A stretch of 64,000 bases of DNA from Gamarada debralockiae (Eukaryota; Ascomycota; Leotiomycetes; Helotiales; Hyphodiscaceae), in contig NXFV01001780.1 in assembly GCA_002803225.1 (NCBI GenBank), positions 1 to 64,000 of the forward strand, read 5' to 3'. The number at the start of each line of letters is the position of its first letter. Position 1 is the first letter of the stretch. This document shows positions 1 to 64,000 of the stretch, piece after piece. Made by a program: the position numbers and the translations under genes. A model generated the notes under the pieces. That model saw nothing but the letters and a program-made list of their open reading frames with translations. It did not search any database and was not told the origin of the DNA.

Positions 1-2826
1 ATATTTCAGGAGTAGTTACTCCGAAGTCCTTCCCAATGAAGTATATGCTGACTCCCCGGTGTTCTGCAGTTGGCTCTACTACGTCAATCCCGTCTCATAC
101 TCATTTGAGGCCGTCTTAACCAACGAGTTCTCCAACAGGGTCTTGCAATGTGCCCCAAGCGAAACCGTTCCTAGTGGTCCTGGCTATGACGATCCGGCAT
201 ACCAGGGTTGTGCTTTTACTGGTGCTCAGACTGGTTCCTTGAGCATCCCCGGTTCGAGATATTTAGAGGTTGCTTTTGAGTACACTCGCTCCCATTTGTG
301 GAGAAACTTCGGTGTTGGTGAGTGCTGAGGCACTTTTTCAGATCCTTCTTTCGTTTGAACATATGCTGACAATTTACCAGTCATTGCTTTCACTGTTCTC
401 TATATCTTGGTTACAATGCTTGCGACCGAAGTCTTCGACTTCACATCCGGTGGCGGGGGTGCTCTCGAGTTCAAGCGTTCGAAGGCTTCTATGCAAGTAG
501 TGAAGGCAGCGGCAGCTCCGAGTGATGAAGAAAAGGCAAAGGATCAGTCCACTAATTCCTCCGGCTCTAGCGACACTCTCGGCGCTCAGGAGGAAGGGGC
601 ATTGCAAGAAATCTCCGGATCCGAGAGTGTCTTCACTTGGGAGAATGTCGAATATACAGTTCCTTACATGGGAGGCGAACGAAAGCTCTTGAACAAGGTT
701 GATGGGTACGCAAAGCCCGGTGTTATGGTCGCACTTATGGGTGCTTCTGGTGCCGGAAAGACTACGCTTTTGAATACGCTATCTCAACGTCAGAAGATGG
801 GAGTCGTCAGTGGCGACATGCTTGTAGATGGCAGACCACTCGGTACGGGGTTCCAACGAGGCACGGGATTTTGTGAACAAATGGATCTTCACGACGGAAC
901 TGCAACCATCCGAGAAGCTTTAGAGTTCTCTGCCATTCTTCGCCAAGATCGCCACATTCCAAGGGCAGAGAAGATCGCTTATGTGGAGAAAATCATCGAT
1001 CTTCTCGAACTCCGTGATATGCAAGATGCCCTCGTCCGGTGCTTGGGAGTTGAGCAGCGGAAGAGAGTTACAATTGGTGTTGAACTCGCGGCCAAGCCCA
1101 GTCTCCTTCTCTTCTTGGACGAACCCACCTCTGGACTCGACTCTCAATCCGCTTACTCTATTATTCGATTCCTCAAGAAGTTGGCACAAGCTGGGCAGGC
1201 TATCGTTTGCACCATCCATCAGCCATCGTCGGTTCTAATCCAGCAATTCGACATGTAAGTAATTTTCAGAGAAATCTGTTTCTCATTCTGGCCGGATTCA
1301 TGAGTTCTATTCGCGGTTTCGACTCTATCGTGGGCATCTTTGGAGCGTCAAACTCATGAAACCCGCTTAGCTCTAATCTTTCAAGTATTTTGCTTGAATG
1401 CTGACTCCGAGATTTTCATAGGATCCTTGCTCTTAACCCTGGAGGAAACACGTTTTACTTTGGCCCCGTCGGAGAAAAAGGCTCTTCCGTTATCAAGTAC
1501 TTCGCCGACCGAGGAGTTGAATGTCCACCAGAGAAGAACGTCGCAGAGTTCATCCTCGAGACTGCAGCCAAGGGAGGTAAGCGAAAGGACGGCAAGAAAC
1601 TCAACTGGAACGATGAATGGCGTAACTCCGAGGAGGCCAAAAAAGTCAAGCAGGAGATCCAAAAGATCAAGTCCGAGCGAAGCAAGGTCCCAGCACCTGA
1701 GCCCAACACCCAGCACGAGTTTGCATCATCAGTTTGGCTCCAAACTACCGAACTCACAAAGCGTGTCTTTGCACAACACTGGCGAGACCCCCCTTACCTC
1801 TACGGAAAGCTCTTCACTTCGGTGATTATCGGTATCTTCAACGGTTTTATGTTCTGGCAATTGGGCTATACCGTCACCGATATGCAGGACAGAATGTTCA
1901 CGTCCTTCTTGATCCTGCTCATCCCGCCCACCATTGTTAACGCCGTAGTACCTAAGTTCTACCAAAATCGAGCCCTTTGGGAAGCGCGAGAACTCCCGTC
2001 GAGAATCTACGGCTGGGTAGCTTTCTGCACTGCTCAGGTCGTGACGGAAATCCCCATCGCCATTATTGGGGGCACGATCTACTGGGTTCTCTGGTACTGG
2101 CCCACCGGTCTTCCCACCGACTCGTCAACATCCGGCTACGTCTACCTGATGACAATTCTCTTCGTAAGTTTCCACTTCTCTCCATTCCTCCATTGATACT
2201 CATAATCGCAGTTCCTCTTCCAAGCCTCCTGGGGTCAATGGATCTGCGCCTTCGCCCCCTCATTCACTGTGATCTCCAACGTCCTCCCCTTCTTCTTCGT
2301 AATGTTCTCCCTCTTCAACGGCGTCGTACGTCCCTACTCCCAACTCTCCGTCTTCTGGCGCTACTGGATGTACTATGTCAATCCCTCTACTTACTGGATC
2401 GGCGGCGTCCTCGCCGCTACTCTCGACAACACACCCGTCCGCTGCGCTCCTCAAGAAGCGGCTTACTTCAACCCGCCCCCAGGATCCACGTGCATGGCTT
2501 ACGCCTCCGATTTTGTTGCCAGAGCAGGAGGATATCTCACAAATCCTGACGCTACAACGGATTGTGGGTACTGTCAGTATACGAGTGGAGTGGATTATAT
2601 GCGGACATTAAATATTGAGCCGAGGGATAAGTGGAGGTATTTCGGGATCTTTTTGGCATTTTGCATTAGTAATTGGGCGCTTGTTTACGTCTTTATCTAT
2701 ACGGTTAGGATTAAGGGGTGGAGTTTTGGGTTTGGACCGCTGTTTGGGTTCATGGGAGGTGTGGTAGAGAAGATTAAGGGGTCATTTAAGGGGCGTGGGA
2801 AGAAGGCGGTTGAAAGCGAGAAGTAA
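1..2826 (+). CDS. PDR/SNQ2-type ABC-G multidrug transporter, 5' end outside window
   Basis: Partial gene; exons inferred as <1-317, 381-1254, 1422-2163 and 2212-2826, all with GT-AG junctions that restore frame. It encodes the end of the first membrane domain ([19 protein letters not shown]), the second nucleotide-binding domain and the whole second membrane domain. NBD2 shows Walker [10 protein letters not shown], the PDR-specific signature variant [10 protein letters not shown], Walker [14 protein letters not shown] and the H-loop CTIHQPS. The second membrane domain ends in a basic cytoplasmic tail ([11 protein letters not shown]). Family knowledge: fungal full-size ABC-G pumps of the plasma membrane use ATP to export azoles, plant phenolics and other xenobiotics. 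A further intron may end near position 9. The substrate cannot be read from the sequence. Subfamily placement as SNQ2-like rests on the conserved loop before NBD2. Confidence 0.93.
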
Positions 2827-4897
2827 AAGGGGAAGATGGTCCTAGATTGGAAAATTGGCTTTAGCGATGGTGTTGCAAGAATTTGAATGAGTTTGTTATA
2901 TTCTTTAGAACTTCAATAAACCTTCTAATACTATACGTACTTCATACCAACACATTCAAATCGCTGCTGACGTTCAAAGCGTTCAATGGATGGCATATCA
3001 GTATGAGACTTCTCGGTGTTCATGTTGGCTATCGGTCGTGCCAAGTACTGCTTCAAAGAGTATATCAAGAAACAAGTTTATATTGTCACCTTGTCATTCA
3101 ACAGAAAATGAAACGAAGATTCTACAGAAGATTGATTCATATGCTAATAAGGCTCGATTGTCAGAACTCACAAACCACATGTGAGCTACAGCATTCCTGG
3201 CGAGCAACAAAGAATTTCTACAATAGTATAACCCGAATCCCGTGTTCTCAAATATGAGACTGCTCTTCCTTATGAGCAACATCGTATCACAAGCCATCAT
3301 GGTATCACACCCATTCTACCAACAAGCACTCTCCTGACTTAGAAACCCACAACCATTTATGAATGTTGATGAATGTATCCTAGGTAGCCTTGACTCACGG
3401 CATAAGAGACCTAGGAATATTGGTCACCACCACCGTAGCTGTAGAGAATCGGGGAGTTAACAATGCTCATTCATTTTGGACAATTCTGAATGCTGTTTCC
3501 AAAAGGCCCAGACATGAACCAGGACCTCATGAGACAGTCAGGAAAAGGAGGGCTTATGAACAGCCCATTCGAGTCGAACAATTCCAGGGTTCTGCTCTAG
3601 AGAAATCCTGGAAATAGGAGCATTTGAATTGCTCGTTTTACTTGAACGATTCTGAATATCTGCTCGGCAGGCACTTCGGAAGATTTCTCTCTGAATAAAC
3701 CCACCTACCTTTGTCCCGGAGCGCCATCATCGGACCCTAGAAGCTGTTAGTTCCGATCTCCTTGGCAACTGCTTTGATGCTGAAGCTACTTACAACAGTT
3801 CTTACCGTAAGTGATGCCATGCACAAGGATTTGCAGTGCGTTGTATCGAGTTTCAAGCATCCTTCAGAAAAAGCCGACAATGATTTGGTTGTATGTGGGA
3901 TACGGACGGGGTGGTTTGGCCGATTGTAAAACCTGAAAGAGATGGATCAGAAGTCGGGACCCGAGTCCTCAAAATGCTCATAAATGGCAGGTATATTTCA
4001 ATCTCAAATCAACTTTCTTCAAGAGATTGCTCAATCTAGGAAAGTTTCTGGTATCTCCGCATCATGAGCTTTGTATGCACCCAGCTGAGGCAGCGAGAGG
4101 ATAACTAACAGATGGGCCAACACTGCAGATTGGGAATTGAGGCATGCTTCAAAACTTGGCTAGGTGCAGAGAACATCTAGGAGATCACAAACTGGCAGGA
4201 AGAAATCTTTGAGCATCGTGGGAACCGGACTGTGTTGTCGGGTTCGTCACAGAAGATTGATAAAAAGAAGTGAAAATCGATAATACTGAGCGATGCGAGG
4301 TTCAGGTTAGTCGATGAGTGGTGGGCAAGATTGAAGGGGGAAGGAGAGACGAGACAGCTTTTTAGTGTGAGTACGATGTGAATTACGAACTCTGGTGGTT
4401 TATCGGCCTGCCCAAACAAGTGGAGATGTCCCGTGCTAATCTCCTTTCAATTCTTCCCACATTCGATCACTTCTCATGATCGTGGTTAATTCTACCGTTT
4501 AAATGCGCAAAGTTATCGACTTGAGATTGGCTATATGAGAGTGTATCCTCCGTACGACATAAGATTCTCCGACGGAGACGATATGTCCTCGCCATCATTC
4601 TCTGTGGTTAACCATATTTGCATGGCATAGATTGCGGATCACCTTTGTGTAAGACACGCTCGAGTTGCGGTTGATTTACCATTGTGGGAAAGTACGAAAA
4701 CTCATTCTACATACAGTTTTAGGCAGGTGATGCCTCTGGACGAAGCATTGCTGTGCTAAAGGTTGGTCACGTGGCAGATTTCAATCTCTCATTCCGCTAC
4801 GAACTCACTTCTCTTGTCATTTACAGAGCGTTCACGCTTCCTTTCCCGGAGCTCCAATAATTATGCTATCATTCAATCATCACATCATTTGAAGCCC
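2827..4897. other. Spacer without recognisable gene
   Basis: About 2.1 kb between the 3' end of the ABC transporter and the 3' end of the aldolase-like gene on the other strand. Only short open frames of low-complexity or random composition occur (the longest about 124 codons near 2883-3257). None shows a family motif or paired splice sites. I see no RNA gene in it. Confidence 0.5.
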
Positions 4898-5828
4898 TCA
4901 TGCCTTCCCTGAACTTCCACACTCATCCATCAACCTCTCCACCTCACTCTGAAAGATATCCATGCTATCTTCCATCAACTTCGTAATCGGCAGGAAGCCT
5001 TTTTCATGTCTTTTATTCATCATTTCCTTCCACGGGTCAATCAACTGCTTGTTGATATTGATCTTGCTCACTCCAGCCTTTATACACTGCTGGAACAAGC
5101 TCCGATCAAAGGCATTCGTCCCATGTAACACAATCTTCACCTTCCCCTGCACTACTTCTCTAACCTTCTCCAATCTCTCAAACTCCAACCACCCTCTCGG
5201 CCCCTTGGTTCCATACTCCCCGTGGATATTCCCAAAAGCAGGCGCCAGGAAGTCGATTCCGGTCGCCACGAACTCCAGCGCTTGCTCCGGGGTAGTCAGC
5301 ACACCCTCCAGATCTGCCGTGTCTTTCAACCCATCCTCTCCGCCTTCGATCCTGCCAGGCTCAGCTTCAGTCGCAATTCCTCTCTCATGACAATATTCCG
5401 TCAACTCTTTCGTCAATCTCAAATTTTCTTCTTTCTCATAATGCGACATATCGACCATAATACTATCGAACGGCAACGAGGCTGCGTATTTGACTAGCTC
5501 AACTTCGAGACAGTGGTCGAGATGAAGTGATATCGGTACTGTTGCGGATTTACATACGTCTGCAGCGAAGTTCACCAAGTGGGACTTGAAGGTTGTAAGA
5601 GCCCATGGGAAAAGGAGGATCATGGCGGGGGACTTCCGGGCTTCTGCTGCACGGGCTGTTGCCATAATTTCTTCGAGATTGTACTGAACTTCTGTGAGTG
5701 ATTAAGTAGAGACACTCGGAGAGATCACTCACACAAACAACAGAGACGACTCCATAGCCTCCTTTTTCTGCTGAATCAAGAATGGCTATGCTCTTGTTGT
5801 TTTTGAGCTTTTCTACGCCGGAAGACAT
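4898..5828 (-). CDS. Class II ketose-bisphosphate aldolase-like protein
   Basis: Two exons, 5828-5733 and 5683-4898, with a 49-bp intron (GTGAGT donor, TTCAG acceptor) give a 293-residue protein. The acceptor was chosen because it joins SVVC to YNLEEIMATARAAE, the conserved start of class II aldolases. Visible features are the HLDHC motif (catalytic Asp and first zinc histidine), a middle zinc histidine in GNIHGEYG, and a third in the loop LHGTNAFDRS. Family knowledge: zinc-dependent TIM-barrel enzymes that cleave fructose- or tagatose-1,6-bisphosphate into two triose phosphates. The phosphate-binding loop reads HGTNAFD instead of the usual HGGSG, so this is probably a divergent paralogue and not the glycolytic enzyme; the substrate is unknown. 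Length matches bacterial-type KBA proteins. Confidence 0.85.
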
Positions 5829-7728
5829 GATTGTAGACGGGGCTGGAGGACGAAATCAATTACTTTGTGTTCTGAACAGTGACTTGTTTTCAAATTTCCT
5901 ACTTTGAATTCCTTTTGAAAAGATTTTATAAACCCTATGAAGTTATAAATGAGCTCAACTTCATCCACTCGGTGGAGCTCCGCCCTCGGTGACAACCCCG
6001 CGATATGATCGGCATTTGACGGCTGCTATTCTAATGCCTTAAATCCAAGTCATCCTCCTCTGCCGTCGGCTTCTCAGGGTCGGGCTTTTACCCGAATCAC
6101 CTGATTATTGTGCTCGTGTGTCGGAAGCGGCCAATGCTCAGTTTACGCGCTAGGCAAAATCCAGGAATTTCGTAAAGAGAACCAATCAGATCCTCGTCCA
6201 ATCTAGACCAAATGATGCTCCCCTAGATCATAACGGCATCCCACCTAATTCCTGTCCATGCTGATCCGAACGATTAAATTGCAAGCTGCATCGAGCAGGC
6301 GACGATGGGTCTCAAAAATCCGCTAGCCTTGTCTTCGTATACCGGAACGAATCATATCCTCTCCTCTGCATCAGAACTAGTGATGTCGTTCGGAGAATTC
6401 CTCACGACGTGTTTATTTTGGATCTGATATCCAAATTTGATCAGATGTCGAAATACGGTTTCAGAGCTCAGGCTCTTCTGACGACAGACAAGAACGGCTA
6501 CGAATCCCATAACCCTATTTCTTGAGATGGAGCATCCGTACCGCCCACCGGCCGCCCCCAAACACGAACAGGGTTTACAGGGAATCAGAATCGGCATTCG
6601 AGATCGACGCTGGTGGCTGACCGGGAGTCCCGATGCAGATTTAAGGTTGCATCCGCAACCATCGTCATATAGTCACGCTGGACAGTCACCGATACCATGT
6701 GGGGGGGATTTCGCAACTCTTGTTACTATCCTTCACTAAGCAGCGACGAAGCTGAGCCCTTCCATCATATCTTTTTTGTCCCGTAGGGAGGTTCCATATC
6801 GCTGGTTCGTTTTCACGTACGAATTAATTATAGATTCCACATGTTGGGAATGGATCTTTGGGATAGGGATCATCGAAACGCGGAGCCCCTTCGGATTCCG
6901 CAGGATCTCGGGAGAATAGTTAGGGAAGAGGCACAGGGAACATTACAACTCCCGGCTCTACTGAAAGGGAGAGCATTGCCGCTGGAGCTTATGCGCAAGG
7001 CGGTATTTTGTGCCGCAGGCGGCGTGGGGTATGATTTCTGCCTTGCATGCGTTAGTCGAGCATGCAATTGCAATCCCGTTGTAATGCACTGATTTGGGGT
7101 GAACGTCTTATCAGACGATATGATGGAGGTCTAAATCTGGTATCGTATTAAGGTCACTGGCCTATCATCCTAATATTTTTCTATCTCTGTCGTCTGTCCG
7201 TCGTCCCGGCGGGATGAATCTTAGTGGCTGGCTCGTACAAATTTACTCTTGCCAAAGCTAGTTGGTGCAGGCAGTTCGTGGGCTGCCTTAGTTTGCATGA
7301 AGCTTCGAGCTAGGGGAGACTTCTTTGCTTGGATGATTAATTCCTTGATTGCATCGTGGAGATCCTGAGCTCGTGAAATAAGTGGCTGACTCAGATTTTC
7401 TTGTTTTTCGATGGATTATGGAATGAAGTTTTGTTCTTCGAAGGGTGTTACACTGCATGCAGAAGTTCTTCTGGATGATATGCATGTGTGGATCTCACAC
7501 ATCTGAACGAGAGCGAGAGCGACTGACTCCGAACTTTTTGATTGCTGAATAATTGGGGATTGGGAAGACTTCTCTTGATCTTGAAGCTGTGATTGGAATT
7601 TTTTGATATGTATGATAGATTCTAAATTATTGTACCTGAAATATTACTTGTGAATGTCTCTAATGCAGCCAGATCTCAGTCATACACTCATTAAATCCAA
7701 CGCCATCGCTATGCAGTGACCTCCCAAA
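5829..7728. other. Spacer without recognisable gene
   Basis: About 1.9 kb between the start of the aldolase-like gene and the 3' end of the bZIP gene. It holds only short open frames (at most about 83 codons) without motifs or credible exon structure, and no RNA gene that I recognise. Confidence 0.5.
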
Positions 7729-9037
7729 TTACCAGTCTGGCAGTAAAGATGCCCCTCTTTGTCTTCTCCAGAAGTTCGCACGTGCAACCCAGTCTCTCCC
7801 CAACATCCAACCCCACCTCTCCAAGGCCGCCTGAGAAAATTCCCAAGACATCTCATTAAGGGGATCTTCACCCCAGATAATAAGTTGTCCTACATCGTCG
7901 CGCTCGTTTCCATTGATCCCAATTTCTGTGACGAAGCTTTGCGCCACATCGGATGTCACTGTCAAAAGTCGATCTCGCAGTGAAGGTGATGCTAGGAGGT
8001 CGATTCCGTAGTAATGAGGTGTCTCAAGTTGTGTTTTCGTTGGCTTAAGGGGCCCCGGCAGGATGTCGCTCATAGACCGTAGAGTAGCTAGGTGCCTTTC
8101 GGGAGTAGCGATGATAGACGGATCCGCGAGCAATGGACGGAATCGCTCTCGGAGGTCAGCTCGAGCTTTGGTACGATCATAGGGGGTCATCGACATAGAA
8201 CTGCGAAATGTTTAATACAAATATAGAAGCTCTGGACATATCTATGCTGACCTTGGTTGTGCGCTGCTTCTCTGGCCGGGCACTTGGAACGCTTGTGCCT
8301 CGGCTGGCTGGGAGATATTCAGAGACTGAAAAGAGGGTCCCACTGCAGATCGAGAACTTCGGAACCCTGATGACTCAGGTGAGCTTTGTGAATTATGACG
8401 GAGGCCGGATGGATGTACCATAGAATATGGCTGAGTTGACAACGCCTGTGGGTCGGCATATGCATGCATGCTGGGAGTTAACATTGAGGAAGTCAATGAC
8501 AAAGCCGCCATTGGCATAATATCAGATCCCAATGTGGCTGGTGGGCTACCAGCTCCCGATATCGAAGTGCCCGAGATTGAGGGAGAAAGAGAATATGACC
8601 GGCCGTCGTTTGCGAGAGGAACGTTGATGGGAGCTGGCATGAGACCCTGGGTTGAAGAAGATCCATATATCTGAGCCCTCAAAGCCTCATTTTCTCTTCG
8701 GAGCTCATCGTTTTCGTATCGTAGGCGTTCGATCTCTTCTGATAGCTCGGAACTTTGTTCTTTTTGTGCCTGCTCAAGGTTCTTAAGATGTTCCTTTCTG
8801 CGGCGACCTGGATATTCTTGTCAGCCTTAGGTAGAGTGGGGTAGTTATTCTTGATAAGCGTACGGAATTCTCGTTGCGCAAGACGGTTGTACTATTGCCT
8901 TGTAAGTTTCTGGTCAAGTAAGAGAGGGGTACGAATGAACATGCCTCGCGCTTGCGTTCTTCTTTGTCTGCTGCCGAATCCATGCTGCTCTTGAGAGAGT
9001 ATTGTCTCGTGTGTCGAACAGTTGTTTGAGTGGTCAT
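7729..9037 (-). CDS. bZIP transcription factor with DUF3425-like C-terminus
   Basis: Four exons on the minus strand, 9037-8945, 8891-8864, 8807-8252 and 8200-7729, give 382 residues. Exon joins reconstruct a continuous basic region (RKREYNRLAQREFRRRKEHL) followed by heptad leucines (LEQAQKEQSSELSEEIERL). The second and third introns are ordinary GT-AG. The first must use a GC donor (8944-8943) because no GT in the area keeps the basic region in frame. The middle is Ser/Pro-rich and probably disordered. The last 150 residues (ERFRPLLADPSIIATPERHL, then SWEFSQAALERWGWMLGRDW) match the helical C-terminal region found in many fungal bZIPs (DUF3425). Family role: nuclear DNA-binding regulator; target genes are unknown. 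The tiny 28-nt second exon is carried entirely by the basic region. Confidence 0.88.
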
Positions 9038-12000
9038 TGTGTGAGGGAGAAGTGAAAGATTATAAAATATCTTGAAGAAGATCGAGAAACTTAATAGAAC
9101 GAATCCTTCTGCAGGGCAGAGTGATCTCATATACCCCTTGCTCTTCCTGCAGCCTGCACTCCATTGGCCGCAACGAATTTCCACTTCAGGCGAAGGCCGC
9201 GAGATCCCTACTAGTTAGTCTTCAGCCTTGGGCCCCAAGGACCACCCTGGCATTTCAGCACTTCCAAGACCACGGACTTTAGGTCTACATACTTTATGGA
9301 AACTTGATCGTCTCGAGGAACGCTTCTCCATGTTTTCTGAAACTTTTGGGAATTTTTCTTGGGATTGGAAATCACCTCAGGCTTGCGATGAGTCAGCCCG
9401 GACTTTACTAAACTTTGCTATTTTGAAGCAGGCGTGCTGAGCTGAGCCTCTCGAGAGCATTGGTCTAGTGGAAAGTTAAGGTCTGTAGGGCTAGCTGCAG
9501 GTTGATCCTCTGACAGAGAGGCTTCGTGGGAGTCGTCGAGATAGGGCCGGCACTACGAACTCAAATTGAGCGGGCGGGCCAATCCTGTCGTCTTGGCCTG
9601 TGGCGGGACTGGACTCGTTCAGGATGTGATACATCCCCATTCCCCGTATGCGATTCTGAAATAGAGTCAGCATATAGATGGGAAAGCTTAGAGTGCGAAA
9701 CGGCGTGGTGCTGTGAAGCGAACCTTGGGGCCTGTTCAACTGGTTGTTGGGGTTGCATTTTGTACGGATCAACATCTGTCGGCGAACCCATTTCAATTAG
9801 AACCGCATATCGACTATCGGTCGGGAATAAGCGGTGAAGTGAATAGAGAAGGGACACTTTCAATCAGATTTTGGTAACCTCCCTGCACCTCAAGCAGTAG
9901 GATTTCCGGGAAACATTTCGAAACCGCAGAACAATATTTTTTGTTCCTCTATGTGTCGTGCGGATTTGTGCCCTTGTCCGGTACCTGGTGCCTGAAGAAT
10001 GGCAATTGAACGCCTCATGAGGCACGCGTGGCTGGGGAGAGGTCCTTGATGCGGAAAGCTGATAGGGCTCATCGTAAATCTTACATTATAGCCCAATGCC
10101 ATCCAATGCGCGAACAAGGCATGAATTGTGCCCACAAAGCCACCGAGATGACCCAGAATGGATTGCATGGCGCAGTGGCGCTTTTCAGCCTTGTGGATGA
10201 CTACAACTCGTTTTCAAGAAACATGGGGAAAGCTAGAAGGCCCGACCAGGAGTTATGATGAGATCGAATCCCTGGTGACCCAAAGCTCTGGGAGGTAACA
10301 CCAACCGATTCGCCCCTAAAAGGATCAGTAGGCTCGGCCGAGAACAGGAGCCATCTCTACTTCCTGCCTTCTTCGTTCGGTCGTCATTTCGTTGAAGCAA
10401 TTTTTCAAAACAAAAGTCGGGACCAGTCGCAGGATTGATAGATGCCGTCTCCGTTCCGTTTGAAATCAATCAATCTCGGTCGCGCCGTCATTGTTGAAAA
10501 TGTTCAGACAGGTTTGGCGGAGTAGTAGCGGAGTACAATTTCTGGTTGCCTGATCTCTTGGATTAAGTCGCAAAAACGATTTTGCTTTTCCTCACGGGCG
10601 CGGGCCTGCAAACCCCCTATGCCATCACCACGCATCCAAATAGAAATCTAAGCGCCAACTGCGATCATTACTCTCATAGTACAAGTGCCGCGCGCTAAAG
10701 AGCGAGCAAAGTATAGTGCACACATCTATTGCTCGATAAAGTAATCCCAACGTCAACTCCAGTTGAAGTTTTAAGTTTTGGGGGACAGCCCTAGGATTCT
10801 AGCGTCATATCGTTCAATGGCCCGCTAAGGGGGCGCAACGGGTTCATCTGGGTATTCTCCGTCTGCGAGACGGACCACAACCCGTACCGTCGAATCAAAG
10901 GATAATGCTATTCACAGAGAGGCAGATCTCCTGTGGCGTGCCTCCTTCCCATGTGGGATGCATTGGCGGATGCATGGGCGGTGTAATGTGGCACTCACAT
11001 CGGATCGCCAGATCGCGATACTAAGCTTACAAGTGACGACGACGAAATCCTCCTCGGATTTTCCGGACTTTTCTCGAATATTGCTGCCTGTTTTCTTGAA
11101 TCATTGTTAATTGAGCGGAAATGGCTAATTAATCATGAATACGGATCAATTGGTGTTGAAGCCAGAAAAACGTCTGCGAGGTTCGCACCCGAAAGAGACA
11201 TTGAGACCTGTTCATAGGTTAGCCAGTCTACTCCGTTAGGTCTGCACTACCGCGGTACATTATTTCAACGACGTTGTACGAAACATAGCTCCATTTCATG
11301 AACCTGGTGACGGTTAGAAAAGTGCCATGGTCCCTGGGTACGGATAGGTGACGCCCCGGAAGCTTGAGGCGTTTAAACGTTCAATTAGTCACCTTTACTG
11401 TAGAAGCCGGCACTGGTGTTGCAGTTCTCTGCGGAGGTATGAGACATTATGAGTCGATATCCGCAATACAAGTGGCATCCCCATGATGGCGGGCGTAGCC
11501 TACAGCCTACCGATACTTAGTTTAGTTCCATATCAAACTTGTTGCGGGCTCGGGCTACCGCCCCCCAATTTCTTATGTGCATTGGCCTTTTCCTAAGGTC
11601 GGTATTTTGGTCTTAGCGTCTTGCATCGGCTTTTTCGAGAAAAGGGGTACGTGGGGTTTCTTTTTCGTGCCAAAGGTTCCAAAGAACGAACATCGAGAGC
11701 AGAAGTCCAGATCTTTCGCATTTCCTGCTGACGATGCAACCATTCTCGGAATTCACCGCCATAAGCAATATCGATCCTGCTTGTGCATCGCATATGCCTC
11801 TATTAGGGTTGCTTATTAATGCAACCTTCTCCAGTCTCACCCCCCTTTTTTAGCCGGGTTCCTTTCGCACTGTTCACGTGACAGCCCATCGTCGACGCCA
11901 AGGTTGCTTCCTTGTGAATGCATTCAATTGCCTCACAATTGATCTTTGTGGACACGTATCCTCTCTCGGATTGTCCGTTCATGGGTTTGTTAGGATGAAA

Positions 12001-12503
12001 AAGAAAATCCTTCTCGGTGATGTGGCCTTCGGCCGTAGCAGTCCGCTCACGTGACTCGGTGTCACAAGGTAATTCTCTGCTTCTGAATGCACTCATTCCC
12101 GCATTCCCGCATTCAATCCCGGCTGACTCGTATATGCAATTCGGGCCTTCTGCATTGGCAAGTTCCACCAAAAGAATCGTTGAGACACAGAACGAGCATC
12201 CATGTCTACTGCGACCCCTTTTCAAGGATGATGATAGATATTTGGTTTCACATGACCGTGCTTCGGAATGGCATATCAGTCTAATCAATTTGTATGTATT
12301 GCATTACTATGTCCATTTTTATCATTTTCATCCACTCTGGTATCATTGTTGAAGAAGACCAAACGCCTCTATATCAAGTCTGTTTGGAACAGCGTTCCAG
12401 GTGTTGAAGCCAGTTTGCTGCCACGAGGTATCGTCTTCTTCGTCACTATGTACTACTCTAACGCTAAAGCAAATTCATTGTACGTCGTCAAGATGGCATA
12501 TAT
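9038..12503. other. Long spacer without recognisable gene
   Basis: About 3.5 kb between the start of the bZIP gene and the 3' end of ethanolamine kinase. The longest open frame is about 161 codons on the minus strand (12288-11803). It has no family motif, no hydrophobic pattern and no supporting introns, so I do not call it. No tRNA, rRNA or repeat array was seen. It may hold regulatory sequence for the bZIP gene, but that is inference. Confidence 0.45.
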
Positions 12504-13906
12504 CTATGCCTCCTGTACCCATCGTTTCTCTCGCAATGGCATCTCCTTCCCAGATGCTGCACGACTTCCGTCGGTCTCTTCGCGCCATGCCCAGTACTCA
12601 CCCAGTCTAATCTCAGCATATGAGGCGTAGTCGAAATCGATCTGCGAGATAGTTGCTTGGATCAGTGCCCAGATGCCCCAGTAGAACCCAGGTATGCCCC
12701 GATAGATGTCGACCTCATTGAATAAATGCTGGGCTTCGGCCTCTTCCTCGTCTAGTGACTTTTCCGAACCCAGATGAGCGAAGTAACTTCGGATGTATTC
12801 TCGGATGAAATCAAGTCGTTGAGATCGTGTTGGCAGAAGGTGGTGCTCGCAATCAAATCCACCCCATTCTGCAAAGTGATTCGAGATGTCGAAAGCAGCT
12901 GGTGAAGGGGTTGCATACTCGTAGTCAATGAAGCTGACCGATTCGATGGGGCTGGGGGTAGTGGCACCAGTTGGCCCCGTTGGACGAGGTTGTATGATCA
13001 CGTTGCCGCTCAACAAGTCGCAATGGGCAAAAACAAGCTACATTCGGTCAGTGAGGTTGTACGTAAGGAGTATTAGGGGTCCGTGAGGGGTTGCAAGCGA
13101 GGTAGGGGCCAACGCAAGCCGAGAATTCGGACAAAACTCACGCTATTGCTGTCACCTAGACCCGGCCGGTCGCTGAATTCGGCGACCACTCGGGTCAATT
13201 CCTTCTGTAGATTTGTTTGCCGAAGCTTTTCGGCCTCGGTTCCAACCGGAAGTGCGTATATCCATTTCTGCATCACAGTCCATATATTTGGAGCAGGCTT
13301 TCTTGGTGCAACTTTGTCGATAGCAGCTTGCAGAGCGGGATCTTTTCTGCTAGGTGTCGGAGCTGGTATTCCTAGTTCCTCGCTTCCGTTGATCTCTGCT
13401 GCAAGAGGTTGACGAGTTGATGGAAGACAAGGCACAACAGCGTGCCACTGTGCTAAACGTCTTGCCACCGCACGCCAGATTTCTTCTGTTCTGAGATCTG
13501 CTGGTGATGCAACAGCTCCGCGAACGAAGCGATACAAAATGCCATTGTGAAATCGAGCAAGCAATGTTGGCGCAAGGTTGTGTTGCATAAGCAATTCATG
13601 GTTCTGGGTCTCTCGTTCACGATCAATGATCAGGTCGGTTCCTTGGCCGTATGCGCGCAGCAGAACAGCCTCATTGTCTCTCTCCTCTGCTGATAACCCA
13701 GGTCGCCTTTTCAAGACTTTCAACAATGTATTTGTGATCCCATCTGTGAAGCGCACGAATTCGATCTTGCCGTCACTGTGCTCCCATTCGGGTCGGAGTG
13801 TGAGGATTAGGCGGAGAGCAGATGTCTGCGATTCGGCTTGATTGTATGTGAGAGGTATGAACCGGACATTGCTGCTACCAGCTTTTGTCCCTGCTATAGT
13901 ACCCAT
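12504..13906 (-). CDS. EKI1: Ethanolamine kinase
   Basis: Two exons, 13906-13142 and 13037-12504, with a 104-bp intron (GTGAGT donor, TAG acceptor) encode 432 residues. The frame-restoring join makes the Brenner phosphotransferase motif LVFAHCDLLSGNVI. The choline/ethanolamine kinase signature follows as FIDYEYATPSPAAFDISNHF with AEWGGFDCEH. The N-terminal FVRFTDGITNTLLKV is the nucleotide-loop region; the FTDGITN version is characteristic of ethanolamine rather than choline kinases. Family role: ATP-dependent phosphorylation of ethanolamine, the first step of the CDP-ethanolamine (Kennedy) route to phosphatidylethanolamine, in the cytosol. Some fungal members also accept choline. The catalytic Asp and Asn of the HCDLLSGN loop are present, so the enzyme looks intact. 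Confidence 0.92.
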
Positions 13907-15432
13907 CGTGGTGGTTGACTTGCCACGCGTTCGATTCGGATATAGGGAAAAGTCGGTGAGGGATAGTGCTGAAAATCAATTAGCATCCATCCTGTAGATT
14001 CGAGGGCAGAGAATCATGGTATAACTTGCTCTCGAGAGTAGAACCAAAGAAGTGATCAAGTGCAAGGTCCGTACCACTGCGTAGGCAATATCGGTGCTTC
14101 TGGGCCAGGGGGAAAAAAAAAAACAAGCGATGACGTCGAAGCTGCTTTTGGGATCTGCAGATAGCGGCAGTTGAACGTTGATGAGGCTTTTTATTTCGAG
14201 AAGATGTGTTGAGAAGAAAGAGAGAAGGAGATGTAATATATGTACAAATAATATCGAGACTTATGGGGGAGTGGGGGTCTGTCGCGCTTTGATAGGTAGG
14301 ATGTGCAAGTGCGGCTTGCGAGGCGGCGCCCTTGCTAACAACTTTGGGTAATCGATCGTGTGCTCGCTTGTTCCACGCAGTATTATTGGATTTCCATGCT
14401 GTGTAAGAAAGGAGGATATGTATGAAGCCGAATTGAGGTTGTATTTGCGTGGAGGGCGTTGGTTGTGGCTTACCTCTTTATGGTCTCGTGCCCAATTACC
14501 AGAATAAATTGAGATTAGTTCTGTTTTAGATCAGGAACGGTTGTGATCGGCCTCGTTAAAAATAGTTGCTGTGTCATGTGATGTGAACGTGGGGACCTGT
14601 TCGCGGTCAAGTGTGTTAGAAGGAATGACTTTTAGTGCTCCTTCCCGCTTGAATCTCAATCCTCATCCAGACCAGGATTGTCATCATTATTTATATCTAA
14701 TAACTTCAGCCTCTCATGCTTTCAATACTTGAGCCCACATTTATCGAAAACGAGCTTTGAAAAAAATAGTTTCTCGGCTCTGCGAGGCCCATCAAGGATG
14801 TTTCTCAGCCCATGACCAAGTCAGTACTAGTTTGAAAAGCTTCAAGTATGGCTTTCATCTTACTTTCCTTCTGATTTGATTCTCGAGCTTTCAGCATCAG
14901 AATAGATGTCCCTCTCTATAAAGCCTTCAGCGAAACATCACTGCCGCGGCCCGCTGCTGATGACTTTCTTACCAGGCCCTTCTTATCTTTGGCCAACGAT
15001 ATTTAGTGCGAAAGCAAGTCCTAGATTTATCATAGCTACCTCAGAGCAGCAGACGCAGGAGAGCGTCATCGCTAGATATTGATATCATTCCAGAATCATG
15101 CTTCCTCTTCTCCAGCCCTTTGTTCTTGTATTCTGACAGCCACACTGCCAATGGCTCAAGATGGGGGGACCAACGATCATACGCATCTCCTGGAACCCTC
15201 ATGCTGCCCACTTGAGTGGCAGACAATGTGGTCGACGAGTCGACGACATTCAGGCTGAGAATGCTGGATCGACAATATGGTCTCATCTGTCGAAGGGGAG
15301 CAGCTTCTTGGACAGACCGCGATGGGGGAGAGACTACCATATATAGCTATACTACAATTAACTTAGCTTCACAATTTGGTATAGTTCAGTCACTCATCTG
15401 GATTGAAAGTTCAAAGCTAAATTTTGCTTCAG
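13907..15432. other. Spacer, possibly containing decayed 5' part of the CLC gene
   Basis: About 1.5 kb upstream of the recognisable chloride-channel remnant. A short A-tract lies near 14111. Between about 15160 and 15430 there are open frames of some 60-100 codons that could be the degraded N-terminus of the channel, but no residues align clearly with it. Otherwise nothing is recognised. Confidence 0.4.
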
Positions 15433-17439
15433 GTCAGAGACTCAATTCGATACCGGCTACTGCTCTGCGAACTTCCTCCGAAACCGCGCAGATTGCTGTA
15501 AAGAAGTCCCCTATTCAACGTCGCTGAGGACGTTGGGGAACACTACATAAATTGGAAAGAATGGTCTGGGAACAGCTGGACAAGCTTTGCCATATACGTT
15601 GGATTTGCTCTGGCTTTTGGTATAATTGCAGGCTCTGTCACCATGACCACCAAGGCAAATCTTCCGGCAGTAAGCGTAATGATGGGGAAGACAATGGAGG
15701 AGATTAAGGGGCCTTTCAGGGGAAAACAATGAATATGACGGCAGGAAGTGGCAACCTGAGAGTAAGGAACATTGGCTCTCTGTTTTCTCACCTCTCGCTC
15801 TCACTCGCGTTTACTCTCATGACTTCATCGAATCCCGATATTTCCCTACGCGGCGCTTGTCACTCCGTTTGCTTCCGTGATATTCTTGATTAGGAAGTTA
15901 CTGACCCCCGGTGTTCTAGTCAAGACCATCTTATCTGGACGGGTCATCCCACATTTCCTAGATTTCAAGGTCCTCATTGTCAAGGCAGTCGGTGCCACGT
16001 TGGCGGCATGTGCCTAGGCAAGGAGGGTCCTTTCGTCCACATCTTGACATGTGCAGGCTACCTCGTGGCTAGCATGTTTCCAAAGTACCGAGAGAACGGC
16101 GGAGGGCGGGAGATGCGGGAGATGCTGAGCGTTGCCTGCTAGCAGGCGTAAGCGTGGCATTTGGGGCACCTACAGGTAGTCTATTATTCAGTTACGAGGG
16201 GAGAAGATCTATATTGACCCTAGCTGGACGTGCAGTTAATGTTTCATCAGGAAATCAGCGCCTACTTCCCTAGGGAGGAGCTTTGGCTGGCTTTTCTCTG
16301 CTCCCTAGTCGCAGCGGTCTTTTTGAAAGCCTTGAACCCCAATGGGACAGGAAAGCTGGTCCTCTTCGAAACAAACTACGGCATCGACTACAACCCCACC
16401 CACGATCTCGTATTCATCTTTCTCGGGATAGCCGGCGGTTTATTCGGCGGCGTGTTCTGCAAAGCGAATTTTCTGTGGTCGAAATCCTTCCGCAAATATT
16501 CAACTATCTCCAACCACCCCGTCTTTGAACTTTCGCTTGTCGTCCTCGTAACTGCAATACTCCAATATCCTAACCCCTTAACGCCGGAGCCAGGGGACGT
16601 AATCATCAAAGATCTCTTAGTCGACTGCTGGAATCCCTCAGGATCGTGGGTCTGTGCACAGGAAGCACTTGAGGACAAGAGCTGATACTATGGGTGGCTC
16701 ATCTACGGCACATCCGTCAAATTGATCCTCACGATAATAGTCTTTGGTAGTAAAGTTCCGAGCGGGATTATCATCCCTGCTTTTAACGCGGGAGCTCTAT
16801 TCGATGGACTCATTGGACAACTTACGTCGGACATCTCTCCTGGCATATTCGCAATGGTCGGCGCTGCCGCATTCTTAGCTGGCGTATCCAGAATGACCGT
16901 CTCTCTCACAGTAATCATGTTCGAGCTCACCGGCGAAAGTGAAGTACATCCCGCTCTTCATGATCGCAATCCTAGTCGCGAAATGGGCAGCCAACGCCCT
17001 CTCCAGTGAAGGGGTTCCCGGATCCAGACCATGCCTTGAGTATCGTGCGCGATGAGGGAATTCTGGTAGAAGAGTTCATCCCGCCTGCTTAAACCATGCG
17101 AGAGAGCACGGTGGACGTAGGATCTGAGTGCAAGGCCTCCAAGCAGCTGCTTTCCACCAAGCTCTCGCAGCTTAAAGTTCCGGGCTCATGGATGTGGGTT
17201 TGGTGATTGTTGATGGGAAAGGTATGTTACATGGCTATCTCGTTGAAAGAGAGTTGGGTTTCGTTATTAATGAGGGAGGAGTGCTGAAGGATGGAGAGCC
17301 GGTCAATTTGATCGAGAGTCCATTATCTGCATTTGCCGATCGGACGCTTCTCACGATCTGCGCGAAGACACCGATGGAGTATGTTGTTGAGATGTTTGGG
17401 AAATTGGGGCTGAGGCATTTGATTGAATGTTATTATTAA
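15433..17439 (+). pseudogene. CLC-type voltage-gated chloride channel, decayed
   Basis: Fragments in several frames match a fungal CLC channel in the right order: TGYCSANFLRNRADCC (15450 on), a transmembrane stretch AIYVGFALAFGIIAGSVT, VKTILSGRVIPHFLDFKVLI, MCLGKEGPFVHI with GYLVASMFPKYRENG, AGVSVAFGAPTG, ISAYFPREELW, GKLVLFETNYGIDYNP, then VPSGIIIPAFNAGALF, SRMTVSLTVIMFELTGE and CBS-domain-like pieces. The frame breaks near 16010 and at 16139-16143. An intron donor after the LFSYE segment reads GG instead of GT. A Trp-position TGA lies at 16683-16685, an extra A sits near 16938, a TAA at 17090-17092, and another shift falls near 17178. The GSGIP selectivity motif is lost. This is therefore a pseudogene. 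Family role when intact: chloride transport in plasma or endomembranes. Confidence 0.88.
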
Positions 17440-17615
17440 GAAGCAGCTGGTATTTTATCTCGAGCGGCTTCATCACTGACTTTTTTGCAATTTTAAATTG
17501 CATTTTGGATAGCTTAAGATATTAGATGGTATATTTCTGCTTCTTGACCAAACGAGGTACTGAGCTCCCCAACGCCGAACATTCATAACTCATAGCCAAT
17601 TATATACTCATTACA

Positions 17616-18533
17616 TTAAAACCAAACACATCCCACAGCTAACAAAACGCTCAATCCTAACCACTTGCCAACAGTCATCTTCCCCGCTGCTCCATTCGTG
17701 TCCTTGAACGGCGAGCTGTTGGTCTGGTCTTCCGTGGGTGCAGTAGATGTCTTGCTCTGCGTCCGGCTCGAACTCGTCTTATCTGCTGCGACGCTGGTCG
17801 TTACCGTCGTGCTGCTAGAAACGCTGTCGCTTACTGCTGAGCCGGAAGAGGAGCCGGAAGCAGTCGAAGAAGGTCTTTGAGTCGTGGTAAATGTCGTTTT
17901 CTCCGTCGTCGTACTTCCCCGGGAGTCTGTTGTTGTACACGTGCTGATGATAACGGCCGGAATGAAACCGGTAAATCCGCTGGAAGCCATAGACACAGAA
18001 GTTACAGTCGATGGCGACCCGGAAATCGTCGTAGTGCTCCATTCGGTGACTGGGTATGCAACCGCAATTATCGATCCTCCTTCAGTCGTGGTAACTGTAA
18101 CTGTAGTAACAGATCCTGCATCAACTGTAATAGTCGCAGCTGCGCCTCCAGTCGCAGAAGATCCTCCCTCTGTGACAGTTGTGGTAATTTGTGCAGCAAG
18201 ACTCGATGCCTGGTTCTCCGCATTCCGTAAAGCCGATGCGGGGATTGGAGCTCCTGCAATATCGCATGCCCATTGCAGAGGAGTCAAGAGTAAATTGTTG
18301 TCCAGATCGTTATCGCATTGTGCATGCATGCAAGTAATCAGATCTGGCAGGAAGTTGCCAGCCGATGCCCGGCAGAGACATGCAATATCTGTGACATCGC
18401 AATTGTCATCTTGGGACTGGTTGATGCAGTCTTGAACGCATTGAGGAAGGGAGGAGACGAATTGCGATCGAGCCAGAGGTAGGGCGAGGATGGAGAGGGC
18501 TATGATAGCCCGGAGGCAATGCGAGGACAACAT
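17616..18533 (-). CDS. CFEM-domain GPI-anchored cell-surface protein
   Basis: Single exon. The ATG at 18533 is preferred because it starts directly with a signal peptide (MLSSHCLRAIIALSILAL); an upstream in-frame ATG at 18602 would bury that signal behind 23 residues. The mature part begins with a CFEM domain holding all eight cysteines, including CDVTDIACLC with the aspartate that coordinates haem iron in characterised members. A long Ser/Thr-rich region follows, likely heavily O-glycosylated. The C-terminus has a small-residue site (NGAAGK) followed by a hydrophobic tail WLGLSVLLAVGCVWF, as expected for GPI attachment. Length is 305 residues. Family roles include haem capture, cell-wall structure and host surface interaction; which applies here is unknown. 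Confidence 0.88.
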   Translation of the reverse strand: MLSSHCLRAIIALSILALPLARSQFVSSLPQCVQDCINQSQDDNCDVTDIACLCRASAGNFLPDLITCMHAQCDNDLDNNLLLTPLQWACDIAGAPIPASALRNAENQASSLAAQITTTVTEGGSSATGGAAATITVDAGSVTTVTVTTTEGGSIIAVAYPVTEWSTTTISGSPSTVTSVSMASSGFTGFIPAVIISTCTTTDSRGSTTTEKTTFTTTQRPSSTASGSSSGSAVSDSVSSSTTVTTSVAADKTSSSRTQSKTSTAPTEDQTNSSPFKDTNGAAGKMTVGKWLGLSVLLAVGCVWF

Positions 18534-19255
18534 TCTCTTCGGTGAATGAAGAGGGTTCCAGCAGCTGACCTTCCTCGATTCCACTTCAGTATCCGCTCCC
18601 AATTGAACGATTGATGGATTCGGATTCGAGAATCGTCGCTATCACTTTACCACCACCGTGGTTGAGTTTTGTCTGTGTAGCTGGTGAGAAGGAGAAATAA
18701 TATCGGGAGCATCCATAGCTGATAATATCCCTTCTGAACCCCCATGTTGTGGCAAATCCCTAATTCCCATCCGTCCATAGAGATTGAGAATGCCATATGG
18801 GTGCGTCAAGACAGCCTTCTTTCCCTGTTTTCATCCAAAAGTTACAGCAATGTTATTCGTGGAGAATAAAAAGTGGCTGAGCACCGCCACACGACAAACT
18901 CAAAAGCGTTTAAGATCGGCGGTGGGGTTCAGGGCCAGCCGGTGATTGCGAGGAGAATTTAGAGACACTCGGGACATGGTTGCAAAAAGAGCCTCCCGCT
19001 TGAGTCACATCCTCAAAAATGAAATCTCTTTCTATTATGCGAAAGTATGTGCAATACCATCAAACACGCAAACCCATACAGAAAATCAACCAAATCTATA
19101 TTTCTTTCGCCTTCAATTTGCGCCAACAACTCTAAACATCTCGTGGACTTTTAGCAGCCATTCGCCGTCTTCTGCGCAATAAAAAAATAACAGGAAAACC
19201 GCAGCTCCTATTCTACCGCAAAACCCCCCCTGGAGGAACAAGTCCTGGTCTGAGG
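18534..19255. other. Spacer: upstream region of the CFEM gene
   Basis: About 720 bp between the CFEM gene start and the 3' end of the GNAT gene, both on the minus strand. No coding or RNA feature seen; presumably the CFEM promoter. Confidence 0.5.
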
Positions 19256-19855
19256 TTATGAAGAATTCGGGTGGTACTTCATGAGTAGAACATTCCTTGT
19301 CTCCCCTCGATCCATCTCCTCCTTGATAGTCACAAACCCGCACCTCTCGTATAAGGACTTAGCAGCAACGTTATCCTCGTCGACTACAATACTCATGACA
19401 AGGTCCTTTCCAGATGCCTCTGCTTGAGCAGCACCAAACTTCTTGGCCGCCTCAATGAGAGCCTTGGCAGTGCCTTGACCACGAGCTTCAGGTAGGGTAA
19501 ACATTCCGTTAATACGCCAGTGTGAGCTTGTGGGTATCTTAACAGTCGCATCACCATCAATCGTAACCCAGGGGTTGCCAAGAGGTGAAAGTTCGTCGGG
19601 CCCATATGGGAGGGGGCCGATGACTGCGATAGAGCTGACAATGCGTTCGGATTGAACAGCGATGAACGTAATAGCCTTGGGGTTGCTCAACCGTTGATAC
19701 CAAACATCGTCTGTAAACGCAATCTCTCTCGCATAGTTGGACCCGAAAAATTCGGGCGAGGTTTGCAATGAGAGTAAGCGGAAGGCCTTGACTTGGTCCA
19801 CATAGCGACGGATAGTCTCATCGTCCTTGGCTATCTGGATGATTTCGAAGGGCAT
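19256..19855 (-). CDS. GNAT-family N-acetyltransferase
   Basis: Intronless 199-residue protein. The acetyl-CoA binding core is visible as MFTLPEARGQGTAKALIEAA (motif A, R/Q-x-x-G-x-G/A pattern RGQGTA). It is followed by a central strand VMSIVVDEDN, then AAKSLYERCGF, the typical motif B that closes the fold. The N-terminal half (VKAFRLLSLQTSPEFFGSNY) resembles small-molecule acetyltransferases in which this segment binds the acceptor. Family role: transfer of an acetyl group from acetyl-CoA to an amine; the acceptor cannot be deduced. The gene is transcribed away from the CorA-like gene, with 405 bp between the two start codons. Length is normal for a single-domain GNAT and no damage is seen. 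Confidence 0.88.
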   Translation of the reverse strand: MPFEIIQIAKDDETIRRYVDQVKAFRLLSLQTSPEFFGSNYAREIAFTDDVWYQRLSNPKAITFIAVQSERIVSSIAVIGPLPYGPDELSPLGNPWVTIDGDATVKIPTSSHWRINGMFTLPEARGQGTAKALIEAAKKFGAAQAEASGKDLVMSIVVDEDNVAAKSLYERCGFVTIKEEMDRGETRNVLLMKYHPNSS

Positions 19856-20260
19856 GATCGTTCAGAATTGGCGAGTGATTGAGGCTAAGAGAATGGAGAA
19901 TACTTGTCTGACTCGAAAAACGCACAATTGCAACTGCAAAGGATTGTGTTACAAGATCATGAAACTTTTATGATCACAAGAGAAGGAAACCGGGTGCAAC
20001 TAGAAGAGAAAGGAAGCTTTTATGTTGTATCTGATGAAGTTTGCGTTGACTCACGTTGGACATGAACACAAGAGGAAGGTGACGGTCGATAAATTGACTC
20101 GATCGCGAAATTGGGCTGTGCGTGCGCTCAAGCCACTTGTCTCACATCTCAGCCGCGCCAGCCTCGCGGCACTTGCACCACCAACATCGAATATATGCCC
20201 CATGGTATCCTTATATCCACAAGAGAAAGAAACGCATCCTGCGCGTCAATCTACGCAATC
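19856..20260. promoter_or_regulatory. Divergent intergenic region, GNAT / CorA-like
   Basis: The two start codons face away from each other across 405 bp, so this segment must hold both promoters. An alternative in-frame ATG for the CorA-like gene lies within it at 20201. No specific binding site was identified. Confidence 0.5.
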
Positions 20261-22160
20261 ATGGGGAAGGACGGATATTTCGAAGACTTCGACGACGAGA
20301 ATGTCTACAGAGACAGCCAGCAGCGCGCACTGAACGAGTCCACGCGCAACTTCGTCGTTGAGTTTGGCAGAGGCCACGCCCACATAGCATTCAACTTGGG
20401 AACCGACGATGTTCAGAAGCTGTTTGGTTCTGAAAGGAACGAGGGGAAGCCAGTTCGGTGGATGTAAGCAGTCAACTCTTCCTCTCGAGCTCGTTTGCTA
20501 ATGATTTCATTTCCAACAGTAACATTTGGGCTCCGAACCGACAAGTCGAAGTTATCGAGCTGCTTGGAACGCATTACAAGTTCTCCGCGAGACTCCTAGC
20601 CCTTATTAAAACCATGCCTCCCGACAGAGCCCCCGAAGTACAGGATAAAAACGTTGGAAAATACAAAATGCTTCACAAAGACGATGTCGAGCTTGCGACA
20701 TCGAGCATTGATACACCAATTGCAGCTTCCCCTTCGCAAAGTCGGTCGAGTATAAGCCAGTATGATGCTGCGAAACAGATGATAAATTTTCAGTCTATTG
20801 ATGTTGGGCCACATTGTGAGATCCAAGAACATTGGGGGAAGGAGCGAAATGCTAATTCTGTTGCAAGTCCTCTGCATAGGTGCAAATTGGATGCACATGT
20901 TACCACATCTCAATAAGGACGAAAGTATACTCGATGAAGGAAGCCAGCGACGGCTATGGTCCTGGTTGGTGCTTTGTGATGATAGTATGCGCAAATTGTA
21001 TGCCGTTTTACTTCTCTAACTTTTGCAGATACTGTTATATCACTGCACGAAGATCCTGGACCAGTCAACAGCGTGGACGCCCTCAAGTCTATTCGTGGAA
21101 ATACCTTGAGCGTCTTGAGTCAGCTCTCACACCTTGGTCATCTCAGCGCCGATCCAACCTCCATGCAAACTGTCCGGCAAGCATTAGAAGTAGATAGCGT
21201 TCAAGGAAATGCCGGCATTGAAGGCTCCAGTAACCTTTTCTACTATCTATTTGATGACTGGAGAGCCGTTTATTCTACTATTGCCGCATTCCGCGCTAGG
21301 CTGGGGAAGTTGGTATGTCTCTTTCCCTCGTACTGTACACCTGGACACATCCCATACTGACATGACCACTTAGGAACATGATATTCTTGCAGATATGGTA
21401 AGCTAATTCCTTTAAAAGGGAGAGCTTTACTTATTTTCACAGACCCGAAAATCAAATAAATCACCAAACATCAAAATTATTCCTCGCCTTCACATCCTAG
21501 GTCGCCAAATCCGTCAAATGCAAGGTCTTTACGAAGGCTATAAGAACCTGATCCAGCGCATTATGGAGCCAAAATCAGCCACTATATATGGCATGACCAC
21601 TCCCCGGAGCTTTAGTGGTATTGGAAGCGGAACCCCGGGCGTTGTTCTCGCAAAATCAGCCAGCCAACGATTTGAGCGTCTGGGGGATCGTATCCAGCTT
21701 TTGATCCTTAGTGGGACTCAAGAGTTTCTGGTTGAGAAAGATGCCCTGATCTCGATGGTAAGTTATGTCATTCAAGATTGACAAATAACTTTACTGATAC
21801 AAGATGCAGTACTTCAACATCAACACCCAGAAAGACTCCGAGTCCACCGCCCGCCTTACACGCTCTGCAACCTTGCTTGCGAAGCTCAGCGTTCTGTTCT
21901 TGCCCGTCAGTCTCATGACCAGCTACTTCTCTACGCAAATCAGCGACATACAAGGTGTCTACACGATCAAGCAGTACTGGATAGTGTTTGCTGTCATGAT
22001 GAGTATTTCCTTCCTGGGCTTGTTCTTCTTCAGCAGGTTGTTGATGTGGGTTACTGAGACGTTGGATGAGTGGGCGAAGGAATTTAGCAGGGTCTGTGCG
22101 AGCCTCATTACTAGGAGGGGTGAGCCACAGGAGCCGGAGATGGATGCGTATGAGAAATGA
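20261..22160 (+). CDS. CorA-like (Mg2+ transporter superfamily) membrane protein lacking GMN
   Basis: Seven exons, 20261-20463, 20520-20815, 20868-20984, 21029-21312, 21374-21397, 21443-21757 and 21810-22160, sum to 1590 nt (529 residues) with all junctions in frame. Joins recreate conserved stretches such as FLCIGANWM and LWSWLVLCDDNTVISLHE. Exon 5 is a 24-nt micro-exon. The C-terminus has two transmembrane helices (LSVLFLPVSLMTSYFS and YWIVFAVMMSISFLGLFFF) preceded by a long helical region, the CorA layout. The signature GMN at the end of the first helix is absent; the position reads SYFSTQI. Family knowledge: many filamentous fungi carry such CorA-like proteins of unknown transport activity. 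Because GMN is needed for Mg2+ selectivity, I infer a different or lost ion specificity. The start was chosen at the ATG nearest the conserved domain. Confidence 0.85.
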
Positions 22161-22815
22161 TTGAAATCTGCTAGGATGTATGGTGTTACGGGTGTCTTGA
22201 TTTGAATGAATGATCTAGTGGAAAATGACGTTGATCCCGGAAGTGTGTCTGTTTTTACTGTACACCACTTTGCACTGTACCCTCAATCATTAAGTCGAAT
22301 CGAATAATTCCAAGTCGAAGCTCCCACTAGATATATCACGCTGCATGTCACCCATCCATCGTGTTTAAGTGATTCAGAGTTCAGCTTGTAGGACCTGCGT
22401 TATTCAGTCCTTGAACATCCCCCTTCCAGTGTTCAAGTCAAGCTGAGTAATTGCAAACCAGATCACCTGGAATCGTTTGCATGCAGTCCTCATATGATTC
22501 AATGAAAGTCAGCAACTGGTAATCATTCAGACAAGAGCCATATTTTGAAATCAGTGGTTTGAATGTCTATATAAAGTCATCATAGTCAGTCTATCGTCAC
22601 CCTCAAAGAAAGAAAAATCAACGCAGGAACGTCTACCCGTCCGATATGAACATCAACGAAAAGCCATGCAGTCAATCCTAAGCCATCCATCACCCTTCCG
22701 TCGGAAGTAAAGAGACCAGCAGAAAGCCATGGAAACTACCAGTCTTTACTCACTCGCCCCTTTCTCAGAGTTCAGTCAAGTGTTTCACTCAACAAAAGGA
22801 ATAAGCCGGGCTGAG
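22161..22815. other. Spacer between convergent genes
   Basis: About 650 bp between the CorA-like stop and the end of the broken repeat-protein gene on the opposite strand. It would carry both 3' ends. No gene or RNA feature seen. Confidence 0.5.
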
Positions 22816-24715
22816 CTAGTATTCCTTTGCAAGTTCCTCGGCCAAAGTCCCAGATAAGCTCGCCTCCCAATCATCCTCGAACGTATACTCCATCTCTCCA
22901 CTTCTGCGCCGCTCTCCCAGATCAGCCACAAACGTATTCTCCCCAAGTATCGAGGTCATCGACCAGATCTGCTTGCGAATCCCAGCATTGATCCTCAGAG
23001 CCATCTGCGTTTCCTGCCTGCCCGGCGTTGCCAAAGTTAAAAGTGTTCTCTCCAGCCAACGCCTCAAACACGTCGAACGCAGCTTCATTTCCTGGCTGCG
23101 CTGCCATGTCCTCGCCAAACATAGGGTGGACTTCTTCTGTCATTCCATCCAGATCTGCGTTGCCAGCCTCGAACGAGTCGAATGCAACTATATTTCCAGC
23201 CTGCTCTCCCATGTCGTCATCAGCTATCGGGCCAACCTTTCTTGTCATACCACCCACATATGCGTTTCCACTCTCAAATTCTGTCTCCATAGGTAAATTG
23301 TTGAATTCATGTCCATTTGCATCCTGCTCTGCCTGGCCAATCTCAAATTCGTCCTTCCCCAGCAACTCCTTGAAGCCAACTACTCCTCCACCTTTCCCAG
23401 CATTTATATTTCCCAATGGAGAGCCAATTCTAATTCCCAATCCAAATTGCTCTGCGTTACCAGCCTCAAATTCATCCTCCATTGCCGCATTGGCGAAATC
23501 ACGCCGATTTGCACCTTGCATGGGAGACGAGTCAAAGAGAGACTTCATGGTCGCCGCTTCCTTCCCATCATATCAATTTTCTCTCTTTCGTGTCTCCGAA
23601 TCATTGGCTTCTCCACCTTGATCGCTGTTGGAATCTCCCAATGGAGGAGTGTCTAGTTCAATTCCCAGATGCCCAACGTCGCCAGCCTGATATCTATTTC
23701 CTAGAGAGAGTTCCGGAAGGACTCCTCTTTTGCGATTTCATCTGCGGTCTTGGATTCCTTAAGTGCCTTTGGCTTTCCCTTTCCCTTTGGAGCATCCGTC
23801 TCACCTGATATAGCTTGCTTCGGGGTTTTCCTTTATGGAGTAGCATTAGTATACTTAGCCTTCGTATTTCCCCCTTGGGCAGCCGTAGTCGTCGAAGCAT
23901 TCGCGGGAGTCTTCTTCTTCGCAGGTGTAGACGACGTAGTTTCCGGGGGTATAGAAGAGGCCTTGACAGTAAGAGGGCGTTTGGTATTTCCTCCCATAGA
24001 TCCAAGATCTTGGGGAGTAGCACTAGAGCTTGAGTCTCGATCGACAGACATCGAGTCACGCACGGACTTGGGAATTCGACCACCGCGGCTTCCAGGTCCA
24101 CTGAAAGGTCGCGTCATGCCACCATTGCCCCGATTTTCTTGTGGTTGTTTGCGTGCTGGTGTCGGCAGGTGTAGCTTAGCTAGTGCGCCGCAGCTGATGG
24201 GGGTGGAAAGTTGATAAAATGACCAGGACCATGACCAGAGTCAACAGCGCGTACTTTAGGAGGCTTCTTCTTGGAGAGGTATGTCTAATGATGAACTCCC
24301 CCAAATCCAAAAACTCCGTGAGGATCAAATTCGCGCGATCTACCGCGTTAGCCACGAGTTTATTGTGTTGTCGGCTAGTAGGAAAGTCGAATTCGACCAC
24401 GTAGCCACGATCATTGTAGAAGAAGCGCGGACGCGCTGCTATGCCGATTTTGAGTTTCTCGTTGATGTGTGTCGCGAACGCTTGCACGCATTTGCCCCAG
24501 TTCTCAGTGTCTTCGCCGTAGCGGTGGAAGTCGAGTGCTAATACTTCGGGGTTGCTGTACGCTGTATGTTGGGTGGGAGAGGTGAAGGGGGGGGTTGGAA
24601 GGAGTGAGATTTCATTTCGGGCTACGGTATTGTGAATGTGGGTGGATGATATCGTCTGTTGTGGAGATGTTTGGTTGATGGAGTAGACTTTCGAGAGTTG
24701 AAGGGCAGTCGACAT
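22816..24715 (-). pseudogene. Broken gene encoding FE-GNA amino-acid repeats, family unknown
   Basis: Protein-like open frames run in order on the minus strand but cannot be joined by credible introns. The first (24715 to about 24180, start MSTALQLSKVY) includes LALDFHRYGEDTENWGKCVQ and NDRGYVVEFDF. A possible 59-nt intron leads into KKKPPKVRAVDSGHGPGHF. Next comes a Lys/Pro/Thr-rich frame (24117-23833 and beyond) interrupted by a TAA after KAKYTNATP. A frame change near 23730 and a TGA just before 23550 follow. The last frame (23548-22922) has degenerate repeats of roughly 35 residues, each beginning with F-E-x-G-N/Q-A. A further change near 22980 leads to an acidic end (EMEYTFEDDWEASL). No family was recognised. 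The first 180 codons could be a separate intact gene. It is preceded by tandem DNA repeats. Confidence 0.5.
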
Positions 24716-24784
24716 GGGGATTGTCGGAAAAGTGTATCGTGAATTGGCTTCGAACTTTATAGTGAGGCCTCATCGCGTGTCAAG

Positions 24785-25101
24785 AAGTTCAGCGAATATA
24801 GTGGTTTGCTAAAGTAGAGTCGTCTGTTGACAGGATGAACTTTCAAGATGCGATGCAACGTATCGTCCAGTGCGTGGAAGTTCAGCGAATAGCGTAGTTC
24901 GTTGAAGGAGAGTTTACTGTCAACAGGAGGGACTTTCGGGAATTGAGGGGACTGTTGTCAGAAGTGTGGAAGTTCGGTCGAAAGCGTGGATTGTTGTGTG
25001 GAGAGTTGACTGTCGATTGTTGGACTTTCAATGCTTGGAGTAGGCTGTCGTTGCAACTGGCAAGTTCAGTGGACAGCGTGGACTGTTAAAAGGAGACGCT
25101 C
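24785..25101. repeat. About 3.4 tandem copies of a degenerate 92-bp unit
   Basis: Units start at 24785, 24878, 24970 and 25062 (spacing 93, 92, 92), each with AAGTTC followed by AGCG/CGAA and G-rich sequence. The word ACTTTC recurs inside each full unit at 24839, 24932 and 25024. A related block, with ACTTTC at 24687, overlaps the start codon of the minus-strand reading frame at 24715. The remaining sequence to 25465 shows no gene. Confidence 0.8.
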
Positions 25102-25465
25102 TATCGCCTCACTGCAGTTGAATGATTCATTTCGAAAATTTACCAAAAACCTTCCCTCGGTTACGAATCGTTCATAGTCTCTGAGCATTTTGGGATCTAA
25201 CGTTCCAATTGAAACAGTTGGCTCCCACTTGGGACATAAGCCAGTTCAAGTGAAGGCGTGTGGATGATCATGGCTTGTTGAGACAACAAGGCCTCTAGGA
25301 AAGCCTTACATTCGATACTTCTGTGCAAAGTCTACATCTTTAAAGGAAAGAACATCATTCTGCCATCACAATAACAACCCACGGTATCATGTCCATAACC
25401 CAATGCCATAATATAACCGCCAACGCCAGTCCCACGCTAAATGCAATTCAAGGATATGCCACTCC

Positions 25466-27612
25466 TCATAACTCTCCATCTTGCAAATCTTCTCTCCTCT
25501 CATCGGCCAGCAACTCGGGGATATCAGGCTCGAAGCCTTGCTCAAAATTCTGGAGATCTTCATCCTCTAACGTACCAATAAAGGCACGTTTGATGAATTG
25601 CAGCCAGACCTTGTTCTTCTCGTGCTGCTTGTGATGCTTCTTCTTCTTGTGCTTCTTCCCCCTCTCAGCATCAAAGTCATCTTCATAATCAGAAGTGTCC
25701 TGTACCACTTCATCCTCGTCAAATTCGTCAAGGGACTCGTCAATTCGATCGCCCTTCTCTGGCTTGTACTGCCCAATCCTGTGCGCGAGCTTGATGTAGC
25801 TTCGTACTGTCATATCCTTCAAATTGTATATTGGGTCCGTGAAGGTGTCGTATTCGACCTGGTATTGGAATGACTTTGGTTTCGGGGCTTTGTCTTTTGG
25901 ATGCTTGCCGTGGTGCTTGCCCTTACGCCACTTGTCCGTATCAAGATCGTCATCTTGTGGCTTGACAAAGTCATTGTTGATGTGAGTGAGGTTTGCAAAG
26001 TATTGGGTGTAGCCGAGCATAGTCAAAGTCTGAGGGGAATAGGCTGGACCCGGTGGTGAGTTCTTGGTTGGTGGATCTGGGATGATGAGATCGGGGTCCG
26101 AGGGCTTCTTCTTTTTCTTCATTTCTGAAAGATCATCGTCGACATACGATTCGGCATCTTCCTCAAGCCAGTCCATCTGCTGATCGGCTTGGGGTGCTGC
26201 GAACCCCTCTTCCCAGACCGCTGTTCCTTCAAGCCCGGTGATATTGTACTCAATGACTCGGATTGTCGGGAAATAGTTCGGTACCACACTTGGACCGACA
26301 AGGGAAACATGGAATCGCTCTCCCCATGGGCCTCCAATCTTCTTCAAGGCCTTGTCTCTCTTGCTATTCTTGCCTTTCTTTTTCTTGGACCCATCAATAT
26401 CGTCCGAAAATGCAGCGACAGGATTTGGCAGATCGGACCAGTCTTCACGCAGCTCTTCCAGGTAATCATTGGCAGACTGGACGGTGAGCTCTTCATCCAT
26501 CATGACTCGCGCAAGGTGATTTGCAGATGGTTGTCCTTCCATAGCGAGGAGATCCACTTCCTTGGTATCTTGCAACATGAAGTGATCGATATTCATGTGC
26601 CCGTAGAGACCCCCAATCACCACATCTCGATATTGCTTAAGCCAGAGGGTATACTTCTGCCAGCAAGTCTCGTCCCAGAGTTGTTTGCTCTCTGTTCGGG
26701 CAGGAGGAACATGACCTGTGAGAATTGCCTTCATCCCACGCTGCCGCATGAACTGTAGTTGAATTCGGAGCCATTCCATATGTTCATAGCCAGGCTCAGA
26801 CCGTAACGCACAGCCGTCGACAGCAGCATTGTGGCTGAAGAAGTAGAGCGTGTTGAGACTAAAGACAGCCAATTTGTTTGGAATGACTTCGACGTAGTAC
26901 CAGCCTCCTCTTTCAAAGCCATGTCTTTGCTCTTCTGGTATGAACTTCCTCCAAACATCGGTATATGTCCTTAGCCATTTATTTGGCCCCGAAAGTAAAA
27001 TGTTGTGCGGTAGAATATCATTGTTGCCAAAAGTCGAGACGATCGGAATTGTGAGAGCGTTGTTCGGATCATCATCCTTGCCAAATACTTCCACAAATTT
27101 CTCGGCGACCTTTCTGTTTGTACCAAGAACTTCTTCTTCGTTTCGAGGGATCTTTTCGTCGCTATCGTGCCGAGCGGAGTCGCCTGTCCATACTACAAAA
27201 TCGATGGTATCCTTAATGTTATCCTCTATCCATTTGAAGGTCGCATTGAGAAGAGTAAAAGGTGTGTCGCAATCTGAGGTCTCTGCACCGTACGTGCCGG
27301 CTGTGCCCTGGCCTCTATGACAGGCATCGTCTTCTGCGGTCGAGGAGTGGATTTTGTAGAAGGGATCTGGATGTAGATCTACATAGAGATCTGATCAGTA
27401 TCGTACAAGAAAGATAAGATTAGGGATACCCCACCTGTGATGTGCAGGAATCGGCCATGCAGTTCTCGCGAGGCAGCGGACTGAGGGTGTGTGACAGTCA
27501 GGTCCTCCAATGGCGCTTGCAGGCGCGATTGTGTACCGGCGATAGGCTTTGCATGTACATCATCGAGCAGACATGCCGCTGCTGCTGCTAATAATAATGC
27601 AAATGGATGCAT
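25466..27612 (-). CDS. PPN1: Vacuolar endopolyphosphatase
   Basis: Two exons, 27612-27435 and 27378-25466, with a 56-bp intron whose splicing creates FLHITDLHPDPFY. The protein has 696 residues. An N-terminal hydrophobic stretch (HPFALLLAAAAACLL) acts as signal or membrane anchor. Calcineurin-type metallophosphatase motifs follow in order: DLHPD, WTGDSARHD, FGNNDILPHN, GHVPPA and YGHMNIDHF, giving the full set of metal ligands. The second half carries highly charged Lys/Asp/Glu-rich insertions (KKKKGKNSKR and a His/Lys-rich block KKHKKKKHHKQHEKNK) typical of fungal Ppn1. Family role: cuts internal phosphoanhydride bonds of long polyphosphate chains in the vacuole, for phosphate storage and mobilisation. 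In yeast it is activated by proteolysis. The gene looks intact. Confidence 0.95.
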
Positions 27613-28564
27613 TTTTTGAACAATCTGAAAATAGAGAAATTTCAGGAAAAGGATGACATCCTCAGAAGAGGGTTCAAACCTTCAAAAGATCCCGTGCGAT
27701 CCCCTGTTCCAGGCAGACGGTAGCTGGCTGCTGAGGTGACACCTGTCGGCTGAATGATCTTCGAAAATTTGACGGGAACGCGGGAGGGCTAAGAGCTTAT
27801 TTCCCGCAGCATCAAAATAGGAGAATAACGAAAATGTCCCCTGACTTTGGATATGAAAAAGGAGAAAGAGAAGAAAGAAATACGCTGTGGGAGATTTCTC
27901 ATTCCTAAATATTAACTTGGTCTGAATCCAGCTCCCAAGGTGGATGTCTCAGCCATCAGCATCACATCCAAGCTACACCACCTCTTTGCTCTCCATAGTA
28001 ATGTTTCATCCAATCAATGGTCCACGTGTAGGCAGTCGAGTCAGATGTTTGGGGGGCAAAAAGGACATGCTCCTATTTTCTTATTCTTACTCCTTCTACT
28101 CCCCTCAACATTTTACGAGCTCTCACAAATAGGGGTGCACGCGACCATTCTCTTTCGTAGTGATGACAAGTTGGTGAGGATCGTGAGCCTCGATCTGGTG
28201 GTGGATGTCGTGTAGCCTGATGTGGCCATATGAAGCCTGTGAAAATGCATGCGGGTACTGGGATTTGGCCGATGGTGGTGGTGACATCTGCTGCCTCAAC
28301 CAATTTTGGGATATCTCCTTTGCGATGTAGCAAGCACTTTCCATAGCCGGTGATGTCAGAGTGAGATAAGAGGAAAAATAATTATCAACGTGCAGCTGAA
28401 GATCGTAAAATATGTTTCTGGAAGGCCTCCGTGCGCAATCAGCGGGAAGACGGGACCCTACACTAACCCAAAGCAGCGAATCAAGGGCCGTCCCTTTCGG
28501 ACTTGGACAAATATCTTTATATATTCAAATAAGACAAAATTTTCCAATCAAACACCACATCTCA
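27613..28564. other. Spacer: PPN1 promoter and tRNA upstream region
   Basis: About 950 bp between the PPN1 start codon and the tRNA gene. Open frames up to about 91 codons are present but without motifs. No coding feature is supported. Confidence 0.5.
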
Positions 28565-28711
28565 GGCGCGATGGCAGAGCGGTCTAATGCGATGTAAGTA
28601 TCACTGGGAGCATTTTCTGAAAGCAGAAACTAACCCTTATCAGAGACTAGAACTACTCAAAGTTGTCATCTATTCTCTTCGGAGGCGCAGGTTCAAATCC
28701 TGCTCGCGTCG
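28565..28711 (+). tRNA. tRNA-Ser(AGA) with two interruptions
   Basis: Acceptor strands GGCGCGA (28565-28571) and TCGCGTC (28704-28710) pair with one G-U. Discriminator is G73, as in serine tRNAs. A box TGGCAGAGCGG (28572 on), 3-bp D stem GCA/TGC, T arm GCAGG-TTCAAAT-CCTGC (28687-28703) and a long variable arm with CTC-TTCG-GAG are all present. The anticodon stem forms only if 28594-28643 is removed: ATAGA (28592-28593 plus 28644-28646) then pairs with TCTAT (28669-28673). This leaves the loop C-U-AGA-A with U33 and anticodon AGA at 28649-28651. A conventional 15-nt intron lies at 28653-28667, right after position 37. The mature length would be 82 nt, standard for fungal tRNA-Ser. Function: decoding UCU/UCC/UCA after A34-to-inosine editing, provided both interruptions are removed. 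Confidence 0.82.
28594..28643 (+). other. Spliceosomal-type intron-like insert in the tRNA anticodon stem
   Basis: A 50-nt segment between tRNA positions 28 and 29. It starts GTAAGTAT, ends TTATCAG, and has ACTAAC about 10 nt before its end. These are the donor, acceptor and branch-point patterns of the protein-coding introns in this window. Eukaryotic tRNA introns otherwise sit between positions 37 and 38. Confidence 0.65.
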
Positions 28712-28721
28712 CAAAGAATAA

Positions 28722-28727
28722 TTTTTT
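28722..28727 (+). terminator. RNA polymerase III terminator (T6)
   Basis: A run of six T residues begins 11 nt after the tRNA discriminator base, with a second T6 run at 28735-28740. This is the expected position and composition for Pol III termination and supports the tRNA gene as a transcription unit. Confidence 0.7.
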
Positions 28728-31197
28728 GGCTAGATTTTTTCTCTCATTTTGTGTTCTGGTTTGGTAAGCGAGCGGAAGGGGTTCGGACCGAGTTCCGATG
28801 AACCACCCCCTTTTTTACCCGAATGCGCCACCCTCTTTCAGCCCTGATTTGGCTGAGCTGAGACGGCAACACATTTGCGAATCCGAAAGAATGTTTCAAA
28901 TTGGCCGGCTGAATTTGTGGATTCAATAATATTTTAGTCTCTTGGCTGTTTTAAGTAAAAGTTGCGCTCTTCAGCTGATTTGAGCTGAGTAATCTTTACA
29001 GTTATTTTTGTGGCGGTACAGTGTCGAGAAGGCCAAGCCTCTTCTAAAAAGCTCTGAAAAGGCTTATGGGAAATATCTCCATTGGTTAACAGGTAAGAGT
29101 AAAAGTTCCAAATTTGATTTGTTCAAATGACGTTAAACATGTTGTGACCCTGGGGAGCTGGTGGGTTTGACGAGGCTGACAGTTCTGGGACATCCGGGGC
29201 AAGGCTCTGTAAAGAAAGCTACGCATTCCACAAACGCTATCCCATCTTTTTAAATGATAGTCCGCCGCCATCTGAGTGCCCAAGTCGTGTTCAGTATTTC
29301 AAGTTTTGGGGTTTGCGAAAGTCATTCTTCCACCGCAAGAACGCAAGAGTACGTCATTCTCAAAGCCGATTATTACTTTGCAGTCTGCAATGAGCCGATG
29401 ATCACTCAAACCCCAAATCAGGTGAGCTCCTTCCTCTTATACCGGGCGAGTCGAAGAATATCACAATCACATTTCACGTCACGGTTAATTGCGGGGCGAA
29501 GGGGGCATTGTATTGTGTCAAGAGTGGAAAAGTGGGTGGGCAAAGAAGCCAGGTGAGCTTCCCCCTCTCTCACCGGGCGTGTTGAAGTATCATAACCATC
29601 ACGGTTAACTGCGGGGCGAAGGGTAAATGGCATCAAAAGTGGAAGAGTGGATGACCGAGGAAGGGTAAAGGACCCTTCTGACAGGCATGAGACACGATGC
29701 AGCTTGGCTGCTTAGGATCTTTCAGTACTCGTGCGTCGAATACGTCTTCCAGAAGGTCAGAAGCAAACTAGAAGCCAGTTCACATGCAAAAGCAACTTGC
29801 ACCTCCAAAGAAAGGACAGATGACATGCCTACAAGACGTCATAACGGAGATATGAGGCTCTACACATGAGCGACTTCGGAACAAAAGAGGGGCTGTGCAA
29901 CAGCCTCGCGCGCTGGAGCAAGTCCGAAACATAGGTGTTCGGTGGCTCCCGAATTTGAGAGCTGTTTTATAAGCAGTGACTCAAGCGATAGGATGGATAC
30001 GGGTGCGGATGTTTCAATCATTGTTGATTCTAAGGAACGTAGTACGGTATCGTGGTTTTGTTGCTGATAGAGGATTCCGAGGAAGAATTCCGGGATGGCT
30101 GAGCCGGGTCCGATCCGTGCCAAACCGCAGCTGGGCGTACTCGGCGATACTGAACGGGCATCCATTCATCCGTAAACAACAATTCAAACCCGATGGATTA
30201 CAAACACTTCTTATCGACAGATTGAAGCAACGTGTGTGTAACTATTTGCTGTCAGTTCAATCAGACACTTATCGATGTCGAAGGGACAGCTCACGTTTCG
30301 CAAACCGATGTTATCCGCCACCCGAGATCCAAAGGAACGACGACAACAAGTAGATATCACCACGGTCAGATCGACTCGTTCATGCGAGGTAAGCTCAAAT
30401 CGGAGATTTACTGCAAAGCACGGCATAGCTTCTAGTGCTTCAAGAACCAGTGGAGTTTGAGAAAGCGAGGCACGAGGCTTTCGAACTGATTGGGTATTAC
30501 GCAGCCTTGTCTCCCACACTCTAACCTCTTGTTTTCTGATTTGTCCGATCCTGGAGCTTGGCGTAGGAGCTATGATTTGGGGCTGAAAGACCCCTCTGTA
30601 ACCGAGCTATTGAGTTTTCTTGAAATCAGCATGCTCCTGCCGGCTTGGGCGAAATGGCATCATGGCAGATGCGAACTGCATGAGGCGCTGTACAGATGAG
30701 CTGTTGCCTGCATTCTTGCGTTGGTGATTCTGAGCTCCGTGCTCGGGCTTTGGGCTTGCATCGAATTTCAATCATGTGGTCTGTCTGGTAGTCAATCCTT
30801 CGAGAGAGTATCCTTCGTAGCATAGCCCTTCATCCTCAAACAGTTCTTATCGGCACAAAAAAGAGGGGAAGAGGAGTCATTGAAGCATATAAGGAACCTC
30901 CCAACTCCTCCTTATTTGAATTTGCTGCTCTCCTCATCAAACTCTTCGATATTTCCAGCCTTGTTCCAATAACCACTATTTTCTCTGCAATTATATGCAC
31001 CTTGCTAGATTAAGCATTCTCTTTCAACTTAATCCCTACCAGATTTTTTACCCCACACCCTCAGACAGTCGGCAATCTGGCCTCCCAAATTTTCGACGGT
31101 ATCATTCGTTTGCATTGGCCCACCTAGTAAGCCACCGCTGCCTTACCCCCACGATGCATATCCCAATTAACTCACTTGCCTTAGCTCTTTCTGGCCC
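28728..31197. other. Long spacer without recognisable gene
   Basis: About 2.5 kb between the tRNA and the next gene. It contains the 131-bp tandem duplication at 29421-29668 and, near 30840-31190, a pyrimidine-rich stretch that probably is promoter and leader for the gene at 31198. Short open frames (to about 125 codons near 29976-30353) lack motifs. Confidence 0.5.
29421..29668. repeat. Diverged tandem duplication, period 131 bp
   Basis: Copy 1 starts at 29421 and copy 2 at 29552, both with GGTGAGCT. Shared later words include CACCGGGCG/ACCGGGCGAG, TCACGGTTAA, TGCGGGGCGAAGGG and AGTGGAA. Copies differ by scattered substitutions and small indels. No coding content recognised. Confidence 0.75.
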
Positions 31198-31959
31198 ATG
31201 AGGACTAGACAGCCATTCAACATGGCCGCGCCTGACCACAACATCTTCCACAATGAGGGGTATCATCATGAGCTCCACGAGTGGGCATGCCCAACATGTG
31301 ACAAGATGATTTCGTCGTCTCGACCACCCGTCTACAATCCAGACAACTGCAGCTGCGCTGATCTCTGTGGGTATACCAATGGCCTGACCGAAGTCCCTCA
31401 GCCTGCCGCCTCCCCAGCGCAAGGCTACCAGTATGGGAACAACAACACAGCATACTACCAGCCCCCACAGTCATATACTTCCTCAACGGCATCTGTGCCA
31501 TGCCCTGAGGGCATTGAACGTGAGGGTCCAAACCTTCGCGTCACCAACACCTACCTGCCCCTTGGACCGGACGCTGGGCTGAACGAAGTTCAGCATCGAC
31601 GCTCTGCTTCTGCCCACTCGGACATGTCATACCAAATGCGACGCTTCCTCGTCGACCAACAAAAGAACCAACCACGTCACAATGTCTCGCCTCCAACTGA
31701 GACCAATTTCTTGAAGCAAGATGTCTACATCCAATCGCAGTCCTCGAAGAAGACCAAGACGAACAAGCAGCGAAGGAAGCCCAGCTATCAAAGCTTCGAG
31801 AGCGTTGGCACTGAGGATTATGACTTCATTGCTGGAGGAGCTGATGCCATGGCCCACATCGGCAAGTGGATCGACGATGATAGGTTCGGGTATTCTCGAG
31901 ATGGGTATGGATATCCGCTGAGCATGAGTGGAATGACTGATGAATTGAATGGAGAATGA
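31198..31959 (+). CDS. Hypothetical protein, disordered, with N-terminal Cys/His cluster
   Basis: Single-exon frame of 253 residues that I do not recognise. A second ATG at 31222 has the better initiation context (A at -3, G at +4) and would remove eight residues. The N-terminus holds HHELHEWACPTCDKMI and, 20 residues on, CSCADLCGY. This spacing of Cys and His could bind a metal, but it matches no zinc-finger family I can name. The middle is rich in Gln, Asn, Tyr, Ser and Pro (YYQPPQSYTSS). A basic stretch SSKKTKTNKQRRKPSY could be a nuclear signal, and the C-terminus is acidic and Gly/Tyr-rich. No signal peptide or membrane segment is seen. Biased composition and absence of in-frame stops over 760 bp support a real gene; function unknown. 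Confidence 0.6.
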   Translation: MRTRQPFNMAAPDHNIFHNEGYHHELHEWACPTCDKMISSSRPPVYNPDNCSCADLCGYTNGLTEVPQPAASPAQGYQYGNNNTAYYQPPQSYTSSTASVPCPEGIEREGPNLRVTNTYLPLGPDAGLNEVQHRRSASAHSDMSYQMRRFLVDQQKNQPRHNVSPPTETNFLKQDVYIQSQSSKKTKTNKQRRKPSYQSFESVGTEDYDFIAGGADAMAHIGKWIDDDRFGYSRDGYGYPLSMSGMTDELNGE

Positions 31960-32554
31960 GCGTCATGGCTTGGATGATGGGGAACTTTGGCGTTTGGTTT
32001 TTGGCTTTGTATGAGTGAACGATGATACCCGGGTGACGACTCTCTTTTGTGAATGAGGGCGGCCTTTTGATTTGGCGTTGGTGGTTAGCCTTGCTCTTCT
32101 ATTCTTGGATTCTTTTCGGGGATTCTCTTTGAACTTTGAGTGGTTTCTTGGTTTGGTGTTGGCGGCTAGCGTTGTTGTTGCTTTCTTGTCGATTCTTCCG
32201 CGATGGTGTTTTGCTCTTGACTAGCATACGTCGGTATTCTTGTAGCCTATGTACGACCATGTATCAGTAGGAGCGACGATTTTGATTTTGGAGGTTTTAC
32301 CTTTATTCAATTCAAACGGATCCGCCGAACCTTCCCAGAGACGCAACTCCTTGAAATGTGGTGGAGTTAACCTTGTGAGGTGAACACTTGCTCATGACAG
32401 GAGAGTGCAAGTAATGATGGACTTCCATGGTAGACCATATGTCTCAATGGAAATCATAAAAGAGTCGACGTCTCGAACTTGACATTTTGTTGCTTTGCAC
32501 GCCAAGTGTTATGGGAAGACATTGCGCACACCCATTTGATTATGTCCTATGATT
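31960..32554. other. Spacer
   Basis: About 600 bp between the hypothetical gene and the end of the HET pseudogene, convergent. T/G-rich sequence just after 31960 fits a 3' untranslated region. Nothing else recognised. Confidence 0.5.
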
Positions 32555-34180
32555 TCATCCCAAAATGAACTCCTTCCACTGCTTGCCCTCCTGCCTGCAA
32601 GAATTATTGAAAGCATCCTTGAACACCTTACCCAAACCCACGCGGTATGCAATGTCATTTCTATCCCTCTCAATAAGCAAGTCATAGTGCAAGTCCCACG
32701 CAGACTGCATTCTCTTTTTCGGGATATAGTAAGCCTAATCATCGTATTCGTGCTCCTTGCCAAACTGCTTGGCATCCGAGATCGAGATGAATTCAAGTGG
32801 CTCCTCAGGATCTGGCACTTTCGCCCGCCTGTGTCTCTCAAGCACGATCGTCCCACACCAGTCGTCTTTGTAGTCTAAGATGCTGTAACGTTGGAACTTT
32901 CGGCCAAAGTCCCGCTTTGGATCTTCTCTAACGCGGAAGAACGCTGACCATGTGAAGAACTGCAGATAGGGCATGTATTTTTCGGAACTGTTCCGGATGA
33001 ACGCGGTTGACTGGGGAAGAGCTGTTTTCAATGATTCTCACTCCATATGGGCACTCGGAGAGAATGTACTTGAAGTCGTCAGACCGACTTCCTCGAGGAA
33101 GTTTGCACTCTTTTTCTTTGATGTAGCGGCCATACCTGTCGTACTCGTTTCCTTCGATATTGTCTTTTCTCTTTGGAGCCGTATTATCCTCGTCGCCTTC
33201 CCAAACAAGTCGCAGGTTTCCGTTGACGTAACCGAATGTACCATGCATCCAAGCATGGTTCATAAGCCAGTCCTCAAGATTCTCCTCACAACCAGACAAT
33301 AGATGGGGCTTGTATTCCGTCATTTCGCCTTGCCAGCCGCATCATGACCAGCCCGGGAATCTTTCATCATCTTTGATCTAAACGCCGCTCAGGTGCGTCT
33401 CGAGCCTCCCAGAGAAGGGCCTAATCGAAGTGGGAGGACGGAAGACCATGGATGAGACTTCCTCCCAGTCCATCGCATAAAAGGTTTCCGATTCCGTTGA
33501 AAGCGGCAAGAATGTCCTTGGAGAAGGATAGATGACGCTGCATGTATAGCTCGAGTGCCTTCTTGTATACCGAGAGCGCCAACTCCGAAAGTTGACCCAA
33601 CATAGCAGTGGAGATTCGATGAATTCTATTGACCACCCAGCGGAAGGGTGCTCAGTGATAGTTTCAGCCGATCTTGCAGTGCAGCGACACTGGAAGCAGA
33701 TGCGCCCATTGACGAAAATGAGGATGCGAGTCGACATCAGCCGTTCTTGGAATATCTAGGCTCGAGCATTCCAATGCCACTGCCGAATGCAGGTCTCTGC
33801 AGGTTGGGTGGACATCAACCGAACTTCTGGACTGTACTGCTCAATGGCTTGTTCTGGGGCGAACCTCTGTGTAGCCCCTGCAGTCCGGCATTCTCCGTCG
33901 GCGGCACATATCGTCAGGTAGGCGTTGCCATATACGAGGTCCATAACTCTAGAGTGGAGCGTCCAAGACCTCTTGCTATTTGGATTATGTAGAGCGAATC
34001 GACCCAAAGATAGCGTTCCCCAAGAGCACGAACAAGTTCAATAGCATCACGTATAGTACGTAGTAAATCCGAGAGCTTTTTCCGAATGCATCCGGAACTC
34101 ATGAGTCCTTGATGTTATCTTCCTTCTTCGTAAAGACTGGACCTTTGCCCCAGATATAGTTCAATGCGACATATCTTGCT
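32555..34180 (-). pseudogene. HET-domain (heterokaryon incompatibility) gene, inactivated
   Basis: Minus-strand pieces follow the HET-protein order: ARYVALNYIWGKG (about 34180), TIRDAIELVRALGERYLWVDS, RVMDLVYGNAYLTICAADG, WNARA then IFQERLMSTRILIF, LALSVYKKALELYMQRHLSF with LAAFNGIGNLLCDGLGG, YKPHLLSGCEENLEDWLMN and, at the end, DIAYRVGLGKVFKDAFNNS. Breaks include frame changes near 34100, 33990, 33600 and 33010. In-frame stops stand where Trp is expected: TAG at 33756-33758 (the WTFQERL Trp), TAG at 33421-33423 and TGA at 33342-33344 (the SWSWCGW Trp). Another TAG lies at 32735-32737. Family role when intact: trigger of cell death after fusion of unlike hyphae. The region upstream to about 34700 may hold more degraded N-terminus. 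Confidence 0.88.
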
Positions 34181-36010
34181 CCAGATAGAAGAGAAAAAAA
34201 GGGTTATGTTGTCTACATCGATGACACCGAAGAATGATTTCCACTTGGATAAGTCGTGGCCTGTCACCTGACATGTGGACCCATGATGTCGGACGCATGT
34301 CTCTGTCCTTTGCCGAATTTGAGGTTATGTCGATCCTGCGTTTTGCAAAGTTCTGCCAAAGAACAGATCGGGTGACTCTCGAGTCGGTGTAGACGTCAGC
34401 ACAATGTAGGTATCGTCGAACCGGCCAGTTCTAGTGCACACGGATCCGCCTTGGGCAAGCTCGTGACGATGACTTCCCCACTTCTATCATGCTTGAGAAC
34501 TCTTTCCGTCAACTTGCAGCTCGCATAACACAAAGATTCCTTTTATGGCCAATTATTAATGTTTGATGGGAGATGTCGAGATCATGACCTCTGTCGACCG
34601 ATTGCGAAGTCTTCTTGTATAATGGTTCACGCAGAGATTATATGACGAGCCGACAGAATGGACAATCCTTCCTGGGGTGTATTTCCTTCAAGGTGCCGAG
34701 CCTGAGTCCCGTTCGGGCCAAACTACATGCCCTCATCCAGCTCTCCGAGGCTATCTAGCCCAACTCCACCTCCTGGCTCTTTGCTAGGAGGTCGTATTAA
34801 CCGCCTGTGCTTAGTGTATTCGTTTATTAAGAATTTCTCCTCGGCGAGTCTCATCGAAGAACATCTTATGCAAGCCCTCCCTTCCTTCTTAATGAACTCG
34901 TCTAAGATTTTGTGGATCTATCGAGATTGTCTATCAGTAAACCTGACCTCCATCATCAAGAGAACGCAATCTGACCTTCTCGTGTCTGATCACTTTCGTG
35001 ATAATCAAGTCCCAACGTCTTCTGACAGCTTCAGGCTAAGACTCTTAGCTACAAACATCTCATGTGTCGAGTGTGGCACCTCACCATCTGTCGTCGGCTT
35101 GTTCGCCTATTTAGGTCGGTCATTCTTCCTCTGAACGGGGGTGCTATAGGGCCTCATCAGGTCTGAGAGGTTCTCGCTGTCCGTTTCCGTTCTCGTGATG
35201 AACGTCATTTCGTTCCGCTGATGGTCCAGCAGTGCCTTCAACATTGAGACCGTTCTAGAGACCGTTCTCGTTATCATGTGGTTGACCAATACCATTCGAA
35301 GTATCTTGGAGTGATCGCCATTCTCCATTGTTGATATGCTGACTTAAGGGTTTTCGATATGTAAAATTCGCAGGAACTCGAAAGAAAATAATGAGGCATA
35401 GGACAAGGCTGGGGAGATCTCTGTGGGAGAAAGAAGAGATCTTACGTAGGGGCATCTAAATATCTTCGGATGGTAGTAATAGACCCAATTGAGCCCTAAC
35501 GACCTTGTTGTTGATGTTTACATCGCTTTTCACTTCATCGTAACTGTCTAATAGCTAGTACAGTCTAAACACTCGTCTTGGGATACCTCCATAAATAGCC
35601 ACTGTGGCTTCGAGGAGGCTGAAAAAAAAAAGGGGGAGGGAGGGGGAGGGCGCTTGAACTGGACTATCCCGTGCAGCCTGAAGATGCCAGAAAAGGAATG
35701 TGATTATTGATCGTGATTACAGGTTGAAGAATGGGATATCTCGATGGGAAAAGGAAAGGAGAAATGGAAGTGCGCGGTGATGTCCAAAAGCCAACCGGAC
35801 AATTGAAGTTTGGTGATCTTCCAGAAAATCCGGGGAAAGCAAACCCTGCTTCCGTCACATGCCAATGGGCTTCGAGCCCCTCTTTATTTCTCATTCTTTA
35901 CTCTTTCTTTCAACATCTCTATCTCCTATCTCGAACTGAACATGAGGTGGCGCAGAAGGCCTATTGATCTCAACCCCAGCTGATTGAGCTCTTCGATACA
36001 GCTTTTCAAA
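34181..36010. other. Spacer upstream of the patatin-like gene
   Basis: About 1.8 kb. The part nearest the HET pseudogene may be its degraded 5' end. A 135-codon frame at 34727-35134 has no motif and is not called. A G-rich motif lies at 35632-35650. The last few hundred bases are presumably the promoter of the gene at 36011. Confidence 0.45.
35632..35650 (+). promoter_or_regulatory. Perfect G-quadruplex motif
   Basis: The run G5-A-G3-A-G5-A-G3 gives four G-tracts separated by single A loops, directly after an A10 tract. It lies about 360 bp upstream of the patatin-like start codon. Formation in vivo is inference. Confidence 0.6.
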
Positions 36011-37901
36011 ATGGCTGGAGTACTGACGGCCATCTGGAGGGTCATTGTGGATGTTCTGCTGTTCTGGCAAGTCGTAAGCAATTCCTTCAGAAGTTCTCCA
36101 TGTTGAAGCTAATGATCTCTAATTAGAGATTCCTCAAATGGTTGACTCGCAAGAAACCTGTGGAACTATGGTTCGAGATTCTCAAAGACGCCAAAACATA
36201 CGAGGAATGGGAGGAGGCAGCTTTCCAACTCGACGTTTTGTTGGGCAATGATCTATGGTACGCCTGCCCTTTGGTTAGCAATACAAATGCTAACAGGCAC
36301 TACTTCAGGCGTCAAAACCCGACCTCGAAGTATTACGATTACAAGCTCATTCACGAACGCCTCCAATCGATCATCATTGCACGCGAAGAAGGGGACATCC
36401 TACAGTTGGTCAATCTACTACGGTCGGGCCTGGTACGGAATTTAGGGAATATATCTGCGCCGCGTCTTTTCAACCGGGCTTTTGCCGGGACGAAGCTTTT
36501 GATCGAAGATTATATCACACAAGTTGCACAAGCTATAGCGGATGTCACCAAGCTACCCACTTCTCCTGGCGGTGATGGAAATGGAGTGGTGCCCGGGTTC
36601 AGCAGTCAGGCAAAGTTGGATCTTTTACACGATACAAGACAGGCTTTTGGGAGGAGTACACTAGTTCTACAAGGCGGAGCAATCTTTGGATTGTGCCATT
36701 TGGGAGTGGTGAAAGCTCTCTTCGCTCGGGGACTGTTACCGAGAATCATCACAGGAACAGCGACAGGAGCTTTGATTGCGGCTTTGGTTGGAATACATAC
36801 CGAGGACGAACTTCCCAAGTTTCTTAGCGGCGAGAGTATTGATCTCTCTGCCTTCGCTGGCAAGAGCAAAGCTTCCGTCATTGAGAATGGCCACACGAAT
36901 TCCTTGTCCTTTGCGACTTGGTGGGAGACTCTGCAAAGAAGAATAAAAAGATTCTTCCGTGAAGGTTATTTCCTGGATGTTACGGTTTTGGAGGAGTGTG
37001 TCAGAGCGAATGTTGGGGATCTTACTTTTGAGGAAGCATACAACCGGACGAAGAGGGTGCTCAACATCACAGTAGCAACTACTGGAAGGGGCGGAGTTCC
37101 TAACCTCCTCAATTATCTCACAGCGCCCAATGTCGTAGGTTCTCTTGGTTCCAGCCAAATGCCATGGCTAACAATCGACAGTTGATCTGGTCGGCCGCAA
37201 TCGCATCCAACGCATCTTCTCCATCGCTCTACGGCCGCTCAATCACTCTAAAATGCAAAGACCTATCCGGAGCCATCGTGCCTTGGTCAGCAGCATCCGA
37301 GACCACCTTCCGGCCCTGGACACACGCCTCATACAATGACCGGGACTCGCCATTATCTCGGATCGCAGAACTATTCAACGTCAACCACTTCATCGTCAGC
37401 CAAGCTCGCCCATACCTTGTTCCTTTCCTACAGAGCGACATGCATGGACCTTCTCCAATCTACACCCGTGGCGGACGAACTTCGTTGACTGGCGGAATCC
37501 TCCGTCTCATAACGATGGAGATCCACCACCGTTTGCAACAGCTTGACAGTCTCCAACTTCTCCCCTTATCAATAAGACGTTTCTTGGTGGATGAACATGT
37601 TCCTGCCGCATCTGTGACTTTAGTTCCGGAGATATCGACAAGTGATTTCATTCGTTTGCTCGAGACACCCACACAGGAAAGCTTGGATTACTGGATTCTG
37701 AGAGGAGAGAAGAGCGTTTGGCCTGCTGTTGGTGCGCTGAAGGTTAGGTGTGCAGTTGAATCCGAGCTTGATCGTGGTTATCAGTTTGTGAGGAGGAAAA
37801 AAGCCGGAGGTTTGAGGAGAAGGGGGAGTGCTGTTGATAATGCTAATGAAAAGGAGAGGAGGGAGAGGGAACGTGCTAATAGCGTTGGTGCAAAATGGTA
37901 G
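36011..37901 (+). CDS. Patatin-like phospholipase domain protein
   Basis: Four exons, 36011-36073, 36127-36257, 36309-37134 and 37182-37901, give 579 residues. The second intron (51 bp) has no stop in frame but is recognised by GTACGC, GCTAAC and TTCAG, and its removal yields LLGNDLWRQNPTSKYYDYKL. A short N-terminal hydrophobic/aromatic segment (IWRVIVDVLLFWQVRFLKWL) probably associates with membranes or lipid droplets. The patatin core begins at LVLQGGAIFGLCHLGVVKAL (oxyanion glycine loop). The nucleophile elbow reads ITGTATGALIAALVG, with Ala where the GxSxG serine is usual. APNVLIWSAAIASNASSP and LFNVNHFIVSQARPY follow. Family role: triacylglycerol or phospholipid hydrolysis in relatives of yeast Tgl3/4/5. 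Whether this member is catalytic is uncertain. The C-terminus is basic (KERRERERANS). Confidence 0.88.
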
Positions 37902-38284
37902 GAATGGATGGGGAGTCCTTGGGAAAGTCCATTGCATTGGTTTAGGCGTTTGTAAGATTTTACATATGTGCACTGCGGAGAGGCCATGCAGCCAACGCGA
38001 AGCCGAAACGGGCTCAATTGTCCAAAAATTTGCGAGTGATTGAGAGCTCCAGAATTTGAGTATCCGGTAGAGAATGCCTTCCATAGAAGGTAGATAACGA
38101 GTCGAGATCTCCAAAGCCCACACGTATCCATGTTACCAGCCACAGACGCAAGTTTTGTTCAGAATCGTGATTTATTGAGGTGGTCCCGTACCAGCCATGC
38201 TATTTTCGAAAGTACACCATGACCCCCCGAAAAAGCACAAGAACCCTGCACAAAAGCCATGGCACAAGTCATCCCGAACCCAGT
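37902..38284. other. Spacer between convergent genes
   Basis: About 380 bp between the patatin-like stop and the RPL35 stop; carries the two 3' ends. No feature recognised. Confidence 0.5.
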
Positions 38285-38908
38285 TTACGCCTCAGCCTGC
38301 GTGAAGTCAGTCTTATGTCCATACCAAAACTCTCCTTCTCCACTCATATTATGGAAATAGGACTCGGCATTTTGTACCTTGATAGCATACTTCCGCTGGG
38401 GGAAGTGAGTCGCCCGCTTCTTCGTCTTCTCCAAAGTCTTCTCGCTCTCGTGCTTGCTCAAACGTCTTCGAATGGCGCGGGTCTGCTTTGGTCGGAGGTC
38501 GAGGGGTAGGTACTTCTTGTTCTTGTAGAAGAGGCGGAGTTGCGAGCGTTGGTTGGCGTTAATTACTGTGAGGACCTTTGCGATTGACTTTCGGAGATCA
38601 TGGCTGCAGAAACCCCTTCGTTAGCATGTTGATTCCAGACTTCCTTCACGCTGCGCCCACGATTCTTCTCGATGGGTAAGGGCCGTATGATGGTACGAAC
38701 ATCTTTGTGAGCTTCGACGCGGATCCTCCTGCAATCTTTTGTGTGCGCAGTTGACCCAACTCAGTCTTCAACTCTCCCAGTTGCTTCGCCAGGTCGGCCT
38801 TGTTCTTGGACCAAAGTTGGCCAGTCTTGACTTTTCCGGACGACTGTCGCATTGATCGTTAGCCTTCCCAATCTATCCATTGCTTCGACCTGATCTATCC
38901 CTTACCAT
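38285..38908 (-). CDS. RPL35: 60S ribosomal protein L35 (uL29)
   Basis: Four exons on the minus strand, 38908-38906, 38843-38701, 38603-38378 and 38296-38285, encode 127 residues. The first coding exon is the ATG alone, followed immediately by GTAAGG; the second begins [18 protein letters not shown]. The intron between is supported by a GCTAAC branch point and CAG. The core ([18 protein letters not shown], then [18 protein letters not shown]) and the basic end (FPQRKYAIK) are diagnostic of eukaryotic L35. The last intron separates a 12-nt exon coding for AEA and the stop. Role: structural protein at the polypeptide exit tunnel of the large subunit and a contact for the signal recognition particle. 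Many small introns near the start are usual for fungal ribosomal protein genes. It is divergent from GOS1. Confidence 0.95.
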
Positions 38909-39201
38909 TGTGATGGTTTGTCGTGAGGTACCGTTGTCGAAAATGAAGATGGTCGTTGAAGTTCTCGAGAATTTTGAAAATAGTCGTGTGTGGATAGAAC
39001 TAATTCGATTAAGCGACTTGTGCGAGCCTGAACTTCGAGGCTATAACAAAACTCCCGGATTTGCCTTTCGCCGAGTCACATGTCCAGTGAAGAAGGCGCG
39101 GCCCGCGTCACTTCTACAGTGGTTCCGGACCGAGTGAGCGACGTTTGCAATCCAGGACTTCCCATGAATTGCTTCAAATCCCAAAGTCTGTACACAATAC
39201 G

Positions 39202-39979
39202 ATGGCTTCTTCTACAGGAACCGGATGGGCTCAGCTGAGACAACAAGCTCGGTCATTAGAAACTCAGGTATGATATTCAGAAATCCTCTCCAGACTCAAG
39301 ACTGACCAGCTTTCAGACAGAGACCCTTTTCCATACATATTCGCAATTCGCATCAGTTCCAAATATACCCCTGAAGCCAACAGAAGATGAGAAGCAGACG
39401 GAGACTAAGTTACAAGAGATTTTGGAGAAGGTACGTGAGCCTTTACGCATTCCAGTCAAATGCTAAGCTGCTCAGCGAGAAGCGCTTTTATCACAACTCT
39501 CCCGTCTCCTCGACTCAGAAGCAACCCTCACAGCCTCCGCTCTAAAACAAAACAACCTCTCTCGACACCGTGAAATCCTCCAAGACCACCATCGAGAGCT
39601 CGCCCGATTAAAGTCCCAACTACAAGATGCCCGGAATCGTGCAAACCTTCTCTCTAATGTACGGAGCGATATCGATGCATATCATTCCAACAACCCGGAA
39701 GCGGCGGAAGCAGACTATATGCTTGAGGAACGAGGGCGGATAGATAATAGTCACAACATGGCGGATAGCGTATTGAGCCAGGCTTATGCTGTGAATGAGA
39801 GTTTTGGACTTCAAAGGGAGACTTTGGCTAGCATCAATCGAAGGATCACCGGGGCTGCCAGTCAGGTCCCTGGATTGAATAGTTTGATCGGCAGGATATC
39901 GGCTAAGAAGAGGAGAGATGGCATTATTATGGGAGGCTTCATTGCCTTCTGCTTTCTTTTGTTCTTATATTTTATATGA
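39202..39979 (+). CDS. GOS1: Golgi Qb-SNARE Gos1
   Basis: Three exons, 39202-39267, 39317-39430 and 39476-39979, give 227 residues, the usual Gos1/GOS-28 length. The N-terminus WAQLRQQARSLETQTETLFH starts the Habc-like helical region. The SNARE motif spans roughly residues 135-200, ending TLASINRRITGAASQVPGLN. The C-terminal anchor is IIMGGFIAFCFLLFLYFI, with the protein ending at the membrane (tail-anchored). Role: Qb-SNARE in retrograde and intra-Golgi vesicle fusion, partnering Sed5, Ykt6 and Sft1 in yeast. Its 3' end lies only 77 bp from that of ATP10 on the opposite strand. Confidence 0.94.
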
Positions 39980-40056
39980 GGGGCTAACATTGGAGCGGGG
40001 CGTTCCGTTGGCCGGCGTGCCAAGGTGTTGTTGTACTAGTATGGGTATATCCAATT

Positions 40057-41142
40057 TTATGCTGCGGACTGAGCCTTCTGGCTGTCCGCTTTTCCCGACT
40101 CGATCTTCTCTACTGGTGCTGCGACCTTTTCTTGTAGTTTTGAGTCCTCCAAGAGCCGCCTTACACCCTTCACTAGACTCTCTTTCTCATCTCCCTCAGC
40201 ACGTCCACTTCCTGCCCACCTTATCCTACATTCTTTATCCAACAGATATGTGTACCCAACCTTGCTATTCAGTAGCCCAATGGAATCCCTCATATCATCC
40301 GTCACGCCCTTCACAACCAAGAAATACCGCCCCCAATTATCAAACCCCAATCTCTTCCTCAGACCCGGCATGAAGAATCTCACTATCGCAGCCTTCAGCC
40401 AATTCTCCTCAATGTTAATTCGAATCAGTTGTACCGCACCCCCACTGCTCTTTATAACCTGGTGTAACCCCGGGTTGTTCTTTTCGGAAACAAAGGTGGC
40501 TGCTTGGTTTTCTGCCCATGCACTGCTGAAAATGCTTACGACTGACACCTTGCCTTCCAGAACCGGAGTTGTATCGAGGAGTTTTTTGTCCCTCGTTAAC
40601 GTCTGCCCGTGGAAGTTAGGGAAATATAAGGCCTTTTCGGATTTGAAAAGTCTCGGAGGAGCGAGGAAGGATTTCCCTTTGTGAAGTCGCATGTTACTCC
40701 ATTCTCTGAAATATGGCTTGGAGATCTTGTGCGTCCTTGACGAGAGTTAGCACTGCCAATTCTTATAGAATTGAAATGCTTACAGCTCTTTCCGCCTCGC
40801 AATATGCTTGTCATAGTTCACGAAGTCCGCCCTCCTTTGGCTCCATGATCTGTGATCAATCCCCGTATTTTGTCCTGCTCTAGGTGGCGTTGGAAATCCA
40901 ATTGGTCGATTGAGAGGTTTTGGTGTGAATTCCTCTATAGCTTTGCCATAAGCTCGCGGCGCATCTTCGAGGGGCGAAGGGGGAGGAGGTGCATGTGCAC
41001 TCTGAGGATCTGCGGGAGCTGAAGTCCCCTTCCCAGCGGGTCGTTGGTACGAAGTACTGAATGAGCGCCATTGACAAAGCATACAAGCTGCTGAGTCAAG
41101 CTTGATATTGGCAGACCATAACGGCCTTCGTGAGAGGATCAT
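40057..41142 (-). CDS. ATP10: Mitochondrial ATP synthase assembly factor Atp10
   Basis: Two exons, 41142-40784 and 40735-40057, with a 48-bp intron (GTAAGC, CTAAC, AAG) give 345 residues. The N-terminus is basic and Ser-rich (LCQWRSFSTSYQRPAGKG), a mitochondrial import signal, followed by a Pro-rich linker. The join gives THKISKPYFREWSNMRLHKG, then SEKALYFPNFHGQTL and VSVVSIFSSAWAENQ, a thioredoxin-like core. LRKRLGFDNWGRYFLVVKG and NSKVGYTYLLDKECRIRWAG are characteristic of Atp10. Role: inner-membrane factor needed to assemble subunit 6 (Atp6) into the Fo sector. It shares a 250-bp divergent promoter with the E2 gene, which is also mitochondrial. Confidence 0.94.
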
Positions 41143-41392
41143 GCTGATTAGTTGATCACGCCCAGTGCCAGCAGTTCAGGGCGCGTCAACATCTCGGTCT
41201 AAAAATCTCCCCAGTCCAAGTCAATCGAGCTAGCCGTGGACAGGGGTGGTTGTCGTCTGAACCGTCAATAACCGCAGTTGCGGAGAGAACCCCAGATTGT
41301 TTGTATTCTCCCTCCTCCAAATATCTGAGAATGTAAGCCCCAAAACTTCTCTCCTCTGGCCTGGAGACTTTCTAGGGAGCATTGGAATCAAC
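41143..41392. promoter_or_regulatory. Bidirectional promoter region, ATP10 / branched-chain E2
   Basis: 250 bp between two divergent start codons, both genes encoding mitochondrial proteins. No specific sites identified; shared control is inference. Confidence 0.5.
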
Positions 41393-42879
41393 ATGCGTCT
41401 TCAACTTTACTCACGAATTTCCTCGAGACAATGGCATGTCTACAAAAGCCTACCCCTCAATAGACACTTCCCGACAAGCCGGCCCTTTCACGCATCTGCC
41501 AGAGCACATGCTATAAAGCCATTTCTGCTGGCAGATATCGGTGAAGGTTAGTTTAGCCTCTATTCTGCAAGTAATTGGGCTGTTTCTGACAGGAAATAGG
41601 CATCCGAGAATGCGAAATTATTCAATGGTTTGTCCAACCAGAAGCTCGAGTCGAGGAGTGGGACAAGTTGTGCGAGGTACAAAGCGACAAAGCCTCGGTA
41701 GAGATCACTAGCAGATTTGCGGGAGTGATCAAGAAATTACATTATGAGGCTGGGGAAATGGCAAAAGTGGGGAAGCCTCTGGTGGATATCGATATACAAG
41801 GCGAGATCAAACAGGAGGATCTAGAAGCTTTGACTGAGTCAGGCAGCGGGGAGGAATCCCAGGCTCAGGCAAAGGACACACCCAGTTCCTCCGCTACTAG
41901 TACACCAGGCTCAGAGACAGCACCAGCACCAGAGAAGGCTCCCTCACCTAAAGGGAAGCACGCAACGTTGGCAACTCCAGCAGTTAGACATCTGACAAAG
42001 GAACTGGATGTTAACATTGCGGACGTTAACGGTACTGGGAGAGATGGTCGAGTTCTGAAGGATGATGTCTATCAATTTGCAAAGCAAAGGGACACCGCCC
42101 CTGCAGCAAGTGGACAGACTTTCTCTTCTCTAACTACGGACAGCGGCCCGCAAAAGGAGACTATCACCCAATTATCTCCAACTCAATCGCAAATGTTCAA
42201 GACTATGACCAAGTCCCTAACAATACCACACTTCCTCTACGCAGACGAGATTGACTTCTCTGGGATCTCGGAACTGCGACATCGTTTGAACAAGAAGCTG
42301 GCGAAATCTCCTGTTGGTGAGGTCGGCAAATTGTCTTTCCTGCCCTTCATTGTGAAGGCTGTTTCAATGTCTCTCCACAAGTATCCAATGTTGAATGCAA
42401 GAGTGGATGTCGATTCGAGTTCGTCGAAACCGGTACTAGTTATGCGGAGTCAGCACAACATCGGAGTTGCAATGGACACACCTTCGGGACTCATTGTCCC
42501 AGTCATCAAGAATGTATCGAGTCTTACCGTCCTCGATATTGCTGTGGAGCTCAATCGGCTGCAAGGCTTAGCAGCATCAGGGAAACTCACCTCTCAAGAT
42601 TTGAGTGGGGGTACCATCACTGTCTCAAATATTGGCAACATTGGTGGAACTTATGTTTCACCAGTAATAGTCGAGAAGGAGGTTTCGATATTAGGAATCG
42701 GGAAAGTGCGCACCATTCCCGCATTCGATGAGACGGGTCATGTGGTGCAAAAGCAGATCTGCAATTTCAGCTGGAGTGCTGACCACCGGGTTATAGACGG
42801 AGCAACAATGGCCCGGGCAGCAGAGTTGGTCAGGGGGTTCGTCGAGGACCCGGAGAGTATGGTGATTTATCTTCGCTGA
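41393..42879 (+). CDS. Branched-chain 2-oxoacid dehydrogenase E2 (dihydrolipoyl transacylase)
   Basis: Two exons, 41393-41546 and 41600-42879, encode 477 residues. The N-terminal 40 residues are basic and end FHASARAHAIKPF, a mitochondrial signal. The lipoyl domain starts at LADIGEGIRECEIIQW and carries the lipoylated lysine in VQSDKASVEI. A Ser/Pro/Ala linker leads to the E3-binding domain (TPAVRHLTKELDVNIADVNG, then GRVLKDDV). The catalytic domain ends with the transferase motif SADHRVIDGA, containing the active His and Asp. The opening IGEGIRECEIIQWFV is the branched-chain-type lipoyl domain, rather than pyruvate or 2-oxoglutarate dehydrogenase E2. Role: core of the matrix complex that degrades the oxoacids of Leu, Ile and Val. 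An in-frame upstream open frame exists, but the ATG at 41393 starts the targeting sequence. Confidence 0.94.
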
Positions 42880-43473
42880 CTCCATCTCCCGATACACGAC
42901 GTTGCATCTGTATGCAACAGAGATCCCTTTTAGCTAGAACCGGATAAAGGGCTGAAGATTGCGTGTCAGATAGATGTGGGGATGATCATATAGGGAAGGA
43001 GTTCTTCCCTACGATCAAATGTTGGGACTCAGCCTCATGTTGTGATACCGATGCGTTGTCACACCTGGACTGGGGTGGTTGCGCTACCCCGCGATGCGGG
43101 AAGGAAGACATAGAATAGACAACACAGAAAAGCCATCATTTGATAGACGTAAATGAGCAGCAAAAATCAATTGCATTCATCTAGGGTCTTGTGATATTAT
43201 TCTAGTTCCCCAGATTCCGGGTAAAGCAAAGTTGAAACCCGATAGTGATGCCCAACGCCTTTTTTGTGACCCCCCAAATGCATGCATGCAGCCATTTCCT
43301 GATGAAGTGCAAAAGAGATCCCGGCAACCATGCACAATGAAGACGCCCCAAATGACCCAGCAGCCACAGGCCGCCCTCTCCGTGGAGAAGGAAAAGCGCA
43401 GATCCCAACTCCATGCAATATAACTCAAAGTCTTGGTCATTCTTTGCTTTTCCACCATTCACCATCCGCCTTT
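42880..43473. other. Spacer between convergent genes
   Basis: About 590 bp between the E2 stop and the gluconokinase stop. A small perfect hairpin (CCCGC-GAT-GCGGG) lies near 43089-43101. No gene or RNA recognised. Confidence 0.5.
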
Positions 43474-44214
43474 TTACGAACCTCGAACCAACCTCTGCTG
43501 GATCGCCTGTCTAATCTTCGCGAGTGCCTCCTCTTCAACATGTTCGATTGAACCGCTGACATCCACGCTAATGACGTCGGTCTCATCTGCTCCAGGTTTT
43601 TCCAACGCCTCGAATTGACTGTGAACCATATTCGCGCCCATGTAGTGACCGCGTCTACTAGCAACTCGCTTCAACAGGACCTCCTCCGTAGCATGTAGGT
43701 AGATGAAGTGAACGAGAACGTCGTGGGAGTAGTAGGGAGCTACGCGGATGACGTCACGGTACTTGCGCTTGAGGGCAGAGCAGGTGAGGACGACGCCTTT
43801 ATCGCCAGAGGAGAGTCGGCGGATGGCTTCTTCGCGAAGTTGAGTGAGCCAGTCCCAGCGGTCGGCATCGGTGAGGGGAATGCCTTGGGCCATCTTGTCG
43901 ACGTTGGCTTTGGGGTGGTACTGGGAGGCAAGTTAGTACATATGAATGAGGTAATCGTGAAGGTGACTTACCTCATCGCCTTCAATGTAGGGAAGATTCA
44001 TGGCTTTGGCAATGAATTGGGCGACAGTGCTCTTTCCACATCCTGCAGGGCCGGTGATTAACCAGATGTGATGGTACTCGGTCTTTGGTTGACCTCCGCT
44101 GTTCGAGGTGCCGTTCGACATTGTGTTGGATGAGGAGGGTGAGAGCGGGAGGTGATCTGATGTAGCGGGAGTTGATTGACCCACCAGCGGTCGATTGTCG
44201 TAGGATAACATCAT
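43474..44214 (-). CDS. Gluconokinase
   Basis: Two exons, 44214-43972 and 43920-43474, with a 51-bp intron (GTAAGT, TACTAAC, CAG) encode 229 residues. The P-loop is LITGPAGCGKSTVAQFIA. The join yields PYIEGDEYHPKANVDKM, the family's substrate-binding segment. LTDADRWDWLTQLREEA, VVLTCSALKRKYRDVIR and HFIYLHATEEVLLKRVASR complete the GntK pattern, ending with GHYMGANMVHSQFEALEKP. Role: ATP-dependent phosphorylation of D-gluconate to 6-phosphogluconate, feeding the pentose phosphate pathway, in the cytosol. About 40 residues precede the kinase core, Ser/Asn-rich and probably disordered; translation could instead start at an internal Met (MSNGTSNSGG). Confidence 0.93.
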
Positions 44215-46575
44215 TGTGAATAGTTTGTTGAGGCTTTTGTTCGACGTGAAGTAGTTGGAATCAAAGGAGAAATGGGCACGCGACAGAAGTCAAGTCTGGG
44301 TCAGTGTGCAGGACAAAGGGTGGATAAAGCAAATAGCAAATGAACGTAGCAGTGTGTTTTGCTGCGTGGTCAAAGGGAATGTGGTTCCTTTGTTCTGAGT
44401 AGGAGATGAGGCAATTAATGAAAACTCACGATGTGGCGGGTAGCGGCGTCTTTATGGGTATGGGGGGGCCAAGGATGTGTTTCTTTAAGCCAAACATGAC
44501 CGCTCTGCTGAGAGGCAGCCGTCGTAGTGCCCCACACATACTGACTACCTTGACCTACTAGCCATTAGTGTTCCTGGATGGAGAAAGAAGCCACTTGAGT
44601 CTTTTTTACACGATCTGAGAAAACCTGCTTCGGTTATTGGTGACCACATCACCGTTTTGGGTAGTCCGGAAGGTGGATGAGGAGAAAGGAGGGGCTTAGC
44701 CTAGAATCGCGGAAATGGAAATGGGAAAGCGAAAAGACGGACAAGGGCCAGACAAGGAATCGGAATCGACGGGGATGGGATGGGGTGATGTGGATTGAGC
44801 GGTGGGAGAGTGGTGACAGAGGAGTTTGACGTATTTGGAGGCGTGAAGGCGGCCCGAGAGTGCGAGAAAGAAAGACTCGGTGATCCAGGGATGTGCATAT
44901 TTCGATCGTGGAAAAGCTGCATTGAGCGAACCATAATTCTCCGCTGTTGATTTCGATGTCCAGGAACAAATCGAGATTTTCAACCCATTTTTCCTGTCTT
45001 ACTATTCGTCCAAATCGACTGTTACTCTCCTGTATGCTGCGGAATTTGTGCGTGGGATGCATGAACAATACTGGAATTGCCTTCCACATCGGAGCTGTTT
45101 CTATGAAATCAAGGGTATTTGCAGCAGTCGCTCAATTCTTTGAAAACGTCATTGTTTCGCGTCAAATTTGCTACTGTAAAGACCCGATAAGTTTCCTCAG
45201 GTCAGCTGCTGGCTGTTTTCAGACATCATGAGTCTCATCTCGAACCTTCCCCCAACGTCTTTGCCCACCCAAAGCCGTGGTTCTGCTTGACTAAGTGGCG
45301 TCCCTCGTCCGATCGGGGGTCTACTGCATTTCCAGGGTGCCATGCTGTGGCTTTGCGCCGCGCCTTGAGGTACGGCGTGGGCTAGAACCAGCTGAGCCTG
45401 TGGGTGGGACGGTGACGGCTATTGAGCGTGGGGGTCAAAGTAAAGCCGTATGGAGGGGTAAACAAATCACGGCTCATGCAAATTCGTACAACTTCCTTAA
45501 AACTGACGTCCACTGAAAGGATTTTAGCATCAGGCTCGACTTCATCGGGCTGGAAGCCCGGGTTCTCTTTTTATTTGCTCTTTCAGCACGGCCTTTGAAG
45601 GTTAACGCTGTTTCTTGTACGGCACACCGCCCTTGTAAGCCTCGTATAGTGTAAGAAAACATCGCAGCTGACCTTCTTTTCACCTGTCAGCAACAAATCG
45701 GATCCTTCCAATCCCACTGCACAATATAGTGCGTGAGGCACAATAACCCCGCGGAAGGTGGCATAGGGAGGGCATGGAAATGAAATGCTGCAAGCGGTTT
45801 CTTGAGTGACCTATATTAGACCTTCTGCTAGTGTAAGGGGAACGAATCGAGCCTCACATTCGTCATTGCTTGCCCTATGCGAGGCACCTGCAGCTTTTCG
45901 GCCTGGAAGCATACGTGTTTTTTTTTGTGGAGAAGTGTCAGCAGAATGAGGGGAAGAACCTTGGAAAATATCTGTGAGCTCTGGCAGTAAATCCGATGGC
46001 CAGGAAACGCCCTCGGGCTCATTTGAATCGATTGATCGTGGAAGAGGAACCTTGTTTCCGTTTGGTCTTTCAAATTCAAAAGACCAATATGCGAGCTCTG
46101 GAACATGTTCGCTGAATGTACAGGATGTTCCTGATTTCATGGCTTCATGGCTGCAGTTTGTGCATTATGTGAACGAAGCGAGAGAGTAAGAAAAAGAAGG
46201 TAATTTTCTCCGAAGTCTAGCCAACTGTCCGAATTTGGAAATTCCCTAGCCTTCTCTGAAATTACTGGATTGGGGGTGTCCTTCATACTTGGCGTTTTTA
46301 GAGATGGACTTATGAATACATGGAGAAGTCACACAGCTCATGACTCCAGATCTAACTTTACCTGTCCAAAAAATTCAAACCGGGTAGATCAGGAACACAT
46401 CACGTGATTGTAACGGGCCTGAATGAGTTCGCCATCCCACTCTTCAGAGCGGGATGCGCAAACTGTGGGGTAAGCTGGCACCAGTAGCCAACTCTGTTCA
46501 AGACTTCCACCCATGAATCATGAATCCCATCTTTGACACTATTCACAAATATCCTCCTACCTCGTTTTGGTGTTT
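44215..46575. other. Long spacer without confident gene
   Basis: About 2.4 kb. Two minus-strand frames were considered: 45089-44649 (146 codons, low complexity) and 46140-45811 (109 codons, beginning MKSGTSCTFSEHVPELAYWS, of more protein-like composition). Neither has a family motif, so neither is called as a gene. The second could be a small hypothetical protein. Nothing else recognised. Confidence 0.45.
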
Positions 46576-47794
46576 ATGAAGAGATCTGTAGTTCGGTCGT
46601 TTCAAGTGCTCAATCATTCTTTTCCAACCTATAGAAATAGACTCTTGATTGGGGCTAGCAAAAGGTCTCTCGCCATGGCGTGCATGAAGGCAACAAATAG
46701 ATTAAAGGTGGCTTTTGACGAGGCGAAAGGTCCAGCCATGGGATGTTGGCAGATGATTCCTGGAGCGAACGTCTCAAGGACTTTGGCAAGGACTGGGGTT
46801 GACTGGGTGGTTGTGGACTGCGAACATGGCAATATGGATGGTAAGCTGAGGGGGGTCCTATTTCGTCATCACTTTTCTTGTTCTTGAACTCTCCTCTTGC
46901 TCGATGGCTGTTCTCTTTGCACCCCCAATGGGAGCCACTGGCTTTGACAGATGATCAATGTCTCGTCGTTGAGCACTCCAGACGCTCGGTGACCGAATCA
47001 GAACCAGATTCACGGGACTGGGAGCGGCTGATTAGGAGGGGACTTTCCCGATATTTTGATGTCGAGCTAACTTGGCATAGACGCTGCAATGCATGACGCA
47101 GTTCCCGCGATATCATCGTGTGGTATCAGTCCTATTGTGAGAATTCCTGACAACCAAGGGTTTTTGGTGAAGCGTGAGTATAAGAGCATCAGATCCTCGA
47201 ATAATTGCTGATAGACACTCTGCAGGAGCTTTGGACTCAGGAGCACATGGTATTATTGTCCCACTTCTGCATACTGTCGAAGATGCAAAGAAGCTCGTCT
47301 TGAGCGCGAAGTTCCCACCTCAAGGACAAAGGGGCTTCGGCTCTCCATTTCCAATGGAGAGGTTCCATCCGGACCTCGGAGCCAGCGATTATTTGCAACA
47401 AGCAAATGATGCCCTTCTGACAATGGTACAAATTGAGACCGAGGAAGCCCTCGAGCATGTGGATGCTATCGCCGCTGTCCCAGGAATTGATGTCCTATTT
47501 GTTGGGCCTTTTGACCTTGGCAACAACATCGGGCATCCAATTCTCGAGGGCAAGATGCATGATAATTTGCACGCTGCCATCGCCAAGATCTTGAAGGCTG
47601 CAAATGCTGCTGGAAAGAAAGCCGGTATATTCTGCACCTCTGGAGAGCAGGCAAAGGCGTATGCGGACCAAGGGTTTCACATGATAAGTGTCGCCACTGA
47701 CATGCATATTTTGCCCGCTGGAGTTATGCAGTCACTGAGCACGGCCAAGGGTTTAGGCCCAGCACCTAAGTTGACAGGCCCGTATGGGCAGTAG
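46576..47794 (+). CDS. HpcH/HpaI-family 2-oxo acid aldolase
   Basis: Three exons, 46576-46840, 47081-47173 and 47226-47794, give 308 residues. The first intron (240 bp, GTAAGC to a GAGCTAAC branch and TAG) is unusually long for this window. Joins create VVDCEHGNMDDAAMHDAVPA and GFLVKRALDSGAHGIIVPLL. Visible active-site elements are the DCEHG loop, the metal-binding Glu in MVQIETEEAL and Asp in FVGPFDLGNNIG, and the arginine region KFPPQGQRGFGSP. Family knowledge: divalent-metal pyruvate aldolases cleaving 2-keto-3-deoxy sugar acids or 4-hydroxy-2-oxo acids; the substrate here is unknown. The N-terminal 33 residues are basic and could be a mitochondrial signal. An alternative ATG at 46675 would give a cytosolic 275-residue form. 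Confidence 0.9.
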
Positions 47795-48258
47795 GGGGGA
47801 TTATGTAGTTGATATTGACAATTCGAATTAATTCTAAGGAAGACTGACCGCGTATCTATGGGCTTGCGTATCCTGTTGTTCTGCCGACATTCTGGGGCAT
47901 ACTTGGATGTCACTGGCCAGGTCCCAATGCTTGTGTTGCAACACTGGACGTATTTCCATGTGAGTATCGGTGTGATGCGCTCGTTCGAGAAGGAGCAATG
48001 CGATTGGGGGTGATCGAGTTGCCGCAGAGTCTGGTGTGCTGGTGGCTTCCCAGAACGGAAAGAAAGGGGAAGTGCCAACACTATAAACCTCCCACTTCGG
48101 ATTCGAAATTTCTCGCCCACGAAACTCTCTCCAAAATTCCACCATCACATCTCGGGCTCCAGGAAACCTGATCCCCCATACGCACAAAGGTACAGTATAT
48201 CTTGAGACATCAAGTACCTTTGTTCGTCATGATTCCAAATGAGAGGCGAGCAATATGA
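47795..48258. other. Spacer between convergent genes
   Basis: About 460 bp between the aldolase stop and the stop of the glutaredoxin-like gene on the other strand. Antisense open frames here have no motif. Nothing recognised. Confidence 0.5.
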
Positions 48259-48636
48259 TTAGGCGGATGCTTCTTTTTCCACTTCATCCATCTTCGCCTT
48301 CACTTGCTCAGCCGTAAATCTATGCATGAGCTTCTTCGCCTTAGATGCCAGTTCTGGAAACTCTTCATTGCCTTTCGAGCTACTGACATGAATCTATATA
48401 AAATTAGCTTTGAGTGCCATTTCTGGCATTCTGAGGCTTACCACTGGCGTATCAAACTCATATAATTCCTTCCAATTCTTTCCCTCTGAGGTCATAACAT
48501 CGATTTCTTTGTATACGAACGGCCGAGAGTCCCATACATTTGATAACGTCTGCTTAGCATTCGTACACAGAGAACAGTTAGCGCGAGTGAAAAACGTGAT
48601 GCGGCATGTTTGTAAAAGTCGGGTCGAGGGGTGCAT
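48259..48636 (-). CDS. Glutaredoxin-like (thioredoxin-fold) small protein
   Basis: Two exons, 48636-48442 and 48393-48259, with a 48-bp intron (GTAAGC donor, ATATAG acceptor) give 109 residues. The fold starts at CRITFFTRANCSLCTNAKQT, with a CxxC motif (CSLC) at the beginning of the first helix. VYKEIDVMTSEGKNWKELYE and FDTPVIHV follow; the conserved cis-proline is in TPV. The C-terminus is helical and charged (MHRFTAEQVKAKMDEVEKEA). It matches the DUF836 glutaredoxin-like family that includes yeast YDR286C. Role: probable thiol-disulfide exchange, partner unknown. The ATG at 48636 is the first in the frame. Confidence 0.88.
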
Positions 48637-48933
48637 ATTGAGAATGATCTCCAGTCTTAGATACAAAAGTATGTGATGAGATTAAGTACAGAGCCGCAAT
48701 ATGTTGTCCAATTGATTTCCATAAAATGCGTTGACGTGTGTAGTTCCAGAGCCCCCTGTCATGGAGGGGATTTTCCCTGCGAAAGCGGTCAGTCGCGGCA
48801 GATTTCTGTTTGAACTTCTGCTTGGTAGCTTCTAGAAAGCTAAGCCAACCAAACTATTCTCTGGACGAGAACTTCATGAATTACAACTGGAAAAGCTGAC
48901 CATTCTATCCTCCCCTACAACGGCCAGCTCAAA

Positions 48934-50024
48934 ATGGCCCAAAAATGTGTTCACCAGTCGTGCGGCAAGATGTACACGGACCCTGAGGAAGAATGCCACT
49001 ATCATCCTGGCCCTCCAATCTTCCATGAGGGGCAGAAGGGTAACTTCTGCCCTTTTCTATCATGATATTCATGACCTTGGCAAGTAGACACAAGCTAATA
49101 AAATCTCAATAGGCTGGAAGTGCTGCAAGCCCCGCGTCCTAACATTCGACGAATTCCTCGCCATTCCACCATGCACAACAGGCAAACACTCCACAACCGA
49201 CACCCCTCCAACAATCGAGAAGAAGCAAGTCGACCCCGCAGACACAGTCCCAGTCTACAAGCCAACAACACCTACCCCAGAAGCTTCTCGAGCTCCCATC
49301 TCCGCACCAGTACCTACCGCCACGCCCCCGCCTCCCCCGCCAGAGTCCGAAGATGACGATCCCAGCTTAGAGATTCCCAAGGGCAAGACTTGCAGACGGA
49401 GAGGCTGTGGTCAACAATACACAGGCGATAGAGAGAATGAGAAGTGTATTTACCATCCTGGCATGCCTATTTTCCACGAGGGTAGTAAAGGCTATACGTG
49501 TTGTAAGAGGAGAGTGCTGGAGTTTGATGAGTTTATGAGGATAGAGGGGTGCAAGACAAAGGATAGACATTTGTTTGTTGGAAGTGGCAAGAAGAAGGGT
49601 GGTAATGCGGGTGGAGAGGAGGCGTTGGAGACTGTAAGGTAAGTTGATGGCAGATGGAGACACCTTGTAGGATGGACCACAATTTATATTAACTATTCGC
49701 AGGCACGATTTCTACCAAACGCCAACAACAGTAATCGCTTCCTTTTTCCTCAAGAAAATCAACAAAGAAAACGCCAAAGTAGAATTCGCCCCGCTAGAAC
49801 TCCTGCTCGACCTCCCTACGTCCGATAGTCCTCCCAAGCGGTATAAAGCCGTCGTTCCACTATTCGGACCAATCGATACGGCGGCGTCAAAGTTCAAGAT
49901 CATGGGCACGAAGCTGGAGGTGACCTTGATGAAGGCTGATGGTGCTTCGTGGCCAGTCTTGAGGAGTGATGAGCAGAGAACGGGTGAAATCATCCAAGTT
50001 GGTAAAGCTGGACGAGCCCAGTAG
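48934..50024 (+). CDS. CHORD-CS domain protein (Hsp90 co-chaperone type)
   Basis: Three exons, 48934-49039, 49113-49632 and 49703-50024, encode 315 residues. Two CHORD zinc-binding domains are seen. The first begins CVHQSCGKMYTDPEEECHYH and, after the join, has GWKCCKPRVLTFDEFL. The second begins CRRRGCGQQYTGDRENEKC and has FHEGSKGYTCCKRRVLEFDE. A Pro-rich linker separates them. The third exon is a CS domain (HDFYQTPTTVIASFFLKKIN, then VEFAPLELLLDL). The donor at 49633 was chosen over the adjacent GTAAGT at 49638 because only it keeps the frame into the CS domain. Family role: CHORD-CS proteins such as plant Rar1 and animal CHORDC1/melusin bind Hsp90 and Sgt1 and help stabilise client proteins; in fungi they are linked to growth and stress. 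It looks intact. Confidence 0.92.
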
Positions 50025-50205
50025 TGAAGATGTATGTATATGAGCGCCATGAGACGCAGATGATAGAGCATTCTGGTAGCCAATGATACACTATGAACCT
50101 TCAACACGCTAAATTATTCACTGAATTTTGAACACCTTAATCCTGGTGCTAAGATGAGATGAGCTTACAATAGTTCATTCATGAAATTTGAGCCTCGTTT
50201 TTCGT

Positions 50206-51693
50206 TCAGGTGTGTGGCATCGGAGGTGTAAGTCCAGATGGGGTAGTTGGCCCGCTGGAACCAGTGTTGGAAGTACCGCGAAGTGTCACTTCAGAGGCAG
50301 GGCTTTGCAGCTGGACAGATGAGGCTATTGCCAGTTTGCCAGTGGCTCCACCGTGTTTGTCCACGGAACTAGCTTGGAATCCAGAAAGCTGTTGCCATTC
50401 GTCACCGTGAAACTGAACGATCATCGAACCGTCCTTCGCAACTCCGTGCAAGATGCCCGCTGAAGGAAAGAGGTCCGGCAGTTCGGCTCTGTTTGGAATC
50501 TGATTAGCGAAAGGGCTAGAATTGTCGGGCTGGGAGGTACTTACTCTATCTCTTCTTGCTCTGCGCCAGTGAATGACGCCCACTTCTTTCGAATCCACGT
50601 GCCCACTATCCAAGCCACGGCAGTGATATCCAATATCGGTGTGCCTAAAGCTACATTCCAAGGGGGTGTACTGTGTTCTCCCAAACATGCCCATTGGTGA
50701 ACGGTGACTCGATAATGGCAATGAAGGATCCAACTTGGGTAAGGGTCTACAAACCCAATAGAACCAGATGACTTTATGTTGCTTACAGTAATTGAGTGCG
50801 CAACCAGCAAGAGCTTCCATAACCACGCACAAAGCTCCTCCAACGAAACAAGCGGTGGTGACAATAACCGCTTTTACCCGTTGGTGTCGGTGTTTAACTT
50901 TCAACTTCTCTGCCTTTGTTGGGATGACACCGATCATATCTAGTGTTGTTAGCTTTGAACTTCGAAAAGATGTTGTTGGGTACGTGAGGAGGAGAACATA
51001 CAAGTATAGTTGTTCGGACTTGGCGTGAGAGTCGCCTGCCGCAATTAGAAGCGCAAACACAACTACAAACAGACTCCAAAAGATACCCTCAAGGCCTATC
51101 CTAGAAAGGTGTGTCGTGAATGTGCCATATTTCTTGAAATCCATTTGTTGCTTCTGTACCGCGGCCTCCTTGGTGGCAGTGAGTATAAGCTCCTTTATCT
51201 CGGTCATGTTCAACCCCATTATCTTCGGTACGTAGCTATTGTTGACCATTTTGGTCCTGGAGGTGGCCTCGAGGATAGTGGACTTATGAAGAATTCAAGG
51301 CTTGTAGTCCCAAATTTCTGTGCTGAATACTGCTGAATATCTGATCTTCCAAGACTCGAAAGGCGACCTCGAAAACGAATGTATGTTGATGTAACGAATG
51401 TTGGTATTGAAACCGGCCAAGTCGACTTTTTGCTGGGTCAGCGAGTATTCGATAGTAAAGGATGCTCCGTCATCTGGATATCGAGATCGTGTCGATGTCC
51501 CTTGAGGCAAGGGTGGGAAGAAAAGAATGTGGGAAATGGAAATGTTGTACTGAAAGAAGACAAATTTCTGGTATGACCTGGATGACTTTGATGGCTCACT
51601 CCTTGCGAGACTACCATCAATAGAAGGCATGAATATCTTAAAATTTGGGACTGATTGTTGACTACCGATTGCAAGGTAAGAAAAGGCCTTCAT
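50206..51693 (-). CDS. Fungal multi-pass membrane protein, unknown function, with in-frame stop
   Basis: I do not recognise the family. The frame from the ATG at 51693 runs to a TGA at 51297-51295 and resumes in the same frame. Either a 48-nt intron (GTATTC to CATAAG) removes the stop or the gene is interrupted. The N-terminal part looks extracytoplasmic (ISISHILFFPPLPQG, FTIEYSLTQQKVDLAGFNTN). The downstream part has hydrophobic segments GIFWSLFVVVFALLIAAGD, AVIVTTACFVGGALCVVM and LDITAVAWIVGTWI. Two introns, 50786-50747 (40 nt) and 50544-50489 (56 nt), restore frame. Around 51000-50950 there are intron-like signals (GTATGT, GCTAAC, TAG), but splicing there would shift the frame. The C-terminal 100 residues are hydrophilic, Ser/Thr/Pro-rich and presumably cytosolic. 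Gene status is uncertain. Confidence 0.6.
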
Positions 51694-51866
51694 ATGATTC
51701 ATTCAACTCTCGTTATCAGCTTGAAGGATCTGGTTAAAATTGGACTGCTCTTCGAAAAGTCAAAGTCGCCGGGCGAGTTTGGTTGATTGATATCTTACAC
51801 CCCAAGATTGATAGGAGAGCTGGCACCTTGATGGATGGCAACAACTCTAACCTTGTGAGGTTGAAA

Positions 51867-53294
51867 TTACTCCATTCCCTCCATAAGCTCCACACGGTCG
51901 AGTATCATCCCTCTTCTACCAATCCACTCTCGTAACGCATCCCAATCTTCACCCTCTTCTTCGCCTCTTCTCCAAGTCTCGCGGAAGCCCCAAGAGCCGG
52001 CTATCTTATCAATCGCCGCCCGCTCATCCTCCCGGATCCATCGATCTCTTAGCGGCATTCCCTGAGCCCAGGTCACGCGATCCATCTGGTCATTCGCTGT
52101 CGTTACAGCCACAACACCAATTGTTGCGGTAAAACCGACATAAGCTAGAATACCAGCAAATGCAACGTTGGTGGCCATGGCAGAATCCATAGTTGTTTGA
52201 AGATCAGCAAACTGGGAGGCAATGACGTATGCGGCTACAGGGGCAGCCGTTAGAGCTGTAGCTGGAAGGAGACCTTGCCGAACAAACTTAGCTCGGAGGA
52301 ATGCTGGTCTGGTGTAAGTCGAATCGATAATATCCATGGCGACGACTAGCTGTTTGGCATCTATAGCCGTCTGTAATGCCCGGTTCGCTGTAGTAACGGG
52401 AACTGCATTGGCTACTTTATTTGGGTTTTGTTTTTTGTATTTAACGGGGGAGGATCCTTCCACAGGTAGTGGTTTGCTGGCGTACATATTGAAGACTTCG
52501 GGGAAGGTTTCCGGCTTTCCCAGACTTGACTGAATGCTAATGTACACTTCTAAAACCTTTGGCGTAATAAAAACAGTTGGATGTTTGAGAACGGAGAATG
52601 CTATGTTCGACAACTCATCTGCCATCCGCTGAGCAGGAGGAGGAAGCTTGTGAACGGGGATCTTTTTCATTTTCGAGGAATCATCGAGGGAAAGTAGAGC
52701 GGACGCGGCACCATCATTGCGTTCGAAAGACGGCGAAGATGAATCGGAGACGAGATTTGCTGCAAGGTAACTGCACTCCTTTAAAGCAATGACCGTTTCT
52801 CTCTCGGAAGGCGCCCTATCGGGGGATAATAACTTGTCGCACGTCGCTTTGACTTCTTGTAATTCCTTCTCGAGTACGGCTTGGGGAACATGTTTGGGTA
52901 TGTGATGGCCCCTGGAAGCATCTGAACGTCGAGCAAATATCTTAGCAGGAGGCGCGGCTACCGCTGGAGAATTGGAAACAGGAGACTTTTGGGCATGCCT
53001 TCTTATTGTGGTGGAGAAGGCACGGGTGTTGAAGCGCTGTCGAGGTTGATATGCTTGGATTGGGACAGAGGTTCTGGTTATGAAATCGCAGAGCTGGCAG
53101 ACATCCTTCTGCGGTCGTAGAACACGTCTTGACATCGTGCGAAAGGACTCGAAGCTTTGTTGACGTTCAATGGCTCTTTGCTCATTCGGGTTGTCGTTGA
53201 AGTTGAGGATCAACGCAGTTGTGGCTGCACGCTGACTAAATTTCGAGGCTGACCGCGCCACAAACGTGACGAGCAATTGCGACGCAACTTTCAA
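51867..53294 (-). CDS. Predicted mitochondrial membrane protein, unknown function
   Basis: Intronless frame of 475 residues. The ATG at 53294 is the first, but an internal one at 53135 starts a better targeting sequence (MSRRVLRPQKDV, then RFNTRAFSTTIRRHAQKS), so the first 53 residues may be untranslated. A charged helical region (VLEKELQEVKATCDKLLSPD) is followed by PPPAQRMADELSNIAFSVLK and a segment that resembles helical-repeat proteins. Near the C-terminus are two hydrophobic helices (LPATALTAAPVAAYVIASQF and VAFAGILAYVGFTATIGVVA), then a conserved-looking acidic/Trp-rich tail (GSWGFRETWRRGEEEGEDW). I infer a mitochondrial inner-membrane protein, possibly one with a role in organelle gene expression, but no function can be assigned. 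It is divergent from the verprolin gene. Confidence 0.75.
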   Translation of the reverse strand: MKVASQLLVTFVARSASKFSQRAATTALILNFNDNPNEQRAIERQQSFESFRTMSRRVLRPQKDVCQLCDFITRTSVPIQAYQPRQRFNTRAFSTTIRRHAQKSPVSNSPAVAAPPAKIFARRSDASRGHHIPKHVPQAVLEKELQEVKATCDKLLSPDRAPSERETVIALKECSYLAANLVSDSSSPSFERNDGAASALLSLDDSSKMKKIPVHKLPPPAQRMADELSNIAFSVLKHPTVFITPKVLEVYISIQSSLGKPETFPEVFNMYASKPLPVEGSSPVKYKKQNPNKVANAVPVTTANRALQTAIDAKQLVVAMDIIDSTYTRPAFLRAKFVRQGLLPATALTAAPVAAYVIASQFADLQTTMDSAMATNVAFAGILAYVGFTATIGVVAVTTANDQMDRVTWAQGMPLRDRWIREDERAAIDKIAGSWGFRETWRRGEEEGEDWDALREWIGRRGMILDRVELMEGME

Positions 53295-53480
53295 AGATTC
53301 CAGGCATCTCTATCCAGACAGAAAACACAGTCAAACCCATGGTCCACTGCTTGTACTGCGACTCTACTGAATCGACTGTGTATATTGCTTTCATGCCTCA
53401 ATAATACCCACATCCAAACTCGCCCTCTCTGCGACCTCGTTCTATCCATCTGACCAACTACCTCTACCCACGACACAATC
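53295..53480. promoter_or_regulatory. Bidirectional promoter region, mitochondrial protein / verprolin
   Basis: 186 bp between divergent start codons, or about 345 bp if the internal ATG at 53135 is used. C/T-rich leader before the verprolin ATG. No specific site identified. Confidence 0.45.
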
Positions 53481-55112
53481 ATGCCGCCTCCACCGCCTCC
53501 TCCCCCGCCGCCTCCGCCAGGTAAATACAATTTTCTTCATTCTGTCGAATCTGCGAGCTGTGAATGGATCGTTGTGGAGCTTGGAGCAGAGACGGAATCA
53601 CAGTCATCTCTTATGGCACATCCCTTTTCATGAGACACTCTTATACTGACTCGATGCTTCTTAGGCATGGGAGGACCTCCTCCGCCTCCTCCTCCACCAG
53701 GCAACTTACCATCGCGGCCGCCTCCAGGAGCTTCTTCCAATAGGGTTAGCCCCCCTTCCGTCATAGCTATGCCCAGATTCACTCCTGGACCTACAGCAAG
53801 TCTCTTCTTTATGCTAACGTTTTTCTAGGGTGCCCTCCTTAGCGATATCACGAAAGGAAAGCAACTCAAGAAAGCAGTCACAAACGATCGATCGGCGCCG
53901 GTAATAGGGAAAACATCTGGGGGATCTGGCCCATCACCATTAGGAGGAGCTCCAGCTGTGCCAGGAGCACCAAGACCACCCGGAGGACTTGCGCCCCCTG
54001 TCCCAGGAAACAGGGCACGGAGTAATAGCGACCAGAGCAGCAGAGATAGTGGGGGCGCAACTGGTACGGAGCAACCACCACAATTAGCTGGTTTGTTTGC
54101 TGGAGGGATGCCAAAATTGAAGAAGCGCGGGGGAGGTGTTGATACAGGAGGTGAGTTTCAAAGTCCCATCAGTATACTTTAGTCTAACGTCTATTCAGCA
54201 AACCGAGATTCATCATACACATCAGATCCAGAGTCGTCACAAAGCTCTGCGCCCAAACCACCAACAATGGCAGCCCCAAAACCACCAACAGGTGCAGCTC
54301 CAAGCTTACCAGGAAATAGACCTGGAGCCCATAGTTCGGCGACCACATCAGCATTCGTTCCCTCGATTGCAAATTTAAGAAAGACTGGCGCCAATGCGGA
54401 TCGACCTATGTCGTCGGCTTCTTTGAAAGGTCCCCCGCCGCCAATTGGCAAGAAACCACCTCCACCCCCTGGAAGTCGAAAACCATCCGTTCCCGCATCT
54501 CAAGCACCTTCTCCGCCCTCCGCAGCGCCAAGACCACCTCCTCTACCGCAAACGTCTGCCCCTAGACCTCAATCTTCTGCGCCTTCGATACCAGCACCTC
54601 AAGCACCACCACCCCCTCCATCTTCTGCTCCACCACCTCCCCGATCGCAAGCGCCGCCAGCTCCCCAAATGTCTCCACCCTCTACGAATGGTGGCGGCCA
54701 AAGTCTCGCAATGCAAGCAGCAATACGGGCGGCAGGGCAGGCGTCACCAGCTGCCGCTCCTCCTCCACCACCTCCCATGAATGGCCCTTCTTCATCACAC
54801 CGTGCTCCTTCTCCTCCATCAGCTCCGCCATCAGCACCACCACCGCCAGTTTCCAGGACACAAACTCAGCAACCTGTGAGATCAATGATGGATCCTAGCT
54901 CTTACACGTTATCTTCAAATGGAGGGTTACCGAAAAATCCTAGTCCTAACAGGAACTCGAATCCATCAGGGAGGACAGTGATCAACGATCCAAGATGGAA
55001 GTTTCAGGACGAATCAGTCTTTCCTCCAACAAGAGAATTCCGGCCAGGGCCAAAGAAATATCGTGCCGGCCGTGGCAGCAGTGTGCCTTTGGATTTGAGC
55101 ACTTTGCATTGA
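53481..55112 (+). CDS. VRP1: Verprolin / WIP-family actin-regulating protein
   Basis: Four exons, 53481-53520, 53665-53744, 53829-54150 and 54199-55112, encode 451 residues. The N-terminus is a polyproline run (after Met, Pro12) that continues after the first intron as GPPPPPPPPG, a profilin-binding pattern. A WH2 actin-binding motif follows: GALLSDITKGKQLKKAVTND. The centre is a long Pro/Ser/Ala-rich region with many PPPP and SRPPPP-like SH3 ligands. The C-terminus carries the WASP-binding segment, including GRTVINDPRWKFQDESVFPP and a basic end KKYRAGRGSS. Role: binds actin and Las17/WASP to promote Arp2/3-dependent actin patches in endocytosis and polarised growth. Antisense Gly-rich open frames are shadows of the proline codons. 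Confidence 0.92.
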
Positions 55113-55809
55113 GGCCATATTTGAATCAGGAGTTGATACCAGTTCGGGATGGGTTCATTAGGCGTTGAAGCGGAATATGGGCAGTTGTACCAGTCTATGG
55201 AATGGAGTACAGGCTCTGTGGTACGAAGTGCGATCATAGCTGGTGTAGAGTTGTCGCAGAATTCAGGCATTTACAATGAACAGCCCTCACATACGAAGGG
55301 TTAAATTTCAAACAACTTTGTAAGTGCGACATGCGATTTTGAGATACAATCCACTTTCGTCCGAATTGAGCCCAGATTGGCAAACCTTAATTTTGGCGTG
55401 GGACAGCTCAGCAGAACTAAAGTCTGAGGTGCTCTTTTGATTTAAAAAATTGCAGTGAAGTATCTCCTCTATAAAGGAGTATTTGGAATCGAAGTGAAGG
55501 AATATATATTAAAATGCGGAACGCACAATCACAAAAACCCCAATCCTCAAATCCGAAAAGCCGTGCTGCGCTTGCTCTTGGCACCGGTCCCCCAAAGGAC
55601 ACCTTGCCGAGATCTAAAACCAGCCCGCTCTCATAAGCCCAAACTCGACAGATTCACCACTTCAACCACCTTCTTTTCTTTGTACCAAGAAGACTCTCCA
55701 AGACCTAGCGGAGATTTGAATCACTTTCTACTGGTGGCATCGATAATTCACACACTTTTCATTGGGGAGATACATCAAGCCAGTGGTGTTTCTGCCAACA
55801 ACTACAACC
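55113..55809. other. Spacer: verprolin 3' end and SURF4 promoter
   Basis: About 700 bp; a short frame at 55455-55877 overlaps the SURF4 start and is not supported. No other feature. Confidence 0.5.
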
Positions 55810-56944
<1,135 letters not shown>

Positions 56945-57729
56945 GTGGAACGACGGGAGAGGAGATGACCAAAAAAAAGAAGTTCTGGAAAGAAAGAAAA
57001 TAGGTTGTGCCTGGCATTGGACGGAGTTGAGGGGAATGAAAGTTCTGATCTTTTTATGTGGGACAAGAGGGTTTGCGGCGGCCTCCTTAAGAGCATAGCA
57101 TCATCTTCTGAATGTAAATTCCCTCTCTAATATCTCCCTTTCCCGAGGCTTGAATGTGAGCGGGGAGAGTTGTGTGGGGATTTGGAGATGGACTAAAAAT
57201 AGGGTTCTGGTACCTACTTCGTTGGAGACGAGGCTGGCCAATACGAACGCGACATTACGAACTGACTAAAAAGAAACTTGGACTGTCTTATTACTGTACT
57301 TACAGGCGATACCAAAAATACTGCAAATTGCTTCATGGATGACCTCGATCTTGCTGACCCTTTCAAAGCTTCTGGCCATAGCGCACAGCCACAGCCACTG
57401 CCGCTGATGCTCGTCTCACTCATCAGAAAAGCCACGGTATTCAGAATGAGGGGCATTTGTGTGCATAAGCCGCTGATCCCAGCAAGCGCAAAGGAAAAAA
57501 TATTGTCAACCATAACAAATCGTACACACCATCTTGTGATTTGATATATCCTCACTTGCTGTCTTTCTCCCTCTCAGCAACACTACAGGAATATTCCCTT
57601 GTGTGATCCTTGCTCATAACAGCTGGAAAAACCCTTCATATTGCGGATCCGATCGACATGTCTCTCTAATCCACATATATACCTTGAGTGTGCAAACCAT
57701 CCACCCTCACATTCCTCTTCAAAGTCAAA
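56945..57729. other. Spacer: SURF4 3' end and HeLo gene promoter
   Basis: About 780 bp; short frames on either strand around 57214-57555 lack motifs. No other feature recognised. Confidence 0.5.
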
Positions 57730-59550
57730 ATGGCCGAAGCACTGGGAACAGCCCTCGGCATCGTAGGAGCCGTAGGAGTCCTAGGCCAAATCTTCTCCGG
57801 CTGCATAAAAGCGTATTCCATCTTCACCGCCGCGTCGAACCTAGGACGAGACAGCGAGCGTCTGGTATGCAAGATCCGAATCGAAGAAATGCGTTTGTTA
57901 GTCTGGGGCCGCGAATGGGGCGTCGTAGAAGGAAAACTCGAAGCCCATCTCCAAGCAGAAAGTACAGCAGGCAATGAACGAATGAGGCAACTCGCAACCC
58001 AAATCCTAAGTGAGCTATACAGAACTATCACGGATTTCAAGCGGTTACAAGATAAGTATGGGCTAATGGAGGAGCCGACAAGTCCTGCTAGTGAGAAAGT
58101 GGCGGCGCAGAAAGCTGCGGATACGGTTCCTAGTATTACGAGTAGGCTGCGGAATGAGCTGCATTTGAGGGCGAGATGGGTTATTGCGGATAAGGAGAAG
58201 TTCGATATGTTGTTGAAGGATTTGAAGGATTATAATGATGGATTGGAACAGTTGTTTCCGCCTAGTAGGTTGGCTACGCTCCATAGGACGTGGACGAATG
58301 AACTACTTCAGAGGGCTGATAACTTGGGGAAGTTGGATATATTGGAGAAGTATGTAACTCTCGGAGCACTCCAGGCCTGTGCTGTCTGAATCGTTGAGTT
58401 TGGCTCAGAGATTCTACTTCTTGGAGGATATCCTTGGAGTAGAATTCTTATGAGACCTGCTTTCAATCCTCCTCCCATGTCGAGCGATTACTAACTCTGA
58501 AATTTTCACAGTGCTTCGAGTGGGGTATATCCTCAATTAAATGCTAGCGCGAATCTAAAGCAACTAAGAATTAATTTGGACGCCAAACCTGCTGAAAAAT
58601 TCAAGCCAACTGTTGCGTTGAAAATCCCTCGAACGACAATTTCCATTTCAGACAACGATCTCAGGCGGAGTCGGGGTGCGTATCGAAATCCGTCAACGGA
58701 GAAGGTTGAGGATGTTTTGGTTGAGTGGGTGGAGTATGACAAGGACGACGAGGATGCGAGGTTCAACCATCGACGGAGAGTTGATGACCTTGCGAAGATC
58801 ATCCATAGTGCTTCGGATAAACACCCGGACCTCCATACCGTTGACTGCGTTGGATATACCGATGACACGTCAACATGTCGATATGGTCTGATATACAAAG
58901 CTCCGGAACCCTCATCCTCAACGCTCCACGCCCTCATACTCAGCAATGACCTCAGGACTCCGGACCTGGGTGATCGGTTCAGACTCGCTCACACTCTGGC
59001 CGTCGCACTTTGGTCATTGCATTCCCTGGATTGGCTTCACAAATCTGTGTGTAGCTCCAACATCCTGTTCTTCCCTTCGGCATTCTCAGCATCCGCAACC
59101 CAAGTAACCGCGGTGGCTGCAAGCATCCCAGACATTTCGTCACCGTTCATTCTTGGCTTCGATGCCTCGCGACCAGATCAAATGGGCGAATTGTCAGTAG
59201 CTTCTAAGAACCCTGCCGCTTCAGACCTCCACCGGCATCCGGCATCCCTGAATGGCATGTCGAGAAAACAATATTGCAAAAGCTTTGATATATATAGCTT
59301 GGGCTTAGTTCTGCTGGAGATTGGTTTGTGGAAAGTCCTTCAGACTTATCACAGACCGCACTACACCGCGGAGAGATTTAGAGACAAGGTCGTGGTGCAA
59401 AATCTTGTCCCAAACCTGGGCAGCAAGACCGGACGATTGTATAGAGAGGTTGTAGAGCGTTGTCTTTTTGCCCGGGAGGATCTGAATGGCCAGGAAGCTG
59501 GCCAGTTGATGGAGTATGTTGTTGGTAGCTTAGAGAGCCTCCGTGTGTAG
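57730..59550 (+). CDS. HeLo-domain protein fused to a degenerate kinase domain
   Basis: Two exons, 57730-58349 and 58512-59550, with a 162-bp intron give 552 residues. The N-terminus MAEALGTALGIVGAVGVLGQ and IFSGCIKAYSIFTAASNLGR is the start of a HET-S-type HeLo domain (residues about 1-215), the membrane-targeting cell-death module. The rest resembles the C-terminal kinase-like region of fungal HeLo proteins. RLAHTLAVALWSLHSLDWLH is the helix before the catalytic loop, SVCSSNILFF stands in the catalytic loop, PFILGFDASRPDQ at the DFG position, and FDIYSLGLVLLEIGLW in the F-helix. HRD is replaced by HKS and DFG by GFD, and no clear VAIK lysine is seen, so it is probably a pseudokinase. This architecture parallels animal MLKL. 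Function by inference: regulated cell death or non-self response. Confidence 0.87.
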
Positions 59551-59869
59551 ATGACTAAAAGCTCAGACATATGGAACGATGCCTCGCAATCTGAAGGGAT
59601 GTCCAAAATGTACATAGTCAAGCATCGCTGATGCTTCGGTTGCAATGACCAGTAAGACGACTCCACTTTGGTCAAGCATACTGCAAACAGCCGAACAGAC
59701 TCACCAATTGGAAAGCATCGAGCTGCCTAGGGGCTAAACTGTAGCCTTCGTTCTACAGTCCAAAGTCGTAGTAGTGACTTCTCAAATCGAAATCCTTGGA
59801 GCCAACCGAAATTCCCCCGCAAAATTACCGTCGTGATGCCCCAGTTCCCCACCACCCCCCCACAAACCA
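59551..59869. other. Spacer between convergent genes
   Basis: About 320 bp between the HeLo-pseudokinase stop and the Zn2Cys6 stop; holds both 3' ends. Nothing else recognised. Confidence 0.5.
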
Positions 59870-61257
59870 TCAAGCAATTACCAAGTTGTCTATGGCAACC
59901 TTTGCCATCTTGAAAATCTCCATGCAGGTTCTAGTTCTCTCCCCAAGGCACCTGCTGCCATCCGAGAAAATCCCGTGCCCAACTTTAGTTGGGTCCAATG
60001 TCCCATCTGCTATCTGGGCATCCATCATATCATGGCGAGTGCGTTGGCGGTATTCCATCTCATCGACTAAGTCTTTTAGACCTTTGTGTTTGCAACCTGG
60101 TTGCTCATGACCGTATATGTCGACCCTGAGCAAAGCCCTTACCGTAGTCCTCCATTGCGCAGGCGGCATCTCAACCGCATTGAAGAAGAGTTCCTTCTCA
60201 GCACAGATCATTGTTTGCTGCACCGATTCCTGACGACCACACAGTCCTCCATAATCAGGAAATCTGAAAGTCTTCGTTTGGCCAGTCGCAATAGCTTCAT
60301 CTGTCTCTGCATCAATCATTTTGAGCAGTCGTTCATATCCATTAGCAATGATTGGTAGGATTGTGCCGAGTAGCATGGTGTTTTGAAATGCTTCAATTGG
60401 AGGAGTAGCAGTATCCAGGAGAACAGATCCGCATTGAGGGCACCAAAGACAATTTGCTGCTGTAGCAGCAGCACCACGTACAGTAGCCAGCGCTGCTACT
60501 ATGTCAGTTGGAAATTGCTGTAGCGATGCCAGTGCTAGATACATTGACGCTAGACAAGAACACGGCGCAAGGGCGGTTGTGCTTTGTGGGGGTGAGTTTT
60601 CGCTGTCCGTAACAGATGTATTCGAGGCCGTAGACAGCTGTGGCACTGGCTCGACGGGCGGGATCAAATCCTCCCCAGACCCAAACTCAATGTCTCCGAA
60701 ATTGATAGGGGGCCCTGCCATGATTTCTCTGTCTCCAAAGTGCCAGATGACTCGACCCGAATCGGTCTTCGTCGTTCGAAGATCTGTTGTGCCGTCAGGG
60801 CCTAGGGGGCCTGATTGGCCTGTCGTATAGTATGGCTCAGCGAGGGCCGCATCGAAATTGAAGTCATCGGCTGAGAAGGGCAAAAGAGCTGGGTCTTGGG
60901 TTCCAATAAACTGGTTCTGTATTGGCTCGTCCTGTGTAGATTCAATGAACTGTCGCTTTCTTGGTCTACCCATCGGTTTCTGTTCCGAGTAATGACACCT
61001 TATATTCTCTCTCTTGCATCTCTCGCACCCATCGGGGTCTTTTGAACAGGCAAGCTTTCTTTGCCCTACGCTTGATCAGTAATTGTATCTAGCCACTGCT
61101 TGTCAAGGCACTTACTGCACTCATCGCAAGCTCGTCGCTTAACCGTAGACTCGGCCGCATTGTTTTCTGCTTTCACGGGCATGTTGGCAACTGTGGTAGC
61201 ACCGCAGGCTACAGGATCCAGGTTGAGTGAAGTGAGAAATCGATTGAATTGTGCCAT
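59870..61257 (-). CDS. Zn2Cys6 (Gal4-type) transcription factor
   Basis: Two exons, 61257-61116 and 61065-59870, with a 50-bp intron inside the zinc cluster (GTAAGT, TAG) encode 445 residues. The acceptor at 61066 was chosen because it yields CDECRQRKLACSKD and CERCKRENIRC, a complete C-x2-C-x6-C-x6-C-x2-C-x6-C cluster. A basic linker GRPRKRQF follows. The middle includes an Asp/Glu/Pro-rich stretch, possibly activating. The C-terminal 230 residues are helical (CSCLASMYLALASLQQFPTD, later TVRALLRVDIYGHEQPGCKH) and resemble the regulatory region of aflatoxin-regulator-like factors; that likeness is inference. Role: nuclear regulator, targets unknown. It is divergent from ERB1 with 173 bp between start codons. 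The first ATG of the frame is at 61257. Confidence 0.9.
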
Positions 61258-61430
61258 GCGGAATGGGATTTTGTTGGTCAAGGCAACCGTACAGGTCGTC
61301 TTAGGCTTTTATTGCGTGAAGGGCGAGTCATTAACGCCAAGGCGCTAAGATAAGAGATAGCAAGTTTGTCAAATTCCAAAATTTTTTGAGAAAAATATCG
61401 AGGAGCTTCAACCGCTACGAAATCTCCAAT

Positions 61431-63816
61431 ATGGCGCCTCCATCAGTCCTCAAGAAGCGTAAAGCTGTTACTCGTGATTTCCCCGAGTCTTCAGATGTCG
61501 AATCTGAGGCTGACTTCGGTGACAGTGTTCTAGAGGGGATTCTGTCGCAAAGCGAAGATGATTCGGAGGACAGTGGAGAGGAAGAGGAAAGCGAGGACGA
61601 GGAACAAGAGGATTTGGACGACTTGTCAGGCCTCGACAGCGACGAAATGCCTTCCGATGATGGTGAGGACGAAGTAGAAGAGGGTGATGGCGGATTGGTC
61701 AAGAGCAATGGCACGGAGGTGGGTGAAAAAGACTCCGCGTTGGAGCAATTACCTCTGGAGGACGACGACAAACCAAACTATACCATTGTGAAAGATGCCA
61801 ATGGCGGGGAAAGATACGTGTACGATGAGATAGACCCAGTGTATGACTCAGATGATTCGGATGCTGCTGCTGCGACAAATACTATCGGGAATATTCCCCT
61901 CTCGTTCTACGACTCCTACCCACACATCGGTTATGATATCAATGGGAAGAAAATCATGCGACCCGCAGCGGGCGAGGCCTTGGATGCTTTGCTGGACAGT
62001 ATAGAAGTGCCAAAGGGATGGACTGGTCTCACAGACCCAGCGACTGGCAAACCTCGAAACCTCTCGCAGGAGGAGTTGGAGATTCTGCGCAGGATACAAA
62101 AGAATGAGTTGACCGAGGAAGGATATGATCCATACCCAGTACGTATGTCGTCTGTTAAACTACCGAGTGCTTTGCTGACTTCTACAGGATATGGTCGAGT
62201 ATTTCACTGGCATAGAGGAGATGATGCCTCTGAGTGCTGCCCCTGAACCAAAACGCCGTTTCCTTCCTTCAAAACATGAAGCCAAGAGAATAATGAAGAT
62301 TGTCCGCGCTATACGGGAAGGTAGAATATTACCGTACAGACCTCCAGAAGAGCGCGAAGAGGAAGAAGAGGAGGTACACTACGATATTTGGCAAGACGAG
62401 CAGCCTCGACCAGATCATGTTATGAACATCCCGGCCCCCAAAGCTGCTCCTCCAGGGTATGATCTGTCTTACAATCCACCCCCCGAGTACCTTCCGACCA
62501 AAGCGGAAAAGCAAGCGTGGGAATCGACTGATCCCGAGGACCGAGAGAAAGAGTACTTGCCTACTGGATACGACTCGCTACGAAAAGTCCCAGCTTATGA
62601 TAAGTTTATCAACGAGAGATTTGAGCGTTCTTTGGATTTGTATCTGGCACCACGAGTTCGAAAGAACAGGCTTAATATCGATCCAGCATCACTACTTCCC
62701 AAGCTTCCAAGACCAGAGGAACTGAAACCCTTCCCAACGGTCTCTCAAACTATATTCCGAGGACACGAAGGTCGAGTACGCAGCTTGGCCATTGACCCTT
62801 CAGGAAATTGGCTTGCAAGCGGTGGTGATGATGGAACAGTGCGCGTTTGGGAACTCCATACTGGTAGACAGATGTGGAAGACAAAGGTAGGTGACGAAGA
62901 AGCAGTCAATGTTGTGAGATGGCGACCAGGAAAGGACGAGGTCATTTTGTCAGCAGCTGCTGGAGAAGACATCTTCCTCATCGTCCCTCCCCCGATAGCA
63001 AACCCTGAGGAAGAGACGAGGAGTAGAGAGCTCCTGGACGCAGGATTTGGTTACGCCGCAAACGCAACCCAAGGTCTCACGGCAAATGGCGCAAGAAAAG
63101 ACCCCGCAGGCAAATGGTCACGTCCTGGTACCCGTCTCGAGGATGAAGGAGTTCTCATCAAGATCACGGTTCGAAGTACCGTCAAGGTCATTAGCTGGCA
63201 CAAACGTGGAGACTTCTTCTCGACTGTTTCACCTACTGGTCAAAGAAGCGCTGTTGCGATTCACACACTCTCGAAACATCTCACGCAAATTCCTTTCCGC
63301 AAGCTACTTGGTGCTCCGCAGACTGCTCAATTCCATCCCTCTCGACCCCTCTTCTTCGTTGCTACTCAACGCACAATCAGAAGTTATGATCTCCAAAAAC
63401 AAGAACTGGTCAAGATCATACAACCTGGAGCGCGCTGGATATCCTCATTCGATATTCATTCTGGAGGCGACAATTTGATTGTTGGATCTTATGATCGACG
63501 TCTCCTATGGCACGATCTCGATCTTTCTACTCGACCATACAAGACGATGAGATTTCACCATAAGGCTATCAGAGCTGTTAAGTATCACAAAGGAGGCTTC
63601 CCATTATTTGCAGATGCCAGTGACGATGGTACTCTGCAGATCTTCCACGGCAAGGTTGTCAGTGATATGATGGAGAACGCAACGATTGTGCCAGTGAAAG
63701 TGTTGAAGGGACATAAAGTCAAGAGTGCTTTAGGTGTTATGGACATCGATTGGCATCCGAGAGAGCCATGGATTGCGAGTGCTGGTGCAGATGGTGCTTG
63801 TCGGTTGTGGATGTGA
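61431..63816 (+). CDS. ERB1: Ribosome biogenesis protein Erb1 (BOP1)
   Basis: Two exons, 61431-62138 and 62188-63816, with a 49-bp intron (GTACGT, GCTGAC, CAG) encode 778 residues. The first 130 residues are strongly acidic ([20 protein letters not shown]). The BOP1 N-terminal domain follows: [40 protein letters not shown] and [20 protein letters not shown]. The C-terminal half is a WD40 propeller, starting [20 protein letters not shown] and [14 protein letters not shown], and ending [15 protein letters not shown]. Role: with Nop7 and Ytm1 it forms the nucleolar PeBoW complex needed for 27S pre-rRNA processing and 60S assembly. Length and order match the fungal family and no damage is visible. 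Confidence 0.96.
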
Positions 63817-64000
63817 TATCAGGATCTTGTGTTACTCATAGCATGGGCGTTTATTGGTCAAAAGATATCAATGAGGATTTGCTCTTCAGGTCAACTCTCA
63901 TATCTGCTACATGACCAGAGCGGTGAAATAGTATTTCTTAAAAAGTGAGCTGCGGACTTTGTAATTGACGTAGTGTAAAGATCATGGCCTGATGATTCAA

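Follow-up and report, generated by a model that had tools for sequence, protein, structure and literature searches.

Spliceosomal-type introns in a tRNA-Ser(AGA) gene and in further tRNA genes of the fungus Gamarada debralockiae

Here we describe a tRNA-Ser(AGA) gene of Gamarada debralockiae in which a 50-nt insert with the signals of a spliceosomal intron stands in addition to a conventional tRNA intron. The gene lies in a 64,000-nucleotide stretch of contig NXFV01001780.1 (hereafter the window) and is, very probably, a working gene that has acquired a U2-type spliceosomal intron and belongs to a group of tRNA genes colonised alike with one to five such introns each. The sequence logic of this genome-wide pattern is strong, and its best reading is that the spliceosome removes the spliceosomal-type introns and the tRNA endonuclease the conventional intron at position 37/38.

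The window tRNA-Ser(AGA) gene and a second Ser(AGA) gene

The original prediction described a tRNA-Ser(AGA) gene with all of its parts (Table 1), and both the parts and their coordinates agree with what is seen in the sequence and with ARAGORN. It had also proposed that the insert at 28/29 carries intron signals and that its removal repairs the tRNA. This is borne out: taking out the 50 nt regains a 5-bp anticodon stem (ATAGA/TCTAT), U33 and the anticodon AGA, ARAGORN then names the gene Ser(aga) with a 15-nt intron, and removal of both introns leaves the 82-nt tRNA-Ser(AGA) that had been foreseen. It is only after the removal that cloverleaf, anticodon, long variable arm, A and B boxes and terminator are all found together; the intact gene gave nothing with ARAGORN run without introns, nor with Rfam (27000-30500, E<=1). 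The segment listed as the A box is presumed to be one from its agreement with the consensus.

Table 1. Parts of the window tRNA-Ser(AGA) gene (window coordinates) and further loci (coordinates with contig)
Feature	Coordinates	Strand	Remarks
Whole tRNA-Ser(AGA) gene	28565..28711	+	147 nt; 82 nt once both introns are out
Exon 1 (5' acceptor, D arm, positions 26-28)	28565..28593	+	
Spliceosomal-type intron at 28/29, 50 nt	28594..28643	+	GTAAGT 5' splice site, ACTAAC branch motif, CAG 3' end
CTAAC of the ACTAAC branch motif in the 50-nt intron	28630-28634	+	
Predicted branch A of the 50-nt intron	28633	+	
Exon 2 (rest of 5' anticodon stem, position 32, U33, anticodon AGA, A37)	28644..28652	+	
Conventional tRNA intron at 37/38, 15 nt	28653..28667	+	ARAGORN
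Exon 3 (position 38, 3' anticodon stem, variable arm, T arm, 3' acceptor, G73)	28668..28711	+	
Presumed A box TGGCAGAGCGGT	28572..28583	+	Unbroken in this gene; read from the sequence
B box GGTTCAAATCC	28690..28700	+	
AAATAAG element upstream of the gene	28527..28533	+	
T6 run, likely Pol III terminator	28722..28727	+	
U6 gene L137	G000:C1066:52940-53200	-	Two spliceosomal-type introns
Second U6-like gene L136	G000:C507:60-320	-	Intron-free
Ala(CGC) copy L093	G000:C916:47000-47700		5'-truncated

Three other assignments of the insert were tried. A single long intron at 37/38, the alternative fold that the original prediction had named against itself, yields in ARAGORN only a Leu(caa) whose anticodon stem is defective. 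A group I or group II intron at 28/29 was rejected because 50 nt is too short and Rfam gave no match (27000-30500, E<=1), and an endonuclease intron because the insert sits at 28/29 rather than 37/38 and has no full BHB.

When the 5' part of the Ser tRNA was searched with up to three mismatches against the assembly (54.3 Mb in 1112 contigs), three matches were returned: the window gene, a gene on contig C197 and a site on C554, the last (three mismatches) having no tRNA in its surroundings on inspection. The C197 gene (Ser-AGA-2) gives a matching tRNA body once a 50-nt insert of its own (GTTCGT..ACTAAC..CAACAG) is removed from 26/27, two bases from the site at 28/29 in the window gene. The same body with a different insert argues that the window insert is not due to chance. 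Between the two mature tRNAs four acceptor positions differ, which amount to two compensated base pairs (C5-G68 to A-T, G6-C67 to A-T). The 3' half, again with up to three mismatches, gave 16 matches against six for a reversed control; these are both Ser-AGA genes and 14 others, of which six were read in context and one proved to be a Ser(CGA) gene without a spliceosomal-type intron. The Ser-AGA genes found with either half at up to three mismatches are thus two, both insert-bearing, and the tally of additional Ser(AGA) genes proposed at the outset comes to one. A scan of viral contigs gave one contig on which a Ser tRNA, apparently ordinary and unbroken on inspection, neighbours another tRNA; it is irrelevant here.

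Interrupted tRNA genes across the assembly

Counting insert-bearing tRNA genes of the same sort, a check suggested by the original prediction, gave a resolved set of 11 genes with 23 spliceosomal-type introns, one to five per gene (Ser-AGA x2, Ala-AGC x2, Ala-TGC, Ala-CGC, Gly-CCC, Gln-CTG, Glu-TTC, Arg-TCG and Leu-CAA), in an inventory that is incomplete and biased to intron-bearing genes where the search required a branch motif. Every one of the 11 also has the conventional 37/38 intron, so that the coexistence of the two kinds of intron claimed for the window gene recurs in ten further tRNA genes, and a U6 gene is interrupted in like manner. Among 15 nuclear tRNA genes lacking spliceosomal-type introns, 12 carry a 37/38 intron (L004, L007, L012-L016, L023, L090, L100, L120 and L121, which include Gly, Asp, Glu, His, Lys and Gln) and three have none (Met, L001; Cys, L002; Val, L003). 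The tRNA gene count leaves out L057, L080, L116, L117, L118 and L125.

Patterns that require both a B box and a branch motif matched 19 and 13 times, against 32 and 38 in the reversed control, and with fewer matches than the control the pattern alone is no evidence. Among these matches, besides the Ser pair, were tRNA genes for Gly(CCC), Ala(TGC), Ala(CGC) with two spliceosomal-type introns, Ala(AGC), and Arg(TCG) with an intron inside the acceptor stem, at 6/7. A CTGAY pattern gave 12 matches against 19 in the control, one of them the gene already known on C991 and another on C258. Intron-neutral B-box patterns added Gln(CTG), Leu(CAA), Glu(TTC) and the second Ala(AGC); one B-box scan returned 67 rows at 49 sites (36 rows in its control), and 16 of these sites could be resolved as tRNA genes, nine with and seven without spliceosomal-type introns. 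No cloverleaf solution was obtained for L122-L124, L129-L132, L134 and L135 and only a poor one for L127, while L138 was unlike a tRNA on inspection. The boundaries of Ala-CGC intron 1 are nearly tied between GTCTGC (49 nt) and GTACGT (53 nt), the latter being chosen with 200 nt of upstream sequence and a larger candidate list. A 5'-truncated copy of this Ala(CGC) gene (L093) lies about 3 kb from the full one. L116 and L117 are two tRNA-like 3' ends, forming a pair, that carry long inserts past the anticodon stem; the insert is repetitive in L116, which ARAGORN names Ala(ggc) with a 56-nt intron.

The tRNA calls were set against several controls. At 97 B-box sites the strict solver found a cloverleaf at 17, each scoring above 21, and zero at the remaining 80, although no fewer than three of these are true genes requiring looser settings (L040, L126 and L128). 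Real genes score 23.0-27.2. One of 2,200 dinucleotide shuffles had any solution (13.3) and none matched the real score; 20,000 decoys, in which window DNA was placed upstream of true 3' ends, gave 21 with any solution, the best at 20.9, both controls being permitted up to five introns and TG ends. L040 failed the first solver and was solved after its paralog L128 had revealed the exons, and for L126 the D-loop rule was relaxed after its sequence had been seen, the shuffles and decoys being run with the same relaxed rule. ARAGORN is a separate program, yet one whose input sequences were chosen by the solver; it named the expected isotype in 0/11 unspliced genes, in 9/11 with the spliceosomal-type introns removed (misnaming Gln-CTG and one Ala-AGC while the 37/38 intron was left in) and in 11/11 with the 37/38 intron removed too.

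The most heavily interrupted genes are two Ala(AGC) paralogs, L040 on C160 and L128 on C991, each of about 350 nt with five spliceosomal-type introns, at 10/11, 19/20, 26/27, 43/44 and 50/51 in both when numbered from sequence offsets, plus the 37/38 intron. Their mature tRNAs (72 nt) are identical, whereas the intron interiors agree in 16/37, 15/30, 19/29, 20/34 and 19/31 columns for introns 1 to 5; shuffled interiors have a mean identity of 0.48, which places two introns near random and three somewhat higher. Taken with the paired acceptor changes of the Ser genes, identical mature tRNAs beside diverged introns point to selection on the spliced product. It could be held instead that the set consists of tRNA pseudogenes killed by insertions, with working intron-free copies absent from the assembly or missed, and the assembly is indeed fragmented, the inventory incomplete and a truncated copy present in the form of L093. 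We consider this very improbable, given that exact removal yields full tRNAs in 11 genes, that the only two Ser-AGA genes recovered both have inserts, and that changes in the exons are paired or absent; nor does the 'freshly killed gene' that the original prediction had entertained fit the acceptor-stem changes or the constrained Ala-AGC paralogs. No intron-free copy of seven queried tRNAs was found, in a weak search that brought back pieces from six intron-bearing loci and zero at the Glu or Ala-AGC genes.

Character of the introns

As a class the 23 introns are 47-57 nt long (median 51). All begin with GT and 21 finish with AG, the exceptions being intron 5 of both Ala-AGC paralogs, an apparent GT-TG; the 3' ends read CAG in 13, TAG in six, AAG in two and TTG in two. 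A CTRAY motif is present in 23/23, with the branch A 9-14 nt before the 3' end, although its presence is partly by construction, the patterns and the solver having demanded one. The solver admitted introns of 40-75 nt and branch motifs ending 4-22 nt from the intron end, limits wider than what was observed, so that the narrow ranges of length and branch position are not simply built in.

For comparison, two coding introns of the window, alike in size to the tRNA introns, were bracketed by tblastn, with boundaries set by eye: one of 46 nt (GTTAGT..AG), in which CTGAC lies right against the AG, and one of 49 nt (GTACGT..GCTGAC..ACAG), with a branch spacing like that of the tRNA introns. The proteins of two window genes indicate a helotialean fungus: among named matches, that of BCKDH E2 has 80-81% identity to proteins from Mollisiaceae and Cadophora, and that of ERB1 has 89% identity to proteins from Cadophora and Hyaloscypha, while metagenome proteins are closer.

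Ectopic introns cut by the tRNA endonuclease, as in red algal and nucleomorph tRNAs, would also interrupt tRNA genes away from 37/38, and such introns, at many positions and several to a gene, are known in archaea, nucleomorphs and Cyanidioschyzon (PMC4090602). The four central BHB pairs are complete in one of the 23 introns (Ala-AGC-1 intron 1), without the flanking helices, and a full BHB, outer and inner helices included, in 0/23; the GT starts, the AG ends and the narrowly spaced branch motif are features that the endonuclease does not need. It is therefore highly unlikely that the endonuclease removes these inserts, and removal by the spliceosome is the reading we prefer.

The number of introns, their near-uniform length and their concentration in one gene class could suggest a recently mobile family of introners inserting into tRNA genes, the 'introner-like insertion' raised in the original prediction, and a 17-nt stretch at the 3' end of Ala-AGC-1 intron 1 is 94% like that of Ser-AGA-2. 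An all-against-all comparison of the 23 introns, however, gave just three short similarities, two of them between Ala paralogs. In a search for second genomic copies of 14 of the 23, all ten matches were the queries themselves; this search excludes close copies only, since it failed to return even the diverged paralogous introns on C991. We thus judge an introner origin most unlikely.

Probable transcription, proposed order of processing and relation to known systems

The usual substrates of spliceosomes are Pol II transcripts, and the A box is split by introns in Ala-AGC, Ala-CGC and Gly-CCC and displaced in Arg-TCG, where Pol III initiation should suffer unless upstream elements suffice. Both points would favour the same spliceosomal introns in Pol II or dual transcripts. 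Against this, an [AT]ATAAG motif lies within 70 nt upstream of 9 of 22 tRNA genes, 6/11 with and 3/11 without spliceosomal-type introns, where base shuffles give an expectation of 1.3; the motif was picked after looking, and L128 was assessed over just 38 nt. Runs of five or more T follow 10 of the 11 interrupted genes within up to 45 nt (Ser-AGA-2 has only T4 within 45 nt) and occur inside 0/11 gene bodies. The U6 gene L137, moreover, has introns of the same kind, 55 and 52 nt long, one just before the ACAGAGA region and the other within GGAT|GACACGC. Its spliced form is a normal-looking U6 with the ACAGAGA box intact, and unspliced it matches positions 1-73 of 105 of the Rfam U6 model (44 bits). 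Pol II or dual transcription is thus unlikely, and Pol III is preferred. A second U6-like gene (L136) has AATCAATACAGAG in place of AACGATACAGAG. No intron was seen in the 14 5S matches listed, each 120 nt across the full model (47 of 2575 candidates were scored), which suggests that invasion reaches tRNA and U6 genes and not those 5S genes.

A model for the Ser gene can be proposed from these signals. Pol III would transcribe it from the TATA-like upstream element and the internal boxes to the downstream T run. The spliceosome would then excise each 47-57-nt GT-AG intron of such a transcript through the observed 5' splice site and CTRAY motif. Cloverleaf and anticodon stem would form only after this step, whereupon the endonuclease would cut the 37/38 intron and the ligase seal the ends. 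With its ends matured, the tRNA-Ser(AGA) would decode UCU, UCC and UCA through I34, as tRNAs with an AGA anticodon do.

We regard it as reasonably probable that cytoplasmic translation in this fungus is obligately spliceosome-dependent by way of tRNA: all resolved nuclear Ala genes (AGC x2, TGC, CGC) and both Ser(AGA) genes would need splicing, with up to five events per 72-nt RNA, before the endonuclease acts. If so, a single RNA molecule would pass through one splicing machine and then through a second, unrelated one, and the choice of readable codons could depend on how active the spliceosome is. Should the genes be expressed, intron gain would extend beyond mRNA-like transcripts, the spliceosome would cope with 6-10-nt exons within a structured RNA of the Pol III type, and genes of this sort would escape the usual tRNA annotation. 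Invaded tRNA and U6 genes beside apparently uninvaded 5S also make the entry of introns into non-coding genes testable.

The original prediction knew of no described fungal case, and among the titles and abstract openings listed by searches of the open-access literature, preprints excluded, none reports spliceosomal introns in tRNA genes. The 23 introns stand apart from the conventional 37/38 ones in where they sit, in their signals and in the enzyme presumed to remove them. Spliceosomal introns occur in the U6 snRNA genes of certain fungi, S. pombe among them, and these resemble the present case as mRNA-type introns in a Pol III transcript, a U6 gene of this kind being present in the genome itself; here, in contrast, the host RNA is a tRNA, with up to five introns in 72 nt and an endonuclease intron in the same transcript. 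Ectopic spliceosomal introns are described in the rDNA of lichens and ascomycetes in PMC8527467, where yeast is reported to have spliced introns of this sort out of Pol I rRNA. The likeness is that the spliceosome acts on a structural RNA from a polymerase other than Pol II, whereas the polymerase and the RNA are others here and the tRNA exons go down to 6-10 nt. According to PMC4090602, ectopic tRNA introns of C. merolae are tied to the endonuclease and BHB motifs, and the tRNA inserts of nucleomorphs measure 3-24 nt, their route of removal being given as unknown. The introns of these two systems share with ours their non-canonical positions and their occurrence several to a gene; unlike them, those described here are GT..AG introns of 47-57 nt with a branch motif and no full BHB.
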